A stretch of 6,359 nucleotides of DNA, from positions 1 through 6,359 of the forward strand of contig JALTZH010000023.1 in NCBI GenBank assembly GCA_027051265.1. The letters run 5' to 3'. The position numbers were made by a program, and so were the translations under genes. This stretch comes from an archaeon (GTDB taxonomy: Archaea; Hydrothermarchaeota; Hydrothermarchaeia; JALTZZ01; JALUTC01). Every line of letters begins with the position of its first letter. Position 1 is the stretch's first letter. Below, piece after piece: positions 1-6,359 of the stretch. A model generated the notes under the pieces. That model searched no databases. It saw only the letters and a list, made by a program, of their open reading frames with translations, and was not told where the DNA came from.

Positions 1-1255
1 CATACCCTGGTTTCATTTTCATATTCGGATATGTTGTTATCACATGCATACCTGTTTCTGTCTGCCACCATGTATCAACGATTGGACATTTTTCCTTACC
101 AATTACTTTATAAAACCAAAGCCAAACTTCTGGATTTATAGGCTCTCCAACTGTACCTAATAATCTTAGACTTGAAATATCATGTTTGTTTATAGGTTCT
201 TCACCGAATTTCTTAAAGTATCTTAAAGCCGTTGGTGTTGTGTAGAATATCGTTACTTTATATCGTTCAATTAATTCCCACCATCTATCTACGTTTGGAT
301 AATCCGGAGCTCCCTCGTAAAATAGTATCGTTGCATTGTTGAGTAGAGGACCATATACTATATAACTATGTCCCGTTATCCATCCAGGATCAGCTGTACA
401 CCAATATATATCCTCGTCTTTAACATCTAATATCAACTTTGTCGTTGCGTAAACGCCAACCATATATCCTCCGTGAACATGTAAAACGCCCTTAGGTTTT
501 CCTGTCGTTCCACTTGTGTAAAGTATGAAGAGAGGATCCTCTGAATCCATTATCTCTACTGGACATTCCTCATTCATATTTTTGATGAAATCTTCATAGT
601 ATATATCTCTATTCTTTTTCATTTCAACATCTATACCTAATCTCCTAACAACTATAACTTTTTCGATATTTAAATTTCTAATTGCATCATCAACTATCTC
701 CTTTAGGTTTCTAATCTTTCCTCTGTAATAGTAACCATCTGCAGTTATAACAATTTTTGCATCGGCATCCAAAATTCTATCTCTTAAAGCTTGTGATGAA
801 AAACCAGCATATACAACACTATGAATTGCACCAATTCTTGCAACGGCAAGCATAGAAATTATCTGTTCTGGAATTCTTGGAAGATATATTATGACACGAG
901 CTCCTTTTTTAACGCCAAGTTTTTTCAACGCATTGGCTAGTTTGTTTACTTCCTTATATAATTCGAAATAACTGATCGTTTTTCTTTCATAGTTCTCACC
1001 TTCCCAATAAATTGCAACTTTGTTTTTTCTCCACGTATTTATGTATCGATCTAAGCAGTTATAAACTATATTGGTCTTACCTCCTATGAACCATTTATGG
1101 TATGGATAATTTATCTCGGAAACCTTTTCCCATTTTTTAAACCAATATAATTCGGAAGCTATTTGTTCCCAGAATTTTTCAGGATTTTCTTCAGCAGACT
1201 TTAAATCATACTTATATACGTTTAGGTTTTGAACAATTTTAGGATATATTTCCAT
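1..1255 (-). CDS. acs: Acetyl-CoA synthetase, AMP-forming (3' end beyond window)
   Basis: This cytosolic enzyme activates acetate with ATP and CoA to acetyl-CoA through acetyl-AMP. The 418 visible codons start at ATG 1255 and run off the left edge; the family is about 630 residues, so the C-terminal lid domain with the catalytic lysine is not seen. Visible landmarks are NPEKFWE (24-30), [11 protein letters not shown] (150-160), the phosphate-binding loop [11 protein letters not shown] (246-256), [10 protein letters not shown] (289-298), TVGEPINPE (368-376) and DTWWQTETG (394-402). The WWQTETG tryptophan is, from known ACS work, the residue that shapes a small acetate-sized pocket, so acetate is the likely substrate, with propionate possible. 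No Shine-Dalgarno precedes ATG 1255. An in-frame ATG at 1297 would add 14 residues overlapping ogg2, and the first option fits the family N-terminus better. The gene is divergent from ogg2 with 9 bp between ATGs. Family identity is near certain; the exact start is less so. Confidence 0.95.
1212..1219 (+). promoter_or_regulatory. Putative TATA box for ogg2
   Basis: TTATATAC resembles the archaeal TATA consensus. Transcription starting about 25 bp downstream, near 1240, would give a short leader before ATG 1265 and would exclude the in-frame TTG at 1229 as start. The box lies inside the 5' coding part of the divergent acs gene. Inference from position only. Confidence 0.35.
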
Positions 1256-1264
1256 AATATAATT

Positions 1265-1899
1265 ATGATTAACTGGGAAGTTGAACCGTATGTTCATCAA
1301 AGAATCATGGAATTCGAAAAAATAATGAAAGAGGGTAAAACAAGATTTAACTTTAAACCCTTCTTAAATCTCGAGATTGAATCCGATATAGTTATGGAAA
1401 TGGCCTTTTGTCTCGTTGTACCAAATGATAAAGCGATCAACGGCCTAAAATTCCAGAAGATATTAAAACCAGAAGATTTTACAGATATTAAAACTTTAAA
1501 AAAAAACTTAAGCTTTCAGGAATAAGATACTATGATAGAAAAGCATTATACATTTACGAAGTTATTAAAAATTTTAACAGAATCTCAACGATACTCTATA
1601 ATGAAGATGCCTTACAAGTTAGAAAATTTCTTGTTAAGAATTATAAAGGTATTGGATATAAAGTTGCGAGTCACTTCTTAAGAAACGTTGGATATAAAGA
1701 TATAGCAATAATAGATAGACATATACTAAGGTTTCTATACGAAAATAAATATATAAAATCAATCCCAAAAAATATTACTCATGAAATATATCTAAAGCTG
1801 GAAAATATTCTTAGAAAGATTGCAAGAGATTACGATATATCTCTTGCGGAACTTGATTTATACATATGGTATGATAGAACGGGGATGGTTTTGAAATGA
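1265..1899 (+). pseudogene. ogg: Archaeal Ogg2 8-oxoguanine DNA glycosylase/AP lyase, apparent -1 frameshift
   Basis: Ogg2 excises 8-oxoguanine from DNA and nicks the abasic site by beta-elimination. The gene is in two frames: codons from ATG 1265 run into TAA at 1523-1525, while the rest of the family sequence continues in the -1 frame, open from 1492 to TGA 1897-1899. The switch falls in an A9 run (1498-1506). Joined there, the product is 211 residues, close to the 207 of the M. jannaschii enzyme as I recall it. The helix-hairpin-helix KGIGYKVASHFLRNVG holds the Schiff-base lysine (K133 of the joined product), IIDRHIL holds the catalytic aspartate (D151), and the protein ends in the conserved LDLYIWY...LK with a terminal lysine, known to contact the damaged base. 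The second frame has no usable start codon, so it needs a frameshift to be made. It may be a sequencing error, a recent mutation, or slippage-dependent expression. The start at 1265 is preferred over TTG 1229. Its last 4 bp overlap the next ATG. Confidence 0.85.
1498..1507 (+). other. A9 homopolymer / A AAA AAC slippery site in ogg2
   Basis: Nine A residues followed by C. Read in the upstream frame, the last codons are TTA AAA AAA AAC, which contains the heptamer A AAA AAC at 1501-1507, a known -1 ribosomal slip sequence. One extra A, from polymerase slippage or a corrected read, would equally join the two ogg2 frames. The upstream-frame stop lies 15 bp downstream. No convincing stimulatory stem-loop was seen. 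Confidence 0.6.
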
Positions 1900-2840
1900 A
1901 AGTGTATATATTTGAGTATGCTACATGTTTTAATATACGTGAATTTCTTTTAGAAGGAAAATTGATGCTTGAGACGCTTGTAGAAGATTTTAAGAAACTG
2001 GGTTTTGATGTATATTCCTCAATATATAAAAAAATTAAACTTAAACATGTCAAGAATATAGAGATAACAAATCTCAACGATTTATACAAGATTAGATCGT
2101 ATGATTTCGAGTACTTAATATTTATAGCACCAAATCGTGAGCTTTTAGAAATTGCAAAAATGTTTAAGAACGATGATCATGTATTGCTATCCGATTATAA
2201 GAATTTGGAATTCGTTTTAGATAAGATTTACTTTTATCATAAGCTTAAAGACAAATTTAACGTTCCAGAGATAATCAAGAATGAAGAGAATCTATCGTAT
2301 CCAATTGTTATAAAACATAGATATGGAACAGGTTGTGAGGATTTATTCTTTGTACGATCAAGAGAGGAATACTTAAAGATAAAGAAGCAAATAAATGAAG
2401 ATTACATCCTTCAGGAATATGTGGATGGGGTTCCTGCATCCATTATTGTGTTTGCAGATGATAACAATGTTATACCAATATGCTTAAACTTGCAAATAAT
2501 CTCATATAGTTTAAAACCAAAATATCTTGGAGGTATCGTTAATGTTGATCATAAACTCAAAGAAAAAATTTACGAAGAAGTAAAAAAACTGGTTCGTTTT
2601 CTGAAGTTAAAATTTTTAGTTGGAATTGATTTAGTAATAGGAAAAGATTCTTTTTATTTTATTGAAGTAAATCCGAGAATAACAACAAGTATGTGCTTCT
2701 TAAAATATATTTCAAATATTAATTTAGCAGAAGTTCTAATTCTCTCAAAAAATTCAAGGCTTGATAAGTTGTCGTTCAAAATTGAAGGAAAAATTTTCTT
2801 TCTAAAAATCTTTGATAGGTTTATAAAATTTCTTCTTTAG
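1896..2840 (+). CDS. COG1821-type ATP-grasp ligase (MfnD-like)
   Basis: A cytosolic ATP-grasp protein of 314 residues, predicted to join a carboxylate to an amine through an acyl-phosphate. The N-terminal domain has the family signature FEYAT...[15 protein letters not shown] (6-32). The ATP-grasp part shows [15 protein letters not shown] with the nucleotide-binding lysine K140, [12 protein letters not shown] (172-183), LGGIVN (211-216), GIDLV (243-247) and the metal-binding [11 protein letters not shown] (255-265, E257 and N259). The set GGIVN plus NPRxTTS points to COG1821, the family containing tyramine:L-glutamate ligase MfnD of methanofuran synthesis. Whether this copy makes methanofuran cannot be told from sequence alone, and no other methanofuran gene is in the window. 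ATG 1896 overlaps the ogg2 TGA (ATGA), so the two are probably co-transcribed and translationally coupled; GGGGATGG at 1881-1888 is a weak ribosome site. Its 3' end overlaps the convergent aIF1 gene by 4 bp. Confidence 0.85.
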
Positions 2841-3142
2841 GTAATTTCTATCATATCTTCGGGAAAACCAGCTTCAACTAATAATTTTTTAACCCTTTCT
2901 CTATGATCACCTTGAAGTTCTATTCTGTTGTTTTTAACAGTTCCTCCACATGCTAGTGTAGATTTCAATCTTTTTACCAATTTGTTTACATCTATAGTTT
3001 TTAAATCAATTCCTTCTATTATTGTAACATACTTGTTGAACTTCCTCTTATCAAGATATACCTTGATCTTCTGCGTTTCTTTTGCAATTTCCTCACATAC
3101 ACACAAATCCTTAGGCAATCCACACTTAGGACAAGTTTCCAT
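2837..3142 (-). CDS. Translation initiation factor aIF1 (SUI1/eIF1 family)
   Basis: aIF1 binds the small ribosomal subunit near the P site and enforces start-codon and initiator-tRNA selection. The 101-residue protein has the archaeal N-terminal metal-knuckle [13 protein letters not shown] (4-16, four cysteines), then the SUI1 fold: YVTIIEGID (38-46), [20 protein letters not shown] (58-77) and [18 protein letters not shown] (78-95), which includes the conserved GGT and QGDHR motifs. Length and every motif match the archaeal family, so the gene looks intact. ATG 3142 is supported by GGGAGGTGT at 3161-3153, about 10 nt upstream. It lies 53 bp downstream of trxB on the same strand. It may be co-transcribed, or driven by an AT-rich TATA-like stretch around 3185-3195. 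It is convergent with and overlaps the ATP-grasp gene by 4 bp. Confidence 0.97.
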
Positions 3143-3152
3143 CTCTTAATCT

Positions 3153-3161
3153 ACACCTCCC
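3153..3161 (-). promoter_or_regulatory. Shine-Dalgarno of aIF1
   Basis: Minus-strand GGGAGGTGT lies about 10 nt before ATG 3142. It is a strong match to the 16S anti-SD and fixes the start. A TATA-like AT stretch near 3185-3195 would place transcription start just before it, suggesting an own promoter inside the trxB-aIF1 gap. Confidence 0.65.
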
Positions 3162-3195
3162 TAATTTTGTTTAGAGTTATATTCATATTTAATAA

Positions 3196-4125
3196 TTAAA
3201 TAGTTTTTCTTTTAACTTTCTTCACATATAAATTGGCTTCCATTGCAGCTACGGCAGCGTCGCCACATGCTACGATTACTTGAAATCCTCTACACGTACA
3301 ATCACCTGCTGCAAATATTCCTTGAACATTTGTCCTCTGTTTAGAATCGACAACAATGCATCCTTTTTCATCTACTCTTATTCCTGATTTTTTAAAAACA
3401 TCAACTATTGGTACAGATCCAAGAGCTATAAAGACGCCATTCACTTGAATAACCCTTGTTTCATTTCCAACTCTTATTTTTATACCTTTAACAACATTCT
3501 CTCCAAGAATTTCTTCAAGATAAGAATTCTCTATTATTTCAACATTCTCTAGTTTAATAAGCTTTTCCATATCGGAACTCGGCATCTCTATACTTCCGTT
3601 TGGTATAATATATACTTTACTTGCTATATTAGATAAGAACAAAGCTTCTTTAGCAGCTTCTTGTTTGTTTCCAATCACAGCAACGTTCTTATTCTTAAAA
3701 AAGAAACCATCACATGTTGCACAATACGAAACTCCTCTTCCTAAGAATTTATCCTCTCCTTTTATTTTAGCTTTCTTTTTTTCTGCTCCAGTTGTAATTA
3801 TTATAGCATATGTCTCATATTCTTTGCCACTTCTAGTTATTACTTTTTTAATATCGTTACCTATTTTTAAATCAACAACCTCATCTGGATATGTTATATC
3901 GACATTAAACTTTTTTAAATGCTCCAACATTCTATTTGATAACTCTTGTCCGGAAATCTCTGGAAAGCCTGGATAATTATCTATTTCAGATATCAGGTTT
4001 AATTTTCCTCCTGGCATTCCTTTCTCTATAATCAATGTCTTCAATCCATATCTTGCACAAAAAATTCCCGCAGTAATTCCAGCCGGACCACAACCGATAA
4101 TTATAACATCGTATCTTTCATCCAT
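3196..4125 (-). CDS. trxB: Thioredoxin reductase-family flavoprotein lacking NADPH motifs
   Basis: A 309-residue cytosolic FAD disulfide oxidoreductase expected to reduce thioredoxin. Seen: the FAD dinucleotide site IIIGCGPAG (8-16), ENYPGF-like IDNYPGF (48-54), TTGAEKK (111-117), the redox centre CATC (135-138) and the second FAD site FAAGDCTC (271-278). The NADPH domain is unusual. Where E. coli has GGGxxAxEE followed by HRRxxxR, this protein has VIGNKQEAAKEA (150-161) and IIPNGSIEM (173-181), so both the glycine-rich loop and the 2'-phosphate-binding arginines are gone. The surrounding ALFLSNIASKVYII is ordinary. Known archaeal relatives without these motifs include the Thermoplasma acidophilum enzyme, reported not to use NADPH, and the F420H2-dependent methanogen DFTR; the donor here is inferred to be non-NADPH. 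Start ATG 4125 has no Shine-Dalgarno but sits about 34 bp from a TATA palindrome, consistent with a nearly leaderless mRNA. Divergent from thioredoxin. Extra cysteines C276/C278 follow the GD motif. Confidence 0.93.
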   Translation of the reverse strand: MDERYDVIIIGCGPAGITAGIFCARYGLKTLIIEKGMPGGKLNLISEIDNYPGFPEISGQELSNRMLEHLKKFNVDITYPDEVVDLKIGNDIKKVITRSGKEYETYAIIITTGAEKKKAKIKGEDKFLGRGVSYCATCDGFFFKNKNVAVIGNKQEAAKEALFLSNIASKVYIIPNGSIEMPSSDMEKLIKLENVEIIENSYLEEILGENVVKGIKIRVGNETRVIQVNGVFIALGSVPIVDVFKKSGIRVDEKGCIVVDSKQRTNVQGIFAAGDCTCRGFQVIVACGDAAVAAMEANLYVKKVKRKTI

Positions 4126-4153
4126 ATATTATTTTTTCTTTTTCTCTTCGTAA

Positions 4154-4165
4154 AAATTTAAATTT
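4154..4165. promoter_or_regulatory. Palindromic bidirectional TATA element between trxB and trx
   Basis: AAATTTAAATTT is a perfect 12-bp inverted repeat. Its centre, 4159.5, is exactly 34.5 bp from the first base of ATG 4125 (trxB, minus) and from ATG 4194 (plus). Archaeal TATA boxes sit about 26 bp before transcription start, so transcripts either way would begin a few bases before each ATG. GTAA precedes the AT core on both strands. One element plausibly drives both genes; two overlapping promoters are also possible. Confidence 0.55.
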
Positions 4166-4193
4166 ACTTTAGTTAACTTTAATAATAATAACT

Positions 4194-4316
4194 ATGAAAT
4201 ATCCAAAATTTATCGGTAAATTTCATGTGAGAAATTGTAGTTTTAAGAATATATTGAAAATGTTAACTAATCGTAATATCAAGGGAGCATTCGGATATAA
4301 ATATGGAGGTGATGAA
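4194..4316 (+). other. In-frame open extension / leader of the thioredoxin gene
   Basis: This is 41 stop-free codons from ATG 4194 joined in frame to the thioredoxin. The encoded stretch is basic, with KYPKFIGKFHVRN and ILKMLTNRNIKG. It has no recognisable domain, no hydrophobic signal peptide and no Shine-Dalgarno. It begins 34 bp from the TATA palindrome, so it could be translated from a leaderless mRNA to give a 176-residue form. Alternatively it is a roughly 125-nt untranslated leader. Confidence 0.4.
4305..4313 (+). promoter_or_regulatory. Strong Shine-Dalgarno setting the internal trx start
   Basis: GGAGGTGAT is a full anti-SD match, 3 nt before GTG 4317. The same arrangement (purine-rich GGTGAT, then a gap of 3-4 nt) precedes tusA and the SQR-like gene here. 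It therefore favours GTG 4317 over ATG 4194 as the main thioredoxin start. Confidence 0.75.
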
Positions 4317-4724
4317 GTGGAAGACATAGAGAACATAAAGAAAAAAAAGTTTGAGGAACTTATGAAAAGAATTAAGGAAAGAGAATTAAAAGCAAAATAT
4401 CCTTCAAAACCAATATATTCAGATGCCGATAACTTCTACGATATAATAAATAGATACGAATTTGTCATAGTTGACTTCTATGCTGATTGGTGTTATCCAT
4501 GTCATATGTTATCTCCAATAATAGAGGATTTGGCAAAGGAATATGCAGGTAAGGTAGTTTTTGTTAAGGTTAATGTTGATGAAAATCAACCATTAGCTCT
4601 CAAATATAACATCATGGGCGTACCAACACTAGTATTCCTAAAAAACGGAAGAGAAATTGATAGAGTAGTAGGTTATGCACCAAAAGATTATTTAAAAATG
4701 AAAATTGAACGATATATCTATTAA
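4317..4724 (+). CDS. trxA: Thioredoxin with WCYPC active site
   Basis: A small thiol-disulfide oxidoreductase of 135 residues from GTG 4317. Residues 1-27 are a charged, probably helical Lys/Glu-rich tail (EDIENIKKKKFEELMKRIKE), typical of several archaeal thioredoxins. The thioredoxin fold follows: VIVDFYADWCYPCHMLSP (50-67) with active cysteines C59 and C62, KVNVDEN (84-90), and the cis-proline loop GVPT (101-104), ending in LVFLKNGREIDRVVGY. The dipeptide between the cysteines is Tyr-Pro, not the usual Gly-Pro, which should shift redox potential or partner choice. The frame is open back to ATG 4194, which would add 41 residues without family resemblance. That ATG fits a near-leaderless start, but the strong SD favours 4317. 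Probable partner of the divergent reductase. Cytosolic, with no signal peptide. Confidence 0.93.
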   Translation: MEDIENIKKKKFEELMKRIKERELKAKYPSKPIYSDADNFYDIINRYEFVIVDFYADWCYPCHMLSPIIEDLAKEYAGKVVFVKVNVDENQPLALKYNIMGVPTLVFLKNGREIDRVVGYAPKDYLKMKIERYIY

Positions 4725-4733
4725 TTTATACTA
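4725..4733 (+). promoter_or_regulatory. Putative TATA box for the tusA operon
   Basis: TTTATACTA starts directly after the thioredoxin TAA. A transcription start about 26 bp on (near 4754) would fall just before GAGGTG at 4756-4761 and the small ORF at 4770. A second AT-rich match, TTTAATAAT at 4740-4748, would instead start transcription at the small ORF itself. Confidence 0.45.
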
Positions 4734-4769
4734 ATACTGTTTAATAATCATGATTGAGGTGTAAGAAGT

Positions 4770-4841
4770 ATGGATGAACATAAATTTTCGCTTATAACTT
4801 TCTTAGATATAACGAAAGATACACAAATAGCAATATGGTGA
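4770..4841 (+). CDS. Possible 23-residue leader/small protein upstream of tusA
   Basis: ATG 4770 opens 23 codons ending at TGA 4839-4841. The protein begins [13 protein letters not shown] and ends TQIAIW; I recognise no family. Support for translation: GAGGTG at 4756-4761 lies 8 nt upstream, a good TATA box lies 26 bp before that, and the stop codon is embedded in the tusA ribosome site (GTGAGGTGAT), 10 nt before the tusA ATG, which is a coupling arrangement. It could be a leader peptide tuning tusA translation, a free small protein, or chance. It has no cysteine and no run of one amino acid that would suggest classical attenuation. Confidence 0.4.
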
Positions 4842-4847
4842 GGTGAT
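4840..4847 (+). promoter_or_regulatory. Shine-Dalgarno of tusA
   Basis: GAGGTGAT lies 4 nt before ATG 4852, deciding that start over the in-frame GTG 4843, which lies inside the site itself. The TGA of the small upstream ORF overlaps it. Confidence 0.7.
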
Positions 4848-4851
4848 TTTA

Positions 4852-5091
4852 ATGGCAGAGGTTAAACCGGATAAAACCATAGATGCAAGAGGCACATTCT
4901 GTCCCGGACCTTTAATGGAGCTCATTAAGGCTATAAAAGAAGAACCTGTAGGTGCAGTTATAGAAGTTCTCACCAGTGATAAAGGTTCTGTTAAAGATAT
5001 ACCAGCGTGGGTCAAAAAGTCTGGGCATGAACTTATAGGTGTTTTTGAAAAAGAGGGATACTGGAGTATTGTTGTGAAGAAAACCAAATAA
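4852..5091 (+). CDS. tusA: TusA/SirA-family sulfur carrier protein
   Basis: A 79-residue sulfur-relay protein that carries a persulfide on a single cysteine. The family signature [19 protein letters not shown] spans 9-27, with the carrier cysteine C17 in CPGP. It is followed by the two-layer alpha/beta fold: [20 protein letters not shown] (34-53), KSGHELIG (56-63) and the closing strand GYWSIVVKK (69-77). Length is normal for the family and C17 is the only cysteine, as expected. In bacteria TusA serves tRNA thiolation; in archaea and sulfur oxidisers homologues next to SQR, DsrE or Hdr-like genes move sulfane sulfur in dissimilatory metabolism. The SQR-like gene 25 bp downstream favours the second role here, by inference. 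Preceded by a possible leader ORF and followed by two T6 tracts. Confidence 0.95.
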
Positions 5092-5104
5092 TTTTTTATT
5101 TTTT
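5092..5104 (+). terminator. Double T6 tract between tusA and the SQR-like gene
   Basis: TTTTTTATTTTTT starts immediately after the tusA TAA and touches the next ribosome site. Oligo-T stretches on the coding strand act as archaeal terminators without a hairpin. As the next gene has no room for its own promoter here, this may be a partial terminator that raises tusA relative to downstream genes, or simply an AT-rich spacer. Confidence 0.35.
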
Positions 5105-5113
5105 GGAGATGAT
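5105..5113 (+). promoter_or_regulatory. Shine-Dalgarno of the SQR-like gene
   Basis: GGAGATGAT, one mismatch from GGAGGTGAT, lies 3 nt before GTG 5117. It fixes this non-ATG start, with the FAD site beginning at codon 4. Confidence 0.7.
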
Positions 5114-5116
5114 TGC

Positions 5117-6253
5117 GTGAAGAGAGTAGTTATAGTAGGCGCGGGAGTAGGTGGTTGCATCACAGCTAATTTACTAGCTAAAAAGGCAGAGAATCTTGAG
5201 GAAGATATTGAAATAACTGTAATAAACGATAAAGATTACATATTTTATGAACCCGGTCTTTTATATCTAATATTTAATAAGATGCATGAAAAAGAACTTA
5301 AAAGACCATTAAACAGCATACTAAACCCAAAAATAAAACTTATTGTTGATGAAGCAACTAAGATTGATACAGAGAACAATACCGTTATAACAAAAAACGG
5401 TAAAATCGTAGAATATGACTATCTCGTTATAGCTACTGGAGCTAAAATCGTACCAGAAGAACTTCCTGGACTCAAAGAGGGAGGTGACTGGTTCTATACG
5501 CTTGAGGGAGCTAAGAGGCTTAGAGAAAAGCTTGCAAAAATAAAAAAAGGACGAATTGTTATAGGTGTTGCTGGAATTCCTCACAAATGTCCTGTAGCTC
5601 CAGTAGAATTTACTTTAATGCTTCACGATTATTTAAAAATTAGAGGAGTTAGAGACGATGTCGAAATATTTTATACATATCCAATACAACGTCTTCACAG
5701 CTTAGAAAAGGTTGCTGAACTTGCAAAGAAGCTCTATGATGAAAAAGGAATTAAATATGAAACTTTCTTCAATATAGCAGAAGTAGATGCGGAGAAAAAA
5801 AAGATAGTAACACTCGAAGGTAGCGAGATAAAATACGACATATTCATTGCAATACCACCTCACAAAGGTGTAGATTTAATATTCAACTCTGGCATAGGAG
5901 ATAGCGGCGGATGGGTTAAAACGCACAGATACACGTTAAAGGTTGAAGGATTCGATAACATATACGCACTTGGTGATGCAACCAATCTACCAGTAAGTAA
6001 GGCAGGTTCTGTTGCACACTTTGAAGCAGAGGTTGTTGTAGAAAACATAATTGGTGATATAGAGGGCTTTGGTATAGTTAAAAATTATAACGGTGAGACC
6101 TTTTGTTTTATAGAAACAGGATTTAACGAAGCAACATACATAAAATTTGACTTCAATAACCCACCAGTACCTGTAAAGCCATCAAAGCTTATACATTATA
6201 CAAAGATAGCTTATAACAAACTCTTCTGGCTTACAGTAAGAGGTGTAATGTAA
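5117..6253 (+). CDS. Sulfide:quinone oxidoreductase-like FAD flavoprotein
   Basis: A 378-residue member of the SQR/flavocytochrome c-sulfide dehydrogenase branch, which oxidises sulfide or a related sulfur species with FAD. Seen: the N-terminal FAD site VVIVGAGVGGCITAN (4-18), YDYLVIATGAK (100-110), HKCPVAPVEFTLML (156-169) with C158, IYALGDATNLPVSKAGSVAHFEA (282-304), and TFCFIETG (328-335) with C330. C158 and C330 match by position the two sulfur-bridging cysteines of the Acidianus ambivalens enzyme (C178, C350). The third cysteine near 129 of that enzyme has no counterpart; the only other cysteine, C14, lies in the FAD loop. The C-terminus, KLIHYTKIAYNKLFWLTVRGVM, has one amphipathic helix and ends early, so membrane attachment may be weak or via a partner. 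It starts 25 bp after tusA and overlaps the next ATG (TAATG). Quinone, sulfur carrier or another acceptor is undecided. Confidence 0.87.
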   Translation: MKRVVIVGAGVGGCITANLLAKKAENLEEDIEITVINDKDYIFYEPGLLYLIFNKMHEKELKRPLNSILNPKIKLIVDEATKIDTENNTVITKNGKIVEYDYLVIATGAKIVPEELPGLKEGGDWFYTLEGAKRLREKLAKIKKGRIVIGVAGIPHKCPVAPVEFTLMLHDYLKIRGVRDDVEIFYTYPIQRLHSLEKVAELAKKLYDEKGIKYETFFNIAEVDAEKKKIVTLEGSEIKYDIFIAIPPHKGVDLIFNSGIGDSGGWVKTHRYTLKVEGFDNIYALGDATNLPVSKAGSVAHFEAEVVVENIIGDIEGFGIVKNYNGETFCFIETGFNEATYIKFDFNNPPVPVKPSKLIHYTKIAYNKLFWLTVRGVM

Positions 6254-6359
6254 TGCCTGAAGAATTATTAAAAAAAGTTGAAAAAAAGAGTTTAGAAGAG
6301 CTTATATTTAGGATAGATATAATTGCAGATCTTGCAAATGAATTGAAACTAATGCTTGA
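6253..6359 (+). CDS. Start of a coupled downstream gene (possibly DUF1641), cut by window end
   Basis: ATG 6253 overlaps the stop of the SQR-like gene (TAATG) and has GAGGTG at 6240-6245 seven nt upstream. Thirty-five codons are visible: MPEELLKKVEKKSLEELIFR, then a Leu/Ile-rich helical stretch, IDIIADLANELKLML. Helical DUF1641 proteins are often encoded next to SQR-like flavoproteins or formate dehydrogenases, and this start would fit one, but 35 residues are too few to assign it. Co-expression with the flavoprotein is well supported by the overlap and ribosome site. Confidence 0.7.
   Translation, partial: MPEELLKKVEKKSLEELIFRIDIIADLANELKLML

Follow-up and report, generated by a model that had tools for sequence, protein, structure and literature searches.

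Several flavoenzymes with the fold of the low-Mr thioredoxin reductases are already known to work independently of NADPH, as described for TRi, DFTR, FFTR and TaTrxR. In TRi from Desulfovibrio vulgaris (DvTRi, structure 5nii), the reduction of the FAD by NADPH and by NADH is reported to have been excluded, no donor had been named with certainty, and the organism reportedly has no F420 genes (PMC5627308). DFTR, the F420H2-dependent enzyme of Methanocaldococcus jannaschii, is described from Methanococcales only (PMC8498797). TaTrxR from Thermoplasma acidophilum (3cty) has been reported as NADH-dependent since 2017, according to PMC6262447; the first-pass annotation of the DNA analysed here had presented it as a case of unknown donor, a view superseded by that re-examination. 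Finally, the FFTR group shows that ferredoxin-dependent flavin enzymes of this same fold exist (PMC12796991).

The stretch of DNA analysed here (6,359 nt, hereafter the window) encodes a thioredoxin reductase-like flavoprotein (Table 1), which is matched by Pyr_redox_2 and scores 326.1 bits against TIGR01292 (thioredoxin-disulfide reductase), below the cut-off of 343.45. The features of the low-Mr thioredoxin reductase fold are all found in it: the FAD motifs, a CxxC in the second domain and, following the definition of PMC5627308, the G[RK]G and Phe residues for thioredoxin docking, kept as GRG and FFF (GRGVSYCATCDGFFF). The first-pass statement that the FAD motifs and CATC are intact is thus borne out by the motif positions. 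With TRi, the protein shares the NTR-like fold, the CxxC, a degenerate pyrophosphate loop and AAGDCT; with DFTR, the loss of HRRxxxR, the retained CxxC and an archaeal, F420-containing cell; with TaTrxR, the same loss and the archaeal origin; and with FFTR, the CxxC of a flavin thioredoxin reductase and, probably, the independence from NADPH.

Table 1. Features of the reductase gene and of its divergent neighbour, in window positions.
Feature	Residues	Position (nt)	Strand	Remarks
Thioredoxin reductase-like flavoprotein, 309 aa		3196..4125	minus	ORF; Pyr_redox_2 (PF07992), 150.7 bits; TIGR01292
FAD motif GCGPAG, intact	11-16	4078..4095	minus	
Redox-active CATC inside GRGVSYCATCDGFFF	135-138	3712..3723	minus	
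Degenerate pyrophosphate loop GNKQEAAKE, replacing GGGxxAxEE	152-160	3646..3672	minus	
PNGSIEM, replacing the 2'-phosphate motif HRRxxxR	175-181	3583..3603	minus	
AAGDCT	272-277	3295..3312	minus	Cys276 directly after the flavin GD motif
Thioredoxin, WCYPC active site		4194..4724	plus	Divergent from trxR

An AlphaFold2 model of the reductase, built with 40 homologues, reached a pLDDT of 92.8, and its least certain parts include the loop where the 2'-phosphate would formerly have been bound. Along its full length, this model superposes on NADPH enzymes, with a Z of 40 to the Bacillus cereus thioredoxin reductase, and ordinary NADPH enzymes were the closest structures. The TRi structure 5nii was absent among the best 50 matches listed, for which domain orientation may be the cause. 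As a guide to the electron donor, this search with a predicted model is uninformative.

Neither of the two motifs that characterize NADPH-dependent NTR proteins, for the pyrophosphate and for the 2'-phosphate, is present in the window protein. From HRRxxxR, none of the four fixed residues is retained, so that the earlier description of the NADPH site as erased stands for this motif. For the pyrophosphate loop, it went too far, since three of the six fixed positions of GGGxxAxE(E) remain (G152, A157 and E160) and the two closest relatives keep GxGxxA. The middle Gly of the loop is replaced by Lys154, and the acidic residue directly after the second strand is absent. Both altered motifs fall within positions 3560-3690, where the change had been placed, with CATC (nt 3723-3712) just outside, and the flanking segments align normally. 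Given the open frame, these flanks and the related replacements found in the same columns of two relatives, neither chance nor a sequencing slip accounts for the change.

We consider that this is probably a functional low-Mr thioredoxin reductase with FAD, in which the use of NADPH has been lost. We infer from its motifs and gene context the binding of FAD, thioredoxin as partner, the loss of NADPH use and the identity of the donor. In the proposed mechanism, the FAD would receive electrons from a donor other than NADPH, which is likely given the loss of the 2'-phosphate site next to an intact flavin and disulfide core; the electrons would then pass to the CATC disulfide through the usual domain rotation and, from there, to the WCYPC thioredoxin of the divergent gene. 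Some NAD(P)H binding may persist, as half of the pyrophosphate loop is retained. NADH, or weakly NADPH, might accordingly be used via the altered pocket, the loss being limited to the 2'-phosphate site. This reading, which we regard as rather unlikely, would be in line with the three residues kept in the loop, with the GxGxxA of the relatives, and with the Thermoplasma enzyme, which has no HRR and is reported as NADH-dependent (PMC6262447). However, that enzyme keeps GGGNSG and a Glu after the second strand (IIEYMP), whereas the window protein has Lys154 as middle residue and no acidic residue there, and therefore does not carry the GGGxxG-plus-acidic mark of an NADH enzyme of the TaTrxR type. 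Moreover, NADH did not reduce DvTRi (PMC5627308).

The apparent loss of the NADPH site is not unique to the window protein. The top relatives are a Baldrarchaeota protein (L039, 50% identity) and a protein from a genome of the same class (L010 in G008, 48%), with TNAKSLE and PNGELEM, respectively, at the 2'-phosphate position and GxGxxA complete in both. Many genomes of the class carry a TNG-type protein (GSxDYAAKEALELL..TNGxxL), and the f3 and f9 relatives have TNGK or TNGE at the HRRD position, where the window has PNGS. Residue 176 is Asn (Gln in DvTRi) in all 12 rows of the TRi-joined branch of the tree set and Arg in 36 of the 48 rows outside, residue 177 is Gly, Ala or Thr in the branch, and the Cys after the flavin GD (Cys276) occurs in 12/12 branch rows vs 4/48 outside. 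The Asn is not invariant, as a homologue in G132 (47.6% identity) has SHEEEL at the site and retains GDCT. In another archaeal family, L214 and L215 are of the TNG type and have GDCT. No CxxC-bearing copy with HRRxxxR was found among those fetched from 23 genomes, the HRR-bearing copies being without CxxC, which makes an "NADPH thioredoxin reductase" annotation given irrespective of these motifs doubtful across the archaeal class. A further eroded type, with CVTC or CVLC, a shortened pseudo-NADPH loop and AAGDCT, was observed in L167 and L172 (G014 and G016).

The best characterized relative by profile, which the first-pass annotation overlooked, is the Desulfovibrio TRi. A profile (A1) built from eleven archaeal branch members and compared with the whole PDB found 5nii as its first match (1.4e-86), and DvTRi is 49% identical to the archaeal L134 and 32% identical to the window protein. 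The docking residues are GKG and FF in DvTRi and GRG and FFF in the window protein; after the second strand, both have Asn/Gln-Gly, but the T[QN]GK mark of TRi, TQGK in DvTRi, reads PNGS in the window. A short synthetic TRi motif query gave no specific match. In the tree from all columns, a single branch (support 96/91) unites the TRi-type rows with the window protein, L010, L039 and L050. When the columns of the NADPH site and of GDC were left out, the TRi rows held at 100/100 and the support for joining them with the trio of window protein, L010 and L039 was lost; the trio itself stood at 96/96 with all columns and at 98/96 with the site columns removed. Constraining the trio, TRi and L050 together fitted no worse than the free tree (lnL 0.54 higher, p-AU 0.52), and the p-AU values for the join to TRi with these columns removed were 0.40-0.52. 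Since the join between trio and TRi depends on the site columns, we do not claim membership in TRi. The window protein falls in an archaeal branch beside the TRi of anaerobic bacteria, which do not depend on NAD(P)H, and the two are perhaps joined; a common descent of the NADPH-site loss in both is plausible. In the literature searched, an archaeal branch beside TRi appears undescribed, and a cell with F420 in which an enzyme of this kind is the one thioredoxin reductase found looks new as well.

Row L021, Methanocaldococcus-like and presumably of the F420-type (DFTR), has GRDTPA and TDKKELR, unlike the window motifs. It was placed apart from the window trio in the trees, and forcing the join costs 11.4 lnL (p-AU 0.23), a cost at which it is not rejected. 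The earlier comparison with DFTR finds circumstantial agreement in the F420 genes of the genome, whereas the proteins do not group together in these trees.

The host genome (1.46 Mb, 95% complete) has a single full-length thioredoxin reductase copy, the only one found, whereas the host of DvTRi has a second, NADPH-linked reductase. Apart from the divergent thioredoxin, the genome has no strong match to PF00085. A better start for this thioredoxin may be GTG 4317, behind GGAGGTGAT, and its active site (window 4480-4510) reads WCYPC, not WCGPC. An iron-sulfur FTR was also considered as the true thioredoxin reductase and was rejected, as the beta subunit (PF02943) has no match in the genome. The reductase could alternatively be a decaying or moonlighting homologue, with thioredoxin reduced by another system, given that the site columns vary among relatives and that a genome of the same genus (G001, 81% complete) has no copy. 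We find this highly improbable, as CATC and the residues for FAD and for docking are all conserved, the thioredoxin gene is the divergent neighbour, and no other thioredoxin reductase or FTR was found in the genome. The first-pass proposal of sulfur intermediates from the neighbouring operon as electron source was rejected: trxR points away from trx, tusA and sqr, and the neighbourhood is not repeated at the locus of any relative.

Regarding the donor of the probable NADPH-independent reductase, the genome content favours F420H2 circumstantially, which makes it our leading, albeit tentative, candidate, followed by a small redox protein (ferredoxin or flavodoxin) and then by NADH. CofD and CofE are present in the host genome, together with an F420-linked CO dehydrogenase cluster and three FrhB proteins, one of them adjoining a CO dehydrogenase-family subunit and another an 808-aa HdrA-like ORF. 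F420 would be reduced in the cell by the F420-linked CO dehydrogenase and Hdr-type complexes. The window itself contains no F420 genes, and no F420H2:NADP reductase was found above cut-off in the host genome. CofE occurs in 7 of 7 carrier genomes examined (G000, G008, G031, G053, G132, and those of L039 and L050); the further carriers G009 and G013 have a CofD match and none for CofE, and G020 and G021 (62% complete) gave no match to either. In G002, a genome of the same order, the TRi-type gene has downstream of it, all in one orientation, a TrmB-like regulator and then an F420H2:NADP reductase. Because F420 genes are found in almost the whole class, their presence hardly discriminates, and indicates availability more than use. 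A small TrmB-like regulator also follows TRi-type trxR genes on the same strand in several families (L207 6573-8593; L174, L176, L208 and L211), and a Cys in its M[RGK]C[MI]FG stretch might sense the redox state.

The generality of F420 genes in the class, and a Desulfovibrio TRi at work in a reportedly F420-free cell, leave room for NADH or for a protein donor. In the latter case, a ferredoxin, a flavodoxin or an FrhB-type subunit would pass electrons straight to the flavin, in the manner of FFTR or of the proposal made for TRi, which is possible but doubtful. The chains 6gna, 6gnc and 6gnd, taken here as Clostridium FFTR, are shorter than the window protein, at 288-294 aa, and match it more weakly than NADPH enzymes do (9.4e-45 vs 2.2e-63). 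FFTR also differ from it by their C-terminal Trp tail in cyanobacteria (PMC12796991). A protein donor is nonetheless in agreement with DvTRi, the nearest characterized relative by profile, which is reported not to use NAD(P)H, in a host described as free of F420, and for which flavodoxin has been suggested, even though its authors argued against ferredoxin (PMC5627308). To return to F420H2, it is improbable that the window protein represents a second F420H2-dependent thioredoxin reductase lineage, outside the Methanococcales, the sole one of its cell and with an archaeal branch ancestral to the bacterial TRi. An F420-rich cell in which no way of reducing thioredoxin other than a TRi-related enzyme was found would offer a clean test of the donor, be it F420H2, a protein or NADH.

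Other genes complete the window. Positions 4843-6253 encode TusA and then a type III sulfide:quinone reductase-like flavoprotein (NF049943, 357.7 bits, below the cut-off of 525), and positions 1896-2840 an ATP-grasp protein, whose match to MfnD (tyramine--L-glutamate ligase, methanofuran synthesis) reaches 134 bits, far short of the cut-off (400). An 8-oxoguanine glycosylase-like gene (1229-1899) appears to be interrupted by a frameshift close to a run of A (about 1497-1506), with the downstream frame carrying on with HhH-like sequence; a homopolymer assembly error is the simplest reading.
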